Below, piece by piece: positions 1 through 64,000 of a stretch of 64,000 nt of DNA; the first letter of the stretch is position 1, and every line of letters starts with the position of its first letter. A program made the translations under genes and the position numbers. This DNA is from Desulfobacteraceae bacterium (GTDB lineage: Bacteria; Desulfobacterota; Desulfobacteria; Desulfobacterales; Desulfosalsimonadaceae): positions 1 to 64,000 of the forward strand of contig JABZFM010000006.1 of assembly GCA_014237465.1 (NCBI GenBank), in the 5' to 3' direction. Below the pieces are notes generated by a model. The model made no database searches, was not told the DNA's origin, and was given only the letters and a program-made list of their open reading frames with translations.

Positions 1-1
1 G

Positions 2-910
2 GATTGTGATGGCAAAGATCAGGCTTGTGTGGCCGCTCCATCAGCCCCAATCGGTGTTGTCGCATCAGACGGTACGTTATCCGGTAAGGTTCAAGTAAAT
101 TGGACCGCAGCAACTGGTGCAACATCTTATGACGTTTATCGTGCTGACATGCCGGCCTGGACAGGAACAGCGCCTAAAAGGATTGCCTCGTCTGTATCAG
201 AAACATCATATGATGATACCTCTGCACTCGGTGGCAATCGTTATTATTACTGGGTCAAATCCCGAAATTCCGGTGGGGTCAGCAAATACAGCAACTTTGA
301 TGCAGGATTTTTGTTGGGGCCTGAGGGCTCCATCCCGGCAGTACCAACCAATGTTTCCGCCACAGACGGCACCGGCACCGTTTCCGGTAAAGTGAATATC
401 ACGTGGGATACCACGGCCGATACATTGGTCTATGAAATATGGCGTGCCGATATCCCGGCGTTTTTAGGTGGGAATATTAAAAAAATCGGAACATCGGACA
501 CGACGTCTTATGACGATGCCACTGTCGTAAGCGGGAACCGGTATTATTACTGGGTAAAAGCAAGAAATTCATGGGGCGTTACCAAATACAGCTTATTTAA
601 TACCGGGTTTATCGGAACAGCCTCAACCCCACTTCCCGCACCGACAGGTGTGTCTGCCACAGACGGCACTGTTTCCGGCAAGGTACATATCACGTGGAAT
701 GCCATATACGATGCAAAAGTCTATGAAGTATGGCGTGCCACCAACCTGGTATCCGCAGGCGGCAAACCTCAACGGGTCAGCTTTTTGACTGGCACTTCAT
801 TTGATGACACTTCCGGAACTTCCGGTACAACTTATTGTTACTGGGTTAAAGCAAGAGATTCCTGGGGATCAAGTAAATATAGTGTGCCTGATACAGGGTA
901 TCATAATTAA
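2..910 (+). CDS. Fibronectin-III-repeat protein, 5' end cut by window edge
   Basis: The frame is open from the first bases, so this is the C-terminal part of a longer protein; the first possible start inside the window (GTG at 29) follows in-frame sense codons. It holds three tandem repeats of about 95 residues. Each starts with a DGT/SGKV segment, then an ITW or VNW strand, a YEVWRA-type strand, a SYDDT turn and a YYYWVKARNS strand. This spacing fits fibronectin type III or Ig-like beta sandwiches of secreted or surface proteins. No enzyme motif is present. The export signal, if any, would lie upstream of the window. The repeats are nearly identical at the DNA level in places, which suggests recent duplication. 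Confidence 0.75.
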   Translation, partial: DCDGKDQACVAAPSAPIGVVASDGTLSGKVQVNWTAATGATSYDVYRADMPAWTGTAPKRIASSVSETSYDDTSALGGNRYYYWVKSRNSGGVSKYSNFDAGFLLGPEGSIPAVPTNVSATDGTGTVSGKVNITWDTTADTLVYEIWRADIPAFLGGNIKKIGTSDTTSYDDATVVSGNRYYYWVKARNSWGVTKYSLFNTGFIGTASTPLPAPTGVSATDGTVSGKVHITWNAIYDAKVYEVWRATNLVSAGGKPQRVSFLTGTSFDDTSGTSGTTYCYWVKARDSWGSSKYSVPDTGYHN

Positions 911-921
911 GATTAACGGGG

Positions 922-1042
922 AGATGGGGTCAAACCTTGAATAGTGATTAAGAGGGATAGAAAATCACAAATCAAGGTTTGACCCCATATCTGTGATTAA
1001 GGGGGGATGGAAAATTACAAATCAAGGTTTGACCCCATATCT
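922..1042. repeat. REP-like cluster: one inverted and two direct copies of a 19-21 bp motif
   Basis: A 15-base core, GGGGTCAAACCTTGA, occurs once in this orientation (926-940) and twice in the opposite orientation (972-986 and 1022-1036). The two opposite copies are part of a 50-bp direct repeat (943-992 and 993-1042) that differs at only a few bases. The first copy can pair with either of the others to form a long hairpin. Similar intergenic repeats in other bacteria are associated with REP-type tyrosine transposases; none is encoded here. The array ends one base before an attC-like site. Confidence 0.7.
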
Positions 1043-1043
1043 C

Positions 1044-1103
1044 ACATAACAAGGCTAATTCAGCCGATACAAAAAGCCCTGCAGCTGATTTGCGGCGTTA
1101 TAC
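1044..1103 (+). other. attC-like integron recombination site
   Basis: The site shows the ordered parts of an attC: R'' ending in ATAAC (1044-1050), a 5-base spacer AAGGC, L'' (1056-1064), a 19-base central loop, L' (1084-1091), a 5-base spacer GCGGC, and R' GTTATAC (1097-1103). R'' pairs with R' over ATAAC/GTTAT. L'' pairs with L' with one extra base on the L'' side, as is usual for the extrahelical base of attC hairpins. The length of 60 bases is typical. No integrase gene or attI is visible, so activity is inferred from architecture only. Confidence 0.6.
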
Positions 1104-1133
1104 TACTTTAATATCAGAAAAAGGAGCGATACC

Positions 1134-1913
1134 ATGAGTTACGAGAACATTATCGTCGAAATCGGAAATGATTTTGTCGCTGAAATAACGCTTAATCGTC
1201 CGAGTAGCCTTAACACTTTCAATATTCCTCTTGCAAAAGAACTCAATCAGGCCCTTAAAAAACTTGACTCAGAAAACCAAGTGCGAGTCATTATCCTGAA
1301 AGGAGCAGGCAAGGCATTTTGCGCCGGTATCGATATAAGTAATTTCTCAAATAAAAGTGTTATGGAGTATCGGGATTGGATAGAGTGCATGGAAAACTCG
1401 CTGGTTACCATTAGCTGTATGAACAAGCCTGTTATTGCTCAGGTACATGGAGTTGCTGCAGCAAACGGAGCCGGTCTGGTGGCAGCTGCCGACCTCGCAA
1501 CCGCAGGTGAAAACGCACGTCTGGGCCTGACCGCCATCAACGTTGGACTCAACTGCATTGGGCCGGTGATCCCCGTCACCCGGTCCGTTGGGAGAAAGAG
1601 AGCCCTCGAGCTGTTATTTTACGGTGATTTGATCTCTGCCAAGGAAGCATTAAGCATGGGACTTATCAACCGCGTCATACCTGAAGCCGATTTAGACAAG
1701 GAAACCCGTAACTGGGCTGCGACTCTGGCGCAAAAGAGTCCTCTGGCGCTACAGATCGCCAAAAAAGCATTCTATGCGGCAGCAGACCTGAATTATTATA
1801 AATCTTTCGAATATATGAACGAAGCTTTTGCTCGTCTGTGCTCTACGGAAGATGCCAAGGAAGGGATAGACGCGTTCCTGGGGAAACGAAGTCCTGTGTG
1901 GAGGCAGAAATAG
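1134..1913 (+). CDS. Enoyl-CoA hydratase/isomerase family protein, ECHDC3-like, lacking catalytic glutamates
   Basis: This 259-residue protein has the crotonase fold: an AFCAG oxyanion-hole segment at residues 61-65 and an HGVAAANGAG turn at 105-114. The two glutamates that activate water in hydratases are missing; the aligned positions are Gly114 and Ala134. The INVGL segment and the C-terminal EGIDAFLGKRSPVW motif recall the ECHDC3-type branch of the family, which also lacks the acid pair. It probably binds an acyl-CoA but is not a standard hydratase. An AAGGAG ribosome site lies 9 bases before the ATG. An attC-like site lies just upstream, so the gene may have arrived as a cassette. Its substrate cannot be told from sequence. 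Confidence 0.85.
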   Translation: MSYENIIVEIGNDFVAEITLNRPSSLNTFNIPLAKELNQALKKLDSENQVRVIILKGAGKAFCAGIDISNFSNKSVMEYRDWIECMENSLVTISCMNKPVIAQVHGVAAANGAGLVAAADLATAGENARLGLTAINVGLNCIGPVIPVTRSVGRKRALELLFYGDLISAKEALSMGLINRVIPEADLDKETRNWAATLAQKSPLALQIAKKAFYAAADLNYYKSFEYMNEAFARLCSTEDAKEGIDAFLGKRSPVWRQK

Positions 1914-2098
1914 AAAAGAATTCAGCAGAACGGCACAACGAAAGGATGAACTCTGACTGAAAAAGCCTGGCCGTTTTTTGGTTTCTACAAATTTTGTTGT
2001 TTATCGATCTTTCTTCGCTTTTTAGCCATATTTTGTTTGCTTTTTCATCAGATTATCCTTCATCGTTCTGTTTCCATTCGCATCAGCCAAACTATTTG

Positions 2099-2127
2099 TT
2101 GACAAAAGGCAGACATGAGCATATATT
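2099..2127 (+). promoter_or_regulatory. Sigma-70 promoter of the brnT-like operon, apparently leaderless
   Basis: A perfect -35 TTGACA (2099-2104) is followed after exactly 17 bases by TATATT (2122-2127). The expected transcription start, 6-8 bases after the -10, falls on or next to the ATG at 2134. No Shine-Dalgarno sequence precedes that ATG, so the mRNA is probably leaderless. Confidence 0.65.
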
Positions 2128-2133
2128 TATAGC

Positions 2134-2403
2134 ATGAAATATTTGAATTGGAGTTCCGAAAAAAACGAAATCTTGAAGCGTGAACGCGGGATTACATTCG
2201 AGGAAATAGCTTATCTGATTGAATCAGGGCAGATAATCGGAATTGAGGAAAATCCAGGACGATCTAACCAAAAAATGTATATTCTGGAAATTGAGAACCT
2301 TGCCGTTATTGTACCTTTTGTAGAAAATGATAAAGAAATATTTCTCAAAACTGCCTTTCCAAGCCGTAAATATACAAAACGGTACGAGTTAAAGGGGAAA
2401 TGA
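2134..2403 (+). CDS. BrnT-like toxin of a type II toxin-antitoxin system
   Basis: The 89-residue basic protein begins with a WSSEKNEILKRERG segment and ends in FLKTAFPSRKYTK. This pattern fits small BrnT-type proteins, which are RelE-fold RNases that inhibit translation. The following gene overlaps its stop codon and encodes a ribbon-helix-helix protein, the usual partner. The order toxin first, antitoxin second is normal for BrnT/BrnA. It should cleave RNA in the cytoplasm and be held inactive in a complex that represses the operon. Assignment rests on pattern and context. Confidence 0.65.
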   Translation: MKYLNWSSEKNEILKRERGITFEEIAYLIESGQIIGIEENPGRSNQKMYILEIENLAVIVPFVENDKEIFLKTAFPSRKYTKRYELKGK

Positions 2404-2699
2404 TGAAAAAAATAAGTAAAAAAATATTTAAGCCAATTGATCAGGAAGAAAAAGACCTGATGGAATCAATCGAACGTGATGAGTGGCAGCCTGTCAAAAA
2501 TATTGTTCGGGAAAAAGAGAAGGCAATAGCAGCTGCTCGAAATACATTGAAAAAAGAAAAACGTATAAACCTTCGTCTAACTCAAAAGGATTATCATCAA
2601 ATTCAGATAAAGGCTATTGAAGAAGGTATACCATATCAAACACTTATTTCCAGTCTTGTGCATAAATATCTGAATGGATCCTTAGCTCCAAGGTCATAG
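2400..2699 (+). CDS. Ribbon-helix-helix (CopG-type) antitoxin, partner of the BrnT-like toxin
   Basis: The C-terminal half has the ribbon-helix-helix pattern: an RINLRLTQKDYHQIQ strand-helix followed by EEGIPYQTLISSLVHKYL. The lysine- and glutamate-rich N-terminal 50 residues would wrap the toxin. Its ATG overlaps the toxin TGA (ATGATG), giving translational coupling; the second ATG, three bases on, is an equally possible start. It should dimerise, bind the operon promoter and neutralise the toxin. Confidence 0.7.
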   Translation: MMKKISKKIFKPIDQEEKDLMESIERDEWQPVKNIVREKEKAIAAARNTLKKEKRINLRLTQKDYHQIQIKAIEEGIPYQTLISSLVHKYLNGSLAPRS

Positions 2700-2741
2700 A
2701 AAGGGAAGGAAAATATATGAAAACCAAAATATATATTTTAT

Positions 2742-2779
2742 GATATATACCTTGACACCTTCTGTAGATGGTATATATT
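2742..2779 (+). promoter_or_regulatory. Promoter with overlapping palindromic operator of the AbrB-type vapBC operon
   Basis: TTGACA (2752-2757) and TATATT (2774-2779) are 16 bases apart and form a good sigma-70 promoter. Arms ATATATACC (2743-2751) and GGTATATAT (2770-2778) form an inverted repeat that brackets the -35 and covers the -10. This is where an autorepressing VapB/VapC complex would be expected to bind. Confidence 0.6.
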
Positions 2780-2807
2780 TTTAAGTATAAACCAAGAGGA
2801 GGCGATT

Positions 2808-2951
2808 ATGCAAACTGCCAAATTATTTATAAATGGACGAAGTCAAGCAGTTCGTTTACCAAAAGCCTATCGATTTAATGGAAATGAAGTCTATATAAAA
2901 AAAGTGGCTGGAGGGGTATTATTAATTTCTAAAGATGAGAGAGAGCCTTGA
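2808..2951 (+). CDS. vapB: VapB-type antitoxin with SpoVT/AbrB swapped-hairpin fold
   Basis: A short gene of 47 codons follows an AGAGGAGG ribosome site. The product starts [20 protein letters not shown], the classic VapB/MazE N-terminal DNA-binding hairpin, continues with [10 protein letters not shown] and ends with a short toxin-binding tail. It is shorter than the usual 70-80 residues, so the toxin-binding tail is minimal. The stop codon overlaps the TTG start of the VapC gene. The pair should form an autoregulated complex on the palindrome upstream. Confidence 0.85.
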
Positions 2952-3352
2952 TTAAATATTTAATTGATACCAATATCTGTATTTACATAATGAATAAACG
3001 CCCGACAGGGATCATTCATAAGTTTAAGCTGTTTGATGTGGGTGAAATCGGTGTGTCAACAATCACAATTTCAGAGTTGCAGTATGGAGTTAGTAAAAGC
3101 AAAAATCGCAAGTTAAATAAACAGCGCATCGAAGAGTTTCTCTCTCCACTTGAAATCCTTCCATACGACGAAATCGCTGCCACTATTTATGGAGACATTC
3201 GTGTCCAATTAGAGAAACGCGGGGAGCCTATCGGTCCACTCGACCTGCTGATTGCGGCTCATGCCTTAAGCAGAAATTTAGTCTTAATTAGTAACAATGA
3301 AAAGGAATTCGAACGAGTTAAAAATTTGAAAGTCGAAGATTGGGTTAAATAA
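2948..3352 (+). CDS. vapC: VapC-type PIN-domain ribonuclease toxin
   Basis: The 134-residue PIN domain begins [16 protein letters not shown], with the first metal-binding aspartate at residue 7. The glutamate in ISELQYG and the aspartate in [12 protein letters not shown] complete the acidic site, and [12 protein letters not shown] follows at the C-terminus. The start is TTG, overlapping the TGA of the antitoxin (TTGA), so translation is coupled. VapC enzymes cleave specific RNAs, often initiator tRNA, when freed from VapB. Confidence 0.9.
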
Positions 3353-3407
3353 ATGAGACAGTTTTAACTTAACATATTTTTAATAAAGTTCAGAAAGAAA
3401 TAGATTT

Positions 3408-4808
3408 ATGAGACCTGAAATTCGAGAATATAATTATGACTGGCTGATAGGGAATGTGCTGGCGTCCGCCGCCAAACTGGTTAATGGCACCTCCAAAGAA
3501 ATCGAACTGATGTATCATTATATCCCTAATTTTAAAGGCCTCGCCCAGGTCTTCGTCGATGCCGGACCGCCAGGGATGGCGTTTGTCAATCTCCTGGCGG
3601 AATATTACCGGAACATCCTTACCGCGCGGGACCAGGGGAAAATGATCGCGGCGACAACCTTTTGCAACAACCCCGCCATCCTTATAGCCATGGACATCGT
3701 CCCGACCACCTTCGAGATACTGACCGCCAACGGATGCCTGGCCTGGAAGCGTGGAATGTTCGATTACATGGATTACTGTGTTGAGATCGGTATGCCGGAA
3801 ACTTCCTGTTCGGCACAGAGAGGGGCGCTCGGGGCATACCTTGCCGGACTATGCGAACCAATCGATCTCGTGATCTGCGATACGCCCGGTGTGTGTGACA
3901 CCAACGCGAATGCCTTCGCCTTTGCCGCTACCTATCTGGACAAGCCGTTTTATCAGCTAAATTACCCCAGTACTATCGGTGACGACCGGAGCCAGAAGTA
4001 CCATGTGGACGACTACAAGGCCATGATTCGGTTTATCGAACAGCACAGCGGTAGAAAGCTCGATTACGACCGTCTGGCTGAAGTTCTCAGGGAAATCGAC
4101 CGGCAGGACACGTTGACCGCTGAATTGGAAGACATGCTGATGCTGGTCCCCACCCCGATTCCCCCCATTTACAGCCTGTTGATCTATGGCGGCCGCTTCA
4201 ACTTCGCCGGTGACCCGATCTATACCCGGCTACTGGAAACTATGGTGACAACCGCCAAGGAGCGGGCCGAATCAGGAATCCCCGGACTCAAATCCGGTGA
4301 TGAAAAACTGAGGATTTTCATGTGCTACATCGATCATTATTCCTTTAATTTGAGTTTCGTTAACTACCTGGAAGAGAGAGGAATCGCTCACACCGGATCG
4401 ATTCTGACCCGCAATTTCCGTGACGACAATAAGTATGTCCGGAATCTCCCGGATAACAGTTATAGCATCGATCTTTCGAGCCCGGAGGCGATGCTCGAAT
4501 CACTCGCTCAGATGAACGCCCGGATGCCCATGGTCCGATCGATAAGGGGCCCTTACGATCGTCATGGGATGTGGCTTGAAGAGACTCTGGCCTGCGCGAA
4601 ACTTTACCAGGCAGATTGTGTCATCTATAACGGAACGCCGGGTTGCCGCAATACCTGGGGGATGGTCAAGCCGTTTGCAAGGGACTTGGAAAAGCAGGGC
4701 TTTCCCGTTCACATAATGAATGACGACGCATTCGATGACCGGGTCGAATCGTGGGAAGCCTCCCGGGATCGTCTGGATGAATTTTTTAAAGTAAGGGGGT
4801 TGTTATGA
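3408..4808 (+). CDS. 2-hydroxyacyl-CoA dehydratase / benzoyl-CoA reductase-type subunit, without partners
   Basis: The 466-residue protein resembles the HgdB/FldC/BcrB superfamily, whose subunits bind a [4Fe-4S] cluster and take part in radical dehydration or ring reduction of CoA thioesters. Cysteines in the expected N-terminal part include those in ATTFCNN, MPETSCSAQRG, VICDTPGVC and the later TPGCRN segment. Real enzymes of this type need a second subunit and an ATP-dependent activator with a Walker-type ASKHA fold; neither is adjacent. Ribosome binding is weak. Both neighbours are toxin-type or orphan genes, so it may be a stray gene or work with partners elsewhere. The substrate is unknown. 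Confidence 0.75.
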   Translation: MRPEIREYNYDWLIGNVLASAAKLVNGTSKEIELMYHYIPNFKGLAQVFVDAGPPGMAFVNLLAEYYRNILTARDQGKMIAATTFCNNPAILIAMDIVPTTFEILTANGCLAWKRGMFDYMDYCVEIGMPETSCSAQRGALGAYLAGLCEPIDLVICDTPGVCDTNANAFAFAATYLDKPFYQLNYPSTIGDDRSQKYHVDDYKAMIRFIEQHSGRKLDYDRLAEVLREIDRQDTLTAELEDMLMLVPTPIPPIYSLLIYGGRFNFAGDPIYTRLLETMVTTAKERAESGIPGLKSGDEKLRIFMCYIDHYSFNLSFVNYLEERGIAHTGSILTRNFRDDNKYVRNLPDNSYSIDLSSPEAMLESLAQMNARMPMVRSIRGPYDRHGMWLEETLACAKLYQADCVIYNGTPGCRNTWGMVKPFARDLEKQGFPVHIMNDDAFDDRVESWEASRDRLDEFFKVRGLL

Positions 4809-4820
4809 GAGACATAAGGG

Positions 4821-4863
4821 TCTGCCCTTGACTCGTAAAAAATGGTAATGGGTCAAGAGCAGA
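4821..4863. repeat. Hairpin-forming intergenic repeat
   Basis: Arms TCTGCCCTTGACTC (4821-4834) and GGGTCAAGAGCAGA (4850-4863) pair with two mismatches around a 15-base loop. The GGGTCAAG core resembles the GGGGTCAAACC repeat at 922-1042, so both may be members of the same REP-like family. It lies just after the dehydratase-type gene but has no T-tract, so it is a poor terminator. Confidence 0.45.
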
Positions 4864-4911
4864 TTTGATCCTAGACATTAGTGTTTAAACAAATGATTGA
4901 GGAAGAAATAG

Positions 4912-5469
4912 ATGGCTGAGAGAGTGTGTCCTGTATGGGTTGGTTATCTTCTTGCTAGTCCTGTAAGAAAATTATTTCAAAATCCTAAAAAGATACTCGC
5001 CCCATATGTGGAGGACGGGATGAAGGTTTTAGATATTGGCTGTGCAATGGGTTTCTTCAGTTTACCCCTTGCACAGATGATCGGTTCAAACGGAAAAGTC
5101 ATATGTGTGGATGTGCAAGAGAAGATGATTAAGTCACTCGAAAAACGCGCACAAAAAGCAGGATTGGCCAATAGAATTGAAACACGCGTATGTCGCCATA
5201 ATTCACTTGATCTGGATGACCTTAAGGGAAAAATCAATTTTGCTTTTGCATCTGCTGTTGTACACGAAGTTCCTGATGTTCACACGTTTTTTTCTCAAAT
5301 ATATGAAACGATAAAACCTACTGGAACATTTTTTGTAGTAGAACCAAAGGGACATGTATCAGAAAAGGATTTTGAAATAACTATTTCTATTGCTGAACAG
5401 AATGGTTTTCATGTAATGGACAGTCCCAAAATAGGCCGCAGCCATACTGTCCTTTTGGGGAGAAAATGA
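4912..5469 (+). CDS. Class I SAM-dependent methyltransferase
   Basis: The SAM-binding motif I, VLDIGCAMGFFSLPLAQ, sits near residue 39, an acidic strand end (VICVDVQ) follows, and later motifs include FAFASAVVHEVPD and GTFFVVEPKGH. At 185 residues it is a compact Methyltransf_11/25-type enzyme with almost no insert, so substrate recognition cannot be read. A GAGGAAG ribosome site precedes the ATG. The last codons overlap the next gene by four bases (ATGA), so the two are translated together. Confidence 0.85.
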   Translation: MAERVCPVWVGYLLASPVRKLFQNPKKILAPYVEDGMKVLDIGCAMGFFSLPLAQMIGSNGKVICVDVQEKMIKSLEKRAQKAGLANRIETRVCRHNSLDLDDLKGKINFAFASAVVHEVPDVHTFFSQIYETIKPTGTFFVVEPKGHVSEKDFEITISIAEQNGFHVMDSPKIGRSHTVLLGRK

Positions 5470-5705
5470 ATGTTAAAATGGAAATATTTAAACTTGCACT
5501 TCCTTTAATTTTATTTCTTATACCCTTTCATATCTATTCAACTATTTTAAGTTTTTTAAATGGTGGCATATTAGATTTAACAGGCTATATATCTCCAGAA
5601 AAGGCCAAGACAATTGCTGCGGATTATGCAAAATTTTGTTTTATCCCGATATTACGATTATTGCCTATATATTTATCAACTGATAACGGACAAACGAATC
5701 TTTAA
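5466..5705 (+). CDS. Small predicted membrane protein
   Basis: The 79-residue product has one clear hydrophobic segment (about residues 8-32, rich in Leu, Ile and Phe) and a second, shorter one near residues 57-70. It starts inside the methyltransferase stop codon. A second ATG at codon 5 is possible. No family is recognised; coupling suggests it may anchor or partner the methyltransferase. Confidence 0.5.
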   Translation: MNVKMEIFKLALPLILFLIPFHIYSTILSFLNGGILDLTGYISPEKAKTIAADYAKFCFIPILRLLPIYLSTDNGQTNL

Positions 5706-5746
5706 GCGAATAAGAAGTAAATGGTGATCATAGTGCCAATCACTTG

Positions 5747-5815
5747 TGCTAACCGGGAAAGGCGCATTCTGGTTTCAACACTTTTCGGCCGGTAGCAGAA
5801 CTTCAATCGTTAGCA
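5747..5815 (+). other. attC-like site, degenerate centre
   Basis: TGCTAAC (5747-5753) and GTTAGCA (5809-5815) are a perfect 7-base inverted pair of R''/R' type, 69 bases end to end. Five-base spacers follow (CGGGA and CAATC). Inner pairing is weaker: AAG and TTCTG on the left match CAGAACTT on the right only with a 5-base bulge. The next ORF starts 11 bases after the site, as expected for a cassette. Confidence 0.4.
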
Positions 5816-5825
5816 GGATATTAAA

Positions 5826-6164
5826 ATGAAAAGCACCAATACGCCTTTGTATAAGTCGATACCTACCAAGAAAAGCATCGGCAATGAGTATTCCATTTAT
5901 ACTGATAGAATTGAGCTAAGATGCAGATTTCCATTTTTAACTAAAACATTGGTCATCAAAAAAGATGATCTCATTTCAATAGATATCTTTAAGCCTCCCG
6001 TGGTTAGAACAACATTTCTGGCTTTAAAGCTTGATCTGGCTGATATAAAAGAACACGTAGGAATTAAAAGAAAAAATGGATTCTTTAAACAATTGAGATT
6101 TACTCCGGAAAATCCGAAAGAATTTGTCTCAAAAGTAAGAGAAATATTTGAGTTGAACTGCTAA
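5826..6164 (+). CDS. Hypothetical 112-residue protein in a cassette-like setting
   Basis: The product is a basic, beta-rich protein; segments such as YTDRIELRCRFPFLTKTLVIKKDDLISIDIF recur in small PH-like domains, and a final helix (NPKEFVSKVREIFEL) would cap the fold. That resemblance is only suggestive. The gene lies between two attC-like sites, and its stop codon TAA is part of the CTAAC of the downstream site, which is common in integron cassettes. No signal peptide is seen. Its function is unknown. Confidence 0.6.
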   Translation: MKSTNTPLYKSIPTKKSIGNEYSIYTDRIELRCRFPFLTKTLVIKKDDLISIDIFKPPVVRTTFLALKLDLADIKEHVGIKRKNGFFKQLRFTPENPKEFVSKVREIFELNC

Positions 6165-6228
6165 CCTATCGCTTCACTTGATCCCGAGGGCCTGACTGCC
6201 CTCGGGCCAGGTGAGCTTGGCGTTCGCT
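6159..6228 (+). other. attC-like integron recombination site
   Basis: R'' TGCTAAC (6159-6165), spacer CTATC, L'' GCTTCAC (6171-6177), central hairpin, L' GTGAGC (6211-6216), spacer TTGGC and R' GTTCGCT (6222-6228) follow in the canonical order. L'' carries one unpaired T against L', like the extrahelical base of real attC sites. Both spacers are 5 bases. The core has a perfect 9-bp stem (CCCGAGGGC/GCCCTCGGG, 6183-6206). It overlaps the stop codon of the preceding ORF. A simple terminator is an alternative, but no T-tract follows. Confidence 0.55.
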
Positions 6229-6271
6229 GTAAAAATAATCCCCCGAAAATAACATCGTCTCAAAAAAATAA

Positions 6272-6313
6272 TTGACTCCGGCTGGGGCAGAGTTTATACT
6301 TCTAAATATAAAC
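6272..6313 (+). promoter_or_regulatory. Promoter and operator of the phd-vapC operon
   Basis: TTGACT (6272-6277), 17 bases, then TATACT (6295-6300) make a near-consensus sigma-70 promoter. The inverted repeat GTTTATA (6292-6298) / TATAAAC (6307-6313) covers the -10 and the expected transcription start. It is a likely binding site for the autorepressing antitoxin. Confidence 0.65.
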
Positions 6314-6332
6314 TTAACTTGTAGGAGGTATC

Positions 6333-6566
6333 ATGAAGGCCACAGCAAAAGATTTGAGGTTCCATTCAAAAGAACTTATCGATTCTGTCAGCAGAGGAGA
6401 AGAAGTCATTATCACTTTTCGTGGTAAGCCCTGCGCCAAGCTTGTTCCCTACCAGGACCTTAAGAATAGAACAGAAGAAAACGAACTGTTCGGAATGTGG
6501 AAAGATAATGAGATTGTCGATAATGTTAATGAATACGTTAGAAATTTAAGAAAAGGAAGATTCTAA
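6333..6566 (+). CDS. Phd/YefM-family antitoxin
   Basis: The 77-residue protein begins MKATAKDLRFHSKELIDSV and continues GEEVIITFRGKPCAKLVPY, the typical Phd/YefM N-terminal DNA-binding fold. The charged C-terminal tail (NEYVRNLRKGRF) would cover the toxin active site. A TAGGAGG ribosome site stands 5 bases before the ATG. The toxin gene starts on the base after its TAA. Together they form a Phd-type VapBC module. Confidence 0.88.
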   Translation: MKATAKDLRFHSKELIDSVSRGEEVIITFRGKPCAKLVPYQDLKNRTEENELFGMWKDNEIVDNVNEYVRNLRKGRF

Positions 6567-6944
6567 ATGCTCGTCGATACAGATGTCCTCATCTGGTATT
6601 TAAAAGGAAATGAGAAGGCATATCAAGTTATTGAGAACTCAAGCAATTTCTTTATTTCTGTTGTGACCTATATGGAACTTATCCAGGGAATGAGAAACAA
6701 AAAAGAATTAAACAGTCTCCGCAAAGCTCTGCATATTTGGAATGCTCAAATACTCTATATTTCCGAAGAGATATCTGCCAAAGCAATGTTTTACGTCGAG
6801 CAACATTTTCTAAGTCATTCGATGCAATTGGCAGATGCTTTCATCGGAGCCACTGCAATCGCTTATGGTAATCCTGTTCTTACAGGGAACGATAAACATT
6901 ACAAGCTCTTGAAAGACCTGGAAATCAAAAAATTCAGGCCATAA
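6567..6944 (+). CDS. vapC: VapC-type PIN-domain ribonuclease toxin
   Basis: The PIN domain begins MLVDTDVLIWYLKGN, with the first acidic ligands at residues 4 and 6. The glutamate in TYMELIQGM and the aspartate in LADAFIGATA complete the metal site, and PVLTGNDKHYKLL follows. At 125 residues it is full length. It has no sequence likeness to the first VapC beyond the fold, so the two operons are not duplicates. It is translated directly after the antitoxin stop. Confidence 0.9.
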   Translation: MLVDTDVLIWYLKGNEKAYQVIENSSNFFISVVTYMELIQGMRNKKELNSLRKALHIWNAQILYISEEISAKAMFYVEQHFLSHSMQLADAFIGATAIAYGNPVLTGNDKHYKLLKDLEIKKFRP

Positions 6945-7057
6945 CGTCTTATAACAATATAAAAACAACGAACAAATTTTCGCTATTGCCACAGCCTGTC
7001 GTCGGATAGTCGGCGGGCGGGAATAAACCCTGCCCCTGCTGTAAACGCAATCGAACC

Positions 7058-8668
7058 TTATGCCACTTTTCGCGCATGCCCGCTCCATTCTTTTTCACGG
7101 AGCTTGAATTTCTGGATTTTACCAGTGGCGGTTTTGGGCAGATCGCCGAATTCAATTATTTTCGGTGCTTTAAACCGGGCCATGTTTTCCTTGCAGAACG
7201 TGATAATGTCCTGTTCCGTAGGAAATGATCCGGGTTTTGGTTTTACAAATGCCTTGGGCACCTCGCCCCATTTAGTGTGCGGTGTGGATACCACGGCAAC
7301 TTCCAGCACATCCGGATGTTTGTATATGGTGTTTTCCACTTCCACAGTGGAGATATTTTCACCACCGCTGATAATAATATCCTTCTGCCGGTCCATGATT
7401 TGGATATACCCGTCCGGATGCATGACCGCCAGGTCTCCGCTGTGAAACCACCCACCATCAAACGCCTTGTCGGTGGCTGTCTTGTCCTTGTAATACCCCA
7501 GCATGACATTATTTCCGCGCATCACGATTTCACCGATGGCCCGGCCGTCCCTGGGAACCGGTTCCATGGTGTTGGAGTCCACCACATCCATGTATAATGC
7601 GTTGACATAGGGAACTCCCTGGCGTGCTTTTATCCGGGCGCGTTCACCGGCAGGAAAATCATTCCAATTGTCCTGCCATTTGCATATACTGTGCGGCCCG
7701 AAGACTTCCGTCAACCCGTAGGTCTGGGTAATATTGGCACCAACGGCTTCCATATTTTCAATGACTTGGGGTGCCGGCGGCGCACCGGCGGTCATGATTT
7801 CAAGGTGACGGTTCAGCTGAAGATTCTTCTCTGCCGCATACGTGGACAATGCAATCAATACTGTAGGCGCGGCGCACAGATGCGTAACTCTCTCAGTGTC
7901 GACCAGGTGGTAAGTGGTTTCCGCTTCCACTTTCCGCAAACATATATGAATGCCGCCGACAGCAGTGACCGCCCAGGGAAAACACCACCCGTTACAGTGA
8001 AACATGGGCAGGGTCCATAGATATACGGATCCGGAATTGAGCCCGAACTCAATCACTTCTCCCAGGGCATTGAGATAGGCCCCCCGGTGATGATACATAA
8101 CGCCCTTTGGAAATCCGGTGGTGCCGCTGGTATAATTGATGGCCGCCACACTGTATTCATCGGTGACGTCGCACGGCACCGGGTCATCGGCGGCAAATGC
8201 TAAAAACGATTCGTAATCCGTACCCGGCAATGGGATGTCACTGCTCACGTCACAGACATTGACAATTGTTTCCACATATTTCAGGTCATCTAAAACCGGA
8301 TGAATCAGGTCGCCAAATTCATTATCCACCACCAGGACTTTGGCTTCCGAGTGATTCAAAATATATCCCACTTCGCCGGACGATAAACGAATATTGACGC
8401 TGACCAGGACAGCTCCGATCATGGGCACGGCAAAATGCGCTTCAATCATCGGGGGGATATTTGGACAGATAAATGCCACTTTATCTCCTTTTTCAACACC
8501 GGCATTTTTCAGTGCATTGGCCAGCCGGTAAACCCGGCGCAAAAACTGTTCATAGGTATAACGGGTTTTTCCATGAACCATTGCAGTCTTATCCGAATAA
8601 ATCGCTCCGCTTCGGGTCAAAAATTTTACCGGTGTCAGAATGTCATAATTTACGGTTTCATGATGCAT
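7058..8668 (-). CDS. AMP-dependent acyl-CoA synthetase (fatty-acid-CoA ligase type)
   Basis: This 536-residue ANL-superfamily enzyme makes an acyl-AMP from ATP and a carboxylic acid and transfers the acyl group to CoA. The phosphate-binding loop YTSGTTGFPKG is at about residues 179-189, the hinge segment GGWFHSGDLAV lies around 405-415, and the C-terminal lysine motif GKIQKFKLRE is near residue 516. Sequence style is that of medium/long-chain ligases, but chain length cannot be fixed. An AAGGAGG ribosome site lies 9 bases before the ATG. An upstream sigma-54 activator and an enoyl-CoA hydratase on the same strand suggest a small fatty- or aromatic-acid degradation unit. Confidence 0.92.
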   Translation of the reverse strand: MHHETVNYDILTPVKFLTRSGAIYSDKTAMVHGKTRYTYEQFLRRVYRLANALKNAGVEKGDKVAFICPNIPPMIEAHFAVPMIGAVLVSVNIRLSSGEVGYILNHSEAKVLVVDNEFGDLIHPVLDDLKYVETIVNVCDVSSDIPLPGTDYESFLAFAADDPVPCDVTDEYSVAAINYTSGTTGFPKGVMYHHRGAYLNALGEVIEFGLNSGSVYLWTLPMFHCNGWCFPWAVTAVGGIHICLRKVEAETTYHLVDTERVTHLCAAPTVLIALSTYAAEKNLQLNRHLEIMTAGAPPAPQVIENMEAVGANITQTYGLTEVFGPHSICKWQDNWNDFPAGERARIKARQGVPYVNALYMDVVDSNTMEPVPRDGRAIGEIVMRGNNVMLGYYKDKTATDKAFDGGWFHSGDLAVMHPDGYIQIMDRQKDIIISGGENISTVEVENTIYKHPDVLEVAVVSTPHTKWGEVPKAFVKPKPGSFPTEQDIITFCKENMARFKAPKIIEFGDLPKTATGKIQKFKLREKEWSGHARKVA

Positions 8669-9016
8669 TATCTGATTCCTCCTTAAAAATTACTTACTTT
8701 TTTTGATAAATAATCCGCAATATAGCCTGTTTCCAGTGCCTCGAACGGTTTCACGATATAATAGATAATTCCCGGTTTCCGGTTAACTAAACACCTGATC
8801 AGTTAAAATATTTATAAAAACGACTATCAGTATTCCAAGATTTATGCCAAACCGTGAAAAAAAATTCAAATATTTGAATTTAATTGATATTCTTTAATTA
8901 TGGAAAAAATAAAAGAGATCAGGCGACGGGACCAAAGCACCCCATAGGACAAGAATTACAGGAAAAACAATTTGAAATAATTTGATATATTTTTATTGAG
9001 AACGATCGTTCTTAAT
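8669..9016. promoter_or_regulatory. Intergenic region with two perfect palindromes upstream of the acyl-CoA ligase gene
   Basis: No gene is seen in these 348 A+T-rich bases. Two long palindromes stand out: a 20-bp one, AAATTCAAATATTTGAATTT (8862-8881), and a 14-bp one, AGAACGATCGTTCT (8999-9012). The second lies five bases after the stop codon of the sigma-54 activator and resembles operators of TetR-family regulators of lipid genes. No clear -24/-12 (GG-N10-GC) promoter facing the ligase was found. The palindromes are seen directly; regulator binding is inference. Confidence 0.45.
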
Positions 9017-11203
9017 TCAGGAACGATCAAGCCGATATTTTTTTATTTTTTTAAACAGGGTTCGGCGATTAATCCCCAGATCCTCGGCAGCTTTGCCGCG
9101 GTGCCACAGATTTTTTTCAAGCACCTTAAGAATCATCTGTTTTTCATATGCTTCCACAGACTCCGGCAAGGTTGATTTTGGACTTACAACGACTAGGGCG
9201 GAATCAATTACCGAATCGGTATGTTTCTTTTTCCCAACGCTTTCCTTTTTTAAGGACATTTCCGACAAATCAAACCGGTTAAAGGTCATGTACCGATGCA
9301 GAACATTCTGCAGTTCCCGGACATTACCCGGCCAGTCATAGGCCTGGGCCACGTCTATAATTTCACCAGTGATGGGCGGCAACCGGTCGCGGTCCCCATA
9401 CCTTTTCATAAAGTGATCGATCAGCAAAGGAAGATCCTCTTTCCGGTCCCGTAACGGGGGAAGATGAATCGGGATCACATGAATTCTGTAATAAAAATCC
9501 TCGCGCATTTTCCCATTTCTGACCAGCTCTGCCAGATCCCGGTTAGAGGCGGCAATAATACGGATATCCGGATGATGCATCTGATCGCTGCCCACCGGCC
9601 GGTATCCCATGCCTTCAATCACGCGCAGCAGCTTCACCTGCATGTTCAGCCCGATCTCCCCCAGCTCATCCATGAACAGGGTACCGCTGTCGGCAAGATC
9701 AAGGTACCCGTGCTTGTTTTGTTCAGCACCCGTAAACGCGCCTTTTTTATATCCGAAAAACTCACTTTCCAGAAGATTTTCCGGGATGGCGCCGCAATTA
9801 ACCACCACAAAAGCGGATTTGCTCCGCTCGCTCATATTGTGGACCGCCTGTGCCACCAGTTCCTTGCCGGTCCCGGATTCCCCGTATATGATCACATTCG
9901 CGTCCGTGGCTGCGGCATTTAATATCAGCTCATACACCTGCTGCATGACCTGACTTTTACCGATAATGTTCCCGAATCGAAAACGGTCCCGGATACTTGA
10001 TTTTAACCGGACGTTTTCCCTGCGCAAATAAACCTCCCGTTCCCTGAGTGCTTTTTCCGCCAGTTTACGCTCGGTAATGTCGATGACAAACGCTTCAAAC
10101 CGTGAGACCGCTCCGGTATCATCAAAAATCGGCGACATCATGGCGTCATACCACCGATGATCGACCGGGCTTTCAAACTCCTTTCGATCGGCATTCCCGT
10201 TAAAGACATCCTGCCAGGCGCACCATGGGCACTGACTGTCCCGCTGATACAGGGATTGATAACACAGGGAACCGGTCGCATCTTTTCCGATTTGATCAAT
10301 CAGCGCCTTGTTCATAAACTCTATGATAAAATCCTGATTACATGTATAAATCAAACCTTCAGCGGCTTCTATGATGGCCAGCAGCTTGGCCTCGCTGTCT
10401 TTCAGAGCCCTGGTGGTCTTTTTCAGGGATGTGATATCCATAAAGGATGCAATGCTCCGGATGCCGTCAGGCAGCATGCCGACCTTGATAAAAATATCCC
10501 TGACCTCGCCGGACCGGTTGATGATACTGCATTCATACTCGTCAGGCGCCTGCCCATCCTGAATCCGCCGTTGCTGATGATAATGAGACATTTTTTCAAG
10601 GTCTTCCGGCACCACAAACGCCGACCATTTCATGTGATGTTCGATTTCATGCGTATAATACCCGGTAAGTTTCTCAAATTCTTCGTTTGCCATGGAAATG
10701 GTCATATCCGGTTCAATAATGATGGAAGCGGCCCCTGATTTATTAAACACCCGACGGTATCTTTCCTCGCTGGTCCGCAGTTTTTCTTCCGCCAGTTTTT
10801 GTTCATTGATGTCAATGACAATCCCGATGATGGTTTCAAACTTCTTCTCTTTACTTTGAATCAGGGCAAGGGACATGTCCCCCCAGAAAATCGACCCGTC
10901 CTCGCGCTGATACCTGATCTGGCGGCGGTACGCACTCCTTTTCCCTGCCACCATTTCATGGAGTATTTCTTTCATGTCATCCGCGTCTTTTTGATACAGC
11001 AGATCCAGGGAATACCTGTTTTCCAGATCACCCGGGTCATAAAGCAGGCGGTTGCACATGGCCGCATTTGTCCGGATAAAGCGGCCGTTTTGATCCAGAA
11101 AAAAAATCCCGGCACCGGCATCGTCTAAAATACGGCTTAACCAGTGTTCTTTGCCGAGCCAGTCGTCAGTTTTAAAATGGGACGCATTGGTCTTTTCAGA
11201 CAT
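9017..11203 (-). CDS. Sigma-54-dependent transcriptional activator with three PAS domains
   Basis: The order is three PAS domains (about residues 20-135, 145-260 and 270-385), a short linker, the AAA+ domain and a C-terminal Fis-type helix-turn-helix. The AAA+ part has Walker A GESGTGKE near 443, the sigma-54-contacting GAFTGA near 490 and Walker B LFMDELGE near 511. The third PAS carries four cysteines (two in a CPWC motif), which could sense redox state or bind a metal. The start at the second of two ATGs is preferred because GGAAAG lies 7 bases before it. The gene lies between a hydratase gene 24 bases upstream and the acyl-CoA ligase gene, which it may control. Confidence 0.93.
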   Translation of the reverse strand: MSEKTNASHFKTDDWLGKEHWLSRILDDAGAGIFFLDQNGRFIRTNAAMCNRLLYDPGDLENRYSLDLLYQKDADDMKEILHEMVAGKRSAYRRQIRYQREDGSIFWGDMSLALIQSKEKKFETIIGIVIDINEQKLAEEKLRTSEERYRRVFNKSGAASIIIEPDMTISMANEEFEKLTGYYTHEIEHHMKWSAFVVPEDLEKMSHYHQQRRIQDGQAPDEYECSIINRSGEVRDIFIKVGMLPDGIRSIASFMDITSLKKTTRALKDSEAKLLAIIEAAEGLIYTCNQDFIIEFMNKALIDQIGKDATGSLCYQSLYQRDSQCPWCAWQDVFNGNADRKEFESPVDHRWYDAMMSPIFDDTGAVSRFEAFVIDITERKLAEKALREREVYLRRENVRLKSSIRDRFRFGNIIGKSQVMQQVYELILNAAATDANVIIYGESGTGKELVAQAVHNMSERSKSAFVVVNCGAIPENLLESEFFGYKKGAFTGAEQNKHGYLDLADSGTLFMDELGEIGLNMQVKLLRVIEGMGYRPVGSDQMHHPDIRIIAASNRDLAELVRNGKMREDFYYRIHVIPIHLPPLRDRKEDLPLLIDHFMKRYGDRDRLPPITGEIIDVAQAYDWPGNVRELQNVLHRYMTFNRFDLSEMSLKKESVGKKKHTDSVIDSALVVVSPKSTLPESVEAYEKQMILKVLEKNLWHRGKAAEDLGINRRTLFKKIKKYRLDRS

Positions 11204-11227
11204 AAGCATACTTTCCGAGAAAATTAT

Positions 11228-12061
11228 TTACTCTTCAATGGAACCGAAATCAACATCCGGAAATTCAGGTTCCTTTTTTTCCAAAAACGCGGCCACACCG
11301 TAAAAACACTCACCTGAAACAATCAGGGAAACGGCTTTATCCGCCTCCAGGTCCAGGGTCCGGTTTAAAGATTGGTTTTGACTTTGGCGGATGACATTTA
11401 ACGCATAACTCACTGCCCGGGGTCCGTTTTGGGAAATCATTTCTGCCAGCCGGACGGCTTCATCCAGGCATTCCCCCAGCCGGCTGATCCGGTTCACCAG
11501 TCCGAGATTGATGGCTTCACCGGCCGCCACTTTGCGTGCCGTAAGAATCATATCCGCCGCCCGTGACGGACCGATCAGGTGGGCAAGCGTGGCGCCACCC
11601 CCCCAGTCGGGCATCAATCCTAAACGGACCTCTGAAAAACAGATCACCGCATCAGGATCCATTACCCGCAAATCACACCGAACGGCCAGTTCGGCTCCGC
11701 CGCCATAGGTCAGCCCGTTTAAGGCGGAAATAATCGGAACCGGCAGGGAAACAAATCCATCCACGATTTTCCGCAGTTGACCGATCAGTTGTTCTGCCGG
11801 GGCGCTATCCGATGTCTCAACCGAATTGATGAGTTTTGCAACCCATGGATTATCCGGGTTCACATCAAAACCGGCTGAAAAAACACTCTCTCCGCCGCCG
11901 GTAATTACGATGGCGCGTGGCAGATTCTTTTTTAACTCGCCGGTGACCCGAGCAAGCTCTAAAAACATATGTTCGTTAAATGCGTTCCGCCGCTGCGGAC
12001 GATTAATGGTCACAATCGCAATTTTGCCTTTTCTTTCCAGTAATATTCCTTCTTCGGACAT
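11228..12061 (-). CDS. Enoyl-CoA hydratase/isomerase family protein
   Basis: This crotonase-family protein keeps the catalytic pair: Glu124 in GGGAEL and Glu144 in CFSEVRLGLMP, 20 residues apart as in rat mitochondrial hydratase. The oxyanion segment FSAGFD is at about 61-66. It should hydrate trans-2-enoyl-CoA in beta-oxidation or a related pathway. A further in-frame start 45 bases upstream exists, but GGGAG 8 bases before this ATG and the usual family N-terminus favour the shorter 277-residue form. It is transcribed ahead of the sigma-54 activator. Confidence 0.9.
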   Translation of the reverse strand: MSEEGILLERKGKIAIVTINRPQRRNAFNEHMFLELARVTGELKKNLPRAIVITGGGESVFSAGFDVNPDNPWVAKLINSVETSDSAPAEQLIGQLRKIVDGFVSLPVPIISALNGLTYGGGAELAVRCDLRVMDPDAVICFSEVRLGLMPDWGGGATLAHLIGPSRAADMILTARKVAAGEAINLGLVNRISRLGECLDEAVRLAEMISQNGPRAVSYALNVIRQSQNQSLNRTLDLEADKAVSLIVSGECFYGVAAFLEKKEPEFPDVDFGSIEE

Positions 12062-12182
12062 GTCATCATCTCCCGGCAATGAGTTTATGGTTATAAAATC
12101 TACCAATAATTACAGCCGACTTCAATCGCTATTGGGCCCAGGCAGGCACCGCAAACTTATATGCCGGCTGAATGGAAATTTC

Positions 12183-12211
12183 TTGTATGAAACGGTTAAC
12201 CAGATTATACT
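12183..12211 (+). promoter_or_regulatory. Predicted sigma-70 promoter of the pyruvate kinase gene
   Basis: TTGTAT (12183-12188), 17 bases and TATACT (12206-12211) give a good promoter match. It would leave a leader of about 70 bases before the pyruvate kinase ATG. It stands in the divergent gap shared with the hydratase gene. Confidence 0.5.
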
Positions 12212-12285
12212 ATATTGATAATTTAAGCAAAGACATGGCCCGGGTTTTCAATTTTTAAAAAAACGTTTCAGCATAAGGCGGATTC

Positions 12286-13698
12286 ATGAAAAAAACAAAA
12301 ATTATCGCAACTATTTCAAACCATATGTGTGATGTCCCCTTACTGGAACGAATGTTTGCCGCCGGAATGAACGTGGTCCGCTTAAATACCGCCCACCAGA
12401 CACCTGAAGAGGCGTTAAAGGTGGTTCAAAACGTTCGCGCGGTATCCGACCGAATTGCCCTGATGATCGACACTAAGGGCCCGGAAATCCGTATTACCGA
12501 AATGGACGAAGAAATACCGGTGAAATCCGGAGATATCCTTTCCGTTAAAGGGAATAAAAACAAATCGTCTTCTGATGAATGCCTGTTTGTCAACTATGAC
12601 GACTTTGTCGACGACATGTCGCCCGGGGACAAAATTTTAATTGATGACGGGGATATTGAACTGTGTGTTGTGGACAAAAAAAGTGATGCCCTGACATGTG
12701 AAGTCAAAAATGACGGGTCCATCAAAAGCCGGAAAGGCATTAACCTGCCGTCCGTGAAAATAAAGAACCTTCCCGCACTCAGCGAAAAAGACAAAACCTT
12801 TATTGATTTTGCGGCCGAACATGACATTGATTTTATCGCCCATTCGTTTGTCAGGAGAAAAGAGGATGTCATTGCCATCCAGAAAATCCTGGATGCGAAA
12901 AAAAGCCCGGTAAAAATCATCGCCAAGATAGAAAACCAGGAAGGGGTCGATAATATTGATGAAATCATCGATCATTGCTTTGGTGTCATGATTGCCAGAG
13001 GAGATCTGGCCATCGAAATCCCGGCGGAAAGAATACCGATTATTCAGAAAAACCTGGTCAGAAAATGTATTGAAGGAAGAAAACCGGTGATTATCGCCAC
13101 CCAGATGCTCCAGTCCATGGTGAAGTCACCAAGACCGACACGCGCCGAAGTGTCTGATGTTGCCAACGCCTGCCTGGATCATACAGACGCGATTATGCTT
13201 TCCGGTGAAACCGCTAACGGAAAATATCCGGTGGAAGCCGTGAAAATGATGACTAAAATAGCCGTTGAAGTGGAGTCCAGCCTCAGCACATTTATTGATA
13301 CGTCCTATGAAAGCGAGAATGACGTGACCGGCTATCTTTCCAAGGCAGCGGTAAAGGCAGCGTTAAGGCTGAATACCAAAGCCCTGATTGCAGATACCAT
13401 CAGCGGCAAAACCATAGTGAGCCTGGCTGCCTATCGCGGTGAAAACATGCTTTACGCATTTTGCTACAGTAAGCGAGTCATGCGGGAACTGGCTTTATCA
13501 TTCGGCGTGCGTGCATATTATATGAAACCGGATCTGACCGCCCATGAGTTTCTTGAAGCCGCACTCAACCAATTACTGTCTGAAAACCGTTTTAAAAAAG
13601 ACAGTCTGATAACTGTCCTGGCCGGGAATTTCGGCTCGAACAACGGGGCTTCGTACGTGGAAATCAGCACCGCGAAAAACCTGTTAAAACGGAAATAG
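12286..13698 (+). CDS. pyk: Pyruvate kinase
   Basis: The 470-residue enzyme converts phosphoenolpyruvate and ADP to pyruvate and ATP. Seen motifs are MIDTKGPEIR (60-69), AKIENQEG with catalytic Lys214 and metal ligand Glu216, ARGDLAIEIP with Asp240, and the ATQMLQSM/PRPTRAEVSDVAN signature at 271-295. The normally conserved NFSHG near the N-terminus reads NTAHQ, as I recall from a branch common in Bacteroidetes, so it is not of the E. coli PykF/PykA type. An AAGGCGG ribosome site precedes the ATG. A C-terminal regulatory domain is present. Confidence 0.95.
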   Translation: MKKTKIIATISNHMCDVPLLERMFAAGMNVVRLNTAHQTPEEALKVVQNVRAVSDRIALMIDTKGPEIRITEMDEEIPVKSGDILSVKGNKNKSSSDECLFVNYDDFVDDMSPGDKILIDDGDIELCVVDKKSDALTCEVKNDGSIKSRKGINLPSVKIKNLPALSEKDKTFIDFAAEHDIDFIAHSFVRRKEDVIAIQKILDAKKSPVKIIAKIENQEGVDNIDEIIDHCFGVMIARGDLAIEIPAERIPIIQKNLVRKCIEGRKPVIIATQMLQSMVKSPRPTRAEVSDVANACLDHTDAIMLSGETANGKYPVEAVKMMTKIAVEVESSLSTFIDTSYESENDVTGYLSKAAVKAALRLNTKALIADTISGKTIVSLAAYRGENMLYAFCYSKRVMRELALSFGVRAYYMKPDLTAHEFLEAALNQLLSENRFKKDSLITVLAGNFGSNNGASYVEISTAKNLLKRK

Positions 13699-13721
13699 TC
13701 TCCAAAAATAATAAAATTGTT

Positions 13722-14666
13722 ATGAGCCATATTAAAGAAAAAACCTGTAGAAAATGCCGTGAAGTCAAACCGATTGACGACTTTTACGAGAACAAATACA
13801 GCCCGGACGGCCGATATACATTCTGCAAAGTCTGTTTTGATCAATTTGCCAAAAAATTGAAGGAAAAGAAAAATGCGCCTGCCCCGCTGAATAAAACATG
13901 TGAAAAATGCGGCAAACTTAAACCCCTTAATGCGTTTGATACTTTTGATGATCACCTTGAAAAATCTGACACTCCAAAAAACTGGTGTAAAGATTGCCGT
14001 CAACAGGACGATGATTTAAAAAAGCAGCCGGCTGAAAAAGAAAAAAAACCAGGTCTGCAGGCCCCAAAAATCAAAAAAACAAAGCCCCGTGATCTTCCCA
14101 AAAAAAATAGCAAAGCGAAAAAACCGGTTCAGGAACCCGTAAAAAAAGCGACCCCGAAACCTGTTCAGGAACTTGCTGATAAACCAGCGCAGAAACAAAC
14201 CCGGAAATTGGAACAAGAACCAGCATCGGAACAGAAACCAGCGCAGAAACGCTCTCAAGAACCGGCTGATGAATTTGACTTTATCGAACATTTGCTTAAA
14301 ACCCAGACACTTGAAACACAGGCGCTTGAAAACAAGCTGGCTCTTGAAAAACTGCAGATCCCCAAGCAGATAACTAAAATTAAGGTCCGCAAAAGGATCT
14401 GTAACGGTTGTGGAAAAACAGAGGAGATCGACCAGGTTGAAAAAAATACCGTTATCCCGGTGCATGCGTGGTTCTGTGATTTCTGCCGGCAAAGGGCAGC
14501 AAAAAGACTGGTACGAAAAGGAATGACAGTTCAGGATTACTGGGGGAGAAAATTTAAAATTAAAAAATTCATCAGCAGTGAAATCGTCATGGGTGTTTTG
14601 AAAAATAAAACCGGGAAATGGGAAAAAAGACCTTTAAAAATTTACGGCAGTTGGAAAACGCCGTAA
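13722..14666 (+). CDS. Hypothetical protein with three zinc-ribbon-like CxxC regions
   Basis: Three cysteine clusters are visible: TCRKC...FCKVC at residues 8-38, TCEKCGKL...WCKDC at about 59-90, and ICNGCGK...FCDFCRQ at about 226-252. A low-complexity Lys/Pro/Glu/Gln linker of about 100 residues separates the second from the third. The N-terminal pair resembles HNH-associated or phage-type zinc fingers, but no nuclease motif is seen. The C-terminal 60 residues are basic. It begins 23 bases after pyk with no clear ribosome site. DNA or RNA binding is plausible; its function is not known. Confidence 0.7.
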   Translation: MSHIKEKTCRKCREVKPIDDFYENKYSPDGRYTFCKVCFDQFAKKLKEKKNAPAPLNKTCEKCGKLKPLNAFDTFDDHLEKSDTPKNWCKDCRQQDDDLKKQPAEKEKKPGLQAPKIKKTKPRDLPKKNSKAKKPVQEPVKKATPKPVQELADKPAQKQTRKLEQEPASEQKPAQKRSQEPADEFDFIEHLLKTQTLETQALENKLALEKLQIPKQITKIKVRKRICNGCGKTEEIDQVEKNTVIPVHAWFCDFCRQRAAKRLVRKGMTVQDYWGRKFKIKKFISSEIVMGVLKNKTGKWEKRPLKIYGSWKTP

Positions 14667-14889
14667 AAAGCTTTTTATGGTGATTCATTACCACTGTATG
14701 AAAAAATAACTTATCAATCATTTCAAACTATTATGAATGAGTTATTTGGAAGAAATATCCGGGTCCGGCTTTTGTTTGCCAATAGAAGAGGTTTTTCATC
14801 CGATACCAAAATGAACATGGGAATTCAGGAGCCAGGAGTCAGTATTCGGAAAAACGCGGTTGCCGCTTTGCTCTGTTAAATTTTAAATA

Positions 14890-16062
14890 TTATGACCGGT
14901 AATCCGCATTGATTTTGACATAATCAATGGAAAAATCACAGGTCCAGCAGGATGCCTGAATGTCACCAAGATGCACGTCAATCACCACTGCAAATTCCGG
15001 CAGTTTCATTACTTTTGTGGCTTTTGCTTCCGCCTCAGCGCCGCACCAGAGACCGTTTTTGACGAGCATGATGTCATTAAAACTGATATCGATGGTATCC
15101 GGATTCAGGGATACCCCGGAGCGGCCCAGGGCTCCGATGATCCTCCCCCAGTTGGTGTCTTCACCAAAAAATGCAGTTTTGACCAGGTTTGAATGAGCCA
15201 CTGTATCCGCCATTTTGGCCGCATCATCATCAGAAGCTGCGCCAATGATTTTAATTTCAACAAGCTTGGTGACCCCTTCGCCGTCTTTGACCACCATCCT
15301 GGCCAGTTCAATCAGCATCGCTTCTAAGGCATTTTTAAACGCATCTTTGACAGCCACATCATTTAATGACAGCCCGGACTTTCCATTGGCCAGGATCAGG
15401 ACCGTATCATTGGTGCTGGTATCCCCGTCAATGGTGATCCGGTTGAATGACAGGTTGACCGCATCTGTCAGCAGTTCCATCAAGGTCGACGAATCGGCTT
15501 CCACGTCAGTGCATACATAGCTCAGCATGGTCGCCATGTCCGGACGGATCATGCCCGCTCCCTTGGCAACGCCGGTGATGGAAAAAGATTTTCCCGCTAC
15601 TTCAACAGTGCGTGAAAGCTTCTTGGGCTTTGTGTCCGTGGTCATAATGGATTCTGCAAAATCCGAAAATCCGTCCAGTGATAACGCGTCAAAAAGCTGC
15701 GGAATGCCGGATTCAATTTTTTCAACCGGCAAGGACTGACCGATAACGCCGGTGGATGAAACCAGCACCATTTCCCCGGACACCCCGAGTTTTTCAGCCA
15801 CGGCCTTTGCCATCCGGATGGCGTCTTTCATTCCCTGTTCACCGGTACAGCAGTTGGCATTCCCGCTGTTGACAATTACCGCCCGGCATGTTCCGGATTG
15901 GATTCTTTCCATGTCCAGCAGAACCGGCGCTGCCTTTATCTGGTTTTTTGTAAATACCCCGGCCACTGCCACCGGAGCGTCTGAAACGATCAGTCCCAGA
16001 TCTTTTACATTATTTTTCTTGATTCCCGCAGATATACCGGCGGCCTGAAATCCCTGGCACAT
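14890..16062 (-). CDS. argJ: Bifunctional glutamate N-acetyltransferase / ornithine acetyltransferase ArgJ
   Basis: ArgJ moves the acetyl group from N-acetylornithine to glutamate in the cyclic arginine pathway. The precursor of 390 residues carries the self-cleavage site KGAGMIRPDMATML at 167-180, with nucleophile Thr178, and the STGVIG motif at 103-108. The C-terminus DYVKINADYRS is the family signature. The N-terminus lacks any targeting signal, so it is cytoplasmic. It stands alone, divergent from truA, and no other arg genes are adjacent. Confidence 0.95.
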   Translation of the reverse strand: MCQGFQAAGISAGIKKNNVKDLGLIVSDAPVAVAGVFTKNQIKAAPVLLDMERIQSGTCRAVIVNSGNANCCTGEQGMKDAIRMAKAVAEKLGVSGEMVLVSSTGVIGQSLPVEKIESGIPQLFDALSLDGFSDFAESIMTTDTKPKKLSRTVEVAGKSFSITGVAKGAGMIRPDMATMLSYVCTDVEADSSTLMELLTDAVNLSFNRITIDGDTSTNDTVLILANGKSGLSLNDVAVKDAFKNALEAMLIELARMVVKDGEGVTKLVEIKIIGAASDDDAAKMADTVAHSNLVKTAFFGEDTNWGRIIGALGRSGVSLNPDTIDISFNDIMLVKNGLWCGAEAEAKATKVMKLPEFAVVIDVHLGDIQASCWTCDFSIDYVKINADYRS

Positions 16063-16222
16063 GTTATTTACTCCATCTTGTGTGGTTTTGACATAATTAA
16101 AAAAGAGAACATCTCAATGTAAGCATCAATCTTCAGATATTTAAACATTTATTGAATTGATCCACATTTTTTGTCAATATTATATTATATTTAAATAATA
16201 CACGGCGAATCATAGAAGAAGA

Positions 16223-16963
16223 ATGAAAAATTATAAACTCACCATTGAATACGACGGCACGGCCTACCACGGCTGGCAGATACAGGCCAGTGATATCACC
16301 ATACAGAAAACCATTGAAACCGCCCTGTCCACCATGACCTGGGAAAAAATCCGCTTATCCGGATCCGGCAGAACCGATGCCGGCGTTCACGCACTGGGCC
16401 AGGTGGCCAGTTTTAAAACCGCTTTAAGCATTCCGACCAATGCCTTTTTGGCCGGTTTAAACAGCCTGTTGCCGGATGATATTGTCATTACTGCCTGCGA
16501 ATCAGTGGCTGACGATTTTCATGCCCGGTTTTCAGCAAAAAACAAAACCTACCAATACCGAATTTATAACCGCCCCGTTCCCATCGCCATCAGCCGCCAG
16601 TATATGTGGCACATCAGAAAAAAACTGGATGTGGCCGCCATGCAGCAGGCGGTTGCGCATATAACCGGCACCCATGATTTCAAATCTTTTGAAGGTACCG
16701 GAAGCCCCAGAGACCATACCATCCGGACGGTGATGAACGCAAAAGTTATGGAAAAGGACGACGGGTATCTTATTTTTGAAATCATGGCCAATGGATTTTT
16801 GCGGTATATGGTCAGAAACATAGTGGGCACGCTGGCAGATGTGGGTCTGTTGAAAACCTCTCCGGATGAATTCAAACATATTCTTGAAGCGAAGAACCGG
16901 AACCTGGCCGGCGCTACGGCTCCGCCCCAGGGGTTGTTTCTGGTAGAAGTCAGTTATGAATGA
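16223..16963 (+). CDS. truA: tRNA pseudouridine(38-40) synthase TruA
   Basis: The enzyme makes pseudouridine at positions 38-40 of the tRNA anticodon arm. The catalytic Asp52 is in GSGRTDAGVHALGQ. Other family marks are the N-terminal YDGTAYHGWQ, the KTYQYRIYN segment and FLRYMVRNIVGTL near the C-terminus. At 246 residues it is full length. It ends six bases before the convergent thioesterase gene, leaving no room for a separate terminator. Confidence 0.95.
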   Translation: MKNYKLTIEYDGTAYHGWQIQASDITIQKTIETALSTMTWEKIRLSGSGRTDAGVHALGQVASFKTALSIPTNAFLAGLNSLLPDDIVITACESVADDFHARFSAKNKTYQYRIYNRPVPIAISRQYMWHIRKKLDVAAMQQAVAHITGTHDFKSFEGTGSPRDHTIRTVMNAKVMEKDDGYLIFEIMANGFLRYMVRNIVGTLADVGLLKTSPDEFKHILEAKNRNLAGATAPPQGLFLVEVSYE

Positions 16964-16969
16964 TGGCTG

Positions 16970-17440
16970 CTATCCGACAATATAGGTACCGCTTCCCACA
17001 GCCAGTTGCCGGCCTTTTTCATTTTCCAGCTCCATCCGGGACACAGCGACTTTTTTCCCGTGGCGGATAACATAGGCGTAGGCGAAAAATTCTTCCCCTC
17101 TGCCGGGCAGCAGGTAATCGATGCGAAGGTCGATGGTCCCCACATGTTTCAGACGGTCCCAAACATTGTCCTTACTTAAATCGTCGAGCTTTTCAATGGA
17201 CTGTGCCATGGCAACCAGCCCGCCGGCAACATCCAGGAGGGTTGCCACCACGCCGCCATGGAGAATATTCTGAACCGTATTGCCGATGAGTTCCTGCCGC
17301 ATGGCGGTATGCACTTCCACGACTTCCGGGGTCATTTTTGTGACATTCAATCCTACAAGGGTATTAAAAGGGATCACATTGTTAAAATATTCCCGGATAG
17401 AATCCAGAACACTCTCTTTTAATAAAATCTGGTCGCTCAT
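16970..17440 (-). CDS. yigI: YigI-like hotdog-fold acyl-CoA thioesterase
   Basis: The 156-residue protein matches the YigI/PaaI branch of hotdog thioesterases. The helix motif NILHGGVVATLLDVAGGLVA is present at about residues 58-77, and GTIDLRIDYLLPGRGEEF and KVAVSRMELENE follow as in YigI. It should hydrolyse medium- to long-chain acyl-CoA in the cytoplasm and so regulate free CoA or remove stalled intermediates. The match in length and block order is good, although the symbol comes from motif recall only. Confidence 0.85.
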   Translation of the reverse strand: MSDQILLKESVLDSIREYFNNVIPFNTLVGLNVTKMTPEVVEVHTAMRQELIGNTVQNILHGGVVATLLDVAGGLVAMAQSIEKLDDLSKDNVWDRLKHVGTIDLRIDYLLPGRGEEFFAYAYVIRHGKKVAVSRMELENEKGRQLAVGSGTYIVG

Positions 17441-17488
17441 TGATTCGGCCTTTTAATCTTTAATCCAACCTGAATTTTTGAGTGAGCC

Positions 17489-19330
17489 CTAAGTCATTGA
17501 ACTGCCCTTTAACCGATGAATCTGCCGGTTATAGAACGCAATCACATCCCGGCGGCTCAGCATCCCCATCAGAATTCCCAGGTCATCTTCCTGAACCACG
17601 GGCAGGGAGTCGATATTTTTAATAGTAAATTTCTGCAGTACCGTATTTAAATCTTCTGTCAGGGTGGTGGTGACCACTTCGCTTTTGGCGATATCCTTCA
17701 TGACCACCAGGTGTTCAATTTCAGGGCTAAACAAAACCCCCCGGATATCCGTACTGGAAAAAATTCCGATCATCCTTTTTTCTGCATCCATGACCGGAAA
17801 ATAATGCTGCTTGGTGCGGGCAAAAAACTTTTTAAACTCCAGAAACGGCATGTTCTGGGGAATACTTTCCACTTTCTTCACCAGGTGAATCAGATCCTGC
17901 ACCTTGAGCATCTGCAGAATATCCACCATGAATTCCCCGGCATGGGCGGGAGAGGCCACCCGGTTCTTGACCTGTCTTTTATAGATAGTCCACGGACTTG
18001 CCAACACATAGGCAATGGAACAGACAAACAGGCTGGGCAGTAACAAATGGTAAGAATCAGTCATCTCGCTCACAAATATAATGGTAGAAATGGGTGTATT
18101 TGAAACCGCAGTAAAAAAACCAGCCATTCCGACCAGAATAAACGATTCCGGATGGGTGACAATGCCCGGCATGATATTGTGAAATATTTTCCCCACAGCA
18201 CCGCCCATGGCACCGCCGATGACCACCGACGGCCCGAACACCCCACCACTGCCCCCGGACCCGATGGAAAAGGATGTGGTCAAAATTTTTCCAATGGCCA
18301 GCAGGAACAGGGCGGTTATGGTCATTTGCGAAATATTGGATAGACCCAGCTGCACATATCCGTATCCGAACGCAAGGGTGGCGGGAAGAAAAAAACCGAT
18401 GATGCCGGTGCACAGCCCGCCGATGGCCGGCTTGATATGGTTGGGCAATTGTAAAGATTTAAAGGCCCCGGTTATACCGTAAAAGGATTTGACATAAAGA
18501 AATCCCGTGAATGCCAGCACAAATGCCAACACAATGTAAGGCCCCAGTTCCAGGGGATTTTCAAACACAATATCCGACGGGGTTTCAAACAACGATCCCC
18601 ACCCGAATACCAGACAGAATACACAGTAGGCGATGACCGATGAAATCCCGGCAGGAATAATGACCTCTGATTCAAACTCCGGGTCACGGTACAATACTTC
18701 AGAGGCAAACAGCGCACCGGCCAGGGGGGCCCTGAAGATACTGCCGACACCGGCACCGATACCGGCTGCCAGCATGATCCGCCGCTCCCGGTCGGACATG
18801 TTCAGCTTGGTGGCCAGAAACGATCCAAACCCCGCGCCAATCTGGGCGATGGGACCTTCCCGACCCCCGGAACCGCCGGTTGTCAAAGTAATTGCCGATG
18901 CAATGGTTTTGATGATGGGTATTCGACCGCGAATAAAACCGCCCTTGTTGTGGTAGGCATCAATGGCCGCATCCGTCCCATGGCCTTCTGCTTCCGGGGC
19001 AAACTGATAGACCAGAAATCCGCTGACCAGACCGCCCAAAGAAGGCAAAAACAGCAGAATCCAACGATTAAACGGTGTGCTGGTGGGATGAAAAAGGTGC
19101 TGTTCCCCGGCCGGCGGCGGCGGACGGTAACCGGCCATCATATCCATGAAAAAATGACTGCCAAGTCCGCACAGATAATGAAATGCAATGGACCCCAGAC
19201 CGGCAATGACCCCGATCAGGACAAACAACACACTCCATTTGCCGGCCTGCGCAATATTAAAGGACTTAATCCTTTCAGCGAATGTTTCGGATAATTGACG
19301 CAAACGATCAAATAACGCCATGCCTGACAC
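17489..19330 (-). CDS. ClC-family chloride channel/antiporter with C-terminal CBS pair
   Basis: The 613-residue protein has the ClC membrane core with GSGGREGPIAQ, whose Glu158 corresponds to the gating glutamate, and GSGGVFGPSVVIGG later. The first selectivity motif reads GHGTD, so the serine that coordinates chloride in E. coli ClcA is replaced. Two CBS domains fill the last 140 residues and may bind nucleotides. Whether it is a channel or an H+/Cl- exchanger cannot be told. The start is GTG; an in-frame ATG three codons on is also possible. No strong ribosome site is seen. Confidence 0.92.
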   Translation of the reverse strand: MSGMALFDRLRQLSETFAERIKSFNIAQAGKWSVLFVLIGVIAGLGSIAFHYLCGLGSHFFMDMMAGYRPPPPAGEQHLFHPTSTPFNRWILLFLPSLGGLVSGFLVYQFAPEAEGHGTDAAIDAYHNKGGFIRGRIPIIKTIASAITLTTGGSGGREGPIAQIGAGFGSFLATKLNMSDRERRIMLAAGIGAGVGSIFRAPLAGALFASEVLYRDPEFESEVIIPAGISSVIAYCVFCLVFGWGSLFETPSDIVFENPLELGPYIVLAFVLAFTGFLYVKSFYGITGAFKSLQLPNHIKPAIGGLCTGIIGFFLPATLAFGYGYVQLGLSNISQMTITALFLLAIGKILTTSFSIGSGGSGGVFGPSVVIGGAMGGAVGKIFHNIMPGIVTHPESFILVGMAGFFTAVSNTPISTIIFVSEMTDSYHLLLPSLFVCSIAYVLASPWTIYKRQVKNRVASPAHAGEFMVDILQMLKVQDLIHLVKKVESIPQNMPFLEFKKFFARTKQHYFPVMDAEKRMIGIFSSTDIRGVLFSPEIEHLVVMKDIAKSEVVTTTLTEDLNTVLQKFTIKNIDSLPVVQEDDLGILMGMLSRRDVIAFYNRQIHRLKGSSMT

Positions 19331-19423
19331 ATCACTTTCAATATAAAAAGATTTGGATGAGATTACTTCGCTTCGTTCGCAATGACTGTTAAAATTCTAT
19401 TAAAATCAAATGGTGAAATTTGA

Positions 19424-19480
19424 TGGCTTCGTAAAAAATCAGATTTCGATGGCAACGTCGTCTAACCGAAAGTGCAAAAA
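19424..19480. repeat. Fragment of a dispersed TGATGGC-ended intergenic element
   Basis: The sequence TTTGATGGCTTCGTAAAAA at 19418-19436 and the following ATCAGATTTCGATGGC match both arms of the element copy at 55081-55241 and the end of the copy at 25737-25807. It lies between the ClC and aminotransferase genes. It looks like one arm with a partial second arm. Confidence 0.5.
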
Positions 19481-19485
19481 TCGGA

Positions 19486-20793
19486 TTAGCTCAGATCGGC
19501 AATTCCCTGAAAAACCGTATCAAAAAGAAGCTGAACATCTGATTCTTCCAGGCATGAAAAGGCCACCCGAAGATCCGTATCACCTAATGCAATCAACCCG
19601 ACACCATATTTATCCAGCAGATGCACCCGCAACGTTTCGGCCTTGACCGTCTTTAAGCGAATGCACATAAAGTATCCGGAATTAAACGGATACACATCCC
19701 AGGCGTCCTGATATTTGGGGTCTGCAAGGACCTTTTTAACTTTTTTGGCACGCGCTTCAAGAATCTTGTATTTTTCTTCTTTTTCAGCAGCAAACGCTTC
19801 ACTTTTCATTGATTCAAGAACGATGGACTGGCTTAAATGACTGGCATTGGAAATATTGCCCCGGACACCGCCGGCGGTTTTTCTGGCCAGTGCATCGTAC
19901 ACCTTTTCAGCATCCGTATCAATCGTACATCCGTAAGTGATAAACCCGACCCGGAGCCCCCATACATAACTTTCTTTTGTGGCGCCATCAAGTTTAACGG
20001 CCAGCAGGCGCGGATGAATTCCTGAAAGTCTGGCAAAAATCGATTCCTTTAATACATTGTCTTCAAAAAACAGACCAAAGTATGCATCATCAGCCACGGC
20101 GATCACATGGGTTCCGGATTCCGCCACTTCCGTGAGGATTTGAACAATCCGATCCGCTTCATCAACCGTGAGGGTATAGCCGGTGGGATTTTGCGGAAAA
20201 TTCAGCAAAACGATAATTTTATCATTTTTTGCCGCTTCTTCCTTGACCCGTTCTTCAAAAGCAGCGGTGTTGTATCCGCCGGCTTCCGTAAAAATCTTAA
20301 AATGTTTAATGGTCGCCTGCTTCCGGACGTTTAAAATCATATTATAGTTGCCCCAGAACATATCCGGCAGAATCACCACATCACCGGGGTCCACCCATAC
20401 ATCGGCAAAGATGCTTATCCCGTGCGTGATCCCATTAGTGACCACCGGAAGGCTGATCTCTTTTCCGGCCAGGGAAGGATTCTTTTCATAAATGGCATCT
20501 TTCCAAACCGCCCTTAAACCCGGAATACCGAATGACGGCGCGTAAGTCAGCGACTGCTCAGCAGGCAATCCGGAGATATTTGCCATCACGGACGGCAGCG
20601 CCATCGTTGCATTGCCCTCTTTCGCAATTCCGATGGTGGCATTAATTTTATGGGCTTTTTCCCTGGCTTCGGCGCTCTGCGATAAAATCCCCTTGGGGAA
20701 AAACAGATTTTTTCCGACATCAGACATCATGGACATCAGGTTCGGGTTGCCATTTTGAATCACTTCATTGAGTTCTTTTGCTATTGGGTTCAT
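19486..20793 (-). CDS. Class I/II pyridoxal-phosphate aminotransferase
   Basis: The 435-residue fold-type I aminotransferase shows LPVVTNGITHGISIFADVW (cofactor loop), NFPQNPTGY around residue 200, AVADDAYFGLFF, and the Schiff-base lysine in DGATKESYVWGLR near residue 270. The ATKESY context resembles alanine/aspartate-type enzymes, but the N-terminal region of about 60 residues is unusual and the amino donor is uncertain. An AGGAAG ribosome site lies 7 bases before the ATG. It stands alone. Confidence 0.88.
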   Translation of the reverse strand: MNPIAKELNEVIQNGNPNLMSMMSDVGKNLFFPKGILSQSAEAREKAHKINATIGIAKEGNATMALPSVMANISGLPAEQSLTYAPSFGIPGLRAVWKDAIYEKNPSLAGKEISLPVVTNGITHGISIFADVWVDPGDVVILPDMFWGNYNMILNVRKQATIKHFKIFTEAGGYNTAAFEERVKEEAAKNDKIIVLLNFPQNPTGYTLTVDEADRIVQILTEVAESGTHVIAVADDAYFGLFFEDNVLKESIFARLSGIHPRLLAVKLDGATKESYVWGLRVGFITYGCTIDTDAEKVYDALARKTAGGVRGNISNASHLSQSIVLESMKSEAFAAEKEEKYKILEARAKKVKKVLADPKYQDAWDVYPFNSGYFMCIRLKTVKAETLRVHLLDKYGVGLIALGDTDLRVAFSCLEESDVQLLFDTVFQGIADLS

Positions 20794-21141
20794 TTCAACT
20801 TCCTTTTTTTCTTTATTCCTTCATCTGTTAAAATATGGTTGGCATTGGTGTAAAAAAGTACATTTTGAGGATTTTTACTGCTATCATCTGACGGATCTTT
20901 CACAAAACAGGCAAACACTGAATAAGATATCAGAATTACTTACCGTTTTTTCAAAAAAAATGTCAAGATTAAACCCGATAGATTTTTGTCACTGTAAAAA
21001 TTTTACTGGCCCCGGAATTTCGGTAATCAGATACGCGAAAAGCCTGATAGCGTAAAAATTGATAAAGATTCAGATGGTAAAGCAAAAATTAAATTGAAAA
21101 TACATTGTATTCATAATATGAAAGCAACGAGCTAATAATTA
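20794..21141. other. Intergenic stretch, no gene recognised
   Basis: These 348 A+T-rich bases between the aminotransferase gene and the divergent LPS cluster contain short open frames without family likeness or ribosome sites. Promoters for both directions are expected here, but no clear -35/-10 pair was identified. Confidence 0.4.
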
Positions 21142-22467
21142 ATGATAACTTTTTCAACAACTACCATGATATCAAAATATTTACAAATAATCGTGTTTTT
21201 GTCTGTTTTCCTTTTGCCGATTCTATGCAATCTTGTTGAACATTCGGCCAGCATCATTTTAGTCGTCCTTGTTCTGATCGAACTCTACGCATGGATAACC
21301 AGAAAAAAAATACCCGGAAGCACCCCCAAAGAAAAAATCATCATGTGGTCATTTGCTCTCTATTTTTTCGTATGTGTTTTCTTTTTTCTGGCAAACGGTT
21401 TATTCAGGGAAAGCGCTTCTTTTCACTGGGATTTGGATCATGAAATACGATTTCTTGCATTTGTGCCGATTTATTTTTTATTCCACCGGACCGGATTAAA
21501 ACCCTGGACAGTTTGGTATGGTTCGGCAATCGCGGCAATTCTTTGCGGATTTTTTTCAATCAATTATATATTCAGCGTTTATTCGTCTGCCGACGCTTCA
21601 AACGTTCACAACTCTCTTACATTTTTAGAAACCCTGAGAGTTTCAGGTGCTTATACCTCAATCACCTTTGGCCAGATCTCTCTCACATTCGGTTTTATGA
21701 GTTTTGCCGGAATCCGGTATTTCCACAAAACGCACCCGGCCCTGATCATTTTACCTGTGATGGCTCTTGCCGGCGGTATTCTGGCAGGTTTTCTTTCCGG
21801 CACCCGGGGGGCGATTATTACCATTCCGTTTCTTGCGTTAATTTTTTTCATCCAGCTTGGCTCGTTTAAGTATCCATGGCGTAATCGCATTGCCCTTGTC
21901 CTGGCCATCACCTTTTTTTCTTCCGGTCTTTATCTCATGCCCGGTTCTACAGTTGACCAGCGTTTCCGCACCGGCTTTACCCAGGCAAAAGCATTTTTTA
22001 ACGGTGAAGGGACCGGACCCTATGTAGTAAGACTTGCTATGTGGACCGAAGCCTGGAAAATATTTAAAGCACATCCCGTCTGCGGTACCGGAAAAGACGG
22101 ATACAGTCACATTATAGAGGCTAAAATCGCACAAAATGAGATCCCTAAAACAATTGAAAGATTTCATTCCCCCCACAATAATTACCTGACCAATATGGCC
22201 GCCTATGGTATTACCGGACTATTAATTCTGCTTGCCGTATTTCTGTCACCGTTTTTCATATTCATACCCGCGGTCAGGACCTCTGGACCGCAAAAAGACA
22301 TGGTCTATTCTGGTATCATGCTGATTGTATCGTTCATTCTTTTTGCCGTAACGGAAACAATTTTTTACCGCAATATTTATATCAGCCTTTATGTCATATT
22401 AGTGGCTGCCATATTATATATAGCGTCTGAACGGGAATCTGAGAATTTTAACCAGAGGAGTACATAG
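21142..22467 (+). CDS. O-antigen ligase / polymerase (Wzy_C family)
   Basis: The 441-residue inner-membrane protein has about ten hydrophobic segments and the large periplasmic loop of WaaL-type ligases between about residues 270 and 350. The loop contains the conserved RFHSPHNNYLTNMAAYG segment, whose histidine is needed for activity in the family. It would join undecaprenyl-linked O-antigen to lipid A-core. Neighbours make LPS core, supporting ligase over polymerase. The last 15 codons and stop lie inside a short repeated element, so the natural C-terminus was probably altered. Confidence 0.85.
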   Translation: MITFSTTTMISKYLQIIVFLSVFLLPILCNLVEHSASIILVVLVLIELYAWITRKKIPGSTPKEKIIMWSFALYFFVCVFFFLANGLFRESASFHWDLDHEIRFLAFVPIYFLFHRTGLKPWTVWYGSAIAAILCGFFSINYIFSVYSSADASNVHNSLTFLETLRVSGAYTSITFGQISLTFGFMSFAGIRYFHKTHPALIILPVMALAGGILAGFLSGTRGAIITIPFLALIFFIQLGSFKYPWRNRIALVLAITFFSSGLYLMPGSTVDQRFRTGFTQAKAFFNGEGTGPYVVRLAMWTEAWKIFKAHPVCGTGKDGYSHIIEAKIAQNEIPKTIERFHSPHNNYLTNMAAYGITGLLILLAVFLSPFFIFIPAVRTSGPQKDMVYSGIMLIVSFILFAVTETIFYRNIYISLYVILVAAILYIASERESENFNQRST

Positions 22468-22548
22468 AGTATTTCGAGGACTAAAATTTGCGCCCAACCC
22501 CAAATTAAAGCCGAAAATTTGGGGATTGGCAGTTTTCGTGCGGACACT
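22422..22548. mobile_element. MITE-like element, copy 1, inserted over the O-antigen ligase 3' end
   Basis: The ends AGCGTCTGAACGGGAATC (22422-22439) and AGTTTTCGTGCGGACACT (22531-22548) are imperfect terminal inverted repeats. The interior shares a long block with a second copy at 26775-26942, including GCCCAACCCCAAATYAAAGCC. The element is 127 bp and has no coding capacity. It supplies the last residues and TAG stop of the upstream gene. Confidence 0.65.
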
Positions 22549-22582
22549 ATTTATATCAGCGATAGTCTTAGGACAGGTAAAA

Positions 22583-23674
22583 ATGAATTACAAAGTATTG
22601 TGCATCACCGATTGCAGTGATTTGCCGGAAACAGAATTATTTATCGGATTAAAAAATGCGGGAGTGGATACCAACGTCATCTGCAATCCAAACGGCAAAA
22701 ATTATCAGCGGATTAAACAATCCGATGTACCGGTTCATGACCTGGTTTTAAAAAGCCGATTTGATTTGGCCGGGATTCGTTCAATCAACGATCAGCTAAA
22801 AAAAACCAGGTATGATATTTTGTACTGCTTTAATAACAGGGCCACTTCAAATGCACTGATTGCATCAAGAGGCTTTGATTTAAAAATCATCACCTATCGC
22901 GGTGTCATCGGAAACGTCGGATTCCTTTCCCCTGCATCATGGACAACACACTTAAGTCCGAGAGTTAAGCGGGTTGTCTGTGTCAGCAATGCAGTCAGAG
23001 ATTATTTCCTGTCAATAAAATGCTTGGGTATGAGGGTCTCACCGGAACGGGTGGTGACTATTTATAAGGGCCATGAGCTTTCATGGTATCAAAGTAAACC
23101 CGCGGATCTGTCAGAATTTAATATCCCGCCGGATGCTTTTGTGATCGGTTTTGCCGGCCGGAACCGGCCGCGCAAGGGAATTGATTTCCTGATTAACGCT
23201 GCCAACTGGCTGCCAAAAGGTCTCCCCATTCATTTCATCCTCATGGGAAAACTTACGGACGACAAAAAACTGCGCCGGATAATTGACCAGAATCCTTACC
23301 GTGACAATATTCATCTCCCGGGATTCAGATCCGATGTCCCGGCAATTGCATCGGCATGTGATACGTTTGTTCAGCCATCTATAGATAGGGAAGGGTTTGC
23401 ACGTGCTGTCATTGAGTCAATGGTATACGCTACCCCACCGATTGTTACTGATGCCGGCGGCCTGAAAGAACTTGTGGTTCATGATAAAAGCGGAATTATT
23501 GTCCCGCAAAAAGATGATAAAGCCATTGCCGAGGCCATTCTTGAGCTTTATTACAACCCGGATAAAAAGAAAACACTTGGCCAAAATGCCCGACAACGGA
23601 TTCAAAACCATTTCAACAGCCGGACAACGGTTAAAAAAACAAAACAATTGTTCGAACAACTTCTAAAAGAGTAG
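22583..23674 (+). CDS. Glycosyltransferase family 4
   Basis: The 363-residue GT-B enzyme begins MNYKVLCITDCSDLPE. The donor-binding half has IGFAGRNRPRKGIDFLINAA, HLPGFRSDVPAIASACD and the EX7E motif region FVQPSIDREGFARAVIESM, followed by VTDAGGLKELV. It should transfer a nucleotide-activated sugar during LPS core or O-antigen assembly. An upstream in-frame start 57 bases earlier would add residues encoded by the inserted repeat; the GGACAGG ribosome site favours the start given. Confidence 0.9.
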   Translation: MNYKVLCITDCSDLPETELFIGLKNAGVDTNVICNPNGKNYQRIKQSDVPVHDLVLKSRFDLAGIRSINDQLKKTRYDILYCFNNRATSNALIASRGFDLKIITYRGVIGNVGFLSPASWTTHLSPRVKRVVCVSNAVRDYFLSIKCLGMRVSPERVVTIYKGHELSWYQSKPADLSEFNIPPDAFVIGFAGRNRPRKGIDFLINAANWLPKGLPIHFILMGKLTDDKKLRRIIDQNPYRDNIHLPGFRSDVPAIASACDTFVQPSIDREGFARAVIESMVYATPPIVTDAGGLKELVVHDKSGIIVPQKDDKAIAEAILELYYNPDKKKTLGQNARQRIQNHFNSRTTVKKTKQLFEQLLKE

Positions 23675-23719
23675 CATTTGATATGGTTTCATCTTCAACA
23701 ATTAATCCGGAGTCTATAC

Positions 23720-24628
23720 ATGGAAATACTATATACTTTCACCTTCATCTGCATTGCGGGTCTTTCATTCTATTTTGGCAAAACCAAGCTGCGTCGGTTC
23801 AAAAAAAAAGGGTACTACTGGTCAATCGGCTATCAGTCATCTTCAGACCCTTTTAAATGGGACCCTGCAAAAGCAAAAATTTATGACCGGGACCAGCTTC
23901 CGATCGAAGCGATCACCTTGGCCGATCCATTTCTCTTCAAGCATAAAAATACGCTTTACCTCTTTCATGAGGTGGTCTTAAAATCAGTTCCTGAGGCTAA
24001 AATCGGAGTTTCTGTTTATGATACGGACAACAGCAAATGGATTTTCCAGGCAATTGTGCTCGATGAACCTTTCCATTTATCTTATCCTTATATCTTCACC
24101 CATGATTCTGAGATTTATATGATCCCTGAATCTAAACAAGCACAATCAGTCAGACTCTACCGGGCGACCGATTTCCCCCTTAAATGGGAACTTGAAAAAA
24201 TTATTATCAAGGACAAAAAGTATGTCGATCCCACTATCTGCTTTTGGCAGAATCGATTCTATTTATTTGTCACCCGGAAACGGAGGATGTATCTTTATCA
24301 CTCAGAATCATTGACAGAAGGCTGGCAACTGCATGTAAAATCGCCAATCAAATTCTGGAATCATGGCAGGTGCGCTGGAAAAATATTTGAACACAATAAT
24401 ATATTATACCGGTTTGCACAGGAACAGGCAAAAGGCTATGGCATGGGAGTTCACTGCTACCAGATTCGGGAACTATCTCAAACAAAATATAAAGAAGTTT
24501 ACGTTGGCAGCAAGCCTATCTTTAAGCCTTTTGGGGATGGCTGGGCAAAAAAAGGAATGCATCACATTGATATCTTGAAAATAAGTGAAAACAATTATTT
24601 TGCTGTCTTTGACGGAAGAAGCAAATAA
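23720..24628 (+). CDS. Beta-propeller protein with N-terminal anchor, resembling GIPC-glycosyltransferase N-terminal domains
   Basis: After one N-terminal membrane segment (about residues 3-20) the protein shows repeated blades with aromatic and DPF motifs: ADPFLFKHKNTLYLFHE, SYPYIFTHDSEIYMIPES, VDPTICFWQNRFYLFV and a final GMHHIDIL. This is the five-bladed, GH43-like propeller found at the start of plant glucosamine-inositolphosphoceramide transferases and in many bacterial LPS loci, without the transferase part. It may bind or modify a sugar. The ATG chosen has GGAG 7 bases before it; a start 42 bases upstream is possible. Confidence 0.7.
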   Translation: MEILYTFTFICIAGLSFYFGKTKLRRFKKKGYYWSIGYQSSSDPFKWDPAKAKIYDRDQLPIEAITLADPFLFKHKNTLYLFHEVVLKSVPEAKIGVSVYDTDNSKWIFQAIVLDEPFHLSYPYIFTHDSEIYMIPESKQAQSVRLYRATDFPLKWELEKIIIKDKKYVDPTICFWQNRFYLFVTRKRRMYLYHSESLTEGWQLHVKSPIKFWNHGRCAGKIFEHNNILYRFAQEQAKGYGMGVHCYQIRELSQTKYKEVYVGSKPIFKPFGDGWAKKGMHHIDILKISENNYFAVFDGRSK

Positions 24629-24654
24629 ATTTCCCGAAGTTGTATATTATCAAT

Positions 24655-25707
24655 TTATCTCACGTGATAATACTTCAGCTTCTTTCTGATTCTGATTTTC
24701 CGCCAGAAATTTACCGGTTTGGGGGACAAATGCCTGATACCGTTTTCTATCATTTGATTGGTGGCATCTAATACCCGCTCACTTGACCTGCCATCGCGAA
24801 AGGGATGAATCCGATCTGTAAAATCCCGGATTTCTTTCATCAGATCTTCAGGCATTGTTATTGCTTTATCAATGGCTGATTCAAGCGCTGACGTTTCAGT
24901 AACATTCAGTACATGGGGGGCCGGGATTTTTGTACGAAAGGTGACCACCGGTTTGCCTGTCAGCATAAACTCCAGTGCAATGGATGATGTATCGCAAAGC
25001 ATGACATCACCAGCTCTTATCAGAGGGATAACATCCTGACTGCTCTCATAAAATGTTAAGTGGGGGCCTTGAAGGGCACGATACCCGGCCATGACTTTCT
25101 CATCCGTTTTTGGATGTAATGTAACGATCCAGTGGTATTTGCCTGTCTGAGACAATTTTTTAACCGTATCCACCAGAAAAGGGGAAGATGTCAGTGACGG
25201 GCTGAAAGTCGATGCGTAAAAAACAACCGGCTTTGAAGTATTCAGCGTATTTCGCACATGGTTGTTTTCATCTTCAGAAAATAGCGGGTCCACTTTTGGC
25301 CAGCCGGTTTCAACCACTTCAAAGTGAGGATGTCTCCGGCCCATTTCTTTAAAGATGTGTGTTTCCTCTTCTGCCCGGGTACAGTAGAGATCATAAAAAC
25401 CGCGAATCCTATAATGACCTTTTTTGCCGGTCAGGTCAGTCGCCAGCCCGTGAAAAACCTGGACCTTAACCCCGGGGAAAAAATCCGGCACCAGATTCAC
25501 AGGACTAAAAACAGCATCCGGATTATATTGACAAACCGCAGAAACACTTTCAAGCAGTCGTTCCGCCGGATTCAGGTGATCTGCGCCGGCTTTTTTTCGA
25601 TCAAAAAACCAGGCAGCCTGGCCCCTCCTTGCCTGAATAATCTTCTGAATCGGCCTGAAAACAGGCAGACAATATAGTTCTGTACAGTAGAAAAGGTATT
25701 TATACAT
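24655..25707 (-). CDS. CDP-glycerol glycerophosphotransferase-like (TagB/TagF fold) enzyme
   Basis: The 350-residue protein shows the GT-B-like Glyphos_transf pattern: QVFHGLATDLTGKKGHY (about residues 83-99), VFYASTFSPSL, IVTLHPKTDE, and VMLCDTSSIALEFMLTGKPVV, which holds the conserved serines and aspartate. Family members add glycerol-phosphate or similar units to polymers; in Gram-negative LPS clusters they often act on core or capsule. The C-terminus is basic, which may aid membrane contact. It is convergent with the propeller gene and is followed on its 5' side by a repeat element. Confidence 0.8.
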   Translation of the reverse strand: MYKYLFYCTELYCLPVFRPIQKIIQARRGQAAWFFDRKKAGADHLNPAERLLESVSAVCQYNPDAVFSPVNLVPDFFPGVKVQVFHGLATDLTGKKGHYRIRGFYDLYCTRAEEETHIFKEMGRRHPHFEVVETGWPKVDPLFSEDENNHVRNTLNTSKPVVFYASTFSPSLTSSPFLVDTVKKLSQTGKYHWIVTLHPKTDEKVMAGYRALQGPHLTFYESSQDVIPLIRAGDVMLCDTSSIALEFMLTGKPVVTFRTKIPAPHVLNVTETSALESAIDKAITMPEDLMKEIRDFTDRIHPFRDGRSSERVLDATNQMIENGIRHLSPKPVNFWRKIRIRKKLKYYHVR

Positions 25708-25736
25708 ATGGAAACTCAGATAAATTTACTCTGCTC

Positions 25737-25807
25737 AGCACTCGCTAACTCCGCAGTGGCGAAGAATGCAGTACATCGCAGAATCTGGACTTTTTACGAA
25801 GCCATCA
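25737..25807. repeat. Dispersed TGATGGC-ended element, copy ending at a gene stop codon
   Basis: On the minus strand the element begins TGATGGCTTCGTAAAAAGTC and continues through a CAGATTCTGCGATGTACTGC segment. The first three bases are the TGA stop of the glycosyltransferase gene that precedes it. The opposite arm is not seen, so this may be a partial copy of the element at 55081-55241. Confidence 0.55.
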
Positions 25808-26620
25808 ATTATCAATGTTATTATTATTCAACTTGTCCTGACGGTACAGAGACCAGAGACCGGCATACTTGTTAAATGTAACCTGACTGTATATGACTGC
25901 CATTAAAAAACCGACAGAACCGTCAAGAAACCCGCCCCGAATAACATACACCTGAAAAAAAACCCAGACCGCTCTGAAAGTTGCTCCCGGTAATCCCCAG
26001 CCCTTTTTACCGGCGGCATACCGTTCTTTTGCACCCAGCCATGCATAATCGGCATTTTTAAACAGCGTATGTTCAAAATCCCTGTGAGTATAGTGAAACA
26101 GACGACCTTTAAGTGTTTTGATCTTTCCTTTGGGAAGGAGTATTTTTTCATGGACTTTTGCCGGAGAAAAACCGGCTCCCTCCCGCTTAAACAATCTTAA
26201 CGGCGCCCGGGCACTTCTCCCGTGATTCAGGGTCTTGCCGAAAATGGTCACCGCCCATGGCAGTTTGTAGCCGATCTCTTTTGGCGAGCCTGAAAGCACT
26301 CTATGGATTTCATCGGAAAGTTCCGTTGATAAGGCTTCATCCGCGTCAATGGACAATACCCACTCACAGCCGGCTTTTTCAAGGGCCCGCTGTTTTTGGG
26401 GACCATATCCCGGCCAATCGGTTTCAAAGACCTTTTCTGTATACTCTTTGGCAATTTCTACGGTCTGGTCAGAACTACCACTGTCCAACACGACAAGCTC
26501 ATCCGCGATGGAGAGTACCGACTTAAGACAACGTTCAATACGGTCTTCTTCATTTTTGGTAATAAGAATAACCGACAGGGAATATAATTTACCCGACTCG
26601 TTTTTCACTACATGCTCCAT
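25805..26620 (-). CDS. Family 2 glycosyltransferase, WaaE/KdtX-like
   Basis: The GT-A domain starts SLSVILITKNEEDRIERCL, with LDSGSSDQT and the DXD motif LSIDADEAL near residue 95. GYKLPWAVTIFGKTLNHG and ARAPLRLFKREG follow, then HEKILLPKGK, which is the block order of WaaE/KdtX beta-glucosyltransferases of the LPS core. The C-terminal half has an amphipathic, partly membrane-seeking stretch (residues 205-250). It likely adds glucose to the first heptose of the core. Its stop codon is the end of a repeat element. Confidence 0.85.
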   Translation of the reverse strand: MEHVVKNESGKLYSLSVILITKNEEDRIERCLKSVLSIADELVVLDSGSSDQTVEIAKEYTEKVFETDWPGYGPQKQRALEKAGCEWVLSIDADEALSTELSDEIHRVLSGSPKEIGYKLPWAVTIFGKTLNHGRSARAPLRLFKREGAGFSPAKVHEKILLPKGKIKTLKGRLFHYTHRDFEHTLFKNADYAWLGAKERYAAGKKGWGLPGATFRAVWVFFQVYVIRGGFLDGSVGFLMAVIYSQVTFNKYAGLWSLYRQDKLNNNNIDN

Positions 26621-26774
26621 TGCTCTTTTGTACTGCTTTTTATGGAGTTTTGATTCAACGATTGCAATCTTCTCTGTGTGTTAATGTCAATTACAAAAAC
26701 CCGGTCCAAGATGACCGATCAAGGTTCTGCCCTGCTATCTTCCGCTTCTCGGACTTCCTGTGGTATGCCTATTT

Positions 26775-26942
26775 AGTGTCTGAACGAAATTCTGAAAATT
26801 TTTTCAAGTTCAAGGCGGGCGACCAGATTTTAAAACTGGTTTAACCGCAGGAATACATAAAGTTTTTTGTGGCTTAAAATTTGAGCCCAACCCCAAATCA
26901 AAGCCGGAAATTGGAAAAATTGGCGATTTTCGGTCGGGCACT
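26775..26942. mobile_element. MITE-like element, copy 2
   Basis: Terminal inverted repeats AGTGTCTGAACGAAATTC (26775-26792) and GATTTTCGGTCGGGCACT (26925-26942) bound a 168-bp non-coding element. It shares the GCCCAACCCCAAATYAAAGCC block with the copy at 22422-22548 but carries about 40 extra bases in its left half. Its right end overlaps the stop codon of the DUF6165 gene. The rest of the 320-base gap (26621-26774) shows no gene. Confidence 0.65.
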
Positions 26943-27318
26943 ACTTATACTCCACATACTCCTTTTCTTCCACCAGGTCGGAGCCGAATTTCAAATTAAT
27001 CTCTTTTTTCACGGCTGCGCGGTCATCATTGATGAAGTAGACACTGCGGGCCAGTTCGATAAACTCATCGTCAAAGGCCTTGCTGACTTCTTTTAACCGG
27101 ATCCGGTCTTCAATGTCCCAGAGTTTCAGGTTGATTTCTTCCAGGCGCGTAAATTCGTCAGAAGTCACGTCAATGCCTTCAGCATCCATTGATTTAACCA
27201 GAATATCATATTCTTTTTGAATATTTTTCAGCTTTTCCATATTTTTTATCTTCCTGAGTTTAATGGATAATATGGATACTTTATCGACCAGTTCGCCAAT
27301 GGACACCTCAACCTTCAT
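26941..27318 (-). CDS. DUF6165 family protein
   Basis: The 125-residue acidic protein begins MKVEVSIGELVDKVSILSIKL and has the family blocks LWDIEDRIRLKE, FIELARSVYFINDDRAAVKKEIN and a C-terminal VEEKEYVEY. It is predicted mostly helical. DUF6165 members commonly occur beside LPS or glycosyltransferase genes; no biochemical role is known to me. It stands divergent from a heptosyltransferase gene, which supports a role in surface polysaccharide synthesis. Confidence 0.85.
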   Translation of the reverse strand: MKVEVSIGELVDKVSILSIKLRKIKNMEKLKNIQKEYDILVKSMDAEGIDVTSDEFTRLEEINLKLWDIEDRIRLKEVSKAFDDEFIELARSVYFINDDRAAVKKEINLKFGSDLVEEKEYVEYK

Positions 27319-27514
27319 AGATGATCTTTCCTCTTTTGTTTAATTTTGCTGATTCAAAATAGATAATAAATTGATTTTTTGAAAAAAATCATATAGATTC
27401 AAACCTTTGTGTCAAGCAAAATATCTTTTTTGCAACCAACTTTTACATAAAGGATTGTAACCCGAGCAATTATTTCACCCCGAAAAAATCGATAGTCAAG
27501 ATTTAAGAAAAAAA

Positions 27515-28561
27515 ATGCCTCGAATTGAAGCGAAAAAAATCTGTTTTATCCGGACTTCCGCACTCGGTGATACGGTCCATGCATTGGGGCTTATCAACGG
27601 CCTTCGCAAAGGCTATCCCGATGCCCATTTAACCTGGGTGATCCAGACACTCCCCTATGATATGGTCAAACACCAGAAAAACATTGATCAATTCATTACC
27701 TTTAACCGGAACGGGGATTATAAGACATGGTTAAGCCTGTTCAAACGATTAAGAGAAGAATCCTATGACCTGGTCATTCTTCCCCAGGTCAGTGCCAAAG
27801 TCAGCCTGATTACCCTGTTTATAAAATCCAAAAACAAGCTCGGCTTTGATTTCAAACGTTCCAAAGAGCTGCACTGGCTGGTGACCAATAAAAGAATTCC
27901 GGCAGCACCGGCGGGCCATGTTCAGGACCAGTTTTTTGAATTTTTAGATTATCTGGATATCAAAGACTATCCCATTGAATGGAACTTTACATTCACGGAA
28001 GAAGAACGGGCATGGCAGCAGTCTTATTTTGACCGCCTGAAACGACCGGTCATCGGTTTTGTGATTGCATCGTCTTCCCGTGACAAGGACTGGGATCTTG
28101 AAAAATATGCTAAAGTAATTGATTACGTTGAGCAAAAACTGGATCTGCAGCCCATGCTCATCGGCGGCCCCAGTGAACTTGAAAAAAACAATGCAGAAGA
28201 GATCTGCCGCCTGTGCCGGAAAGAACCTATCATCGCTCTTGAAAAACCGATCCGCACCACCATGATGCAGATTGCCGGTTCACGGCTCATCGTGTCGCCG
28301 GATACCGGCCCCCTGCACATGGCAGTATCTTTAAATGTTCCGACCATCAGTCTGTACGGGTATTCCAATCCCAAAAGATGCGGTCCTTACCGGAAATATC
28401 ATGATTTACTGATCGACAAGTACAATGATCCGGGTGAAGAAAATATGCCCATCACCCGTAAAACAAAGCCCGGCCGGATGGCGCGGATATCTCCTGAAGA
28501 GGTGATTGAAAAAATCGAACTGGGTTTAGAAAGGTATCCTGCATCAACAATGGCAAATTAA
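27515..28561 (+). CDS. Glycosyltransferase family 9 (heptosyltransferase type)
   Basis: The 348-residue GT-B enzyme has the family start KKICFIRTSALGDTVHALGL and the donor-binding SPDTGPLHMAVSLNVPTISLYG segment. A VIGFVIASSSRDKDW strand precedes the heptose-binding lysine region. GT9 enzymes add heptose from ADP-heptose to the inner core of LPS. No lipid anchor is present; the enzyme is peripheral at the inner membrane. The Kdo kinase gene starts 8 bases downstream, so the two are co-transcribed. Confidence 0.92.
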   Translation: MPRIEAKKICFIRTSALGDTVHALGLINGLRKGYPDAHLTWVIQTLPYDMVKHQKNIDQFITFNRNGDYKTWLSLFKRLREESYDLVILPQVSAKVSLITLFIKSKNKLGFDFKRSKELHWLVTNKRIPAAPAGHVQDQFFEFLDYLDIKDYPIEWNFTFTEEERAWQQSYFDRLKRPVIGFVIASSSRDKDWDLEKYAKVIDYVEQKLDLQPMLIGGPSELEKNNAEEICRLCRKEPIIALEKPIRTTMMQIAGSRLIVSPDTGPLHMAVSLNVPTISLYGYSNPKRCGPYRKYHDLLIDKYNDPGEENMPITRKTKPGRMARISPEEVIEKIELGLERYPASTMAN

Positions 28562-28568
28562 ACATAAA

Positions 28569-29249
28569 ATGACAAAAATTCAATTCTTTCAATCATATCA
28601 TGTTGGATCCGAAATAAAGTTGACGGAACAGCATCAGCTGCAACTGGTTTCATGCTTTGAAAAACCAGGGGAAAACCCCGATGGTATTCTCAGCGGCCGG
28701 GCCGCTGTGTCGACAATCCAGCTTAAAGATATCGGACCGGCGATTGTTAAAAACTATACCCGGGGCGGTGTGATCCGGAATTTTAACCGCAATACCTATC
28801 TGAAATTTTCAAGATACAGATGCCAGTCAGAATATGAACTCCTGCTGTTTCTTGATCGACTGGGGGTCAGCGTACCGCAACCCATTGCTTTTGCGTATAG
28901 GGGAAGATTCTTCTACCACGCCTGGCTGGTCACCGAAGAAATTCAAAATGTATGCACACTTGCCGAGTTCAGCAAACAGAATCCGGACGAGACCCGTACG
29001 GTAATGCAGGACCTGGCACGGCAACTGGATATTTTAGTTGAAAACCATATCCACCATGTGGACCTTCACCCGGGTAATGTCCTGGTGGACAATGAAAAAA
29101 ACCTGTTTATCATCGACTTTGACAAGGCCCGGACCACTCCCCAAAACCGGCATAAATTACAAAAAAAGTATATCCGCAGATGGCGACGCGCGGTTTTAAA
29201 ATATAAATTGCCGGCAGTGCTTAACAATATTTTCAATAATCGCAAATAA
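28569..29249 (+). CDS. kdkA: 3-deoxy-D-manno-octulosonic acid kinase (KdkA-like)
   Basis: The 226-residue kinase-like fold shows the catalytic loop HHVDLHPGNVLVD and the metal-binding FIIDFDKAR, both near residues 157-185. An RGGVIRNF segment corresponds to the lysine/arginine loop of KdkA. It would phosphorylate Kdo at O-4 in the LPS inner core, using ATP. The basic C-terminus (KKYIRRWRRAVLKYK) suits membrane contact. It is in an operon with the GT9 gene. Confidence 0.88.
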   Translation: MTKIQFFQSYHVGSEIKLTEQHQLQLVSCFEKPGENPDGILSGRAAVSTIQLKDIGPAIVKNYTRGGVIRNFNRNTYLKFSRYRCQSEYELLLFLDRLGVSVPQPIAFAYRGRFFYHAWLVTEEIQNVCTLAEFSKQNPDETRTVMQDLARQLDILVENHIHHVDLHPGNVLVDNEKNLFIIDFDKARTTPQNRHKLQKKYIRRWRRAVLKYKLPAVLNNIFNNRK

Positions 29250-29426
29250 TTTGAACCTGAAGATCTGAATCCTTTTAATCATAGCGTGAACTTTAAAAAA
29301 AATGAAAATGATTTTGACTGGGTGATCAAACCGGAAATAATAAATCTGACCAAAGAAACGGTGAATGTGTGTTACAATTTATAATGGAAGTTTGAATCCT
29401 CAAAATTATAAACACGTATTAAAAAA

Positions 29427-31028
29427 ATGAAATACAGATTACTTGTCTTTACTGTCATTATTGCAGGAATACTTTTATCCCATTGTTCATTTTCTTCCAA
29501 TAATTACTGGGACAGCCATACGTCGCGCCCCGGGAGACATCCTGGAAAGGTTGAAAAACTGGTAAGCGGCATCCTTTCCTGCAAACAGGACCATGAAATC
29601 CCGTCTGACATATCAATTTCCTATCCTTATGATCAGGCGGTTTTCCCCCCTGAAATCGCCGCCCCCGCATTTACCTGGGCTGATAAAAACCCGGAATCAA
29701 ATCAATGGCTGATTACAGTGCAATTAAAAGACAGGCGTCCGATTTATGCGCTGACCGAAGAAAAAAAATGGATGCCGCAAAAAGACATATGGGAAATTAT
29801 TAAAGTAAATTCAGTCGACCAGCCGGCGCAAATTACAATGTCAGGACTTAAAAACGATTCATCCTGCCAAATCCTTTCAAAAGGCGAAACACATCTTTAT
29901 ACCTCTACAGACCGGGTGGATGCCGCCGTATTGTTCAGACAGGTTCCCCTGCCCTTTGAGACCGGGGAAAAATACATCAGAAAATTAAAATGGCGGCTGG
30001 GGGACATCGCTTCCTATGACCCGCCGCCTGTTGTGATGCAGAATATGCCTGTCTGCGCCAGCTGTCATTTGTTTTCGGCAGACGGCAAAAAACTCAGCAT
30101 GGAGATGAACTACAAAAATGACAGCGGGTCGCAATTTATAACCGATGTGAAGGAAAACATTGAACTGACGCAACCGGACTTTATTTCATGGAACGATTTC
30201 CCCAAACCCGAACTTCTGCCCCCATCCAGGGGGGTGTTTGGAAAAATGTCCCCCACCGGCAGATACATTGTCAGCACGGTAAATGAAATCTCATACATGG
30301 CACTGACAAATGATCCGGCATTCAGCCAGCTTTTTTTTCCCACTTACGGCATACTCGCATTTTACGATGTGCAAAAGCAGGCATTCAATCCCCTGCCCGG
30401 TGCGGACGATGATGATTACATCCAGACTGATCCCGGCTGGGCCCCGAATGAAAATTATATTGTTTTTGCCCGCGCACAGACAAAAAACGCGTATCATGAA
30501 GATATCGGTAATATTACTACCCGCATTGAAAACGCCGGAATTGAGGAATTGAATAAAAAATTTCCCATCTGTTTTGACCTGTACAGAATCCCTTTTAACA
30601 ACGGCAGCGGCGGGACACCGGAGCCCATGAAGGGTGCCTGCCGCAATGGAATGAGCAATTATTTTCCACGATATTCCCCGGACGGGAAATGGATTGTTTT
30701 CACTCAAAGCAAAAGCGGAATAATGCTCCAGCCGGACAGTGAACTGTTCATTATCCCGGCACAAGGCGGGACAGCAAGAAAAATGCGCTGTAACCGGGAA
30801 GTTTTCAATTCATGGCACAGCTGGTCTCCCAACAGCCGGTGGCTCCTGTTCAGCTCCAAAGCGAATACTATGTATACCGAAATTTTCATGACACATGTGG
30901 ATAAAAACGGCACTGACAGCCCGCCGGTCCTTCTCTCCCGGTTCAGCGACGAGGATTACGCGGCAAATGTACCGGAATTTGCGCCCATACAGGCAAAAGA
31001 CATTAAACGAATCCGGATTAAGGAATAA
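29427..31028 (+). CDS. TolB-like beta-propeller lipoprotein with one c-type haem motif
   Basis: The N-terminus is a lipoprotein signal ending LLSHC, so the mature protein is lipid-anchored. A single CASCH haem-attachment motif stands at about residues 207-211. The C-terminal half has PD40/TolB-type blades: NENYIVFARA, YFPRYSPDGKWIVFTQS and SWSPNSRWLLFSS. At 533 residues the combination is uncommon. The Cti isomerase gene, also a haem lipoprotein, follows 29 bases downstream, suggesting a shared envelope redox task. Confidence 0.8.
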   Translation: MKYRLLVFTVIIAGILLSHCSFSSNNYWDSHTSRPGRHPGKVEKLVSGILSCKQDHEIPSDISISYPYDQAVFPPEIAAPAFTWADKNPESNQWLITVQLKDRRPIYALTEEKKWMPQKDIWEIIKVNSVDQPAQITMSGLKNDSSCQILSKGETHLYTSTDRVDAAVLFRQVPLPFETGEKYIRKLKWRLGDIASYDPPPVVMQNMPVCASCHLFSADGKKLSMEMNYKNDSGSQFITDVKENIELTQPDFISWNDFPKPELLPPSRGVFGKMSPTGRYIVSTVNEISYMALTNDPAFSQLFFPTYGILAFYDVQKQAFNPLPGADDDDYIQTDPGWAPNENYIVFARAQTKNAYHEDIGNITTRIENAGIEELNKKFPICFDLYRIPFNNGSGGTPEPMKGACRNGMSNYFPRYSPDGKWIVFTQSKSGIMLQPDSELFIIPAQGGTARKMRCNREVFNSWHSWSPNSRWLLFSSKANTMYTEIFMTHVDKNGTDSPPVLLSRFSDEDYAANVPEFAPIQAKDIKRIRIKE

Positions 31029-31057
31029 AAAAAATAAATTACGATAGGAAAAATTTT

Positions 31058-33484
31058 ATGAACAGATTACACTTTTGGGGAGTCATTGTCGCAGTATTTC
31101 TGATAATCGGATGCAGCACCAGCATGGAAAAACAATTTGAACAGGCATACGGCCCTGAACAGATAGTAAACCGTGAGGTTAACGGCTCTTTACAAGGTGT
31201 ATCATTTCAAAAAGATGTCCGTCCCATTATAGACCGCAGGTGCAGCGCCTGCCATAGCTGCTATGATGCGCCATGCCAGCTCAAACTGACTTCCTTTGAA
31301 GGGCTGGAGAGGGGTGCCTCGAAACTCGTTGTATACAACGGCGAAAGGCTGATCTCGGATCAGCCGACACGTTTATTCATAGATGCTCACAGTGCAAGGG
31401 GATGGCGTCATATGGAATTCCATCCTCTTTTAAATGAAAGGAACCAGACGAAAAACGCAAACCTGAAGAACTCTGTTTTGGCCATGATGCTGAACCTTAA
31501 AAAAGAACACCCCCTTCCACAGACGGAATTGCTCCCGCAGGAATTTGACCTGGACCTGGACAAAACAAATAATTGTAAAAAAGCGGAAGAATTTGCTGAA
31601 TATAAAGAAAAATATCCGCTATGGGGGATGCCCTATGCGCTTCCCGGACTCACGGAGGAAGAACACGACATTATTCTGGACTGGCTGCAGCAGGGGGGGA
31701 AAATCTGCTGCCAATCGGACATGTCACCAAGAGCAAAAAGAATTGTCGATCAATGGGAAAGTTTTTTCAATGGTACGTCATTAAAGGAACAGCTGGTTTC
31801 CCGCTATATCTATGAGCATCTTTTCATTGCCCGCATCCATTTTGATTCACTTCCGAATCGCGAATTCTACCGGCTGGTCCGTTCGAAAACACCGCCCGGC
31901 GAACCGGTTGCCGAAATCAACACCACCCGACCCTATGATGATCCCGAAGTTGAACAATTTTATTACCGATTTAAAAAAATCGAATCAACCATTGTGGTCA
32001 AAGATCATACGGTTTTTCTTATGAACCCGGAAAAAATGGACCGCTTTCGGGAACTTTTCATAACACCCGATTATAAGGTCAATAAGCTCCCCTCCTATGA
32101 TCCGAAAACCGCTTCCAATCCAATCAAAACCTTTGTAGATCTACCTGCAAAATCCCGCTACCAGTTTATGCTGGATAATGCGCAGTTTATTGTCATGGGA
32201 TTTATAAAAGGCCCCGTTTGCCGCGGCCAAATCGCCTTAAATGTCATTAACGACCACTTTTTTGTCGCGTTTGTTGACCCTGAGAAAAATCTGCTCAGCA
32301 CTGACAACGCCTTTCTTGAAAGTGTCAGTGACTATCTTAACCTTCCGGCAGAGCGCGAAAACACGTTAAGAATTTCAAGTATCTGGTATGACTACCTGAG
32401 AAACCAGAAGAAATATCTCGAAGCAAAGGATCAGTTCATCGAAAGCCGCATCCCGGACGACAAAGGCAATGATATCACTCATGTCTGGGATGGAGATGGT
32501 CAAAATGACAACGCCCTTTTAACTGTTTTCCGGCATTTTGACAGCGCCACCGTAGTAAAGGGTTTTGTGGGCCAGATTCCCAAAACCGGATGGATTTTGG
32601 ATTATCCCCTGTTTGAGCGCATTCACTATCTTCTGGTGGCTGGTTTTGATGTTTTCGGCAATGTCGGTCACCAGGCTATTACACGGCTTTACATGGATTT
32701 CTTACGCATGGAGGCGGAAAACAACTTTTTGAGTTTCCTTCCTAAAGATACGCGCCGGGAGATCAGATCAGAATGGTACCAGGGAACAAGCGCAGAGTTC
32801 AGCAACCACATCCAAAACCCGTTGCTGGGCCAAGACCGGGAAACCGGAATCATTTTTGAAACTAACGATCCCAAAAAAGAATTTTTTGAAAAGATATTAG
32901 AACATGCCGGTCCCGCTGCAAAAGGCCATGATTATCTGAACCGTTGTGAAACCGACAACTGCGTTGATGAGGCATCAAATGATCTTGAAAAAAGAGTGGA
33001 ACGGGCTTTTGCCCCGATCCCCGGGATTCTGGGCAATCAGGTTCAGGTAGTGCCGGACGTTTGTTTCATTCATATCACAACAGACCGTGTGGAAAATGAC
33101 ATGGTCTATTCCGTCATCAGAAATAAGGCATTAAGCAGTAATTCGTTTATGTTTCATGAAGACAGGCGCCGGATACCGGATCATGACTACCTGACCATCG
33201 TAAAAGGCCATTTGGGAAGTTATCCCAATGCATTCTGCCGTGTAGACATTGACCAGATTGAAACGTTTGTAAGCAAATACCGAAAAATCAATGATAAACT
33301 CAGTTATTATAATTTTGCCGGAAAGTATGCGATCAGGAGAACCAGCCCGGATTTCTGGGAGGAATATGACTGGCACTGCCAAAAATTCCGAAAGGACCAG
33401 CCGATTGAATCCGGTCTGTTCGATCTTTACCGGTTTGACCGCATTGCCGAAAAAAATTCAAATAATCAATCGTTTAAATGGTAA
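31058..33484 (+). CDS. cti: Fatty acid cis/trans isomerase Cti, predicted lipoprotein
   Basis: Cti turns cis unsaturated membrane fatty acids into trans forms in the periplasm, stiffening the membrane under solvent or heat stress. The lipobox LIIGC gives a mature N-terminal Cys19. The haem motif CSACH (62-66) is followed by CYDAPCQLKL, which is characteristic of the family. RLFIDAHSARGWR matches another family block. At 808 residues it is slightly longer than the Pseudomonas enzyme. It overlaps the next gene by 7 bases. Confidence 0.92.
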   Translation: MNRLHFWGVIVAVFLIIGCSTSMEKQFEQAYGPEQIVNREVNGSLQGVSFQKDVRPIIDRRCSACHSCYDAPCQLKLTSFEGLERGASKLVVYNGERLISDQPTRLFIDAHSARGWRHMEFHPLLNERNQTKNANLKNSVLAMMLNLKKEHPLPQTELLPQEFDLDLDKTNNCKKAEEFAEYKEKYPLWGMPYALPGLTEEEHDIILDWLQQGGKICCQSDMSPRAKRIVDQWESFFNGTSLKEQLVSRYIYEHLFIARIHFDSLPNREFYRLVRSKTPPGEPVAEINTTRPYDDPEVEQFYYRFKKIESTIVVKDHTVFLMNPEKMDRFRELFITPDYKVNKLPSYDPKTASNPIKTFVDLPAKSRYQFMLDNAQFIVMGFIKGPVCRGQIALNVINDHFFVAFVDPEKNLLSTDNAFLESVSDYLNLPAERENTLRISSIWYDYLRNQKKYLEAKDQFIESRIPDDKGNDITHVWDGDGQNDNALLTVFRHFDSATVVKGFVGQIPKTGWILDYPLFERIHYLLVAGFDVFGNVGHQAITRLYMDFLRMEAENNFLSFLPKDTRREIRSEWYQGTSAEFSNHIQNPLLGQDRETGIIFETNDPKKEFFEKILEHAGPAAKGHDYLNRCETDNCVDEASNDLEKRVERAFAPIPGILGNQVQVVPDVCFIHITTDRVENDMVYSVIRNKALSSNSFMFHEDRRRIPDHDYLTIVKGHLGSYPNAFCRVDIDQIETFVSKYRKINDKLSYYNFAGKYAIRRTSPDFWEEYDWHCQKFRKDQPIESGLFDLYRFDRIAEKNSNNQSFKW

Positions 33485-34173
33485 AACAATTCCGATATGC
33501 AGCGGATAATCTGGGCTATCTGGTCTATGGCGATAAAACCGCCATGGCCATTGACGGCGGGGCAGCAGATGAAATTCTGGCGTACGTCCAAAGCCGGAAC
33601 CTTGAGTTAACCTATGTGACCAATACTCACTCCCACATGGATCATACCACGGGAAACCAGGCATTGCTCAGCCGTTCAAAAGCAGTGTTCTTAGACTTTA
33701 ACGCGCTGCTGAAAAAAGGCGGTATTGATATTGATGGGAAACAAATCCACGTGTTTCATACCCCCGGTCATACCAGCGATTCCGTGTGTTTTTATTTTGA
33801 TAATACATTAATCGCCGGCGACACCCTGTTTAACGGAAAAATCAGCCGCTGTTTTACAGGCGATTATAAAAACTTTTTAAAAGCCATTAAAACCATTCTG
33901 AAACTGCCCAATGAAACGATCATCTATGCCGGCCACGACTATGTGGAAGAATATGTGGAATTTGTGAAAAATCTGGAACCGGACAATGTGCATCTTGATC
34001 CTTATTTAAAAAGATATGATCCCAATCATGTATATGCCACACTGGCTGATGAACGCAAGGTGGACCCGTTTTTAAGATTTAATGATGAAAAAATAATTTC
34101 ATTGCTGGAGAAAAAAGGCCTTGCTGCGAAAACGGAACTGGACCGGTGGGAGTCACTGATGTCGTTAATGTAA
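33478..34173 (+). CDS. Glyoxalase-II-like metallo-beta-lactamase-fold hydrolase
   Basis: The zinc-binding motif THSHMDH is at residues 50-56. HTPGHTSDS, IAGDTLFNG and IYAGHDYVEEY supply the other ligands in the GloB order. At 231 residues it is close to hydroxyacylglutathione hydrolases, but sequence outside the metal site is weakly conserved, and the natural thioester is unknown. It starts inside the last codons of cti, which couples the two. Confidence 0.85.
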   Translation: MVKQFRYAADNLGYLVYGDKTAMAIDGGAADEILAYVQSRNLELTYVTNTHSHMDHTTGNQALLSRSKAVFLDFNALLKKGGIDIDGKQIHVFHTPGHTSDSVCFYFDNTLIAGDTLFNGKISRCFTGDYKNFLKAIKTILKLPNETIIYAGHDYVEEYVEFVKNLEPDNVHLDPYLKRYDPNHVYATLADERKVDPFLRFNDEKIISLLEKKGLAAKTELDRWESLMSLM

Positions 34174-34189
34174 CAAAGAAGGGGCGTAG

Positions 34190-34245
34190 GTAGAAGGCTG
34201 AAGGTAGAAGGTAGAAGGTAGAAGGTAGAAGGTTAAAGGTAGAAG
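34190..34245. repeat. Heptanucleotide tandem repeat (GTAGAAG)n
   Basis: Eight 7-base units run without a break; six are exact GTAGAAG and two differ (GCTGAAG and GTTAAAG). The tract begins 17 bases after the hydrolase stop codon and lies in non-coding DNA. Its length could vary by strand slippage. Confidence 0.85.
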
Positions 34246-34269
34246 GTTGTGAACATTGGACGTTAAAAA

Positions 34270-34878
34270 TTACTTTGCCCGATTCTTCTTGATTCTTAAA
34301 AGCCCCGGGCTGTTGTGAATATACATCAGCGTGGAATTGCAGCCTTTGGCCATAAAAAAACTTTCCAGTTTTTCGAAAAGAACGGGTTTGTCCGGCCAGG
34401 TAAAGCTTTTTTTGATTTCCTTATATGCTTCCCACTGTTTTTCTGCTTCCGGGTCACCTTCAAATTCCCGGTTTTCAGCCTCATCGCAGAGAAACATTTC
34501 ACAGACAATGGGTTTGACCTGCCAGAGACAGCCGGTTTCAGACAAAAAAATACATTTAAACTCATCTGCCGGGTGTTGTATGGCATGTTCCAGCCTGTCT
34601 AACTCGTCATTTTCCGCGGTCAGTGCATTAATTACCACATCTGCAAAAAACGCGATAATACCGTCCTTGGAACAGCAGGCGCTGAGCCGGCTGCGGTAGC
34701 ATTTTTCCATGCAGATATCTTTAAAATGTGTTTCCAGAAAAATGGCCACCTGGGACCGGAACTCCAGGTAATCCGCAATTTTCCCTTTTAAGGCATCTAA
34801 TTCAGAATCCGGCAATTCATTCAGTTGCTGCCGGACCATCTGCAGGGCTTTAAGCTGTTCTTTCTGGTATGCGTTCAT
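34270..34878 (-). CDS. YkgJ-type cysteine-cluster protein
   Basis: Cysteines fall into the pattern CMEKCYRSRLSACC (about residues 56-69), CIFLSETGC (about 109-117) and KPIVCEMFLC (about 121-130), which is that of YkgJ/CxxCxxCC proteins thought to bind zinc or an iron-sulfur cluster. The N-terminal 50 residues are helical, and the final 40 are basic. There is no signal peptide. Its function is unknown. It is convergent with the hydrolase gene. Confidence 0.72.
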   Translation of the reverse strand: MNAYQKEQLKALQMVRQQLNELPDSELDALKGKIADYLEFRSQVAIFLETHFKDICMEKCYRSRLSACCSKDGIIAFFADVVINALTAENDELDRLEHAIQHPADEFKCIFLSETGCLWQVKPIVCEMFLCDEAENREFEGDPEAEKQWEAYKEIKKSFTWPDKPVLFEKLESFFMAKGCNSTLMYIHNSPGLLRIKKNRAK

Positions 34879-35082
34879 GGGGTGAGATATAAACTAGTTT
34901 GATTTGAGATCACAAGCGTTTTTTCTGTGACAAATCAAAAAAATAACTTTAATAAGGTAGGCCGGGTTTCTTACCCGGCGCCAAAATCGGCTGATTGACA
35001 TGGCCTTTTCATTTGTCGGAAAAGAATCCCGATCTACGATTTATTTCATCGACCATTATGAAGTTATTTGGAAGTCCTTTCC

Positions 35083-35126
35083 AAAAAAAACGGGCGCTGT
35101 TATATTTACAGCGCCCGTTTTTTAGA
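35083..35126. terminator. Bidirectional intrinsic terminator
   Basis: A perfect 14-bp stem, AAAACGGGCGCTGT (35087-35100) with ACAGCGCCCGTTTT (35108-35121), encloses a 7-base loop. A-tracts and T-tracts flank both sides, so it can stop transcription in either direction. It directly follows the PxxKW gene on the minus strand. Confidence 0.9.
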
Positions 35127-35153
35127 TAAATCCTGTATTAAACCAGATAAAAA

Positions 35154-35429
35154 TCATCCACCGCGTTTGGATGCCTTGATCGGATTCAGTTTGGCTTTTT
35201 CTTGTTTAACGGTCATGGTCACATGGGTGGCAATATTGCAGCTACCGTTTTTCCATTTTAAAGCAGGATCCGGAGCGGCCGCACAATACCATCCGGTTTC
35301 ATATTCTTTACTTCTGCTGCATCCGCTGCAGGACTCAATCACTGCATTACAGGAGCCCCCATTAAAAGAACATCCGTTTTGGGTCATAAATACGCACTCT
35401 TCACCATTCCTGACTGTTGTACAAATCAT
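35154..35429 (-). CDS. PxxKW family cysteine-rich protein
   Basis: The 91-residue protein starts MICTTVRNGEECVFM and has ten cysteines, the family tag PALKW near residue 57 and a C-terminal NPIKASKRGG. Proteins of this group are known from Desulfobacterota genomes, and their role is not known. Cysteine spacing would suit metal or cluster binding. A CGGAGG ribosome site stands 8 bases before the ATG. Strong hairpins lie on both sides of the gene. Confidence 0.85.
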   Translation of the reverse strand: MICTTVRNGEECVFMTQNGCSFNGGSCNAVIESCSGCSRSKEYETGWYCAAAPDPALKWKNGSCNIATHVTMTVKQEKAKLNPIKASKRGG

Positions 35430-35460
35430 CTTGATTCCTCCGTTTTCTTTTTTTCTATAG

Positions 35461-35492
35461 ATAACGGCGCCTGAGATTACCGGCGCCGTTAT
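35461..35492. other. Strong hairpin in the leader of the PxxKW gene
   Basis: ATAACGGCGCC (35461-35471) and GGCGCCGTTAT (35482-35492) form a perfect 11-bp stem with a 10-base loop. No T-tract follows on either strand, so it is unlikely to terminate transcription. It would lie in the 5' leader of the PxxKW mRNA or mark the boundary to the kdsD side. The rest of the 304-base gap is A+T rich without a recognised gene. Confidence 0.6.
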
Positions 35493-35733
35493 AAAATAGC
35501 TTATAATTTATCCGATAAAAAATAATCAAATCAATGCCGTTTGTCAATAATTTTTTTCTTTTTATTTGTCCGGTTATTTGTCCGGCGTATTTGTATGTTT
35601 GTATGGGCAATACGATCCGCAAAACAAATCTTGATTTAATATAAAAAAATTGTAACCTTAAACGAAGATCATTCTTATATAAACGGTCATTTATGGAACT
35701 TCATAGAATTAATTTTTTCAAGGAAATCATACC

Positions 35734-36711
35734 ATGACAATCAAACAGGCGATTGAAGTCCTGAAAATTGAAGCAGACGGTATTCTCAAGCTGACGGAAA
35801 AAATTGATGACAATTTCACCAAAATGGTTGATTTAATATATAAATCCAGGGGACGCGTTATATTTGCCGGAATCGGAAAATCCGGAATTATCGGGAGGAA
35901 AATAGCCGCCACATTAAGCAGTACCGGAACCCGATCCATCTTTCTCCACCCGGTTGAAGCCATGCACGGAGATCTGGGTATTGTGTCCCATCAAGATGTT
36001 TTTATTGCCTTGTCCAACAGTGGCGAAACCGATGAACTGAATATTCTGCTGCCCAGTATCCGAAATGCCGGATGCCCGATCATTGCATTTACCGGCAATA
36101 AAAATTCCACCCTGGCCAGACACAGTGATATTGTGATTGACGTGGGAATTGAGGTTGAAGCATGCCCGCTGGGCCTTGCCCCGACCACCAGCACCACTGC
36201 GTTGCTGGCAATGGGAGATGCACTGGCGGTTGTACTGATTAATAAACACAAATTCAGCCCCACTGATTTTAAAAAGTTTCACCCCGGCGGAAACCTGGGG
36301 CAGCGGCTGTCTTCTTTTAAAGTCAAGGACATTATGCTGACCGGTCATACGATTCCAGTGGTAAATGAACACACCGATATGGCAAACGCTCTGGATATAC
36401 TTGATAAACAGAAACTGGGGGTTGTTTTAATTAGAAAGACGGACGATACCCTTTCCGGGATCATAACAGATGGTGATGTGCGAAGGATGCTGGTCAGAAA
36501 AATTGACGTATTTGAAAAAACCGTGGATGAGTTGATGATTGAAAACCCGAAATCCATCCACGAAAACGCTCCCCTCTATGATGCGTTAAACATCATGGAG
36601 ACGCATCAGATTACCGTTCTGCCGGTCATTGATATGGAAAAAAAAATTGCCGGCGTTCTTCACCTCCATGATATTCTGGGCAAAGGCGCTGTCAAATTCA
36701 ACGGCATTTGA
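35734..36711 (+). CDS. kdsD: Arabinose-5-phosphate isomerase KdsD
   Basis: KdsD converts ribulose-5-phosphate to arabinose-5-phosphate, the first step to Kdo. The SIS domain (about residues 35-170) has VIFAGIGKSGIIGRKIAATLSSTGT, ALSNSGETDELN and the catalytic-loop histidines in HPVEAMHGDLG. The FKKFHPGGNLGQRL linker leads to two CBS domains (about 205-325). This is the standard 325-residue length. The phosphofructokinase gene follows 31 bases downstream. Confidence 0.95.
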   Translation: MTIKQAIEVLKIEADGILKLTEKIDDNFTKMVDLIYKSRGRVIFAGIGKSGIIGRKIAATLSSTGTRSIFLHPVEAMHGDLGIVSHQDVFIALSNSGETDELNILLPSIRNAGCPIIAFTGNKNSTLARHSDIVIDVGIEVEACPLGLAPTTSTTALLAMGDALAVVLINKHKFSPTDFKKFHPGGNLGQRLSSFKVKDIMLTGHTIPVVNEHTDMANALDILDKQKLGVVLIRKTDDTLSGIITDGDVRRMLVRKIDVFEKTVDELMIENPKSIHENAPLYDALNIMETHQITVLPVIDMEKKIAGVLHLHDILGKGAVKFNGI

Positions 36712-36742
36712 TCATTTTTAATTTTCTCACTGAGAAAGATGT

Positions 36743-38071
36743 ATGAGCGACTCCAAACCCATCGATACCAGCATTGAATCACTCGGTGAGGCAAAAATCA
36801 AAACGCTGCTTTTGAATGATTCCATCGGAACCAGCAAAGAAATGTTCAAGTCCGATAAAGACAGGATATTAATTGATGTCAATGCGAATATGATCATTGA
36901 GCAGATAAATAATCAGAAAGAACCGCCGACCTTTGAACTGGCCGGCCCCAGGGAGAGAATCTACTTTGACCCGAGCAAACTCAAGTGCGCCCTGGTAACC
37001 TGCGGCGGCCTGTGCCCGGGTCTCAACAATGTAATCCGTGCGATTGTTTTGGAACTTTACTATCGGTACCAGGTAAAGCACGTATACGGCATCCGATACG
37101 GCCTGGAGGGTTTTATACCGGAATACGGCCATGATCTCATTGAGCTTGATCCCGATAAGGTTGTAAATATTCATGAAATGGGCGGTTCCATTCTCGGTTC
37201 CTCAAGAGGGCCTCAGGAGATTGAAGCCATTGTCGATTGCCTGGAACGCCTGAATATCGGCATCCTTTTTATGATCGGCGGGGGCGGTACCCTCAATGCC
37301 GCCTCAAGAATTGTTGAAGAGATTAAAAAACGGAATGCAAAGATCAGTGTGATCGGGATTCCCAAAACCATTGACAATGATATTTACCGGGTGGCCAAAT
37401 CATTCGGTTTTGATACGGCAGTGGACATTGCCACCGAAGCGATCAAAGGTGCCCATAATGAAGCGGAAGGCTATCCCAACGGTATCGGAATGATAAAACT
37501 GATGGGGCGACACTCCGGATTTATAGCCGCCACTGCGACCCTGGCACAGCAAGACGTCAATTTTGTCCTGATCCCGGAAATTGATTTCGACCTTGAAGGA
37601 AAAAACGGGCTTTTAACCAGGCTTGAAAAAAGACTTAAAGAAAGAAAACACGCGGTTATCGTTGTCGCGGAAGGGGCCGGCCAAAATTTTTTCCAGGATT
37701 CAACCCCTGAATATGATGCCTCCGGCAACCTGAAACTCTATGATATCGGGGTATTTTTAAAGGATAAAATCCGGTCCTATTTCTATGATAAATCCATGGC
37801 AGTCACGACTAAATATATTGATCCCAGCTATATGATCCGAAGCCTTCCGGCAAACGCCAACGATCACGTGTACAGTGGTTTTCTGGGACGCGATGCCGTG
37901 CATGCCGGTATGGCCGGTAAAACCAACATGCTCATCGGGCACTGGAACAACTTTTTTGTTAACGTTCCCATACCCATGACCGCGGGAAAAAGAAAACGGG
38001 TCAATCCCAAAGGAAAACTCTGGCAAACCGTGCTGGAAGCCACCGGGCAGGGAGATTTAACCAATCACTGA
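36743..38071 (+). CDS. 6-phosphofructokinase family protein with altered phosphoryl-donor loop
   Basis: The 442-residue enzyme resembles the long, plant/spirochaete-type PFK group, with about 75 extra N-terminal residues. The substrate motif PKTIDNDI is at 207-214 and MGRHSGFIA at about 252. The donor loop, usually GGDGS or GGDGT, reads GGGGT at 179-183: the aspartate corresponding to Asp103 of E. coli PfkA, which helps bind Mg-ATP, is Gly181. The lysine in PKTIDND would suit either donor. It phosphorylates fructose-6-phosphate if active. It shares an operon with kdsD. Confidence 0.88.
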   Translation: MSDSKPIDTSIESLGEAKIKTLLLNDSIGTSKEMFKSDKDRILIDVNANMIIEQINNQKEPPTFELAGPRERIYFDPSKLKCALVTCGGLCPGLNNVIRAIVLELYYRYQVKHVYGIRYGLEGFIPEYGHDLIELDPDKVVNIHEMGGSILGSSRGPQEIEAIVDCLERLNIGILFMIGGGGTLNAASRIVEEIKKRNAKISVIGIPKTIDNDIYRVAKSFGFDTAVDIATEAIKGAHNEAEGYPNGIGMIKLMGRHSGFIAATATLAQQDVNFVLIPEIDFDLEGKNGLLTRLEKRLKERKHAVIVVAEGAGQNFFQDSTPEYDASGNLKLYDIGVFLKDKIRSYFYDKSMAVTTKYIDPSYMIRSLPANANDHVYSGFLGRDAVHAGMAGKTNMLIGHWNNFFVNVPIPMTAGKRKRVNPKGKLWQTVLEATGQGDLTNH

Positions 38072-38096
38072 CCACCCGTGGAACGGGTGGTTTAAT
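38071..38096. terminator. Intrinsic terminator between convergent pfk and lpoA-like genes
   Basis: A 9-bp stem, ACCACCCGT (38071-38079) with ACGGGTGGT (38083-38091), has a 3-base loop and is followed by TTTAATT. The stem begins on the last base of the pfk stop codon. The T-tract is short, so efficiency may be modest. Confidence 0.65.
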
Positions 38097-38109
38097 TAAA
38101 CACAACTCA

Positions 38110-40197
38110 TCATTCAAATTGATTCGCGGGTCCTTTTTCCGTAATCTCCTTAAACCGCCTGCCTTTAACCTTTAACAGGTATATATCCTTAACCGCCTCA
38201 CCGCCGGCATCAAAAACGGTCGTTCCGGTGACCCCTTCAAAAGGCGCCATTGCCAGCAACTCTCTTTTGAGTTGCGGCCGAAAACGGATATCCGGCCGGC
38301 TCACCAGATCAAACAGTATCCAGGCCGTGTCATAACTGACCGCCTCGGTAAAGCCCGGAGTGTTTCCATATGTATATTTAAACCCGGTGACAAACCGATG
38401 CACATGTTCTGCCGTACTTTGTTCAAAAAAACCTTCCGGCAATATAGCTCCCTGGATATGATATTTCGCCATATTTATTAATTTATCCGAATGCCATAAA
38501 TTCGTACCCAGCAGATACACATCATTCACGTCATAATATACCAGCTGCGGAATGATCAATCCGGCTTTATTCGGCGAATCCGGAATAAATACCGCATCAA
38601 AATCAATGATCGGTTCAGGGCCCTCCTCTTCCTCGGTTTTTCGGGCCGCTGCCAGCCGGCTTACATTGATTGATTCAATCAATTCATCATGCCAGTTGCC
38701 GGTATCATAACCCGTTAAAATATCTGATACATCCGGCGCCATATCCCGTACTTCAGGATATTCACTTTCAATATATACCAGCGGCGTCAGTGACGGCTCT
38801 TCAATCAGATCTTCCGGTATATCATAATACAGCCCCACCAGTTTTTTTATGGGATCGGAAAAATGTGTTTTTTCAGGATTATATGCCTCAACCCCGACAA
38901 CCTTACCGCCGGCAAGCATCACTTCATCCCAGAATAAATTCATATAAACGTCTCCGTAACTCTCATCCGGATAAAGAATGGCAAACTTTTTTGCTTTAAG
39001 CGTTCCAGAGGCATATTCCACAAGCGCCTTTATCTGCATCCGGGGGGTGAGAAAATTTCTGAAAATATAATCCCCGGCTTCCGTCACACCGGATTTCTGG
39101 GTCAACGTGATCATCGGGATTCTTAACTCCTGGGCTTGAATCGAAGCATATTCCGCGGTAGCAATGGGACCGATAATTGCGGAGACATTACTGTCCGCAA
39201 GCTCATAAAGTCCTTGTTGTGCAACCAGGGGATCCGACGCGGTGTCTTTAACCAGGATGCGTATGGAAGACACACCCTGTTGGCGGGCAAATTGAGCAAG
39301 GGCGAATTCAATCCCTTCAAGTGCCTGATGACCAAACTTTTCATATTTACCGGTCATCGGCAGCAGACACCCAATCACATGACGATCCGTTAATACGGAA
39401 GCTTCAAGGGCAGCAATTAATTTCTCCGCCTGTGCAACATTCTCATGATGCGGGTAGTTCTCAATAAAAGATGAAAAAGTCGCCACTGCATCACCGAGGT
39501 ACCCTTCTTCCATATAATTGATGCCCAGCTGGTACATGAGGTAACCGCCAGGCGGCCTGCCTTCCAGCGTTGCCAGCTCATTTGACAAATCAGATGCGTC
39601 CATTAAGGAAATGGCGGTTTTCAGCCTTGAAATCACCTTATTTGTTTCTTTTGCTTTTGCGTCCTGAAATGCATTTAAATAGGCGAAATAGGCCTCCAGC
39701 GGCGATTTAATGGCCAGATATGAATCCCCAACAATAATGTTCACACGAAACAGCTGTTCTCTGGCCAGCGGTTCCGACAGGACATTTCCGGCATATAGGG
39801 TTACCTGCTGATATTCACCTGTTTTATAATACACCGCCAGTTTACCGACACCTGCTTCCCGGGCATAAGGACTTTCAGGATATATCGACTGCACGCGATT
39901 GAATACACTGATGGCTTTTTCATATTGTTCGAGATAAACACTGATCATCCCGACTTTCAAAAGGGCGGTTGGCGCCTGCTCGGTATCAGGAAATTGAGAC
40001 AGATATTCCTGAAAAAGAGGAAGCGCTTCATTGTATGCGCCATCCTGATACTGCTGTTGTGCTGAATCAAACAGCTGTTTTTCAGGACTTATCTGCCAGA
40101 AAAACCGGGCGCCGCCTTCTTTTTCGGCACACGACAAACAGAAAACCAATAAAATGACTATAAAAACATGTGTTATCCGATCCATTCTATCATCCAC
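38110..40197 (-). CDS. LpoA-like / periplasmic-binding-fold lipoprotein with N-terminal TPR
   Basis: The N-terminus carries a lipoprotein signal ending LVFCLSC. Residues about 35-270 form tetratricopeptide units (DSAQQQYQDGAYNEALPLFQ and similar), of YbgF/YfiO type. From about 275 the sequence VIGCLLPMTGKYEKFGHQAL opens a type I periplasmic-binding domain as in LivK and LpoA. LpoA activates penicillin-binding protein 1A from the outer membrane, and the same TPR-plus-binding order is found there. A ligand-sensing ABC-type role is an alternative. Nothing nearby fixes the choice. Confidence 0.8.
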   Translation of the reverse strand: MDDRMDRITHVFIVILLVFCLSCAEKEGGARFFWQISPEKQLFDSAQQQYQDGAYNEALPLFQEYLSQFPDTEQAPTALLKVGMISVYLEQYEKAISVFNRVQSIYPESPYAREAGVGKLAVYYKTGEYQQVTLYAGNVLSEPLAREQLFRVNIIVGDSYLAIKSPLEAYFAYLNAFQDAKAKETNKVISRLKTAISLMDASDLSNELATLEGRPPGGYLMYQLGINYMEEGYLGDAVATFSSFIENYPHHENVAQAEKLIAALEASVLTDRHVIGCLLPMTGKYEKFGHQALEGIEFALAQFARQQGVSSIRILVKDTASDPLVAQQGLYELADSNVSAIIGPIATAEYASIQAQELRIPMITLTQKSGVTEAGDYIFRNFLTPRMQIKALVEYASGTLKAKKFAILYPDESYGDVYMNLFWDEVMLAGGKVVGVEAYNPEKTHFSDPIKKLVGLYYDIPEDLIEEPSLTPLVYIESEYPEVRDMAPDVSDILTGYDTGNWHDELIESINVSRLAAARKTEEEEGPEPIIDFDAVFIPDSPNKAGLIIPQLVYYDVNDVYLLGTNLWHSDKLINMAKYHIQGAILPEGFFEQSTAEHVHRFVTGFKYTYGNTPGFTEAVSYDTAWILFDLVSRPDIRFRPQLKRELLAMAPFEGVTGTTVFDAGGEAVKDIYLLKVKGRRFKEITEKGPANQFE

Positions 40198-40465
40198 ATC
40201 CTGGCGGTTTCAATTAATACGAATATAAATGTTTTATCCTTAAATTTAATCTTATAGATCAAAAGCTGACATCCAATCAAGCCCAACAAACAGGCAGCAC
40301 AGTAATATAACATACCTTGATCAATTCTTCCCGTAAAACTCAATTCTTCAGAAAAAGCGATGCGCTGACCCGCAAAATGCTTGTCCTCTTCAGTGAAAGC
40401 TTTATATTAATCATGATTTATGATAAGAAAATATTTCAATTTTGCACACGTAAGGAATCAGGTCA

Positions 40466-41701
40466 ATGCCAAGATATTTAAAAGTTAATATTATATGTAT
40501 TCTTTTTTTTGTTTTTGCCGTTCCGGCATCGTCTGAGCTTTATCAATATAAAGACGAAAACGGAATTACACGTCTTACGGATAACAAATATTCCGTTCCG
40601 GTCGAACACCGCTCACAGCTTGAACAATTTTCTGAAGTAGAAGGTATTTCAGACGAAATAGAAATTCTCCCTCTTGAAAACAAGGTACATCCACAGACAA
40701 AAATAGAAAAAGTGATCGTTCCGAAAACGTCTAAAACAATATCAGCAAAGGCTGAAAAAAATATCATCCCCCCCAACATCCCACCGGATGCGGATAAAAA
40801 GACCGCATCTAAATCAAAAAAAGAGACAACATCTCCTTTTCAACCAATCTTTTCAGAAAAAACCGTCCAAGAGCCGGATACCAAATTATCTACTCGTGAA
40901 ACCCATAAAAGCAAAAAAATTTTAATCGATAAAAAAACAACGCCTTCACAGGAAACTGCAAAAGCACTGCCGGAAAAAGATGTAAAAAAGAATATCGAGC
41001 CGGATGCAACCCCAGAAACTGTTCAGAAACCGGTCAATAAAACTGAATCAAAACGAATCACAAAATCAGCAGGTACTATTCCTGAAAAAAATTTAGATCC
41101 TAAGCCCAAAACTGCACAAGCAGAACCAAAGACTGTACCCCAAAAAATTATACCGGATATCCGGGAAAAGCCGGCTCCGAAAATCAAAAAAGCAGGCACG
41201 GACGATCCTGATAACACCTTGGCAAAAAAAGACGCAAATTCTGTAATAGTGCCTCATAAAACGGCTCAGAAAAAACTTACTGAAACTGAAAAACCGGAAT
41301 TCCACAGCCGGCAAATAACTCCGGACGAGCCGAACTTAATTACAAATTCTGAGCAGACCGAACATACTGCCGAAACTGTTACCGTGAGTAAGGTGATTGA
41401 AAAAGAAAGCAACGAAGTTGATGAAAAAGATGCAAGCCTGGATCTGACAAAGTTGGAGACAACCAGAAAAATGCTGGCTGAAAAAAAAGAGGCTTTAAAC
41501 AAAAAATACATGAGCCTGATGAGAGAAAAACAAGAAATTGAAAACAGCGTGGATGAGGATGATGAAAAAAGTGTTCTTGAATATAATGAAAATGTTAAAA
41601 AATTAAATATTAAAATAAAGCAGTATAAAAAGAAGAAAAAAATCTTGCAGGCAGAAATTGAAAAATATAATAATACGATCAGGCAATCGGCTTTGAATTA
41701 A
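40466..41701 (+). CDS. DUF4124 protein with long Lys/Pro/Thr linker and C-terminal coiled coil
   Basis: A signal peptide (about 1-23, ending VPASS) precedes the DUF4124 motif ELYQYKDENGITRLTDN. About 250 residues of low-complexity Lys/Pro/Glu/Thr sequence follow, and then a charged coiled coil from about residue 330 (LETTRKMLAEKKEALNKKYM). The same N- and C-terminal modules occur in the next gene, so the two arose by duplication with expansion of the linker. It is probably a periplasmic protein with an extended arm, possibly spanning to the peptidoglycan; the role is not known. Confidence 0.75.
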   Translation: MPRYLKVNIICILFFVFAVPASSELYQYKDENGITRLTDNKYSVPVEHRSQLEQFSEVEGISDEIEILPLENKVHPQTKIEKVIVPKTSKTISAKAEKNIIPPNIPPDADKKTASKSKKETTSPFQPIFSEKTVQEPDTKLSTRETHKSKKILIDKKTTPSQETAKALPEKDVKKNIEPDATPETVQKPVNKTESKRITKSAGTIPEKNLDPKPKTAQAEPKTVPQKIIPDIREKPAPKIKKAGTDDPDNTLAKKDANSVIVPHKTAQKKLTETEKPEFHSRQITPDEPNLITNSEQTEHTAETVTVSKVIEKESNEVDEKDASLDLTKLETTRKMLAEKKEALNKKYMSLMREKQEIENSVDEDDEKSVLEYNENVKKLNIKIKQYKKKKKILQAEIEKYNNTIRQSALN

Positions 41702-41727
41702 TTTTGCACCGTCAAGGGGGTTGGTCA

Positions 41728-42321
41728 ATGATAGGACATTTTAAAATCGCTATTGTGTGTTCACTGCTGTTAATCCTTGCCATACCGGCATCCGCTGAAT
41801 TTTACCAATATGTTGATACCAATGGCATTACCCATTTCACGGATAATGTTTTAACCATACCCACTGAATACCGATCGCAACTGGAACGCCACCCTGAAAT
41901 TGTCACGATTCCTGAAGAAAACCCCTATGCAGAGTATACAGCAGCAGATTCGTCTGATACAGACTTCACTGAAGAAGAGCCGTTTATGTTGGAACCGGAA
42001 ACAGCCCCTGTCGAGGAAGGCATAGACATATCTTCCGAAAAGATCGCAAAACCTTCCGGAATTACAAAATTAGTGGCAGAAAGAAAAATATTGCAGGATA
42101 AAAAGGAAGCGCTGAATAAAAAATTCGAAATGCTAATGGCTGAAAAGCAGCAGATCGAAAACAGCAAAGGGGATATGAAAGATGAAGCGAGTGCGGCGCA
42201 ATACAATGAACGCGTCAGGGAAATGAATGTAAAAATACAGCAGTACAAAGAAGAAGAAAAACGCTTCAAGCTGGAACTCGATAAATTCAATGCGTCAATA
42301 AAACCACCGGAAACAGAATAA
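41728..42321 (+). CDS. DUF4124 protein, short paralogue
   Basis: The product starts MIGHFKIAIVCSLLLILAIPASA (signal peptide), then EFYQYVDTNGITHFTDN. A short acidic linker of about 60 residues replaces the long basic linker of the upstream paralogue. The C-terminal coiled coil (LVAERKILQDKKEALNKKFE) is closely alike. An AAGGGGG ribosome site 7 bases before this ATG rules out the earlier start. The two linkers have opposite charge, which would allow them to pair. Confidence 0.75.
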   Translation: MIGHFKIAIVCSLLLILAIPASAEFYQYVDTNGITHFTDNVLTIPTEYRSQLERHPEIVTIPEENPYAEYTAADSSDTDFTEEEPFMLEPETAPVEEGIDISSEKIAKPSGITKLVAERKILQDKKEALNKKFEMLMAEKQQIENSKGDMKDEASAAQYNERVREMNVKIQQYKEEEKRFKLELDKFNASIKPPETE

Positions 42322-42474
42322 CCCCACGGCAATGACATCACCGGTGATCTTTATTCAATAAATCACAATTAATAATCAATCCCCCACGGTTCTGTTTTAC
42401 AAAATTCGAATAAAAACACCATCAAACCACAGGCTGTCCCTGAATTGACTCATAAAGGGTTCCACAGCAGTTAT

Positions 42475-43239
42475 TTACCAATCCAAATCCTTTTCATATC
42501 CGGTTTTGATGAGGATCTGGCCGAACTGTTCTTTGAATTTTATTTTTAAACGCTCATCAAAATAATTTTCCCAGTCGCCCACGATCCCCTTGCGATGATG
42601 AGACATCAAATCCTCCTGCCCGGGTTTCCGGCCTGTTTTTTTCTCAAACGAGTGAGCCTTAATAATCTTTTTTAACTTACGGTCAGTTGTCGCAAAGCCG
42701 CAGTGATTGAAAATTTGTTTAAAACAGCTGAACTGGTCCGCTCTTAAATCCTCGTACCTGATCGTCAGCATATCATCCGTCTGCGCCCAGGAACGCTGAA
42801 TTTCAGCAGACGGCCATCGCTTTGTCATCATGGAGAGGAGACCCTCTCTGGTTTCCATGGAAGCCATCCGCTCCCTGGCTTTTTGCATATTTTCATGCAA
42901 AATCGGGTGACTGTAACGAATACTGAAATACTGTGAGATCAGGGTGTCCCGAAGGTCCCGGATAATATAAAAACTACGATTGGCCTCCGGAAGATTAAGG
43001 CTGAAAAAATCATCCCGCGTCAGGTACACGCATGGATACACCTTACCGGCAATTATCGAATGTTCAGTGACATGCTTTACACGGGGCAGCGGTTTAACGA
43101 TTCTCCGTTTCACGGCTGATTTTAATACCGCCAGGACCCACTGGGACCCTGCCTTATAATGGGTGAGGTGAAATATGGTATGTTTTTTAAATTGACCGGC
43201 TGATTTATCTTTTCTGTTAATTATTTTATTAATAAACAT
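42475..43239 (-). CDS. Sulfotransferase family protein
   Basis: The PAPS 5'-phosphosulfate loop is HYKAGSQWVLAVL, and the 3'-phosphate motif is IIRDLRDTLISQYFS. A RYEDLRADQ block and the HRKGIVGDWENYF segment follow, as in sulfotransferases acting on sugars or lipids. A longer form with an upstream start exists, but the paralogue next door begins at a point equivalent to the start chosen here. The product of 254 residues shares most motifs with that paralogue, so tandem duplication is clear. It likely sulfates the surface polysaccharide. Confidence 0.85.
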   Translation of the reverse strand: MFINKIINRKDKSAGQFKKHTIFHLTHYKAGSQWVLAVLKSAVKRRIVKPLPRVKHVTEHSIIAGKVYPCVYLTRDDFFSLNLPEANRSFYIIRDLRDTLISQYFSIRYSHPILHENMQKARERMASMETREGLLSMMTKRWPSAEIQRSWAQTDDMLTIRYEDLRADQFSCFKQIFNHCGFATTDRKLKKIIKAHSFEKKTGRKPGQEDLMSHHRKGIVGDWENYFDERLKIKFKEQFGQILIKTGYEKDLDW

Positions 43240-43295
43240 GTCAAACCTTTTGAGGTCTATCTGGCACCTGCGCAAAAACCAAGCTTCCCGATCAT

Positions 43296-44057
43296 CTACC
43301 ACTGATCATCTTTTTCATAACCGGTTAATATCAACAGCTCACCAAAGCGTTCTTTAAACACCTTTTTTACCTGATCATCAAAATAATTTTTCCAGTCTCC
43401 GGAGACACCTTTTCGATGGTGTGAAAGGACACTTTCCTCCCCGGGTTTCCGGCCGGATATCTTTTCAAATGAATGTGCTGAAATTGCCGCTTCGATATTC
43501 ATCTCATGGTCATCAAACCCGCAATAGGATAGAATTCTCTTAAAACCGGCATACTGGTCTTGAATCAATTCTTCATACCGGATTAACAATCCGTTTCCGT
43601 CATTGATCCATGAGCGCTGAATTTCTGCTGATACATGCAGCCTTTTGTCCATCAGATAAATCAGGCCATCCCCCATCTCCATGCCGGCAAGCGTATCGCG
43701 TAATTTCTGCATGGCCGGGTTCATTATCTGGTGGCTGTGTCTGACACTGAAATACAGGGATACCAACGTATCCCGCAGGTCCCTGATGATGATAAAAATA
43801 CGGTTTTCTTCAGGAAGCGCGAGTTCACGAAACTCCTGGGCCGGCAAATAAACACAGGGATAGATGCTGCCCGGAACAATTGGCTGCCGGGTCACATGGG
43901 CCGCTCCGGCCTCCGGGGTGATGATCCGGTCCCTCCCCAGCTCCCCCAGTACCGCATACACCCATTGCGAACCGGCCTTGTAATGGGTGATGTGAAATAT
44001 CGTCGGCAACCCGGTTTCCGGCTGTTGTTTTTTTTTAAACAGAGACGACAAAACCAT
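43296..44057 (-). CDS. Sulfotransferase family protein, tandem paralogue
   Basis: HYKAGSQWVYAVL is the 5' PAPS-binding loop, IIRDLRDTLVSLYFS the 3' motif, and HRKGVSGDWKNYFDD the C-terminal segment. Block order and spacing match the adjacent gene. The conserved K of the PAPS loop is present. It is predicted to be cytoplasmic and to transfer sulfate from PAPS to a sugar hydroxyl before export. No PAPS synthesis genes are in the window. Confidence 0.85.
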   Translation of the reverse strand: MVLSSLFKKKQQPETGLPTIFHITHYKAGSQWVYAVLGELGRDRIITPEAGAAHVTRQPIVPGSIYPCVYLPAQEFRELALPEENRIFIIIRDLRDTLVSLYFSVRHSHQIMNPAMQKLRDTLAGMEMGDGLIYLMDKRLHVSAEIQRSWINDGNGLLIRYEELIQDQYAGFKRILSYCGFDDHEMNIEAAISAHSFEKISGRKPGEESVLSHHRKGVSGDWKNYFDDQVKKVFKERFGELLILTGYEKDDQW

Positions 44058-44110
44058 CTGATAATATAACCTTATTATTTAATCTATTACTTGTGATCTC
44101 GTGATGAGCG

Positions 44111-44920
44111 CTACCAGCCAAAATCCGTTTCATAGCCCGCATCAATCAGGAGCTGGCCGGCCTGGGATTTGAATAGCGCCTTATGATTGTCAGTAAAACT
44201 TTCTTTCCATCTTCCGATAACACCCCGGTTAAAGGTATAGGTTCCCCCGAACAGGGAATCACAAATGGAGTCGATGGTATCTGCCGAACAACCCGCTCCA
44301 AGAGATTTACATAGATCCTCCAGGACACCCCGCTGCCTGTCCCTGGTGCTGCCGCCTTTTTCACCTACCAAGTTTTCAAATAATACGACAAAGGCATTTG
44401 CTTGCGTTTTCCATTTGAGATGCCAGTTTACCAGCCTGGCGATTGACGGCTGAGGCCTTGTTTTTGTGATTTCACTGGTGACACCCTGAATTCCGCATGT
44501 AATCCTGTAATCAAGATCCGTATCTTTAAAAAACGGATAGAGCAGATGGGTTTCTTCCTTTGCAATAAACTCCGCCCAGGAAAGCACCACATCCCTGGGG
44601 TCCCGAATAGCCACCAGAATTTTATAATTCAGGCTTTTTAATGCAGCATGCGTTTTGGGATGATAATTCATGTGTGCCGTCAGGAATTGCCCGGACGGTA
44701 TAGACGCCAGCAGCCGTTCGATCCAGACAATATCGTTCTGAATATCAATATCCTCACGACCTTCAACCGGATAGTCAATGTCCGGATCTACAAACCTTGC
44801 AATGGACCGCCGCTCAAGATGCGTGCCGCTGTGGGCAATGCCTGGCAGCATCGTCAGCGCCCGGGCAAGGAGATGTGTCCCTGACTTGGGCAGTGAATCC
44901 ACAAAAATCGGATAATTCAT
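44111..44920 (-). CDS. Sulfotransferase domain protein, distinct subfamily
   Basis: The 5' loop PKSGTHLLARAL is at residues 11-22 and the 3' motif AIRDPRDVVLSWAEF near 105. The C-terminal RGVIGRWKESFTDNHKALF completes the PAPS site. The sequence differs from the two downstream paralogues except in these motifs, so it likely has another acceptor. It precedes them in the operon and lies after the ABC exporter genes. Confidence 0.85.
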   Translation of the reverse strand: MNYPIFVDSLPKSGTHLLARALTMLPGIAHSGTHLERRSIARFVDPDIDYPVEGREDIDIQNDIVWIERLLASIPSGQFLTAHMNYHPKTHAALKSLNYKILVAIRDPRDVVLSWAEFIAKEETHLLYPFFKDTDLDYRITCGIQGVTSEITKTRPQPSIARLVNWHLKWKTQANAFVVLFENLVGEKGGSTRDRQRGVLEDLCKSLGAGCSADTIDSICDSLFGGTYTFNRGVIGRWKESFTDNHKALFKSQAGQLLIDAGYETDFGW

Positions 44921-45001
44921 AAGAGTGTCTTCTGTTGTGACCTCATTTTTTGCTGTCGAAAAAGAGAGGTTGATTCATAAAAAATTTCAAATCCCATGAT
45001 G

Positions 45002-45772
45002 CTATTTTCGGGATCGTTTCCGCTTATATACTTCTATTGCCTCCCCGACGTCACCGTCAAAGATGATATGCCCTCTCTCGAACACGGTGGCATTATCACA
45101 AAAAGATTCAATGATGGGAGGACTATGAGACACCAGCAGCATGGACATCCCGTTTTTTAAAAGTTCTGATATATGCTCCAGGCATTTCTGCTTGAATGCC
45201 GCGTCCCCCACGCTGATCGCTTCATCAACGATCAAAAGATCCGGCTCCAGGCACGTATAAATGCCAAATGCCAGGCGGGCAAGCATTCCACTGGAATATG
45301 TCCGGACCGGCCGGTCAAAAAACGGACCGACCTCCGCAAAATCAATAATCCGGTCCATCCGGCGGTCAATTGCATCCTTTGAAATATCCATAAGCGCTCC
45401 CAGGACATACGCGTTTTCCCTGCCGGTAAAATCCTGCTTGAACCCGCTGCCCATGGTCATGATGGCACCCACACGACCCCGGATGAAAGCGCTTCCCGAG
45501 GACGGCTTTAACGTACCAACCAGAATCTGAAGCAGGGTACTTTTACCGGCCCCGTTGTGTCCCAGAAGTCCTCTGGCTTCCCCCTGTTTCAGATCAAAAC
45601 TCACATCCTGAAGCGCCCAGAATTTTTCAAAAAAATTTCTGTTGCGCCAAATTTTTTGCTTTATGCGGTCCCACGGACTGTTATAAAGCGGAAACATTTT
45701 GCTGATATGCTGAACAGATACCGTCAGGTCATTATTTTGAAATGACTCAAGGTCCGGAATGTTAGATGACAT
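45002..45772 (-). CDS. wzt: Polysaccharide ABC transporter ATP-binding protein (Wzt/KpsT type)
   Basis: Walker A GHNGAGKST, signature YSSGMLARLAFG and Walker B LLIVDEAISVGD are present, in the order of the O-antigen exporter ATPase family. GFKQDFTGRENAYV is a family block. The protein ends soon after the ATPase core (about 256 residues), so there is no C-terminal carbohydrate-binding domain that would recognise a capped O-antigen. Substrate recognition would lie elsewhere. Its ATG overlaps the end of the permease gene. Confidence 0.92.
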   Translation of the reverse strand: MSSNIPDLESFQNNDLTVSVQHISKMFPLYNSPWDRIKQKIWRNRNFFEKFWALQDVSFDLKQGEARGLLGHNGAGKSTLLQILVGTLKPSSGSAFIRGRVGAIMTMGSGFKQDFTGRENAYVLGALMDISKDAIDRRMDRIIDFAEVGPFFDRPVRTYSSGMLARLAFGIYTCLEPDLLIVDEAISVGDAAFKQKCLEHISELLKNGMSMLLVSHSPPIIESFCDNATVFERGHIIFDGDVGEAIEVYKRKRSRK

Positions 45773-46640
45773 CGGCAAATTCTCTTTTGTAATACATGAA
45801 GACTGCATAGCCCAACATCATAACGCCGATTGACGAAATAAAAGTGATATTCAGCCAGAACCAGTCCGGCGGGTGGCCTTCCATAAACACACGACGGGCA
45901 TTCTCAATAATAGTGGCTAACAAATTCAGTCTTAAAACCCATTCTAATTGATCAGAGAGTGCTTCCGTAAACCGTTTTAAGGGAAAAATGACCGCTGATA
46001 ACAGAAAAAACACTTGTATCAGACTCTGTATCAGATTATTGACATCCCTGTAAAATACACCCAGGGCTGCAATAATCCATGAAATCCCGGCAACAAAAAA
46101 GACCAGTGGCAGATATAATAACGGCAAAAATATTATTGTCCAGCTCACGGATCCGGATTTAAACAATTCCAAAACTATGAGAATACCCATTCCAATCATT
46201 GAATGCACGACAGCGACACCGATTCCGATAAGGGGTATGATTTCAATGGGAAAAGCAATATTCTTAACATAGGTTTTATTGATCCACATTAAACGGGGGG
46301 CCTTGCCAATCGATTCGGCAAAAATGTTAAACAAAATAAACCCGCATAATATCATCATTCCCACCTCAAGGTCGGAATCCAGCCCCCAGACAACTTTTTT
46401 ACCACCCAGCAGCATGGAAAAAATTAACGTAAAAACCGCAAGGCGAACAAGGGGAATAATCCCTGCCCAAAGAATACCCAGCGCCGATCCCCTGTATCGA
46501 TCATTAATCTCCCATAATATCGACTGACCCAGCAACTGACGATACCGAAAAATCTGCTTAACCAGATGACTCGGCGAGAGATACCGCCTGAACGGGATTC
46601 TGTTTTTACTCGATATGACTGTAATATTTTGTGAATTCAT
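45762..46640 (-). CDS. wzm: Polysaccharide ABC transporter permease (Wzm type)
   Basis: The 292-residue ABC-2 type permease has six hydrophobic segments and the family block QSILWEINDRYRGSALGILWAGI near the N-terminus. YRDVNNLIQSLIQVFFLLSAVIFP lies before the last segments. It forms the channel that flips the undecaprenyl-linked glycan across the inner membrane. The ATPase gene follows with an 11-base overlap. Confidence 0.92.
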   Translation of the reverse strand: MNSQNITVISSKNRIPFRRYLSPSHLVKQIFRYRQLLGQSILWEINDRYRGSALGILWAGIIPLVRLAVFTLIFSMLLGGKKVVWGLDSDLEVGMMILCGFILFNIFAESIGKAPRLMWINKTYVKNIAFPIEIIPLIGIGVAVVHSMIGMGILIVLELFKSGSVSWTIIFLPLLYLPLVFFVAGISWIIAALGVFYRDVNNLIQSLIQVFFLLSAVIFPLKRFTEALSDQLEWVLRLNLLATIIENARRVFMEGHPPDWFWLNITFISSIGVMMLGYAVFMYYKREFADVI

Positions 46641-46685
46641 TTCTAAACATACATATATTAATATTAAAATTGCCGCAGATTGCGG

Positions 46686-48524
46686 TTATGGACTGATAAT
46701 CAACCGCATTTGGCTGACAGTTATATCAAGGCCGTTTCTCACACTCATTCGATGCAAATCCTTCTTTTTCTCTGCTCCCTTTTCTCTGAAAGAAACAATG
46801 ATCTCTTTTATGTTATATTTGTTTATTACTTCTTCCAACCGGTCCCCGCTTCCGAATACCGGATATCCATGAATTCTTTTCCCTTTTTTCATTGGATCAT
46901 CATCTATAAACCCGACAAGGGAGAGCCCCATTTCATTATTTGTTTCGATTTCGCGGACCACCATCTGACCACCGATGCCTGCGCCATATATCAGTGCCGG
47001 TTTTCCATGCTGATTTCCCCGGCTGACCCATTCATCCATCAGCCTGAAAAAAAATCGTGAAAATGATATTAAAATCAGCATCACTCCCCCATAAATAATA
47101 AAAACCGCCCGGGAAAAACTTTGAAACCGATAGAGAAACAACAGTGCGAGCATGGCCATGACCGTACCGGCGGTGACTCCTTTAACATACACGGAGATAT
47201 CCCCTAAGCGGGATCCCCACCACAGTCTTTGATATACGCCAAAACTGTATAAACAGAAAATCTGACAGGCAAACATAATGGGCAGGGATTTTAAAAAAAA
47301 ATCAAAATTCGGCCCGATATCACCGCCGAACCGTAACAGATAGGAAGCATAATAAGCAACCGTTATTAATAATAAATCCATCAGAATCGAAGAAAGTGTC
47401 CGCCCATACCCGGCCTCCATCAACACCGGGAGCAATGTACCGTTCCGCTTCTCCGTAGAATCAGGAGCCCGGGAATAGACCTCAACATTGGCCAGATATA
47501 CCCAGAATAACAGTACCAGAATCAGATAAAGGGTGATGATAACAATACTGATCCCCATATCCAGGGGATAAATGCCCAGGGCAAGCAAACCGGAAATGAT
47601 GGCAAAAAGGTATAACACGAGCACTGCTTTTTTTTCTGAAAAACCTATGGCAACCATCCGATGGGACGAATGGTCCCGGCCGCCCTGAAAAATTGACCGG
47701 GCAAACAGCTTTCGCATAAAACTGACAAACGCGGTATCTAAAATCGGTATAAACAGAATCAGGCACGGTATGGCAATAACGGATAGCTGGTTAAAAAGCG
47801 GCACAGCCTGCACATCCGAAGGATTTTCAATCACTGTCAGACACGCCAGCGTAAACCCGATAAACAGGCTGCCGGCATCTCCCATAAAAATGGAAGCGGG
47901 ATTAAAATTATAGAATAAAAACCCCAGCAAACTACCGATGTACGCGGTCAGTATCAGCTGAACCGGACCTGAAAATGTAAGCCCTCCCGGCATAACCGTC
48001 AGCCATAGAAAAAGAAAAAAGCCGGAAATACAGGCAACGCCGGCTGACAGGCCATCCATATTATCCAGAAGATTAAACGCATTGGTGATGCCGACGATCC
48101 AGAATATACTGATTAACAGATTGGCGGTTTTTGATTCAAACCAGTTGAACTGAAACCCGAAAATTACCAGAACGGATGCCACCACCACCTGGCCGATCAG
48201 TTTATACTGCGGATTAATTTCAGAAATGTCATCCAGCAGGCCCAGAAAAAAAATTGCCGTTCCGCCCAGTGCGACCGGTAAAAGGGGTTGGATATAATTT
48301 TGAAACTGAAAAAATACGGCAGATGAAATCAGCCACGCGGCCATCATGCTGACAAAAATGCTGACCCCTCCGAAAAGTCCGGTGGTTTTTTTATGCCAGC
48401 GGTCAACTCTTGGAACGGCAACATAATTATACTTAACGGCAATGTGTCTGACAAGCGGGGTTAAGAGAACAGAACCCCCAAAAGCAATTAAAAAAGCGAC
48501 ACTATAGGCCAAAAGCTGATTCAT
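46686..48524 (-). CDS. WecA-like glycosyl-1-phosphate transferase fused to an epimerase-type membrane/Rossmann module
   Basis: Residues 1-330 match MraY/WecA enzymes: LLDDISEINPQYK, AFNLLDNMDGLSAG, NPASIFMGDAGSLF and the GRDHSSHRM loop. These move a sugar-phosphate from a UDP-sugar to undecaprenyl phosphate, starting the repeat unit. From about 375 four more membrane segments are followed by a Rossmann-like part, LIYGAGIGGQMVVREIE, DDDPMKKGKRIHGYPVFGSG and a short end. This is the N-terminal half of WbpM/CapD-type epimerases but without their SDR catalytic domain. The fusion is unusual; the tail may be structural. Confidence 0.88.
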   Translation of the reverse strand: MNQLLAYSVAFLIAFGGSVLLTPLVRHIAVKYNYVAVPRVDRWHKKTTGLFGGVSIFVSMMAAWLISSAVFFQFQNYIQPLLPVALGGTAIFFLGLLDDISEINPQYKLIGQVVVASVLVIFGFQFNWFESKTANLLISIFWIVGITNAFNLLDNMDGLSAGVACISGFFLFLWLTVMPGGLTFSGPVQLILTAYIGSLLGFLFYNFNPASIFMGDAGSLFIGFTLACLTVIENPSDVQAVPLFNQLSVIAIPCLILFIPILDTAFVSFMRKLFARSIFQGGRDHSSHRMVAIGFSEKKAVLVLYLFAIISGLLALGIYPLDMGISIVIITLYLILVLLFWVYLANVEVYSRAPDSTEKRNGTLLPVLMEAGYGRTLSSILMDLLLITVAYYASYLLRFGGDIGPNFDFFLKSLPIMFACQIFCLYSFGVYQRLWWGSRLGDISVYVKGVTAGTVMAMLALLFLYRFQSFSRAVFIIYGGVMLILISFSRFFFRLMDEWVSRGNQHGKPALIYGAGIGGQMVVREIETNNEMGLSLVGFIDDDPMKKGKRIHGYPVFGSGDRLEEVINKYNIKEIIVSFREKGAEKKKDLHRMSVRNGLDITVSQMRLIISP

Positions 48525-48526
48525 GG

Positions 48527-49495
48527 TTACAGGTAATAATCTATGACACTTTGAACAATCGAATGCAGATCATTACAGGGCTCGTAACCGATCAAATTTC
48601 TTAACTTATTGATATCCGGTGATCGTCTCTGCATATCTTCAAAACCGGGCCCGTAAGCTCTGTCGTAAGTTATCTTCTCGATTTCAGAAGAACTCGCCGT
48701 CATTTTTTTCACCATCAATGCGAGTTCTTTAATAGTGATTTCTTCTTCATTCCCCACATTGATCACCTGCCCCACCGCATTGGGTTCTCCCATTAACTTG
48801 GTCAGTGCTTCCACCACGTCGGAAATATGCGTAAAACTCCTGGACTGGCATCCGTCTCCATAAATAATAATCGGTTTACCGATCAGGGCTTTTTGTACAA
48901 AATTCGGCAGAACCATGCCGTATTGCCCGGTTTGCCGTGGCCCCACCGTATTAAACAGTCTTGCGATAATGACCGGCAACTTTTTTTCTTCATAATAGGC
49001 AAGGGCCAGAAATTCATCAAATGCCTTTGAACAGGCATAAGCCCATCGCCGTTTTGTTGTCGATCCCATTAAACGGTCGGTATCCTCCTTGAGTGGCGGG
49101 GGGTTATTACCGTTCATTATTTTCCCGTAAACCTCGCTGGTGGAAGCAATCAGCACCTTTTTTTTGTACTTGTTGGCAATCGTAAGAACCATCTCGGTTC
49201 CCTTAACATTGGTTTCAAGGGTCTCCACCGGACGATTCATGATCAGTTTGACCCCGACAGCCGCGGCCAGGTGATAAATCTGGTCACATTTTGAAACCAT
49301 TTCATCCATCAGGGTTTCATTTAAAATGGTGTCGACAACCAGTTTGAACCTGCTGTTGTTCTGGTGCTGTTTGACATTTTTGATGCTTCCGGTACTCAGA
49401 TCATCTATCGCAGACACTTCATGGCCGTCTTCAATCAGCCTGTCAGCAAGATGAGAACCGATAAAACCGGCACCGCCTGTAATTAATATTTTCAT
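48527..49495 (-). CDS. NAD-dependent nucleotide-sugar epimerase/dehydratase (SDR)
   Basis: The Rossmann motif GGAGFIGSHLADRL is at residues 7-20. The catalytic YACSK follows RRW near residue 156, with AST/SEVYG before it. At 322 residues it is of the extended SDR type, like GalE or UDP-glucuronate decarboxylase. The product sugar cannot be fixed. It overlaps no gene but sits two bases from the WecA-like gene, so both are in one transcript and may supply the priming sugar. Confidence 0.88.
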   Translation of the reverse strand: MKILITGGAGFIGSHLADRLIEDGHEVSAIDDLSTGSIKNVKQHQNNSRFKLVVDTILNETLMDEMVSKCDQIYHLAAAVGVKLIMNRPVETLETNVKGTEMVLTIANKYKKKVLIASTSEVYGKIMNGNNPPPLKEDTDRLMGSTTKRRWAYACSKAFDEFLALAYYEEKKLPVIIARLFNTVGPRQTGQYGMVLPNFVQKALIGKPIIIYGDGCQSRSFTHISDVVEALTKLMGEPNAVGQVINVGNEEEITIKELALMVKKMTASSSEIEKITYDRAYGPGFEDMQRRSPDINKLRNLIGYEPCNDLHSIVQSVIDYYL

Positions 49496-49567
49496 AAACT
49501 CGACCTTACGACTCTTTTTCTAATTTTTCCAGCTACCTGCTTAAAAATTCCGGCAGCTGCATAATTT

Positions 49568-50566
49568 CTATTTTCTTTTATACCGACGGCGAATGCCATG
49601 AACCGCCAATAAAAAACAAACCCTTGCCCCCAGCCCCATCATAACAATTACTCGCATTATGCCAAATGGAGACCGGTAATATTTACCAAATAAGTAGTAA
49701 GCACTTTTATGAAATTCAATCACCGATTGAATTAAATTCTGCTCACTACTGACACCGGCATAGTGAATGAGAGATGCTTTCGGATAATAAAGAACAGCCC
49801 ATCCTTTTTGTATCATCCGGCGGCACCAGTCCGCATCTTCCCAATACATGAAAAAATGCCGGTCCATTAATCCGACTTCTTCAACTGCCTTTCTTCTGAC
49901 CAGCATACAGGCACCCGAAACCCAGTCAACCGGCATCGGTGTCTTGCCGTCAGACGCTTTATTTAAAATATTCCTGCGTGTGATCCGGTTATTCGGAAAA
50001 AGCCGGGTCAAAATCGCGCTGCGGCCGAACAAAGCCGTTATGGGCGTCGGAAATGACCTGGCAGACCCCTGGACTTCCATATCATGGTCATAAATAGCCG
50101 GCCCGAGAATCCCCACATCATGATTGGACTCCATGTAGCGCAACATTTCATCAAAAAAACCGGCAGTGATAACTGTATCAGGATTCAGCAGCATCAGATA
50201 GGGCGAAGTGCTTATACCGATACACTGGTTGACGGCATTGGCAAACCCCACATTTCGTTGATTAATTATCAAATGGATGCCCGAAAATTGATCCGTAATT
50301 TTTTGAACATTATCTGTTGAGTTATTATCAGCGACAAAAATATTGACCGCTGCATCGTCCAGATCCTGATAAACAGATTCAAGGCACCTGAGCAGACAAT
50401 CCGTACTATTGTAATTTACAATAATGATATCAAGTAAAGATTGATACGCCAAATAATTTTCCTTAAGTTTTGTCCTCTTCCTTATCAAATCAAACTTTAA
50501 CTGTATACCCTGTTTTTTGGGTTTTGCCCGGGAACATATCTTTTTTATCTTCACAGCCCAATACAT
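49568..50566 (-). CDS. Family 2 glycosyltransferase, rhamnosyltransferase-like
   Basis: The GT-A domain starts at LLDIIIVNYNSTDCLLRCL, with VADNNSTD, the DXD-type MLLNPDT and the ARSFPTPITALFGR block. WVSGACMLVRRKAVEEVG and FFMYWEDADWCRRM are typical of the WbbL-like branch. A basic stretch at the N-terminus and a hydrophobic tail point to the inner membrane face. A TTG 15 bases upstream is an alternative start. It probably adds a deoxyhexose. Confidence 0.88.
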   Translation of the reverse strand: MYWAVKIKKICSRAKPKKQGIQLKFDLIRKRTKLKENYLAYQSLLDIIIVNYNSTDCLLRCLESVYQDLDDAAVNIFVADNNSTDNVQKITDQFSGIHLIINQRNVGFANAVNQCIGISTSPYLMLLNPDTVITAGFFDEMLRYMESNHDVGILGPAIYDHDMEVQGSARSFPTPITALFGRSAILTRLFPNNRITRRNILNKASDGKTPMPVDWVSGACMLVRRKAVEEVGLMDRHFFMYWEDADWCRRMIQKGWAVLYYPKASLIHYAGVSSEQNLIQSVIEFHKSAYYLFGKYYRSPFGIMRVIVMMGLGARVCFLLAVHGIRRRYKRK

Positions 50567-50621
50567 TCTGAAAATTTCCAACAGGAGGATTTTCCAGTCA
50601 TCTGTATATGACGATTTTGAT

Positions 50622-51401
50622 TTAATTTATAAAAAACCGTTGTCTAAAATATCTCAAAACAGATAGAAGATCAAAAATTATGCTCTTAGAATGCCCGATA
50701 AAAAAATGCCGGATGATGATCTCTTCCAGATATCCGGTAAAACTGCCGGCCATGGATTTGCCATGACCGCAACGCATAATCACACAATCCAGAAACTGGT
50801 GTTTTACGCCGTTCATGAACAGAAACAAATTTAAATGATAATCCCCGGATATTTTATAAAAATGATGCTGATTTTTTTTCTTAAACCCGCTATATCGATA
50901 GTCCTCAAAAATATCCCGGCGATAAAAAACCCCCTGATGCGGCAGGGTATTCTTATAATATAACAAATTATTAAATCTGCTTTTAATTAATTTCCCATCA
51001 CTTCTAATCACCTTGCCGCATATCAATTGTGTGGCTGCCGCAATTTTGTGTCTTTTAAAAACCTGTTCAAGGGTTTGACGGCTTAAAAAATTATCATCCA
51101 CCCCGGCAAAAAAAAGCCACCTGCCGTTTGCCGCATCGACCCCCTTGTTCATGGCATCATAGATACCCTGATCCGGTTCGGATATCCAGTAATCGATCTC
51201 ATTATTCTTTAATTTTAAAATGTCTACCGTATTGTCCGAAGATCCGCCATCAATAATAATATGTTCAATTTTTGAATACGTTTGCGACTTCACCATTTGG
51301 ATATGGTTTTCCAAAAGATCCTCGCAGTTTAGTACGGGGGTAATAATACTGATCAAAGGGTCTTTTCTAAGATCAGAATCGGATCTTTTACTTAAAGCCA
51401 T
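50622..51401 (-). CDS. Family 2 glycosyltransferase
   Basis: SIITPVLNCEDLLENHI opens the GT-A fold; IIDGGSSDNTVDIL and FFAGVDDNFLSR carry the nucleotide-sugar site (the DXD reads VDD). HQGVFYRRDIF matches the colanic-acid/WcaA-like branch. The 259-residue product has no membrane segment. It is one of several sugar transferases likely acting in turn on the same lipid-linked repeat unit. Confidence 0.88.
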   Translation of the reverse strand: MALSKRSDSDLRKDPLISIITPVLNCEDLLENHIQMVKSQTYSKIEHIIIDGGSSDNTVDILKLKNNEIDYWISEPDQGIYDAMNKGVDAANGRWLFFAGVDDNFLSRQTLEQVFKRHKIAAATQLICGKVIRSDGKLIKSRFNNLLYYKNTLPHQGVFYRRDIFEDYRYSGFKKKNQHHFYKISGDYHLNLFLFMNGVKHQFLDCVIMRCGHGKSMAGSFTGYLEEIIIRHFFIGHSKSIIFDLLSVLRYFRQRFFIN

Positions 51402-51528
51402 TTATTCTCTATACTGTATTTCGTTTTCATCAAAAGAAACGTCTTCTTTTTGGGAATTTCATTTTTTAAAACATCCCATTGCCATATTCGCCGGATATCC
51501 TTTTTTTCCCTGCACACCTTATATTTTT

Positions 51529-53904
51529 CTATTTTGCCTTTGCTTGCTGACCGTTCATGACGATTTCGTGCATACGCATTACTTTTTTCAGGTTGCGATC
51601 GGCAGAATCATCTTCCGGGTTGATCTCCAGCACCTTTTTAAAATGTACAATCGCCTCTTTGACTCTTTTTTGATTGGCATACAAGACGCCCAAATTATTA
51701 TGCGCAATTGTGTTGTCCGGATACAGTTTCAGGGCTGTTTTAAACTGTGTTTCGGCCTCATCCAACCGGTGATTCATCGCCTGAATCATGCCGAGGTTGA
51801 TCAGTGCGTTCACATGATCCGGATCAATTTTCAATACAGCGGTTAAATGTTTTTCAGCCGCATCATGTTTTCCCTGATTGATGGAAACCAGTCCTAAATT
51901 ATAGTGTGCTTCACTGAGTCCGGGCGCAAAGGCAATGGCTTTCAAATAATGTTCTTCAGCCTGTTTCAGATTGCCATTTGCCTTAAAAATATTACCGATT
52001 TGAACATGTGCATCGGCATTGTGCGGATTTTGTTTCAAGGCATCGTAATATTTTCCGATTACCCCATTGTCTTGGCTCTGGCCTGAAACAAGATCCAGCA
52101 TCTTATGGGCCTGGGCATGAGACGGTTGAAGGTCAATGACACGCTCAAAAGATAATCCGGCATCTTCCAACTTTCCCGTATCATAATAAATCAAACCCAG
52201 ATTATAATGGGCTATCACATCATTCGGGTATAATTGAACTACTTTTTTCAAATACTCAACTGCTTGCCGGGTCTTTCCCTGGGCCTTCAGCGTACTGCCA
52301 AGACGAAAAAGGGTGGTCGGGTGGTTCGGAGCTATCTTCAGTGCATCCCGATGCACCGCTTCAGCCTCCTGATAGTTTCCCTGCTGGAAAAGTGCATACC
52401 CCAGATTATTTTTTACGCTTATATCACCCGGGTCTATATCAAGGGCCTGCTTAAATCGAATTACTGCAGCTTCCAAATTTCCGTTCTCAGCATATGCTTT
52501 ACCAAGACCGCTATATGCCCGAGGCTTATTCGGGGATTTTTTGACACAATCTTCCCAAAACGTGATTTCATCGCGCCAGACATTGTTTCTCTGATATGTC
52601 CAGAATGAGAGCGATGAAATAATCATACACAAGACCAACGCTGAAACCATGTGATGGTTTATAAATTGAAAGACATAATAAACAAAAATAAAAGACAGCA
52701 TGGTAAACGGCAAATACGTCCGGTGTTCAAATATTATCTCCAAACCAATTATTGAGGATTCAATCACAAGCGTACCAAAAAACCAGAGGATGCCAAATGA
52801 TAGCAATCGATGACGCTTTGCCGCCCAAATGGCAAATACAATCAAGCCCAAAATAGACAGAAACGAAAACAAGGTGCTAAACGGGTCCACCATTGAAAAC
52901 GACAGGGGATAATCATGTTCCAGATTCAGCCGCTCCGGAAAAGGGAAACAGAACAAACTGATATAATAGATTACCACTCTGAACTCTGTCATCATCCTTT
53001 GGTATAAATTAAAGTCACGACGATCATAACCTGACAAAATTCTTTCGACAGGATCTCCTCCCATAAATAAGAGCGCAAGTATGACAAATAAAAATACAAT
53101 CCCCAGAATCCACAACGTCCATTTCCCGGACCAGATATTTCGTAAATCCTGGAAAAAAAACCATTCATACAAAAGAATCAAAACCGGCAGGGTGGCTGAA
53201 ATTTCCTTGCAGGCCAGGGCAAGTCCGCCGGAAACGAAACATCCGGCAAAATACCCCCATGCAAAAATATTTGTTTTTGATGGGGGACGGTTTGGTTGCT
53301 GCATTGCCCGTTGCGCTATCCGGCCTTTGATATAAAGCAAAAAAGAAAGAACATAAAACATAACCGCCATGCTGGTCATCCGCTGCACCACATATGTAAC
53401 GGATCCCGTATGCAAGGGGTGAACAAGCCACAACAATGTTGAAAAATATGCAATAAAAAAAAATCGGTTTCCCTGATTTACCGATAAATGGTTACACTGA
53501 GCATAAACATGCAATGTGCTTTTAAAAAAGAAAATCAGAAGTAAGCCGGTAATCAAATGAATGATTATATTTACAAGATGGTATCCCAACAGATCATATT
53601 GATGAAAATAATAATTGACGGCAAAACTGAAATTGGCCAGCGGACGATTTCCCGAAGGGCATTTCAACAAATTTTGTATGGTACTGAATGAAAAATCAGT
53701 GATGCGGATAAAGGAATTGGTATAAATATTATGAAGATCGTCAAGGACAAACGGTGAATTCAATGTGTTTGAATAAATTGAAAACCCGATAACAATCAAT
53801 ATTAAAACCGGCACCACTGCAAAATATGCGGGAACCGCAGAGCCCTGTTTCATTACGTCTGAGCGTTCAAATTCAGGAGTATTGATTTGGGATTTATTCA
53901 GCAA
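51529..53904 (-). CDS. TMTC-like polytopic membrane protein with C-terminal TPR array
   Basis: About eleven hydrophobic segments fill residues 20-460. The NSPFVLDDLHNIYTN loop near the N-terminus is typical of the GT-C/DUF1736-type O-mannosyltransferases (TMTC), with the aspartates of the catalytic loop. The remaining residues form at least nine tetratricopeptide repeats (NKPRAYSGLGKAYAENGNLE and so on). It would transfer a sugar from a polyprenyl carrier to proteins or polymers in the periplasm; the enzyme role is inferred. TTG is used as start with GAGGA just upstream. Confidence 0.82.
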   Translation of the reverse strand: MLNKSQINTPEFERSDVMKQGSAVPAYFAVVPVLILIVIGFSIYSNTLNSPFVLDDLHNIYTNSFIRITDFSFSTIQNLLKCPSGNRPLANFSFAVNYYFHQYDLLGYHLVNIIIHLITGLLLIFFFKSTLHVYAQCNHLSVNQGNRFFFIAYFSTLLWLVHPLHTGSVTYVVQRMTSMAVMFYVLSFLLYIKGRIAQRAMQQPNRPPSKTNIFAWGYFAGCFVSGGLALACKEISATLPVLILLYEWFFFQDLRNIWSGKWTLWILGIVFLFVILALLFMGGDPVERILSGYDRRDFNLYQRMMTEFRVVIYYISLFCFPFPERLNLEHDYPLSFSMVDPFSTLFSFLSILGLIVFAIWAAKRHRLLSFGILWFFGTLVIESSIIGLEIIFEHRTYLPFTMLSFIFVYYVFQFINHHMVSALVLCMIISSLSFWTYQRNNVWRDEITFWEDCVKKSPNKPRAYSGLGKAYAENGNLEAAVIRFKQALDIDPGDISVKNNLGYALFQQGNYQEAEAVHRDALKIAPNHPTTLFRLGSTLKAQGKTRQAVEYLKKVVQLYPNDVIAHYNLGLIYYDTGKLEDAGLSFERVIDLQPSHAQAHKMLDLVSGQSQDNGVIGKYYDALKQNPHNADAHVQIGNIFKANGNLKQAEEHYLKAIAFAPGLSEAHYNLGLVSINQGKHDAAEKHLTAVLKIDPDHVNALINLGMIQAMNHRLDEAETQFKTALKLYPDNTIAHNNLGVLYANQKRVKEAIVHFKKVLEINPEDDSADRNLKKVMRMHEIVMNGQQAKAK

Positions 53905-53911
53905 GGGTTCC

Positions 53912-55045
53912 TCAATAGTTCAAATTGTCATCAGGGGAGTTGGCATCCGCAAACGAAAAATCAGTTAACTCCCATTTATTTTTTTCCGGACATTTAATAC
54001 GAATTTCCAGATACGGTTCGCTAATCTTCGGCACTGGTATTTGCAGTCTCCCATTGACAGCATAATAGGACTTATTCAAAACAGAATTTATCTTGATCTG
54101 ATAGTGAACGTCTTCAGGAGTCACCTGAAGTACAAAAGATGCTGATTTCCGATCTGAATACCATGGCAGCTGAATCAGGCATTGACCGTCTATTTCAGAC
54201 TGCCAGGGATAAAACCCGTAAAGTGTATTTTGTGTTTGTTTAAATACTCTCTTTTTTACTTTCCGCATCCACTCCAGTGCGTTAAAAATCAATCTTTCCC
54301 CGGCGGATTTATCCTTCTTAAAAGACAAATCAAACCGGTAAAACCCCAGCCATGAAATGGGGAGAACCCGCTTACCGTATCTTTTTCCGATTCTCCATAT
54401 TTCATGATATCGCTGTTTATCACCGCTGAGTGTCTTTGTTTCAGGATAATATCGAACTGCCGCCAGTACATCATGCAAATATTTGAACCTTGCCCCGGTT
54501 GCGGCCAGGCGGCACCACAGGTCCCAGTCCATTGTATATTTCAATGCAGGATTTATGCCACCTGCAGCATTATACGCAAAACGACGAACAAAACACGCCG
54601 GCTGACAGATAAAACAGGAAAGCGGAAGTAATTTGGGGTTAAATTCCCCGATTGCGGGGAAATACGATATAAACGCGCCGTCCGGCTTAACATGAATCGC
54701 ATCGCCATATATGACATCGATTTCAGGATGTTTTTCAAAAACAGAAGCAACCTTATCCAGTGCGCCGGGAAAATAGTAATCATCCGCATTGAGCCAGGAA
54801 ATAATATCTCCTGTGATCATTTCATTGCCGTCTGCGATCGCACGGGCCTGACCGCCATCCGGCCCGGAGCGCACACAGGAAATGATATCGTTATATTTTT
54901 GAATCACCTGATCAAACTGATCGGTTGAACCGCCATCCATAACCGCCAGATCAAACGGCACGGACTGATGTCTCAGACTTTCAAATGCGTCTGGCAGAAA
55001 GCGGCTCTGGTTTAAATTGGGAATGACGATGGCAAACTGCAACAT
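53912..55045 (-). CDS. Family 2 glycosyltransferase with C-terminal extension
   Basis: FAIVIPNLNQSRFLPDAF begins the GT-A domain; VMDGGSTDQFD and SWLNADDYYFPGAL hold the DXD-like site. CFVRRFAYNAAGGINP and YTMDWDLWCRLA are seen as in O-antigen GT2 enzymes. Residues after about 270 are a separate beta-rich segment with no catalytic motif. It starts seven bases upstream of the TMTC-like gene, with a repeat element on its own 5' side. Confidence 0.88.
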   Translation of the reverse strand: MLQFAIVIPNLNQSRFLPDAFESLRHQSVPFDLAVMDGGSTDQFDQVIQKYNDIISCVRSGPDGGQARAIADGNEMITGDIISWLNADDYYFPGALDKVASVFEKHPEIDVIYGDAIHVKPDGAFISYFPAIGEFNPKLLPLSCFICQPACFVRRFAYNAAGGINPALKYTMDWDLWCRLAATGARFKYLHDVLAAVRYYPETKTLSGDKQRYHEIWRIGKRYGKRVLPISWLGFYRFDLSFKKDKSAGERLIFNALEWMRKVKKRVFKQTQNTLYGFYPWQSEIDGQCLIQLPWYSDRKSASFVLQVTPEDVHYQIKINSVLNKSYYAVNGRLQIPVPKISEPYLEIRIKCPEKNKWELTDFSFADANSPDDNLNY

Positions 55046-55080
55046 GATAAATATAAATTAATCGGGTATTTAATACACCT

Positions 55081-55241
55081 GTAAAAAGTCAGATTTCTAT
55101 GGCTAAGTTAAAAGTTCCACCAATCCCGTAAAATTTGGCAAGGCGTAGTGATTTTTCAAGCAAGAAATCATACATATAATATCTTAATTGGCTGAAAAAT
55201 CAATACAACGCAGTAGATGGGACTTTTTGCGACGCCATCAA
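55081..55241. mobile_element. MITE-like element with inverted arms, complete-looking copy
   Basis: The left arm GTAAAAAGTCAGATTTC (55081-55097) and right arm GACTTTTTGCGACGCCATCA (55221-55240) are partly inverted copies around AAAAAGTC. The 160-base interior has no coding capacity. The TCA at 55238-55240 is the TGA stop codon of the minus-strand glycosyltransferase fusion gene, exactly as in the copy at 25737-25807. It separates that gene from the downstream GT2 gene within the operon. Confidence 0.6.
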
Positions 55242-57166
55242 TACTTGAACAATCCGGCACGGTAAAGCTTCTGAAAGAAAACATGCCGGGAAAGGTATTT
55301 TTTAATATTCTGATTAATCTCAGCTTCTGAAACCATCCGCCCGAGACATCTTTCTCTTAAGCGCTGCATCTCTTTTTCTCCCTGATCGGATATTTCCGCA
55401 GATGTTTTCTGGTGGGGGTGGACCCTGAATGCCCCCAGAAACCGGGGCAGACGGACTATTTTTGCACCGGCTTCCCGGAATCTCAAAATCAGATCCCAGT
55501 CCATGGCAAATTTAAAATTTTTATCAATAAACCCGCCGGCTTTTTCCCAGATCTCCCGCCGCCAGAACATTGTTTCCTGCGGTATATAGTCCGCCCAGGA
55601 CAATATTTCATCATCATGGGGCGGCATTACCCAGCGGCCGATTTCCTGGTCATATTCATCCACCAGCACCCTGTGCCCATAGACCACATCAACATCCGGA
55701 TGTTTTGCAAAATAATGCGCCACATAGTGCAGTGCGCCCGGCAGCAGCAGATCGTCGGAATTCAAGTAAGCCATGACATTTCCGAAGGCATGGGAAAAGC
55801 ATTGGTTCAATGCGTCTGACTGGCCCTCATCCTTTGTTGACTCCCATCGTTTCAGGCGGTCTTCATATTTTTTCAGGATATCCACTGTACCATCATCAGA
55901 CCCGCCATCCTGGATAAGATACTCCAGCTTCGGATATTGCTGCTGAAAAACACTTTTAATAGTCCGCTCAATAAAGCCCGCCTGGTTGTAGGACGGGGTG
56001 ACAATGGAAATTAACGGCAGACCGCCTGCAGGAATACTTTTTTTCTGTTCTTTATAATACTTTTCGGGAATTTTAACCGGCCGGGGCGGATAATGATAAA
56101 GCACCCCCAGCCGCGGCTGCAGCCATAATTTAATTAATTCCTTAAACCGCCGTTTACGCAGCGAATGAATCGCATTTTCCTGTTCTCGGATCACCAAAAG
56201 ACGGGATTCAGCGATTTCCTCTGTTTTTTCAAGCAGCCTGTCTTTATCTATGATCAGCGTATCAAGGGTTTGAATGCGGTTCTGCTTCTCTTCAATCACG
56301 TCCCGCAACGCATCTATTTCCACTTTAAACCCGGCAAGGAGATCTTCTTTTGCAGATTCAAACTGTTTAATAATATAAAGCCGCTGCTCTGCCACAGAAG
56401 TGATATTGTTTATTTCCTGCTGCTTTAAATGGACTTCACTTTCCCTGGCCTGTGTTTCTTTGACCAGCATTTTATTTTCAAGGCTTAAAGCGTTGATTGC
56501 TTTTTCCTTGGCTTCCAGGTCAGCGATCACATCATTCGTCTGCCGGTACATGTCCGCAATGGTCAGCCAGTCAACCCCGTTCTGATGTCCGTATTCCCGA
56601 ACCTGCTCTTTAATCTGCTCCGGAAAATAAATGATAATGTCATTTAAGACCATTAATTCATGGCCACTGCTTTTTTCACATAAAACCACAATAATCTCTT
56701 TTAAATCAGGCCATTGGGTATAATCATGAGGAGCACCGGGCGGGCATAAAAACAGGCGGGAATCATCGATTAAAACCACACTGTCTTTGTTTATCGTATC
56801 AATCGCCTTGAGTTCATCAAGCAGGGAACACTGGGATGTTTCACCTTCAGTGGCCTGGGCGTCACACCAGTGGGAATCCAGCCAGAACAATACGGACTTG
56901 CCGCTGATATCCGGTTGTAATCGCTTGATGACATCAATTGCATTCCCATGGATAATCTGAACCAGCGGATCATCAGCAAAGCGTTCTTTTGAAAAATTAT
57001 AAAAGTATTCAGACAGTTCCACAGAGTAAAATCGATTAAAATAAGGTTTTACCCGCTCAATGGAGTCCCCTTTGTACGTGCCGGTTTCCACAAAGACTTC
57101 AAAGGGTAAATGCCGGGCTAAAAACGCCACCAGCTCCGTATCAATTGAAAAATGTATCGCTCCCAT
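55238..57166 (-). CDS. Methyltransferase-like domain / coiled coil / family 2 glycosyltransferase fusion
   Basis: Residues 1-200 resemble a class I methyltransferase-type fold: FVETGTYKGDSIERV as motif I, YSVELSEYFYNF, and LFWLDSHWCDAQATEGET. Residues 205-350 are a coiled coil with two copies of a 14-residue motif, SVAEQRLYIIKQFE and EIAESRLLVIREQE. The GT-A domain starts near 380 (SIVTPSYNQAGFIERTI; LIQDGGSDDGT; YLNSDDLLLPGAL). Such fusions suggest that methylation and sugar transfer occur on the same nascent chain. The stop codon is formed by a repeat element. Confidence 0.88.
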   Translation of the reverse strand: MGAIHFSIDTELVAFLARHLPFEVFVETGTYKGDSIERVKPYFNRFYSVELSEYFYNFSKERFADDPLVQIIHGNAIDVIKRLQPDISGKSVLFWLDSHWCDAQATEGETSQCSLLDELKAIDTINKDSVVLIDDSRLFLCPPGAPHDYTQWPDLKEIIVVLCEKSSGHELMVLNDIIIYFPEQIKEQVREYGHQNGVDWLTIADMYRQTNDVIADLEAKEKAINALSLENKMLVKETQARESEVHLKQQEINNITSVAEQRLYIIKQFESAKEDLLAGFKVEIDALRDVIEEKQNRIQTLDTLIIDKDRLLEKTEEIAESRLLVIREQENAIHSLRKRRFKELIKLWLQPRLGVLYHYPPRPVKIPEKYYKEQKKSIPAGGLPLISIVTPSYNQAGFIERTIKSVFQQQYPKLEYLIQDGGSDDGTVDILKKYEDRLKRWESTKDEGQSDALNQCFSHAFGNVMAYLNSDDLLLPGALHYVAHYFAKHPDVDVVYGHRVLVDEYDQEIGRWVMPPHDDEILSWADYIPQETMFWRREIWEKAGGFIDKNFKFAMDWDLILRFREAGAKIVRLPRFLGAFRVHPHQKTSAEISDQGEKEMQRLRERCLGRMVSEAEINQNIKKYLSRHVFFQKLYRAGLFKY

Positions 57167-57174
57167 AGGACTGT

Positions 57175-58146
57175 TTACTCACTGTTTCTTAATTTATTAT
57201 CAAGTTGTTGAATAATTTCACCCCGTTTTTCCGCTTCTTCCGTCAGGTGATTGATCAGCTCAAGCCGCTGTTCACAAACGCGATAAAGCGCGTCTATCTT
57301 TTCAGTCAACTGTTTTTCGGTTTGGCTTTCAACGGCTCTGATTTGAGCGTCTTTTTTGCCGGCCATCTCAAAAATCTGTTTTTCACTTGAAATGACCGCC
57401 TGTTGAAGTTCTTTAAAGGCGCCATGATACAGCTCGTTATTAATGAAAATCAGATTTCCCCACTGTTTTTCCAAAAAAACAGCCGGACCAAATGAAATTA
57501 ACTCAAAATCCGCCAACCGTTTAATCGCCATATAATGGTCATATCCCAGCGCGTTTTTCACTTCGGCAATCAACCCTTCGGGGGCGGCCGCAGACCATCC
57601 GGCATAAAGCCCTTGCGTAAAAAATTCACAAATCAGGACCTCCGGCAAAACGCCGGCCATCCCCTGAATCACCTGCAGATCATTGCCTTCGGTATCCATC
57701 TTAAGGATCCCGATATCATTTCCAATAATCCCTTCATTTAACAGGCTTTCAAGACTTCTGCAGTTCACCGGAATCTCTTTTTGATGGTTTACCCGGGAAT
57801 CATCGGACAAATAATGCAGGGAGTGGTAATAGTCCATCGGTTCCCCATTCTCATCAACGGCAATATGTAAAGATGCCTCCCGGTCTTTTTTATCAATGGC
57901 AAAATCAAAAAATAATGAACCACTGTTCTCAGTTAACCGCATCAGTTCCGGATGATGTTTCGGGCAGGGCTCAAAAAGCGTCCCTGTGAAGCCGAATTCC
58001 ATTAACTGCCTTGCAAAGGAGCCTTTTTCCGCTCCCACATCGATAAACGTCTTATTTTTTATATAGGGTAATAAAATTTTGAGAATCTTAAATTCAGATT
58101 CCTGGGCATACAGTTCCTCTTTTGCCCCGGGGTGGTCAGTGTTCAT
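57175..58146 (-). CDS. FkbM-type SAM methyltransferase with C-terminal coiled coil
   Basis: The FkbM block order is visible: FIDVGAEKGSFARQLMEFG (motif I), LFEPCPKH, IGILKMDTEGNDLQVIQGM and LICEFF. These enzymes O-methylate sugars. The last 80 residues form a charged helix with the 14-residue repeats RVCEQRLELINHLT and EEAEKRGEIIQQLD, like the coiled coil in the two neighbours. It is eight bases upstream of the fusion gene, so the two are co-transcribed. Confidence 0.9.
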   Translation of the reverse strand: MNTDHPGAKEELYAQESEFKILKILLPYIKNKTFIDVGAEKGSFARQLMEFGFTGTLFEPCPKHHPELMRLTENSGSLFFDFAIDKKDREASLHIAVDENGEPMDYYHSLHYLSDDSRVNHQKEIPVNCRSLESLLNEGIIGNDIGILKMDTEGNDLQVIQGMAGVLPEVLICEFFTQGLYAGWSAAAPEGLIAEVKNALGYDHYMAIKRLADFELISFGPAVFLEKQWGNLIFINNELYHGAFKELQQAVISSEKQIFEMAGKKDAQIRAVESQTEKQLTEKIDALYRVCEQRLELINHLTEEAEKRGEIIQQLDNKLRNSE

Positions 58147-58158
58147 TTATATTTCCAA

Positions 58159-59040
58159 TCAAATCTTTTCGTCTGAATGATGAAATTTATTTATAATATC
58201 CAGACGTTCTTCACAAATATCATGCAGTTTATCAATCAAGGTTTTTCGTTCCTTACATATTCCCATCAACTCATTATTATTGTTTTGCAGCTGTTTCACC
58301 AGAATGATCAACTCGTCAATTATAAAATCAATATCCGGCGAGGGGGCAGGCTTTTGATCCAAAGATGATGAGAATGCGTTGTATTGCAGATCAGCCATCA
58401 GCTGATGATGCTGCTTATTAAATATATAATCGGTTGCCCGGGTCCACTCTTTTCCCGGTTTAAACCCACGGTTTTTTTGGTTAAAAAAATTAGGCTCATA
58501 GGTTTGCAACTTTTTCACGGGATTTTCCCATTTTTTTATTTTCCCTTTGTAATGGATAAAGTCTGCTATTTGAGCCAACCGGTCGTCTTTGATGTCAATA
58601 AGGTCTTCAAAACGGACCAGAAGATGCTTCACGTCCCGGTTGTTCCACTTTTCATAGTGGGTTGACCAGTCCCCGTAATGATCATTGCCAAGAATAATGC
58701 TCACCAGCGACTTGTCAATCCGGTTAAAAGACTGGTGAAATTTCCTGTAGCTCTGAATTGAAGATCTTCCATCCCGAACAATATAAATAAACGCCTGATT
58801 ATCAATCGGATAATTATGGGTCTTCACCAGAAACACCTCAGAAGATGCAATGGCTTTTGAGTAGAATTCCTCCCAGGATTCCGGATATTCCACATGGCCG
58901 ATCAAGTCCGGGTTTGACCGGAAATTGCTCTCATAATCAACCGGCTCATCCGCATATGAATACAAGCCGAAACAATGCCTGCAGATTGTTCGAAACAATG
59001 TATTTCCCGAGCGGGGATATGAAGCGAGCCAAATGATCAT
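58159..59040 (-). CDS. Sulfotransferase with C-terminal coiled coil, first gene of the polysaccharide operon
   Basis: LASYPRSGNTLFRTI (residues 5-19) is the PAPS 5' loop, and YIVRDGRSSIQSYRK near 87 the 3' motif. HLLVRFEDLIDIKD and FKPGKEWTRA follow. From about residue 235 the chain is a coiled coil ending in two 14-residue repeats, GICKERKTLIDKLH and DICEERLDIINKFH. The start at ATG has no upstream alternative. It opens the minus-strand locus, so its promoter should lie within 59041-59180. Confidence 0.88.
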   Translation of the reverse strand: MIIWLASYPRSGNTLFRTICRHCFGLYSYADEPVDYESNFRSNPDLIGHVEYPESWEEFYSKAIASSEVFLVKTHNYPIDNQAFIYIVRDGRSSIQSYRKFHQSFNRIDKSLVSIILGNDHYGDWSTHYEKWNNRDVKHLLVRFEDLIDIKDDRLAQIADFIHYKGKIKKWENPVKKLQTYEPNFFNQKNRGFKPGKEWTRATDYIFNKQHHQLMADLQYNAFSSSLDQKPAPSPDIDFIIDELIILVKQLQNNNNELMGICKERKTLIDKLHDICEERLDIINKFHHSDEKI

Positions 59041-59185
59041 TGCTGAAACATTATCCTATATCACCATTCAAACCATTACGCGTCGATTGATACTGACATA
59101 AAAAACCTGCGGTATCCCATTTTTAACAATGAACGCAAATCGTACTAAAAATTATATATTTTCCTGGTTTAATATCATACGCAGC

Positions 59186-59214
59186 TTGACATCGACAACC
59201 ATTAACTGTAAGTA
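59186..59214 (+). promoter_or_regulatory. Possible sigma-70 promoter of the lipoprotein gene
   Basis: A perfect TTGACA (59186-59191) is followed after 17 bases by TAAGTA (59209-59214), a weak -10. It would give a leader of about 110 bases. The divergent polysaccharide operon must also start in this gap, but no clear minus-strand promoter was found. Confidence 0.35.
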
Positions 59215-59328
59215 TTTTTAGCAAACATGCGTTAAATCTTTTATAAGCAAATACCAATCAACTCCGGTTCAATGCAATATAAAACTGTTATCAAAAATAT
59301 AAATTACCACTAAAGGAGCATGACACCC

Positions 59329-59763
59329 ATGCAAAAAAACACATACCGCAGGTTCATTTTATGTCTAATTTGTTTCATGCTGGTGACACTAATCAGCGCC
59401 TGCCAGCTGCTTCACCGCACACCACCCGAAGAAGCCGTAAGACTCCGTATCGAAAAATTCATGAACGCAAAAATAAACAAAGACTGGGCAACAGCCTATA
59501 CATATTTTGATTCCGTCTATCATGAAATGGTTACAAAAAATCAGTTTGAAAGAAAAATCAGTAAAATGAGTTTCAAGGGATTCACCATTGAATCAATTAA
59601 GATGGATCCTTCCGGAGATAAAGCAACAGCCATCGTAAAAGTGGATCTCAACGTGCAGGGATTTGATTTTAAAGGCAACCCGGAAACCCAAATCTGGGTC
59701 AAGGAACAATGGAAGTGGTATTTACACGTCCCGCCCAAAGATCCGAAAGAGCTGCTTAATTAA
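59329..59763 (+). CDS. Small predicted lipoprotein, NTF2-like
   Basis: A signal peptide ends VTLISAC, giving a lipid-modified cysteine near residue 25. The mature part has the shape of a SnoaL/NTF2-like domain: EEAVRLRIEKFMNAKINKDWATAYTYF followed by beta strands and WVKEQWKWYLHVPP. The ATG nine bases upstream overlaps the AAGGAG ribosome site and is less likely. Its role is unknown; it may bind a small ligand in the envelope. Confidence 0.75.
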   Translation: MQKNTYRRFILCLICFMLVTLISACQLLHRTPPEEAVRLRIEKFMNAKINKDWATAYTYFDSVYHEMVTKNQFERKISKMSFKGFTIESIKMDPSGDKATAIVKVDLNVQGFDFKGNPETQIWVKEQWKWYLHVPPKDPKELLN

Positions 59764-59837
59764 TATTTATAATAAATCAATATGTTAAACTGAAATCTAT
59801 TTTTAATTCAAACAACTTTTTTTCCAGGCTTTTAAAA

Positions 59838-59890
59838 AATAATGCCGGGAAGGTTCGTGATAAACATCCCCGGCATTATTATTCTTAATT
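59838..59890. terminator. Intrinsic terminator between convergent genes
   Basis: A perfect 12-bp stem, AATAATGCCGGG (59838-59849) with CCCGGCATTATT (59869-59880), encloses a 19-base loop. On the minus strand it is followed by a T6 tract, and on the plus strand by an A/T-rich ATTCTTAATTC. It separates the lipoprotein gene from the secreted-protein gene. Confidence 0.85.
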
Positions 59891-59946
59891 CTTAATTCTT
59901 AATTCTTCCATCCCTGACCCCTGACCCCTGATCCCTGATCCCCGAC
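59882..59946. repeat. Two adjoining heptanucleotide tandem repeats
   Basis: TTCTTAA occurs three and a half times (59882-59907), and a CCCTGAY unit occurs five times (59912-59946). The second array ends on the base before the stop codon of the 835-residue secreted-protein gene. Unit length is seven in both. Confidence 0.8.
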
Positions 59947-62454
59947 TTACATATTGGCGCCGGTGAGCATTTCCACACTTAACTTTCCGTTTTTTATATT
60001 CCCAAACAGATAAAATCCGCCAATAGGGGCCTGCTCATTTTCCTCAAACTCGATAAAAGAGATATCTGATGCTGAATCACCAAATTTTGACCGGACCGTA
60101 AATATCTCTTTTTCCCCGGCGCCAAGGGACATTGTTGTCATCATCAGGTCCTCTCCGGCACGGCCATTGCCGTCATAGGGCTGTACCGACACAGTGACCG
60201 GATAATTATTGGGGTTGCAGATGCATATGCCGGTCCAGAAATGTCCGCCCTGCCCGGCATAATGGGGAAGCACCAGTTTGCTCTTCAGCATGTCGTCATT
60301 TATCAACGGAAAACTCGCTTCATCCTTGCCGTAGGGAGGGGAATAGGTGTAGTACCCGACAACCGGGTACTGCCCGGTGATTTCAAGCATAGAACGGGCC
60401 GGCTCACCGTCGAACCTGCCGTATTCGCTTGTCAGGTCAATCACCCGTTTTTCAAATGGCGCAAATTCCAGGTCCATATCGTTTGTCTGATCTTCGCCGG
60501 CGACCGAGAAATGCAGGTTCACCGGATTGATCGTATCATTCGGATTGATCAGGGTCAGGTAGGTCCGCCACCAGCCCAGCTGAGGGGTCACATGGGGTAC
60601 AATCAGGGACGTGGTGCCGTCCACCGGCAAAGCAAACAGCGTATCAATGGCATTCCGGCTGCCTACGGAATTTTTTACATACTGATAGGCGGAAAGGATA
60701 TTCCCGTCAGTCGCGATGATATCGATCCACCCCCTCTTGGGAACATGGGAAAACGGGCGGGTTCCCGGAGTAAAGAAATATTTTCCGCCGGGCGCAATCA
60801 CTTCTTCGATATCATCATCCTGCTGGTGGCCGTCAACGTCATATATGCGGATAGTGATACCCGCCTCATCAAAGGATTCGTTGAGCACTGATCCTTTCAG
60901 ATTCCCAGCAGCCGCAATATCAGCAACAGTACCCGGTATCACCAGATGACTGCCGCTTGCCTTGTCCTGAACAAATCCGGCCATGGGATTCTGATCCAGG
61001 GCAAAAAGATTAAGCATGTTTAAGGGCTGATTGGAAATCAGCATCAAAGAATCCGAATCTCCGTATTCATGGGATCGCCACGGCAGGTCGTCAAACATGA
61101 CCACCTGCTTTTCATAAGGGGCGAAATCCACAGGCCCCAACAATGTCTGAACCGGGCGTCCGTCCGGATCAGAAGTCACCAGGGTGACATCTTCCACCAT
61201 CTCATCACCGGCATTAAACATCACGAAACCGGACCATGGACCGCTTTTAGGGATGTACGGAACATTCTGATGAAATGCGGTCAGTTTTGAAATAGTCATT
61301 GTATAGATATTGGGATCGCCGGTGTAATCATCCTGAGTCATCGATATGGTATACGGCGGATTTCGCAGCTCCAAAGTAAATATGGTCGGCTCCTGAGAAT
61401 CCAGGACCCGGGAGGCTGCCGGCTCTCCCAAGATATCTGAAACAACAATATTTATATCCTCATCGCTGGTATCATCTTTTGCGACTTCAATGGAAACTAT
61501 ATCACCGGATTGACCCTGCAATACATACCGGTCCTCATCCAGCAGAACCAGATGGTAGGTCCCCGGGTTGATGGAAACAGCCGCGCTTTTTCCTGTTTCC
61601 AGAAAATCATCACTCGCCTGGGCCAGGCGCCGGACTTCGTCACAGTCGATATACGGGCTTTTAGGGCCGGAGCTGAACGGAAACGATAAATTATCCGGAT
61701 GGTTATCAACACTGTTGCCGGTCCATTGGCCGCCGGTGATCTCTCCCTGCGCATTTAAATCAAGAGTGTATGTATATGTTATAAAGCGCTCATAGGTTCC
61801 AACATAATCCGGAAACACATTGTCATCGGCAAAATAGATGGTCACCCTGATTGATCGGGATAAACCGGATGTCGAACTGGTCATTTTATACCCGTAAATC
61901 GGGTAATACCAGACTTCACTTCCGGCATCCAGGTCCGCCAGAAACGGAATTTTCTGGGTGCCGATATAATCCAGCAGCCAGAGATGGAAATTCACCGGAT
62001 CATCGCCGGACACATTTGTCTGAATGGCATAATCATGACATAAGAGGAGCAGTCCTTTTTTATCCCCCACCCGCCAGATGAAATTGTCTTCTGTGGACGG
62101 CAGGATTTCATAATCTTCCATCACAGCGGCCCGTGCCCACACCGGACAGAGTCCATGCCAGCCCGGAGCGTTGGGATCATAATAATAATACAAATACCAG
62201 TCTTTCAAATCTCCGTCATCACTGTTGGTGGTCCACAAAAGGTACTTTTCAATGGGCGCCGGATGCCCCCGGTAATCAGATCCGGTGGCCAGTCCACCCT
62301 TATTATACGGCCACCAGTAGCCGGACCAGGGGATGGTATCAGTTTTAATCACGTCGGCAATTGCTTCAGACAGGGAAAAAGGAATCCCGGATATTACTAT
62401 TATGACAAAAACAATATAAACAAAAAATTTTCGGATCACATTCAATAATTTCAT
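59947..62454 (-). CDS. Secreted protein with transglutaminase-elicitor-like N-terminal domain and beta-sandwich repeats
   Basis: A signal peptide is followed by IPWSGYWWPYNKGG, HPAPIEKYLLW and GWHGLCPVWARAAVMEDYE, with Cys103 in the position of the catalytic cysteine of oomycete GP42-type transglutaminase elicitors. A later LLLLCHDYA may give the histidine and aspartate. Downstream, three or four Ig-like modules repeat a pattern of IPGT or VPHV, an aromatic WW or W-T-G, NPND/NPNN and a final DGNGR turn. The product should be exported. Transglutaminase activity is inferred only from motif likeness. Confidence 0.6.
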   Translation of the reverse strand: MKLLNVIRKFFVYIVFVIIVISGIPFSLSEAIADVIKTDTIPWSGYWWPYNKGGLATGSDYRGHPAPIEKYLLWTTNSDDGDLKDWYLYYYYDPNAPGWHGLCPVWARAAVMEDYEILPSTEDNFIWRVGDKKGLLLLCHDYAIQTNVSGDDPVNFHLWLLDYIGTQKIPFLADLDAGSEVWYYPIYGYKMTSSTSGLSRSIRVTIYFADDNVFPDYVGTYERFITYTYTLDLNAQGEITGGQWTGNSVDNHPDNLSFPFSSGPKSPYIDCDEVRRLAQASDDFLETGKSAAVSINPGTYHLVLLDEDRYVLQGQSGDIVSIEVAKDDTSDEDINIVVSDILGEPAASRVLDSQEPTIFTLELRNPPYTISMTQDDYTGDPNIYTMTISKLTAFHQNVPYIPKSGPWSGFVMFNAGDEMVEDVTLVTSDPDGRPVQTLLGPVDFAPYEKQVVMFDDLPWRSHEYGDSDSLMLISNQPLNMLNLFALDQNPMAGFVQDKASGSHLVIPGTVADIAAAGNLKGSVLNESFDEAGITIRIYDVDGHQQDDDIEEVIAPGGKYFFTPGTRPFSHVPKRGWIDIIATDGNILSAYQYVKNSVGSRNAIDTLFALPVDGTTSLIVPHVTPQLGWWRTYLTLINPNDTINPVNLHFSVAGEDQTNDMDLEFAPFEKRVIDLTSEYGRFDGEPARSMLEITGQYPVVGYYTYSPPYGKDEASFPLINDDMLKSKLVLPHYAGQGGHFWTGICICNPNNYPVTVSVQPYDGNGRAGEDLMMTTMSLGAGEKEIFTVRSKFGDSASDISFIEFEENEQAPIGGFYLFGNIKNGKLSVEMLTGANM

Positions 62455-62474
62455 GTCGCCATCTCTGAGCGTAG

Positions 62475-62502
62475 GGGGTTAGGGGTTAGGGGTTAGGGGT
62501 CG
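62475..62502. repeat. Heptanucleotide tandem repeat (GGGGTTA)3-4
   Basis: Three exact units of GGGGTTA and one variant follow each other. On the minus strand the array encodes the last residues (PLTPNP) and the stop codon of the four-helix-bundle gene. Confidence 0.8.
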
Positions 62503-62862
62503 GATCCTATTCTTAACAGACTTTCGTAAGCCATTAATCATCCTTCCAATTTCTGCTGTTTTATCAAGTCCATTATTTACCTGATGTTCATCGATATAAT
62601 TTAAGCGTCTGGATATCTGAACATGTGTTTCGAGTTCCGCAAGAGAAGCGTAAGCCATTGACAAATATTGCAGAAACTCTTTGCTATGCTGTCTCTGACG
62701 CCCCTCGGCAATATTTGACGGTACTGATACGGCGGCACGTTGCAACTGACTTGCAAGCCCATATGTCTCATTTTTCGGGAATGCTTTGGTCAGCTGGTAA
62801 CGCGCCACAACTAAATCCATACTTTTTTGCCAGACCTCTAAATCCCGGTAACTCTTTATCAA
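62479..62862 (-). CDS. Four-helix-bundle protein (S23/IVP type)
   Basis: The protein begins at TTG as MIKSYRDLEVWQKSMDLVV, the standard family start, preceded by AGGAG at 7 bases. PSNIAEGRQRQHSKEFLQYLSMAYASLAELE is the core of helix 3. These 120-residue bundles are found in 23S rRNA intervening sequences and as accessory proteins elsewhere; their task is poorly known. A longer in-frame extension on the 5' side is only translated heptanucleotide repeat and is rejected. The C-terminal residues also come from a repeat. Confidence 0.85.
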   Translation of the reverse strand: MIKSYRDLEVWQKSMDLVVARYQLTKAFPKNETYGLASQLQRAAVSVPSNIAEGRQRQHSKEFLQYLSMAYASLAELETHVQISRRLNYIDEHQVNNGLDKTAEIGRMINGLRKSVKNRIRPLTPNP

Positions 62863-62877
62863 TTGAATTCTCCTGCC

Positions 62878-62912
62878 ACCTGATCCCTGATCCCTGACAC
62901 CTGATCCCTGAT
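62878..62912. repeat. Heptanucleotide tandem repeat (CCCTGAY)5
   Basis: Five units of C/A-CCTGAT or CCTGAC form a second copy of the array at 59912-59946. It lies between the four-helix-bundle start and the stop codon of the next gene, five bases from the latter. Confidence 0.8.
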
Positions 62913-62917
62913 CCCCC

Positions 62918-63598
62918 TTACCGCACCCGCCACGACTGCCGGGTCGGGGTTTCTTCATATATCCACCAGTCGTCGCCCGGAGCCCACAATTGCTTAACCA
63001 GCAATGCGTTTGTCCTCAGATTGACCGCCTGGATCATCACCAGTCGGCCAAATGACTGAGCATCGCCTGGGAGCCATCCTTTTTGCACTGCATCTTTCGG
63101 GCTGATTTCCATACTTTCAACCTGTACCCGGTCAACAAACGTCTGCCCGCCCGCCTGGCGCCTGACTTCGTAAATGACGGCATCCTTGTTGCTGTCAAGC
63201 ATTTGTGCAACCGGCAGGAGATCACACGGCACATTGGCCCCGGGCACTATCAAAATATCCTGCTGCGCAATCGCATGAGGAACCCGGGTGGTATTGTTCC
63301 AGATTATCCGATTTCCGGAACCGGTGAAAAACAGCCGGCAAATCAATTGCTGATTGTCTGCCAGATAAAAAGACAGAAACCTTTCACCTGCACTGTCTTT
63401 TTCCGGATTCACCGTCCATTCGACCAGACTGCTATCGACAGAATCATCCACATCATCGGAAGGACCCGACATAATTACAACCGAGGCTGACGGCTGATAC
63501 GGCAGCGCCATGGAGAAATGGGTTGACATCAACCCGTACAAACAGGCGAACATCAACAGAATGAATGTTTTCCAATATTTTTTGTTAAAGCATTTCAT
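62918..63598 (-). CDS. Hypothetical secreted protein
   Basis: The N-terminus is a signal peptide (MKCFNKKYWKTFILLMFACL) cleaved near STHFSMA. The mature part is acidic and beta-rich, with two cysteines (in LICRLFF and VPCDLLP) that could form a disulfide. An ISPKDAVQKGWLPGDAQ helix and DDWWIYEET near the end have no recognised family. A start 24 bases upstream is in frame but lacks a ribosome site. It lies upstream of, and on the same strand as, the transglutaminase-like gene. Confidence 0.65.
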   Translation of the reverse strand: MKCFNKKYWKTFILLMFACLYGLMSTHFSMALPYQPSASVVIMSGPSDDVDDSVDSSLVEWTVNPEKDSAGERFLSFYLADNQQLICRLFFTGSGNRIIWNNTTRVPHAIAQQDILIVPGANVPCDLLPVAQMLDSNKDAVIYEVRRQAGGQTFVDRVQVESMEISPKDAVQKGWLPGDAQSFGRLVMIQAVNLRTNALLVKQLWAPGDDWWIYEETPTRQSWRVR

Positions 63599-63640
63599 CA
63601 CGCGCCTGACCCCATTTTTCATGAATAATAAAATCGTTAA

Positions 63641-63680
63641 AAAAAAACAGGGAGAAAGGATTCCCCCTTCTCCCTGTTTT
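63641..63680 (-). terminator. Intrinsic terminator of the right-edge gene
   Basis: AAAACAGGGAGAA (63644-63656) pairs perfectly with TTCTCCCTGTTTT (63668-63680) over 13 bp with an 11-base loop. On the minus strand a T7 tract follows. It comes after the gene at the right edge and before the secreted-protein gene. Confidence 0.85.
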
Positions 63681-63731
63681 CAGTTCAATATTGTTGAATC
63701 AGTTTAACGCTGATTCGAGTATTATAACTTA

Positions 63732-64000
63732 TTATTTCATGTCTTCTAAAAAGCTGCCCGCATAAACTTCCCAACCCTGAAGCGGCAGGTAACCCATGGA
63801 TGCGCCGTCAATGGTGTCAGCGATCATGGCAAAACCGGTTGCCGGGAAATCAGCAGTCACTGTCAGGTAGCTTTTTGCATCGCCCAAAGTTCCCGTGCTG
63901 GTCATGGCTGCTGTCAGGTCAGCAATAGTGGTCAGGTAAATACCGTTGCCGGGAATTGTCACATCCAGGGTTCCGACATCACCGTCATCTTCGTACATGG
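63732..64000 (-). CDS. Secreted-type protein, 5' part beyond window
   Basis: Only the last 89 or so codons are seen; the frame is open to the edge. The visible part has NGIYLTTIADLTAAMTSTGT and ends in a short helix (GSFLEDMK). No family is recognised. The sequence is small-residue and acid rich, as in exported proteins, and the gene has its own terminator, so it may be the last gene of a further secreted-protein unit. Confidence 0.5.
   Translation of the reverse strand, partial: MYEDDGDVGTLDVTIPGNGIYLTTIADLTAAMTSTGTLGDAKSYLTVTADFPATGFAMIADTIDGASMGYLPLQGWEVYAGSFLEDMK

What the first reader, a model, noticed from the sequence alone, without database searches (positions are those of the whole stretch)
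55238..59040. Shared 14-residue coiled-coil repeat in a sulfotransferase, a methyltransferase and a glycosyltransferase fusion
The motif x[IVA][AC]ExRxx[IVL]I appears as DICEERLDIINKFH, RVCEQRLELINHLT and SVAEQRLYIIKQFE in three adjacent, otherwise unrelated enzymes, in all three more than once. It could join them in one assembly that adds sugar, methyl and sulfate to the same chain and measures its length, as the coiled coil of WbdD does for O9a O-antigen.
Basis: partly seen in the sequence, partly recalled or inferred. Interest (0 to 1): 0.65.

Follow-up and report, generated by a model that had tools for sequence, protein, structure and literature searches.

The report
Shared helical tail on polysaccharide-modifying enzymes
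Three neighbouring enzymes that probably decorate and build one surface sugar chain carry the same short helical repeat, a rare module also found on other sugar-modifying types of enzyme in distant bacteria, which may dock the enzymes together, though this has not been shown.

Summary
The strict motif occurs four times in six frames of the window, all in the three named genes; shuffled versions of 14 cluster proteins give 0.005 on average. Only the glycosyltransferase fusion has it twice strictly; the second copies in the other two are degenerate, and the fusion's second copy is near background. The sulfotransferase and FkbM tails match beyond a coiled-coil pattern. The repeat is rare: 3 of 331 sampled genomes of the order, 1 of 345 of the phylum. 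Elsewhere it sits on another sulfotransferase, FkbM enzymes, a pyruvyl transferase and a GSCFA protein. The window FkbM tail is 59% identical to an Acidobacteria FkbM tail whose catalytic part is only 28% identical. The locus is an ABC-transporter polysaccharide cluster, and the fusion has the layout of known chain terminators (methyltransferase fold, long coil, GT2), with coils of 61 to 181 residues in eight relatives. Docking of the tailed enzymes onto this coil is my best explanation, inferred only. Against it: two same-genus clusters keep the fusion beside tail-less neighbours, and the window's Wzt lacks the cap-binding domain.

The parts
58162..59040 (-). Sulfotransferase (Sulfotransfer_1) with a C-terminal helical tail
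   Evidence: Pfam PF00685 E 2.6e-8; no PDB relative by phmmer at E<=0.01
58162..58278 (-). Sulfotransferase tail, residues 255-293: one strict copy (core 58192-58221) and one degenerate copy 14 residues before it (about 58234-58263)
57178..58146 (-). FkbM-type methyltransferase with a C-terminal helical tail
   Evidence: Pfam PF05050 E 7.1e-13
57178..57300 (-). Methyltransferase tail, residues 283-323: one strict copy (core 57253-57282) and one degenerate copy 14 residues after it (about 57211-57240); predicted helix
   Evidence: model poor overall, mean pLDDT 40; residue blocks 291-320 have 68-87
55241..57166 (-). Fusion: methyltransferase fold - long coil - GT2 glycosyltransferase
   Evidence: Pfam PF00535 E 2.8e-25; model and fold search
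56567..57166 (-). Fusion N-terminal domain, residues 1-200: class I SAM methyltransferase fold of the O-methyltransferase type
   Evidence: pLDDT 90 or more in 14 of 20 ten-residue blocks; VIA-align Z 15.4, rmsd 3.3, 165 aligned to 4oa8; profile match to TrmR and COMT chains; Pfam Methyltransf_24 only at E 0.15
56117..56563 (-). Fusion coil, about 149 residues, with two strict motif copies (56369-56398 and 56189-56218)
   Evidence: helices 200-272 and 281-353
55367..56017 (-). Fusion GT2 domain
   Evidence: Pfam; PDB chondroitin synthase E 8e-18
45762..46640 (-). Wzm-like ABC-2 membrane protein of the same cluster
   Evidence: PF01061 E 9.9e-12
45002..45808 (-). Wzt-like ATPase, 268 aa, without a Wzt_C match
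   Evidence: ABC_tran and two weak AAA matches only
42475..44920 (-). Three further sulfotransferase genes without the tail
   Evidence: PF00685; last 45 residues read and no strict motif

Best explanation
The three genes encode part of the cytoplasmic assembly line of an ABC-transporter-dependent, sulfated and methylated surface polysaccharide. The fusion is the scaffold: an N-terminal O-methyltransferase-type domain and a C-terminal GT2 held apart by a coil of about 150 residues, as in coiled-coil terminators of Wzm/Wzt systems. The sulfotransferase and the FkbM methyltransferase end in a short helix made of one shared, modular 14-residue repeat; the fusion coil carries the same motif, once clearly and once weakly. 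The tails most likely bundle with that coil (or with one another) and so hold the decorating enzymes beside the growing chain. Shown: shared tail, its modularity, its occurrence on glycan-type enzyme families, the MT-coil-GT2 layout, coil length variation. Inferred: helix bundling, which partners pair, membrane position, any role in chain length, and the sulfated and methylated product itself.
For: Four strict motifs, only in these genes (expectation 0.005). A profile of four sulfotransferase tails alone scores the GSCFA protein 30, the pyruvyl transferase 26-28, the Acidobacteria FkbM 26, the G009 FkbM 23.5, the G009 second sulfotransferase 20.9 and the window FkbM 17-18 bits; the best of 177,635 distinct PDB sequences has 14.5. 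Tail 59% against catalytic part 28% identity between window FkbM and Acidobacteria FkbM. The block recurs: tailed ST and tailed FkbM adjacent in G009; tailed ST - hexapeptide transferase - fusion in G006 and G219; tailed FkbM next to the fusion in Acidobacteria. In G219 it directly follows an ABC-2 membrane gene and a Wzt with Wzt_C. Coil lengths 61, 61, 115, 142, 142, 149, 149, 181 between aligned outer domains in eight fusions, the window's included. Layout matches ORF6 of K. pneumoniae O7 (PMC11231755).
Against: No interaction was or could be tested. G007 and G008 keep the fusion with no tail found in the genome. The Acidobacteria fusion has no such motif beside a tailed FkbM. Of ten fusion relatives read, tailed partners occur with 4 of 6 that bear the motif and 1 of 4 that do not: suggestive only. 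The two G255 carriers lie on different contigs and the cyanobacterial FkbM is the only carrier found in its genome; no tested neighbour of these is an exporter of the Wzm/Wzt kind. The window's Wzt lacks Wzt_C. Fusion copy 2 is near the class-shuffle background. With the sulfotransferase-only profile the fusions (12 bits or less) score below the best PDB chain and the cyanobacterial FkbM (13-16) around it.
Confidence: 0.45

Rival explanations
1. The tails only make each enzyme self-associate (dimer or trimer), as the bundle helix makes WbdD a trimer. The shared sequence reflects a common, easily shuffled homo-oligomerisation helix, with no docking between different enzymes.
For: Carriers with no tailed neighbour: the cyanobacterial FkbM is the sole carrier found in G256. 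Fusion motif and tails occur without one another. Removing the C-terminal helix of WbdD gives a monomer (PMC3482155, passages).
Against: The repeat on two or more genes of one locus (ST, FkbM and fusion in G000; adjacent ST and FkbM in G009; ST and fusion in G006 and G219) is not explained by self-association alone.
Confidence: 0.3
2. The tail is a mobile coiled-coil ending spread by recombination among glycan-gene clusters, with a generic role (solubility, membrane edge binding) or little function.
For: Catalytic part and tail have different histories (28% against 59%). The closer Acidobacteria match of the window FkbM catalytic part is a tail-less FkbM-GT2 fusion next door (alignment score 247 against 88). 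Scattered distribution.
Against: In five sulfotransferase pairs the tails are 41-79% and the catalytic parts 47-79% identical, so the tail is kept about as well as the enzyme, and C/A-E-x-R-L-x-x-I recurs in it.
Confidence: 0.2
3. Chance convergence of ordinary coiled coils with heptad patterns; the reader's motif is pattern finding.
For: The fusion's second copy and some pairs (fusion copy 1 with GSCFA 186 of 400, cyanobacterial FkbM with GSCFA 40 of 400, cyanobacterial FkbM with window ST 17 of 400) lie within the class-shuffle range. Some weak profile hits are plainly chance, such as an off-frame hit at E 1.3e-4 in G219. The window FkbM scores only 2 to 4 bits above the best PDB chain with the sulfotransferase-only profile.
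Against: Tails of three STs, the window and Acidobacteria FkbM, the second G009 ST and the pyruvyl transferase give 0 of 400 class shuffles in all 21 pairs among them. Apart from known carriers, no genome in samples of 345, 244 and 148 reached E 0.001.
Confidence: 0.05

Closest known systems
ORF6 of Klebsiella pneumoniae O7 (methyltransferase-kinase, central coil, C-terminal GT2 modules)
   Same: N-terminal methyltransferase, central coil, C-terminal GT2 in one protein of an ABC-transporter cluster (PMC11231755, passages and first part of the Discussion)
   Different: No room for a kinase domain between methyltransferase and coil in the window fusion (coil follows at residue about 200); one GT2 match instead of two modules; tailed ST and FkbM partners are not mentioned in the passages read
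WbdD of E. coli O9a / O8
   Same: Methyltransferase joined to an extended coil that in O9a acts as a ruler and recruits the polymerase (PMC11231755 and PMC3482155, passages)
   Different: No kinase match; C-terminus is a GT2, not a recruitment region; no WbdD chain in the lists of sequence matches in PDB
FkbM methyltransferases, Sulfotransfer_1 enzymes, PS_pyruv_trans and GSCFA proteins
   Same: Catalytic domains are matched by these Pfam families
   Different: They carry the shared C-terminal repeat, which no Pfam match of these proteins covers; none of my literature searches listed a paper that appears to describe it, going by titles and starts of abstracts

Membership tests
Coiled-coil chain terminator of Wzm/Wzt systems (WbdD, WbbB, ORF6-O7 kind) | Encoded in a cluster with an ABC-2 exporter | tested here: met
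   ABC2_membrane and ABC_tran genes in the window, and beside the fusion relatives in G007, G008, G065, G219 and Acidobacteria
Coiled-coil chain terminator of Wzm/Wzt systems (WbdD, WbbB, ORF6-O7 kind) | Modifying enzyme at one end of an extended coil, polymerising GT at the other end or recruited | tested here: met
   MT fold 1-200, helices 200-272 and 281-353, GT2 from about 384; that the GT2 polymerises is not tested
Coiled-coil chain terminator of Wzm/Wzt systems (WbdD, WbbB, ORF6-O7 kind) | Wzt with a C-terminal carbohydrate-binding domain that reads the cap | tested here: not met
   Window Wzt is 268 aa without Wzt_C, likewise G007, G008, G009; Wzt_C is present in G219, G065 and Acidobacteria
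Coiled-coil chain terminator of Wzm/Wzt systems (WbdD, WbbB, ORF6-O7 kind) | Coil length sets glycan length | not testable with these tools
   Coil length differs between relatives; effect unknown
WbdD of O9a | Kinase domain after the methyltransferase | tested here: not met
   Coil begins at residue about 200; no kinase match in Pfam
WbdD of O9a | Detectable sequence relationship of the methyltransferase domain | tested here: inconclusive
   No WbdD chain listed by phmmer or profile against PDB at E<=0.01; profile matches are TrmR, COMT and other methyltransferases
Shared-repeat tail family defined here | Two copies of [CA]-[ED]-x-R-L-x-x-I-x-x-L at 14-residue spacing at the C-terminal end | tested here: inconclusive
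   Both copies close to the pattern in the ST tails of G006 and G219 and in the Acidobacteria FkbM; one degenerate copy in the window ST and FkbM; internal copies about 60 residues apart in the window fusion

The most novel reading that the evidence does not exclude
The repeat is a portable docking code: glycan-tailoring enzymes of unrelated folds (sulfotransferase, FkbM methyltransferase, pyruvyl transferase, GSCFA) gain a place on a coiled-coil polysaccharide scaffold by acquiring one short shared helix, so that a bacterium can change the decoration of its polysaccharide by swapping tagged enzymes, as the change of FkbM for a hexapeptide transferase between ST and fusion in G006 and G219 hints (the hexapeptide transferase itself shows no tail).
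Probability: 0.25. Interest if true: 0.75.

Novelty: new variant of a known kind. Interest (0 to 1): 0.45.

Why it matters
Chain-length control and complex assembly in ABC-transporter-dependent glycans is known from a few model serotypes in which the coil belongs to the terminator itself. A shared helix on separate decorating enzymes would show how sulfation and methylation are coupled to polymerisation, and would give a searchable mark for enzymes that belong to one complex and a possible tag for glycoengineering.

Tried and rejected
Coiled coils of known structure as relatives of the tail: only weak PDB matches (three at E<=1 with A2, two at E<=10 with A3). Phage or plasmid spread of the tail: no match in the phages or plasmids collections, each by one tblastn query, 0 stretches in viral contigs by the tandem pattern, and in 55 IMG/VR loci fetched with the fusion alignment only one weak hit (10.7 bits, E 0.05), dropped as chance. 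Three of the six pattern hits in genome contigs (L042, L045, L047) have no open frame of 60 or more codons with two motif matches and were dropped. Weak profile hits dropped as chance: G219 C247 (off-frame stretch over a histidine kinase-like gene), G219 C136, G255 C113, G254 C6, and four of five Acidobacteria-phylum hits (G1154, G1215, G1238, G1245), although G1238 looks like an MT-coil protein with a single CEERDQTIREL and could be a distant case. The E<=1 hits in other genomes were not each examined beyond a motif scan of their loci. The structure model of the FkbM enzyme is poor (mean pLDDT 40), so only its tail helix is used, with caution; the GT2 half of the fusion model is also poor. 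A heteromer prediction could not be run. WbdD was not seen among the 50 fold-search rows shown, which does not exclude it.
Full report
WHAT IS THERE. The three genes lie on the minus strand as described. Pfam gives Sulfotransfer_1 for 58159-59040, the FkbM domain for 57175-58146 and a GT2 domain in the C-terminal half of 55238-57166. They head a run of minus-strand genes that continues with GT2 enzymes, a large TPR protein, an epimerase, a GT4-type (WecA-like) protein, ABC-2 membrane and ATPase genes (Wzm- and Wzt-like) and three more sulfotransferases, down to 42475. I read this as an ABC-transporter polysaccharide cluster rich in sulfotransferases.

IS THE MOTIF REAL. Shuffling 14 cluster proteins 2000 times gives 0.005 matches per set on average; shuffling only the three coils 5000 times never gave four matches or matches in all three. 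The claim 'in all three more than once' needs degenerate copies in the first two proteins. The other 11 proteins tested have no strict match.

IS IT MORE THAN A COILED COIL. In a test that keeps the residue class at every position and shuffles only within classes, the tails of three sulfotransferases (G000, G006, G219), the window and Acidobacteria FkbM enzymes, the second G009 sulfotransferase and the pyruvyl transferase beat all 400 shuffles in all 21 pairs among them. The cyanobacterial FkbM is less clear (17 of 400 against the window ST, 11 of 400 against the Acidobacteria FkbM, 0 of 400 against the window FkbM and the pyruvyl transferase). Fusion copy 1 gives 0 of 400 with the window ST, 1 of 400 with the window FkbM and 0 of 400 with the pyruvyl transferase, but 12 of 400 with the G006 ST, 41 of 400 with the G219 ST and 186 of 400 with GSCFA; fusion copy 2 is close to background (26 and 56 of 400 against the window ST and FkbM). 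The pairs were chosen after the motif was seen, so the counts are not formal probabilities. A profile of four sulfotransferase tails scores GSCFA 30, the pyruvyl transferase 26-28, the Acidobacteria FkbM 26, the G009 FkbM 23.5, the second G009 ST 20.9, the window FkbM 17-18, the cyanobacterial FkbM 13-16 and the fusions at most 12 bits; the best of 177,635 distinct PDB sequences scores 14.5. So the fusion's link to the family rests mainly on copy 1 and on the exact motif.

WHERE ELSE. One exact-pattern scan of the species-genome collection for two tandem copies gave six stretches; three are real: an Acidobacteria FkbM enzyme (L043), a polysaccharide pyruvyl transferase with four good copies in the uncultured bacterium RBC016 (L044), and a double-FkbM protein of Drouetiella hepatica, a cyanobacterium (L046). 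The RBC016 genome also has a GSCFA protein with three single copies 21 and 31 residues apart. With the ten-row profile A2: 3 of 36 genomes of the family at E 0.01, 3 of 331 of the order, 1 of 345 of the phylum, 1 of 244 of the phylum of the cyanobacterial genome and 1 of 148 of the class of RBC016, all at E 0.001; in the phylum of the Acidobacteria genome 5 of 277 reached E 0.01, of which I keep one. With a consensus peptide, 3 of 241 genomes of the class at E 0.01. The samples overlap and each count includes the centre genome. Profile hits near E 1e-4 can be chance: one lies off-frame over a histidine kinase-like gene. Tested neighbours of the RBC016 and cyanobacterial carriers include a PMT_2 protein, a glycosyl hydrolase 39 and a HlyD protein near the pyruvyl transferase, no glycan gene near GSCFA, and a chloride channel and two dehydrogenases near the cyanobacterial FkbM, so those settings do not show a Wzm/Wzt cluster.

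MODULARITY. The window FkbM and the Acidobacteria FkbM are 28% identical in the catalytic part and 59% (20 of 34) over the tail. The closer Acidobacteria match of the window's FkbM domain is instead fused to a GT2 in the neighbouring gene, without the tail (alignment score 247 against 88). So the tail appears to travel independently of the enzyme. In five sulfotransferase pairs the tails are 41-79% and the catalytic parts 47-79% identical.

THE FUSION. Its N-terminal 200 residues are modelled with good confidence as a class I methyltransferase, nearest to O-methyltransferases and TrmR (Z 15.4, rmsd 3.3, 165 aligned residues); a profile finds TrmR and COMT chains in PDB, while Pfam alone is below its cut-off (Methyltransf_24, E 0.15). 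Nearly invariant residues in 20 aligned sequences include the ETGT motif, D97, H99, D134 and D135; that the aspartates resemble the metal ligands of COMT is recalled, not tested. Two long helices follow (200-272, 281-353), then a GT2 (low confidence there; Pfam; chondroitin synthase match). Seventeen of 231 genomes of the class have a relative of the N-domain, eight of them at E 6e-55 or better: seven are fusions with GT2, and in the eighth (G230) the frame ends after the coil and a GT2-like reading follows in another frame. Across eight fusions with GT2 (the window, G006, G007, G008, G219, Acidobacteria, G065, G130) the coil measures 149, 142, 142, 149, 181, 115, 61 and 61 residues, while the seven others are 44-73% identical to the window protein. 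Variable coil length between conserved ends is what a ruler would show; it could also mean a coil under little constraint. Coil-length variation in putative methyltransferases of group 3 capsule clusters is mentioned in print (PMC13171606, one passage).

DO THE TAILED ENZYMES BELONG TOGETHER. G009 has the tailed ST and tailed FkbM adjacent, a fusion fragment on another contig and a second tailed sulfotransferase beside Wzm- and Wzt-like genes on a third. G006 and G219 have tailed ST, then a hexapeptide transferase in place of FkbM, then the fusion; in G219 these follow an ABC-2 membrane gene and a Wzt with Wzt_C directly. In Acidobacteria the tailed FkbM precedes a fusion relative, near Wzm and a Wzt with a Wzt_C match. 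Against this, G007 and G008 have a tail-less sulfotransferase, a hexapeptide transferase and the fusion, and no tail in the genome by profile at E 0.01; the Acidobacteria fusion has no motif. Of ten relatives read (G000, G006, G007, G008, G009 fragment, G219 with a motif match; G254, G065, G130, G230 without), tailed partners exist in 4 of 6 and 1 of 4 respectively; for G130 and G230 only 4.3 and 10 kb were read.

MECHANISM. I take the fusion as the scaffold and possible ruler, and the ST and FkbM tails as docking helices. What is shown is the sequence relationship and the layout; docking is inferred. The main weaknesses are the clusters with fusion but no tails, the weak second copy, and the missing Wzt_C in the window. 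In known systems the terminator sits at the far end of the coil and the coil protein is a membrane-associated scaffold for the complex (PMC11231755, first part of the Discussion); WbdD's C-terminal region recruits WbdA and its bundle helix makes it a trimer (PMC3482155, passages), which is also a model for the self-association rival.

NOVELTY. Searches of the open-access library listed no paper that, by title and start of abstract, describes a shared repeat on separate glycan enzymes; three of those searches found no paper at all, and subscription papers are mostly not held, so this is weak evidence of absence. I rate it a new variant of a known kind.

Noticed in passing
L068:7533-9551: Acidobacteria cluster has a second methyltransferase-GT2 fusion (FkbM + GT2) directly upstream of the tailed FkbM, so two different MT-GT2 fusions sit in one locus.
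   Followed up: partly
L071:7110-8870: GSCFA-domain protein in RBC016 with three CDER[LF]xxI copies at wider spacing, one of them CDERFAVIREQ, close to the fusion's AESRLLVIREQ.
   Followed up: partly
window 45002-45808: Wzt of the window genus is short (no Wzt_C in G000, G007, G008, G009) while clusters with the same fusion in G219, G065 and Acidobacteria have Wzt_C; the cap-reading domain may have been lost or replaced.
   Followed up: partly
L098:9101-10015: In G230 the methyltransferase-coil frame ends after the coil and a GT2-like reading follows in another frame: a split form of the fusion, or a frameshift.
   Followed up: partly
window 59947-62454: Protein with a transglutaminase-elicitor match; similar genes seem, by eye, to flank the cluster in G007, G008 and G009.
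   Followed up: no
window 62479-62958: 23S rRNA intervening-sequence protein (bAvd-like) with an unusual Gly-rich N-terminal extension, possibly a wrong start.
   Followed up: no
L104-L158: 55 IMG/VR loci encode relatives of the fusion, nearly all of its methyltransferase domain and mostly as proteins of about 200 residues.
   Followed up: partly
L161:598-3069: Genome G1238 (phylum of the Acidobacteria carrier): a protein with a methyltransferase-like N-terminus and a single CEERDQTIREL in a coil, possibly a distant case.
   Followed up: no
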